DNA of 5,666 nucleotides from a bacterium (GTDB taxonomy: Bacteria; JAHJDO01), in assembly GCA_030652805.1 (NCBI GenBank), contig JAUSPT010000014.1, positions 1 through 5,666 of the forward strand, read 5' to 3'. This document shows, piece by piece, positions 1 to 5,666 of the stretch (the first letter of the stretch is position 1; every line of letters starts with the position of its first letter). The notes below the pieces were generated by a model. The model was not told where the DNA came from, made no database searches, and saw only the letters and a program-made list of their open reading frames with translations. Position numbers and translations under genes: made by a program.

Positions 1-639
1 TGTTGTGTGCTTGTCCAAATATATGCTGTTTGGAATGCCATTTTTCTCTATATACTCCTTGAAACTATCCATCGCTGGCATTGTCCCTTCATAATCATAA
101 AATCCAGCTGATACATCATTCGTTGCGTCATCTATGTATCCCATCAAAACTAGCTCAGGGCCTCTTCCTTCCAGCCAGTCATGATGCGATCCATCCATCT
201 GTACCATTTCTCCAAAACACTCCCTTCGCTCCCGCCACGCACGATGCTCTTTGTGTTTGCGGCTTACTTTCCACTCTCCTTCTGCTATCAGCCACTTCCG
301 TAAAGTTTCATCACTTAGTTTTATCTTATCTATTTCCAAAAGTTTTTCGCTCGCAAGTAAGGGACCAAACCCTTTGTATTTTTCTTTGTAGAGACTTATG
401 ATCCTGGCTCTTATCTTCTTAGATATCGCTGCATTTGATGGCTTTCCTCGTGATTTATGCGCGATCCCTTTATCTCCTTCTCTCCGAACTGCTTTTACTA
501 TTCTCCTTATCTGTCTCTCGCTTAAATTTAAAACAGCCTTTGCTTCTATCTGCTTTAATTCTCTATCCAGTATCTTGTGAATTACATGCAACCGCTTTAA
601 TTCCCTTTGACTCGCCATGATTATGTCCCTTTCTGCCAT
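1..639 (-). CDS. ISNCY-type DDE transposase, N-terminal 213 residues (3' end cut by window)
   Basis: This minus-strand frame is open from ATG at 639 to the left edge, giving 213 codons without a stop. Residues ~10-65 form a helix-turn-helix region with the motif LNLSERQIRRIVKAVRREG, followed by a basic second helical region (~70-135). The DDE core then begins: QMDGSHHDWLEGRG carries the first catalytic Asp at D149, and IYLDKHTT at the edge carries the probable second Asp, D209. The catalytic Glu would lie off-window. The wording MDGSHHDW...LMGYIDDAT and IYLDKHTT is what I associate with ISNCY family transposases, which cut and join DNA at the element ends. The start at 639 is preferred over the internal ATG at 618 because an AGGAGG lies 5 bases upstream of it. 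No frameshift is seen in the visible part, so the element could be active. Confidence 0.88.
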   Translation of the reverse strand, partial: MAERDIIMASQRELKRLHVIHKILDRELKQIEAKAVLNLSERQIRRIVKAVRREGDKGIAHKSRGKPSNAAISKKIRARIISLYKEKYKGFGPLLASEKLLEIDKIKLSDETLRKWLIAEGEWKVSRKHKEHRAWRERRECFGEMVQMDGSHHDWLEGRGPELVLMGYIDDATNDVSAGFYDYEGTMPAMDSFKEYIEKNGIPNSIYLDKHTT

Positions 640-644
640 AATAC

Positions 645-668
645 CCTCCTCTTAAATCGGGTATTATA
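645..668 (-). promoter_or_regulatory. Transposase SD (645-650) and -10 box (663-668)
   Basis: On the minus strand a perfect TATAAT lies at 668-663, followed 12 bases later by AGGAGG at 650-645 and, after 5 more bases, the ATG. No good -35 hexamer is visible 16-18 bp upstream of the -10, so the promoter may be weak or need another signal. The SD is strong and fixes the transposase start. Confidence 0.55.
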
Positions 669-682
669 GCTTCCTTAAAAGC

Positions 683-723
683 GGACATTTCTATTTTGGC
701 CAAATAGGACATTATCATTTTGG
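683..723 (-). repeat. Two 17-bp subterminal direct repeats of the IS, with a TTTGGCCAAA palindrome
   Basis: Plus-strand 683-699 (GGACATTTCTATTTTGG) and 707-723 (GGACATTATCATTTTGG) match at 14 of 17 bases, spaced 24 bp start to start. The perfect palindrome TTTGGCCAAA at 695-704 sits across the end of the first copy. Repeats of this kind just inside an IS tip are usually transposase-binding sites; that role is inferred here. Confidence 0.65.
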
Positions 724-1068
724 TGTTACAGGCAAAGTATGCCCTTTTACTTTACCCTCCAGTTGATTTGGGCAAACAGGATTTTTACCTATAGGATTAA
801 TAATATACGCTTTAGTGCCGGATGGACACTCTAATTTTCCAGGAAGACACTCTGGAACTAAATCTTCCAGAGTACAATTAGCTCCATTCTCTCTCTTATT
901 GCTAGCTGCCCATTTCTGCTTTGCCCATACAATTTTCCTCATATTGGTTAAGCACGTTTCTTTCCTATAAGCTACCTGATCCTTAATATAACTAGGCACT
1001 GCCATTACACCCAAGAGTAAAATCACGGCTACAATAATAAGAAAATCTATTCTATCCAGTCTTTTCAT
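715..1068 (-). CDS. Small pseudopilin-like membrane protein, C-terminus probably altered by the IS
   Basis: This is a protein of 117 residues with one N-terminal hydrophobic helix (~8-26) ending in AVPSYI, then a soluble region. Helix position and the following helix with ETCLTNMRKIVWAKQKWA match type IV pilin/pseudopilin-like proteins of the short type common in uncultured bacteria. The signal is degenerate: aligned on the closing AVP, Asp8 replaces the usual Glu+5 and Arg3 stands where Gly-1 should be, so prepilin peptidase may not cut it. Five Cys residues (39, 65, 74, 81, 99) could form disulfides or bind metal. The gene starts with an ATGA overlap on the stop of the TPR-like gene, implying translational coupling. 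The last four residues (VTPK) and the stop appear to come from the IS; the native protein probably ended at or near GHTLP. Its role is unknown: minor pilin, secretion pseudopilin or an unrelated anchored protein. Confidence 0.72.
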   Translation of the reverse strand: MKRLDRIDFLIIVAVILLLGVMAVPSYIKDQVAYRKETCLTNMRKIVWAKQKWAASNKRENGANCTLEDLVPECLPGKLECPSGTKAYIINPIGKNPVCPNQLEGKVKGHTLPVTPK

Positions 1069-1802
1069 GGGTACATCTCATCCTTAACTGTTTCGCCCCC
1101 TTGTTCCATTTCAATATATTTTTTCATTTTCTTTATGTGTCTTTCTGCAACCTCAGATTGTGACCAATTTCCATATCCCTTTTTCTTAACAGATTCCCAT
1201 ATTTCCAAAGACTTTTGCCAGTTATGCTGCTTTGCATAGCTATGAGCAAGAATGTGAGAAACATACATTGGATGGTCTTTACACTGCCCAGCTAATGCGA
1301 AGTACTTAGCAGCTTCTGCATATAATTTCAACTTATGGTAATAAACCCAACCGCACTCAAAGAATAAATCATACTTATCTTGATTAAATTTTATGCCTTC
1401 TTTTAGTATATTAACATCTGCCCAATAGCATTTTTCTTTTATTTCAGGATCCTTTACAGCTGCACTGAGGTTATATCCGATATGCCATGCCCATAAAATC
1501 CATGCGTCAAGAAAATGCGGGTCAAGCCATGTAATTGTTCTGAAAATAGGAAACATTTTCTCTTGTTGCTGGTGATCCCAGTAGTAATCTATTCTAAGCC
1601 ACATTAAATCTACAACAATATCCTTAAAACCAAACAAAGTTGCTCCTAAAAATTCCCCTGCCGGAGCAGTAACTAGTTTTCGTTCTGGATGCAGCTCATC
1701 CAAATCCTTATCTATGCTCTTATGCAACGGAATGATTACAACCAGCAATATTAAAATAATAAGAAGAAATATGAAATGTATCTTTTGAGGTCTAAATTTC
1801 AT
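1065..1802 (-). CDS. Membrane-anchored TPR-like protein, function unknown
   Basis: This is a 245-residue protein. An uncleaved N-terminal membrane helix (~9-26) follows a basic start (MKFRPQK), and there is no lipobox, so it is a bitopic protein with its body outside the inner membrane. The rest is helical and rich in Trp, Tyr and His, with TPR-like pairs: ~85-115 (TWLDPHFLDAWILWAWHIGY), ~140-172 (DLFFECGWVYYHKLKLYAEAAKYFALA) and ~175-205 (SHILAHSYAKQHNWQKSLEIWE). The conserved-looking segment ~50-75 (FLGATLFGFKDIVVDLMWLR) precedes the repeats. It overlaps both neighbours by ATGA, 3' of the ABC permease and 5' of the pseudopilin, so the three are probably made in linked amounts. TPR folds bind proteins; a scaffold for the permease or the pseudopilin is a reasonable guess. 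I do not recognise a named family. Confidence 0.7.
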   Translation of the reverse strand: MKFRPQKIHFIFLLIILILLVVIIPLHKSIDKDLDELHPERKLVTAPAGEFLGATLFGFKDIVVDLMWLRIDYYWDHQQQEKMFPIFRTITWLDPHFLDAWILWAWHIGYNLSAAVKDPEIKEKCYWADVNILKEGIKFNQDKYDLFFECGWVYYHKLKLYAEAAKYFALAGQCKDHPMYVSHILAHSYAKQHNWQKSLEIWESVKKKGYGNWSQSEVAERHIKKMKKYIEMEQGGETVKDEMYP

Positions 1803-2557
1803 ACTTCTCTCTTTCTAAAAAATAATATGGCCAGAAGCGTAAATATTATTATATAGTTTAGCCCATAAACAGTAACTTTAAGTATGTGCAGGCCTGATAC
1901 TGCTGTGCCATGAACAATATCACGATTTATATTAAAATTACCAAAATTGGGTAAAAGGTAATAGGCTCCGTCAAGTACAAATTTCAATATAGCACTGCCT
2001 TTTGAGGCCAGATGTCTAAGATACTCAAATATATTTCCTACAATGTAGATAAATAGTGTTAAAGCTATACTTATCCACATGGTAGAAAATGTTGAAAACA
2101 TAATAGCAATAGAACTAAGTAGGGATAAACTGATAAAAATTAGAAACATAGCTTTGAATATTTCAAAATTCAGTACACGCTCCTTTAGATAAAGCACACT
2201 TAAAAACACACCAGTCATAAAACAGAGATTAATGAATAAGGCAAACATTGCGCCAGATAGCTTTCCTAAAATAAGCTCATATCTGTGAACTGGTTTAGAA
2301 AGCACCGCATATATTGTTTTTTTTCCCAGTTCTTCAGTAATTAATCTTGCTCCAAGAATAACCGCTATCAGCAGCCCAAAAATTGTTATAAAGAAAAACC
2401 CCATATCTTTAATCATTTTCATCTCTTCCCGCGGAGTAAAAAACGAAAACATCTTTGTGCTTCCAATAGTAACTAGAGCAAAGATCAACATAATGTTAAA
2501 CATCTTTCCTCTCAACGCTTCCTTAAAGGTATTTTTTGCAATTGCAATGATTCTCAT
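1799..2557 (-). CDS. ABC-2 type transporter permease (NosY-like)
   Basis: This is a 252-residue inner-membrane protein with about six hydrophobic segments (~20-36, 53-71, 102-124, 133-155, 157-178, 228-247). Between the second and third lies the ABC-2 coupling segment at 75-99 (EELGKKTIYAVLSKPVHRYE..LGK), the part that contacts the ATPase in this family, where the pattern is roughly E-x-GT-x-x-x-LLSKPV-R. Length and layout fit ABC2_membrane_2/NosY-like permeases, which export or insert unknown substrates. The start is supported by GGAG six bases upstream (minus strand, 2564-2567). No partner ATPase gene lies next to it; the upstream neighbour is bioD, 20 bp away. The ATPase must be encoded elsewhere or has been lost. 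The substrate cannot be told from the sequence. Confidence 0.85.
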   Translation of the reverse strand: MRIIAIAKNTFKEALRGKMFNIMLIFALVTIGSTKMFSFFTPREEMKMIKDMGFFFITIFGLLIAVILGARLITEELGKKTIYAVLSKPVHRYELILGKLSGAMFALFINLCFMTGVFLSVLYLKERVLNFEIFKAMFLIFISLSLLSSIAIMFSTFSTMWISIALTLFIYIVGNIFEYLRHLASKGSAILKFVLDGAYYLLPNFGNFNINRDIVHGTAVSGLHILKVTVYGLNYIIIFTLLAILFFRKREV

Positions 2558-2577
2558 TTTTTTCTCCTCATAACGTT

Positions 2578-4079
<1,502 letters not shown>

Positions 4080-4090
<11 letters not shown>

Positions 4091-4811
4091 AATCTCTCAA
4101 AAATCCATCCAATAAATTATTAAACTCCTCATGTTTTGTTACAAATGGAACATGCCCTGCACTCTCAAACGCATAAAGAACAGAATTTTTTATTTTGCTA
4201 TGCATGTAATCTGCACAGGCATAAGGACATATCATATCCCCTTTCCCATGAATTAGGAGAGTAGGAACTTTTATAGAGTGTAATTTATCTCTCAGGTCAC
4301 AATTTCTAAGTAATAGTAGGTTCTGTAACATTGTATTTTTGTTACATAGATTTGATGACTCCTTTATTAAATCCAAATCTTCTTTTTTAAAATCTGCATT
4401 CTTCAAAATAAGACTTGCAAAATTGCTTAACATTCTCACAGGTGATTTCCTGAACTTATTGATAAAGCTTTGCATGACAATGTGTGATATACCCGCATCA
4501 TAATCCTCCGAAGCAACAAATTTTGCAGGAGTGCTCACAAGAACAAGTTTTTTCACATACTCAGGGTATTGAAATGCAAAATTAATAGCAATCATGCCAC
4601 CCATTGACCAGCCTACAAGGTTAATGTTCTTTAATTTTAATTTTTTTATAACTCCAAGCAAATGTTCTGTATGTGCTCTCATACAGCCTCCTTTGAGAGA
4701 TACAGCAAGAGTCCTATAATTTTGCCTGAAATATTTGAGTTGATAATTCCAAATAGTTTTAGAAGTTCCCCAGCCAGGAATAAATAAAAGAGGAGGGCAT
4801 AAATTAGTCAT
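4080..4811 (-). CDS. bioH: BioH-like pimeloyl-ACP methyl ester esterase (alpha/beta hydrolase)
   Basis: BioH hydrolyses pimeloyl-ACP methyl ester once the chain has reached seven carbons, ending the BioC-started cycle. The protein is 243 residues with an alpha/beta-hydrolase fold: oxyanion-hole segment FIPGWG (10-15), nucleophile elbow GWSMG (67-71, Ser69), acid in LLIHGKGDMICP (Asp192) and His220 in SAGHVPFVTKHEEF. The PGWG motif, the CDLRDKL..IKVPTLLIHG stretch (171-189) and the GHxPF-xxH-EEF ending resemble BioH rather than other hydrolases. Residues ~110-165 form the helical cap. Direct overlap with bioC strengthens the call. An in-frame stop lies three codons upstream and there is no ATG/GTG/TTG soon after, so ATG 4811 is the only sensible start. 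It lacks a clear SD (see the promoter entry). Other non-homologous esterases (BioG, BioJ, BioK, BioV) can do this job; sequence features favour BioH. Confidence 0.85.
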
Positions 4812-4820
4812 CTGTATTCA

Positions 4821-4850
4821 ATTATATCTTCTCTAAAATAAAGATGTCGC
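4821..4850 (-). promoter_or_regulatory. Candidate promoter of the bio run, giving a nearly leaderless bioH mRNA
   Basis: On the minus strand GCGACA (4850-4845, 4 of 6 to TTGACA) is followed after 18 bp by a perfect TATAAT (4826-4821). The -10 ends only 9 bases before the bioH ATG, so transcription from it would begin about 2-5 bases upstream of the start codon. This fits the absence of a recognisable SD. An alternative is that an earlier promoter reads through. Confidence 0.5.
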
Positions 4851-4882
4851 AGACAAAACTTAATAAAATTCTATCTGCGACA
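4845..4882 (-). terminator. 9-bp inverted repeat between DUF5679 gene and bioH: terminator and/or operator
   Basis: TGTCGCAGA (4845-4853) and TCTGCGACA (4874-4882) are perfect inverted copies around a 20-base AT-rich loop. Read on the minus strand, the hairpin comes 21 bases after the DUF5679 stop and is followed by ATCTTTATTTT, so it can act as a weak Rho-independent terminator. The arm nearer bioH contains the candidate -35 of the bio promoter, so the repeat could equally be an operator for a biotin regulator. It does not match the BirA-type operator as I know it. Confidence 0.5.
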
Positions 4883-4903
4883 CACAAAACAAAAGACAGG
4901 TAA

Positions 4904-5047
4904 TTATTTTTTACCCATTATCCGATACATACCTGTACCGCAGCACGGACAAACGCCTTTCATTGCTTTTCTGCCATTCTTCATTGTAACTTCCTTGGCA
5001 TCTTTCATTTCTTTCTTAGCCTTGCACTTCACACAATAAGCTTCCAT
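4904..5047 (-). CDS. DUF5679-type zinc-ribbon small protein, 47 residues
   Basis: This is a very small complete gene: ATG at 5047, stop TAA at 4904-4906. The protein opens MEAYCVKCKAKKEMKDAKEV and continues TMKNGRKAMKG-VCPCCG-TGMYRIMGKK. The pairs C5/C8 and C33/C36 form a four-Cys zinc ribbon (with an extra C35), and the central KEVTMKNGRKAMKG matches the conserved core I know as DUF5679. Members are tiny cytoplasmic proteins of unknown function, found in many phyla; nucleic-acid binding is plausible but unproven. A strong SD (AAGGAG, 5055-5060) lies 7 bases before the ATG, and a good promoter is further upstream. It seems to be its own transcription unit, ended by the inverted repeat before bioH. 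Confidence 0.88.
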   Translation of the reverse strand: MEAYCVKCKAKKEMKDAKEVTMKNGRKAMKGVCPCCGTGMYRIMGKK

Positions 5048-5054
5048 GATACAT

Positions 5055-5060
5055 CTCCTT
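5055..5060 (-). promoter_or_regulatory. Ribosome binding site of the zinc-ribbon gene
   Basis: Minus-strand AAGGAG ends seven bases before ATG 5047. It is the best SD of the minus-strand genes in the window and supports reading this 47-codon frame as a real gene. Confidence 0.8.
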
Positions 5061-5086
5061 ATGGTTTTTAAAACAACATTGGTCTA

Positions 5087-5114
5087 AGTTTATCATCCCA
5101 TTACCAAAAGTCAA
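5087..5114 (-). promoter_or_regulatory. Sigma-70-type promoter of the zinc-ribbon gene
   Basis: On the minus strand TTGACT (5114-5109, 5 of 6) and TAAACT (5092-5087, 4 of 6) are separated by 16 bp, with a TGA just before the -10 that makes an extended -10 (TGn). Transcription would start near 5080, giving a leader of about 33 bases that contains the SD. Confidence 0.6.
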
Positions 5115-5180
5115 TCTAATTATATCTGGAGTTTGGAAATGGTAAGATACATCCTTACCCCCTAGGTGGAGGATACAAGG

Positions 5181-5212
5181 GACCCCATCCCGACAGCTTT
5201 CGGGATGGGGTC
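5181..5212. repeat. Perfect 13-bp GC-rich hairpin, REP-like
   Basis: GACCCCATCCCGA (5181-5193) and TCGGGATGGGGTC (5200-5212) are exact inverted copies around the 6-base loop CAGCTT. Neither strand has a T-run after the stem, so it is not a standard terminator. An imperfect hairpin around CCTAGG (5151-5174) lies just to the left. High GC in an AT-rich setting and the palindromic form suggest a dispersed REP-type element; copy number cannot be judged from one window. Confidence 0.7.
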
Positions 5213-5408
5213 AGGAAAATATTAATAGTATCTGCGAAAATATTTAAGGAGATAAGGAAAGAAGCATCATGTTTCAAACGATGGTTTGCAGGACTGGTTC
5301 CAAGAGAACGAAAGCCAAGAAAGAAACAGATAGATGAGAAGACTATCGCTATCCAAACTAATGAAACCGCATATTACGAGCAATACGCGCCGGTTACTGT
5401 TTGGCCTG

Positions 5409-5437
5409 CCCCGAACCAGAGTAATCTCGGTTCAGGG
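5409..5437 (+). repeat. Imperfect hairpin, 11 paired bases, TAAT loop
   Basis: CCC-C-GAACC-A-GAG pairs with CTC-GGTTC-A-GGG around a TAAT loop: three stems of 3, 5 and 3 bp with one bulge and one mismatch. ACTGT (5396-5400) and ACAGT (5448-5452) could close an outer stem. It lies inside the start-less open frame, in the most GC-rich part of the window. Function is unknown. Confidence 0.35.
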
Positions 5438-5580
5438 CCTGCGCGGGACAGTCTCTCCCATAAATGGCGAAGGGTTAAAGAATGGGATGACTACATTAAC
5501 GATCCTATGGAGAAAAACGGCAATGAAAAAGGGCACATAGTATATTAAGATATCTTCCTTAAATTTTCCCCAAATAAAGA

Positions 5581-5585
5581 GGAGG
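5581..5585 (+). promoter_or_regulatory. Strong SD of the right-edge gene
   Basis: GGAGG (within AGAGGAGGA) ends eight bases before ATG 5594 on the plus strand. It resembles the GAGGAGG upstream of the left-edge transposase and supports a real gene start here. A perfect palindrome AAGATATCTT lies upstream at 5547-5556. Confidence 0.7.
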
Positions 5586-5593
5586 ATATCATT

Positions 5594-5666
5594 ATGTGCC
5601 CAGTGCGATACTATCAAATTATGAGGAATTGTAAAGATAAAAGGGCTCACCGTTACCAGATGGTAC
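5594..5666 (+). CDS. Probable integrase-type transposase, first 24 residues (cut by window)
   Basis: The frame from ATG 5594 stays open to the edge and reads MCPVRYYQIMRN-CKDKRAHRYQMV. The RYYQ-M-x7-RYQMV opening resembles the N-terminus of helix-turn-helix/rve-core transposases (IS481/IS3-like integrases), where a helix-turn-helix follows; this rests on memory of such starts and only 24 residues. The strong SD supports expression. It is on the opposite strand to the bio run and would place a second mobile element at the right edge. The IS end should lie between 5548 and 5590, but no clear terminal repeat can be shown without the other end. Confidence 0.5.
   Translation, partial: MCPVRYYQIMRNCKDKRAHRYQMV

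Follow-up and report, generated by a model that had tools for sequence, protein, structure and literature searches.

A PilGHI-like permease and TPR membrane protein coupled to a leaderless pilin derivative, with a candidate partner ATPase encoded in trans

The closest described counterparts of the genes analyzed here are PilG, PilH and PilI of Myxococcus xanthus, a system described in 1998 whose action, to our knowledge, is still open. According to one article, social motility, pilus assembly and PilA export all require PilGHI (MXAN_5782-5780; PMC3924187, citing Wu et al. 1998); a second describes it as essential for pilin translocation across the inner membrane (PMC3724824), and a third reports that it was once considered unique to the Myxococcus cluster (PMC6060248). 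The 5,666-nucleotide stretch of bacterial DNA that we analyzed (hereafter the window, from genome G000) carries three coupled genes for an ABC-2 permease, a TPR membrane protein and a pilin-like protein. The original prediction did not recognize this trio as a described system, but its permease and TPR protein constitute a divergent form of PilGHI. On balance, we favor the view that the trio represents a third paralogue of PilGHI, one whose ATPase is encoded in trans and to which an apparently non-cleavable pilin derivative has been added.

The gene string to which the trio belongs lies entirely on the minus strand. It starts with a BioH-like alpha/beta hydrolase gene (4080..4811; TIGR01738, 1.1e-38, under its cut-off), continues with genes for a BioC-like malonyl-ACP methyltransferase (3296..4090; TIGR02072, 1.6e-49, also under its cut-off) and BioD (2578..3315; TIGR00347, 2e-56) and, 20 bases further on, runs into the genes for the permease (1799..2557, 252 aa), the TPR protein (1065..1802, 245 aa) and the pilin-like protein (715..1068, 117 aa). 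As originally predicted, two ATGA overlaps (TCAT on the forward strand, at 1065-1068 and 1799-1802) join the last three frames. The same order, from bioH to the pilin-like gene, is found in three sister MAGs of the same genus (G002, G003 and G004), with the overlap between the TPR and pilin-like genes kept in three of the four trio genomes and replaced in G004 by 159 bases. Permease orthologues in the three sister genomes are 84-98% identical, and every gene tested shows purifying selection, with dN/dS of about 0.10-0.15 for the permease and TPR genes and 0.12-0.35 for the pilin-like gene. Given this repeated gene order and the low dN/dS, the trio is not a chance arrangement. A gene resembling mreB lies downstream of the trio in G003 and G004, followed in G003 by genes resembling mreC, mreD and PBP2 (all named from sequence reading). 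With bioH-bioC-bioD upstream and, in these two sisters, an mreB-like gene downstream, the trio is not placed next to pilA or pilD.

Two further genes were seen in the window. At the position of the mreB-like gene of G003 and G004, the minus strand carries an ISNCY-type-like transposase gene (1-639; NF033594, 220.6 bits against a cut-off of 250) that abuts the trio and runs off the window end. At 4904-5047, also on the minus strand, is the gene for a 47-aa protein with CxxC pairs, small and zinc-ribbon-like (MEAYCVKCKAKKEMKDAKEV...CPCCGTGMYRI).

Sequence comparison shows the permease to be a homologue of PilI, and the TPR protein one of PilG, in the Myxococcus-type PilGHI system. The permease, with six predicted TM helices, matches ABC2_membrane_2 (PF12679, 6e-13), as expected of the ABC-2 permease first proposed, and is homologous to the permeases that adjoin PilG and PilH. 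It has two paralogues in the same genome, where the permease-TPR pair occurs in two further copies (contigs C92 and C84), each immediately after an ATPase gene. The TPR protein received no name from Pfam or NCBIfam, and the prediction of a TPR-like membrane protein is borne out by its single N-terminal TM helix (about residues 8-30) and a TPR superhelix in its AlphaFold2 model (pLDDT 88), for which the best solved matches are TPR proteins (Foldseek, VIA-align). This is the architecture of PilG, an N-terminal TM helix followed by a TPR-like domain, and a PilG-type profile (A5) matches the protein at 2.4e-24, while hhalign of the window-type group (A3) against the PilG group (A5) gives 99.6%. 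The tree of TPR proteins groups the C92 paralogue with PilGs from pil clusters (SH-aLRT 98) and puts the window protein in a broader sister group; trees of the three genes have deep branches without support, and their congruence is weak. The profile and hhalign matches, the pil-cluster relatives and the TPR tree together lead us to regard the window pair as a divergent PilG/PilI paralogue. Its link to M. xanthus PilG itself is one of synteny. Members of the PilG profile are found in 71 of the 193 genomes sampled, as against the Myxococcus-only distribution once supposed (PMC6060248).

Both the TPR protein and the pilin-like protein carry positive charges at the N-terminus, ahead of the helix, from which the folded part of the former and the head of the latter are predicted to face the periplasm. 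A periplasmic TPR domain agrees with a homologue (L035:3807-5048) that carries a C-terminal PpiC peptidyl-prolyl isomerase domain (PF13616, 2e-25); close relatives of this protein in L055 and L073 are of about equal length and position. Many PilGs with pil-type neighbors have a C-terminal tail with a weak T2SSG match (10 of 23 members, best 0.0011), and the window protein is without this GspG-like tail. Small proteins that match the PilG tail only (G084, G126) were considered as pseudopilins and rejected, being short lipoprotein-like or single-TM proteins with no prepilin motif. Stand-alone proteins of this kind, bearing a PilG-type GspG-like tail, were seen at L242:678-1034 and L243:696-1034.

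The third gene product has one TM helix and four conserved cysteines (39, 65, 81 and 99). Generic models match only its pilin-type N-terminus, and weakly so (2e-4; type IV major pilin PilA, 0.0018), but its family profile (A4) finds pilins of its own genus and, in other phyla, intact pilins that align with residues 6-113 (3.5e-18). In an alignment with these pilins, the hydrophobic helix, the Cys positions, the CPxG-Y motif and the C-terminal HTLP are all conserved in the protein, and Pro22 is present as Pro25. What it has lost is the processing site: Arg/Lys3 stands at Gly(-1) and Asp8 at Glu5, charged residues occupy mature-pilin positions 2 and 3, and the sequence upstream of the start has hardly any open frame in three genomes, while in the fourth it contains no prepilin motif. 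Prepilin peptidase requires Gly(-1), and cleavage is therefore not expected. The degenerate pseudopilin of the original prediction is thus a pilin relative without the Gly(-1) cleavage site, but no match to T2SSG (PF08334) was obtained at E 0.1, and its homology is instead to ordinary small type IV pilins; on its sequence, "pilin derivative" describes the protein better than "type IV pilin". A comparison with the PilG tail by hhalign found the right motif at a probability of 2.4% and was set aside as evidence. The structure model, built from three sequences, is poor (pLDDT 44).

To place the trio among its relatives, we draw on a GTDB genome scan that yielded 80 named loci, the majority from Armatimonadota and Hydrogenedentota and a small number from other groups, Omnitrophota, Abyssobacteria and Poribacteria among them, of which the 68 with enough upstream sequence were scored for gene order. 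The order ATPase-permease-TPR was found in 67 of these, as at both paralogous G000 loci, and the remaining locus (L079) has the ATPase ahead of a permease with a split frame. The permease-TPR pair is therefore conserved and the full trio is adjacent in the three sister genomes, in line with the initial expectation, but the pilin-like gene was found solely in the window's genus and accompanies none of the 68 other scored loci. In those 68, moreover, the TPR gene is in no case followed by one for a small membrane protein, and it is in part for this reason that the pilin-like gene could be a mere operon neighbor, with a role separate from a transporter formed by the permease, the TPR protein and an ATPase encoded elsewhere. 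The missing overlap in G004 is also consistent with this explanation, which we nevertheless consider doubtful given the constant position of the gene in four genomes, its ATGA overlap in three and the purifying selection acting on it. A weaker argument is that the pilin-like gene could supply the GspG-like tail absent from the window PilG-like protein; the lack of that tail, together with the coupling of a pilin-derived protein, suggests that a pilin-like head may belong to the working transporter. We regard the trio as plausibly a single machine and a candidate complex.

A connection of this machine to pilins is plausible from its membership of the PilGHI family, from the third gene, whose product is a pilin derivative, and from the several PilG loci that have pilA or pilD as a neighbor. 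At L047, genes resembling pilC-pilS-pilR-pilA are followed by TPR-ATPase-permease and then by a prepilin-peptidase-like gene (names from sequence reading, with matches for the pilin and the response regulator). In the 9-Mb genome of L239, genes resembling pilQPONM, pilRS and pilD lie opposite pilA-TPR-ATPase, with the permease next (A-G-H-I); the pilin aligns with 4-213 of the 214 positions of NCBIfam PilA_Myxo at 185 bits, under the 400-bit cut-off. We take the M. xanthus order to be pilA-pilG-pilH-pilI-pilD, which the L047 and L239 layouts match. Pilin clients are also at hand, since the 2-Mb G000 genome, with about 10 T2SSE ATPase and 33 N_methyl (prepilin N-terminal) matches, is rich in type IV filament genes of several systems. 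From these sequence relationships, we infer a pilin-handling role for the trio. However, the window-type clade (mostly Armatimonadota and Hydrogenedentota) is rarely near pilin genes, and its substrate may differ. In that case, the trio would be a PilGHI-like transporter for a lipid, a glycan or another envelope protein, with the pilin derivative as a co-opted structural subunit. The majority of window-type loci do not adjoin pilin genes, among solved structures lipid-handling ABCA proteins and NosF come closest to the ATPase in sequence, and the operon runs into mreB-like genes in two sister genomes, all of which would fit such a transporter; the pilA-linked members of the PilGHI family and the pilin homology of the third gene argue against it, and we judge it unlikely.

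A second pilin link of the family was seen among the C84-type ATPase-permease-TPR paralogues of sister genomes, which share a contig with genuine GFTLVE pilins no more than a few kb away at L042 and L142 (G001 C18, G004 C115) and likewise at L183 with L140 (G002 C29).

As predicted, no ATP-binding ABC gene was found in the window by profile search, and none is present at the three sister trio loci, but this absence holds for the locus and not for the genome. A candidate for the partner ATPase that the prediction called for was found as an orphan PilH-type gene, conserved in trans, that lies between comM- and guaA-like genes in all four trio genomes (in the window's genome on contig C34; neighbors named from sequence reading). 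With the ATPase of L054, the trio's nearest relative locus, as the query, the orphan is the best match in each of G000, G002, G003 and G004, and no permease lies beside it. PilH-type ATPases are clearly separated from other ABC ATPases on the PilH profile (355 bits or more, versus 167 bits or less), and they match PilI-type permeases one for one, with three of each in G000, G002 and G004, two of each in G001 and one of each in G003. In trees of the ATPases, the orphan falls among relatives of the trio with weak support (SH-aLRT 86). We infer that the permease pairs with this orphan. Since the ATPases are homologous, with 42-51% identity to that of L054, the permease might instead be served by the one encoded at paralogous locus C92 or C84 while the orphan works elsewhere. 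This is improbable in view of the one-for-one counts and of G003, which has the trio and the orphan ATPase and neither paralogous locus. Conversely, neither the trio nor the orphan was found in G001, which retains both paralogous loci, an absence weakened by the 62% completeness of that genome. Finally, decay or misassembly of an operon that lost its ATPase, which the abutting transposase gene might bring to mind, can be dismissed given the same ATPase-free order in three other MAGs and the low dN/dS throughout the genes.

Returning to the trio as a third PilGHI paralogue, we propose a mechanism modelled on what is proposed for M. xanthus PilGHI. The PilI-like permease would pair with the PilH-type ATPase encoded at C34, and the PilG-like protein, held by its one TM helix, would extend its TPR scaffold into the periplasm. 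PilH would use ATP to power the permease and, with the scaffold as a relay, to act upon inner-membrane subunits of the pilin type. The pilin derivative, probably uncleavable by prepilin peptidase, would most likely not be polymerized and would instead reside in the membrane as a transporter subunit, either an adaptor or a client mimic. More tentatively, it is possible that a PilGHI-type transporter with its ATPase in trans has absorbed an uncleavable pilin as a permanent subunit, which would serve as a fixed adaptor or mimic in the sorting or priming of real pilins. In this one lineage a PilGHI module is tied directly to an apparently unprocessable homologue of pilins, and such a variant offers a way to ask whether pilins themselves are what the transporter acts on.

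The comparison with named systems summarizes both the kinship and the novelty of this locus. With M. xanthus PilG-PilH-PilI (TC 3.A.1.144.5; UniProt O30384-O30386) it shares an ABC-2 permease, a PilG-type TPR membrane protein, a PilH-type ATPase and a connection to pilins, whereas its ATPase is unlinked, it lies outside a pil cluster and behind biotin genes, and its PilG-like protein lacks the GspG-like tail while a pilin derivative has been added. With small type IV pilins (GFTLVEIMIVV...CPxGGxY...C...HxLP), the pilin derivative shares full-length homology, including the TM helix, the Cys positions and the C-terminal HTLP, but without a leader, and with Arg/Lys for Gly(-1) and Asp for Glu5, it is not a canonical prepilin. 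The paralogous loci C92 and C84 of the same genome contain the same module as the trio but are complete, an ATPase being encoded at each locus and no pilin derivative being coupled to it.
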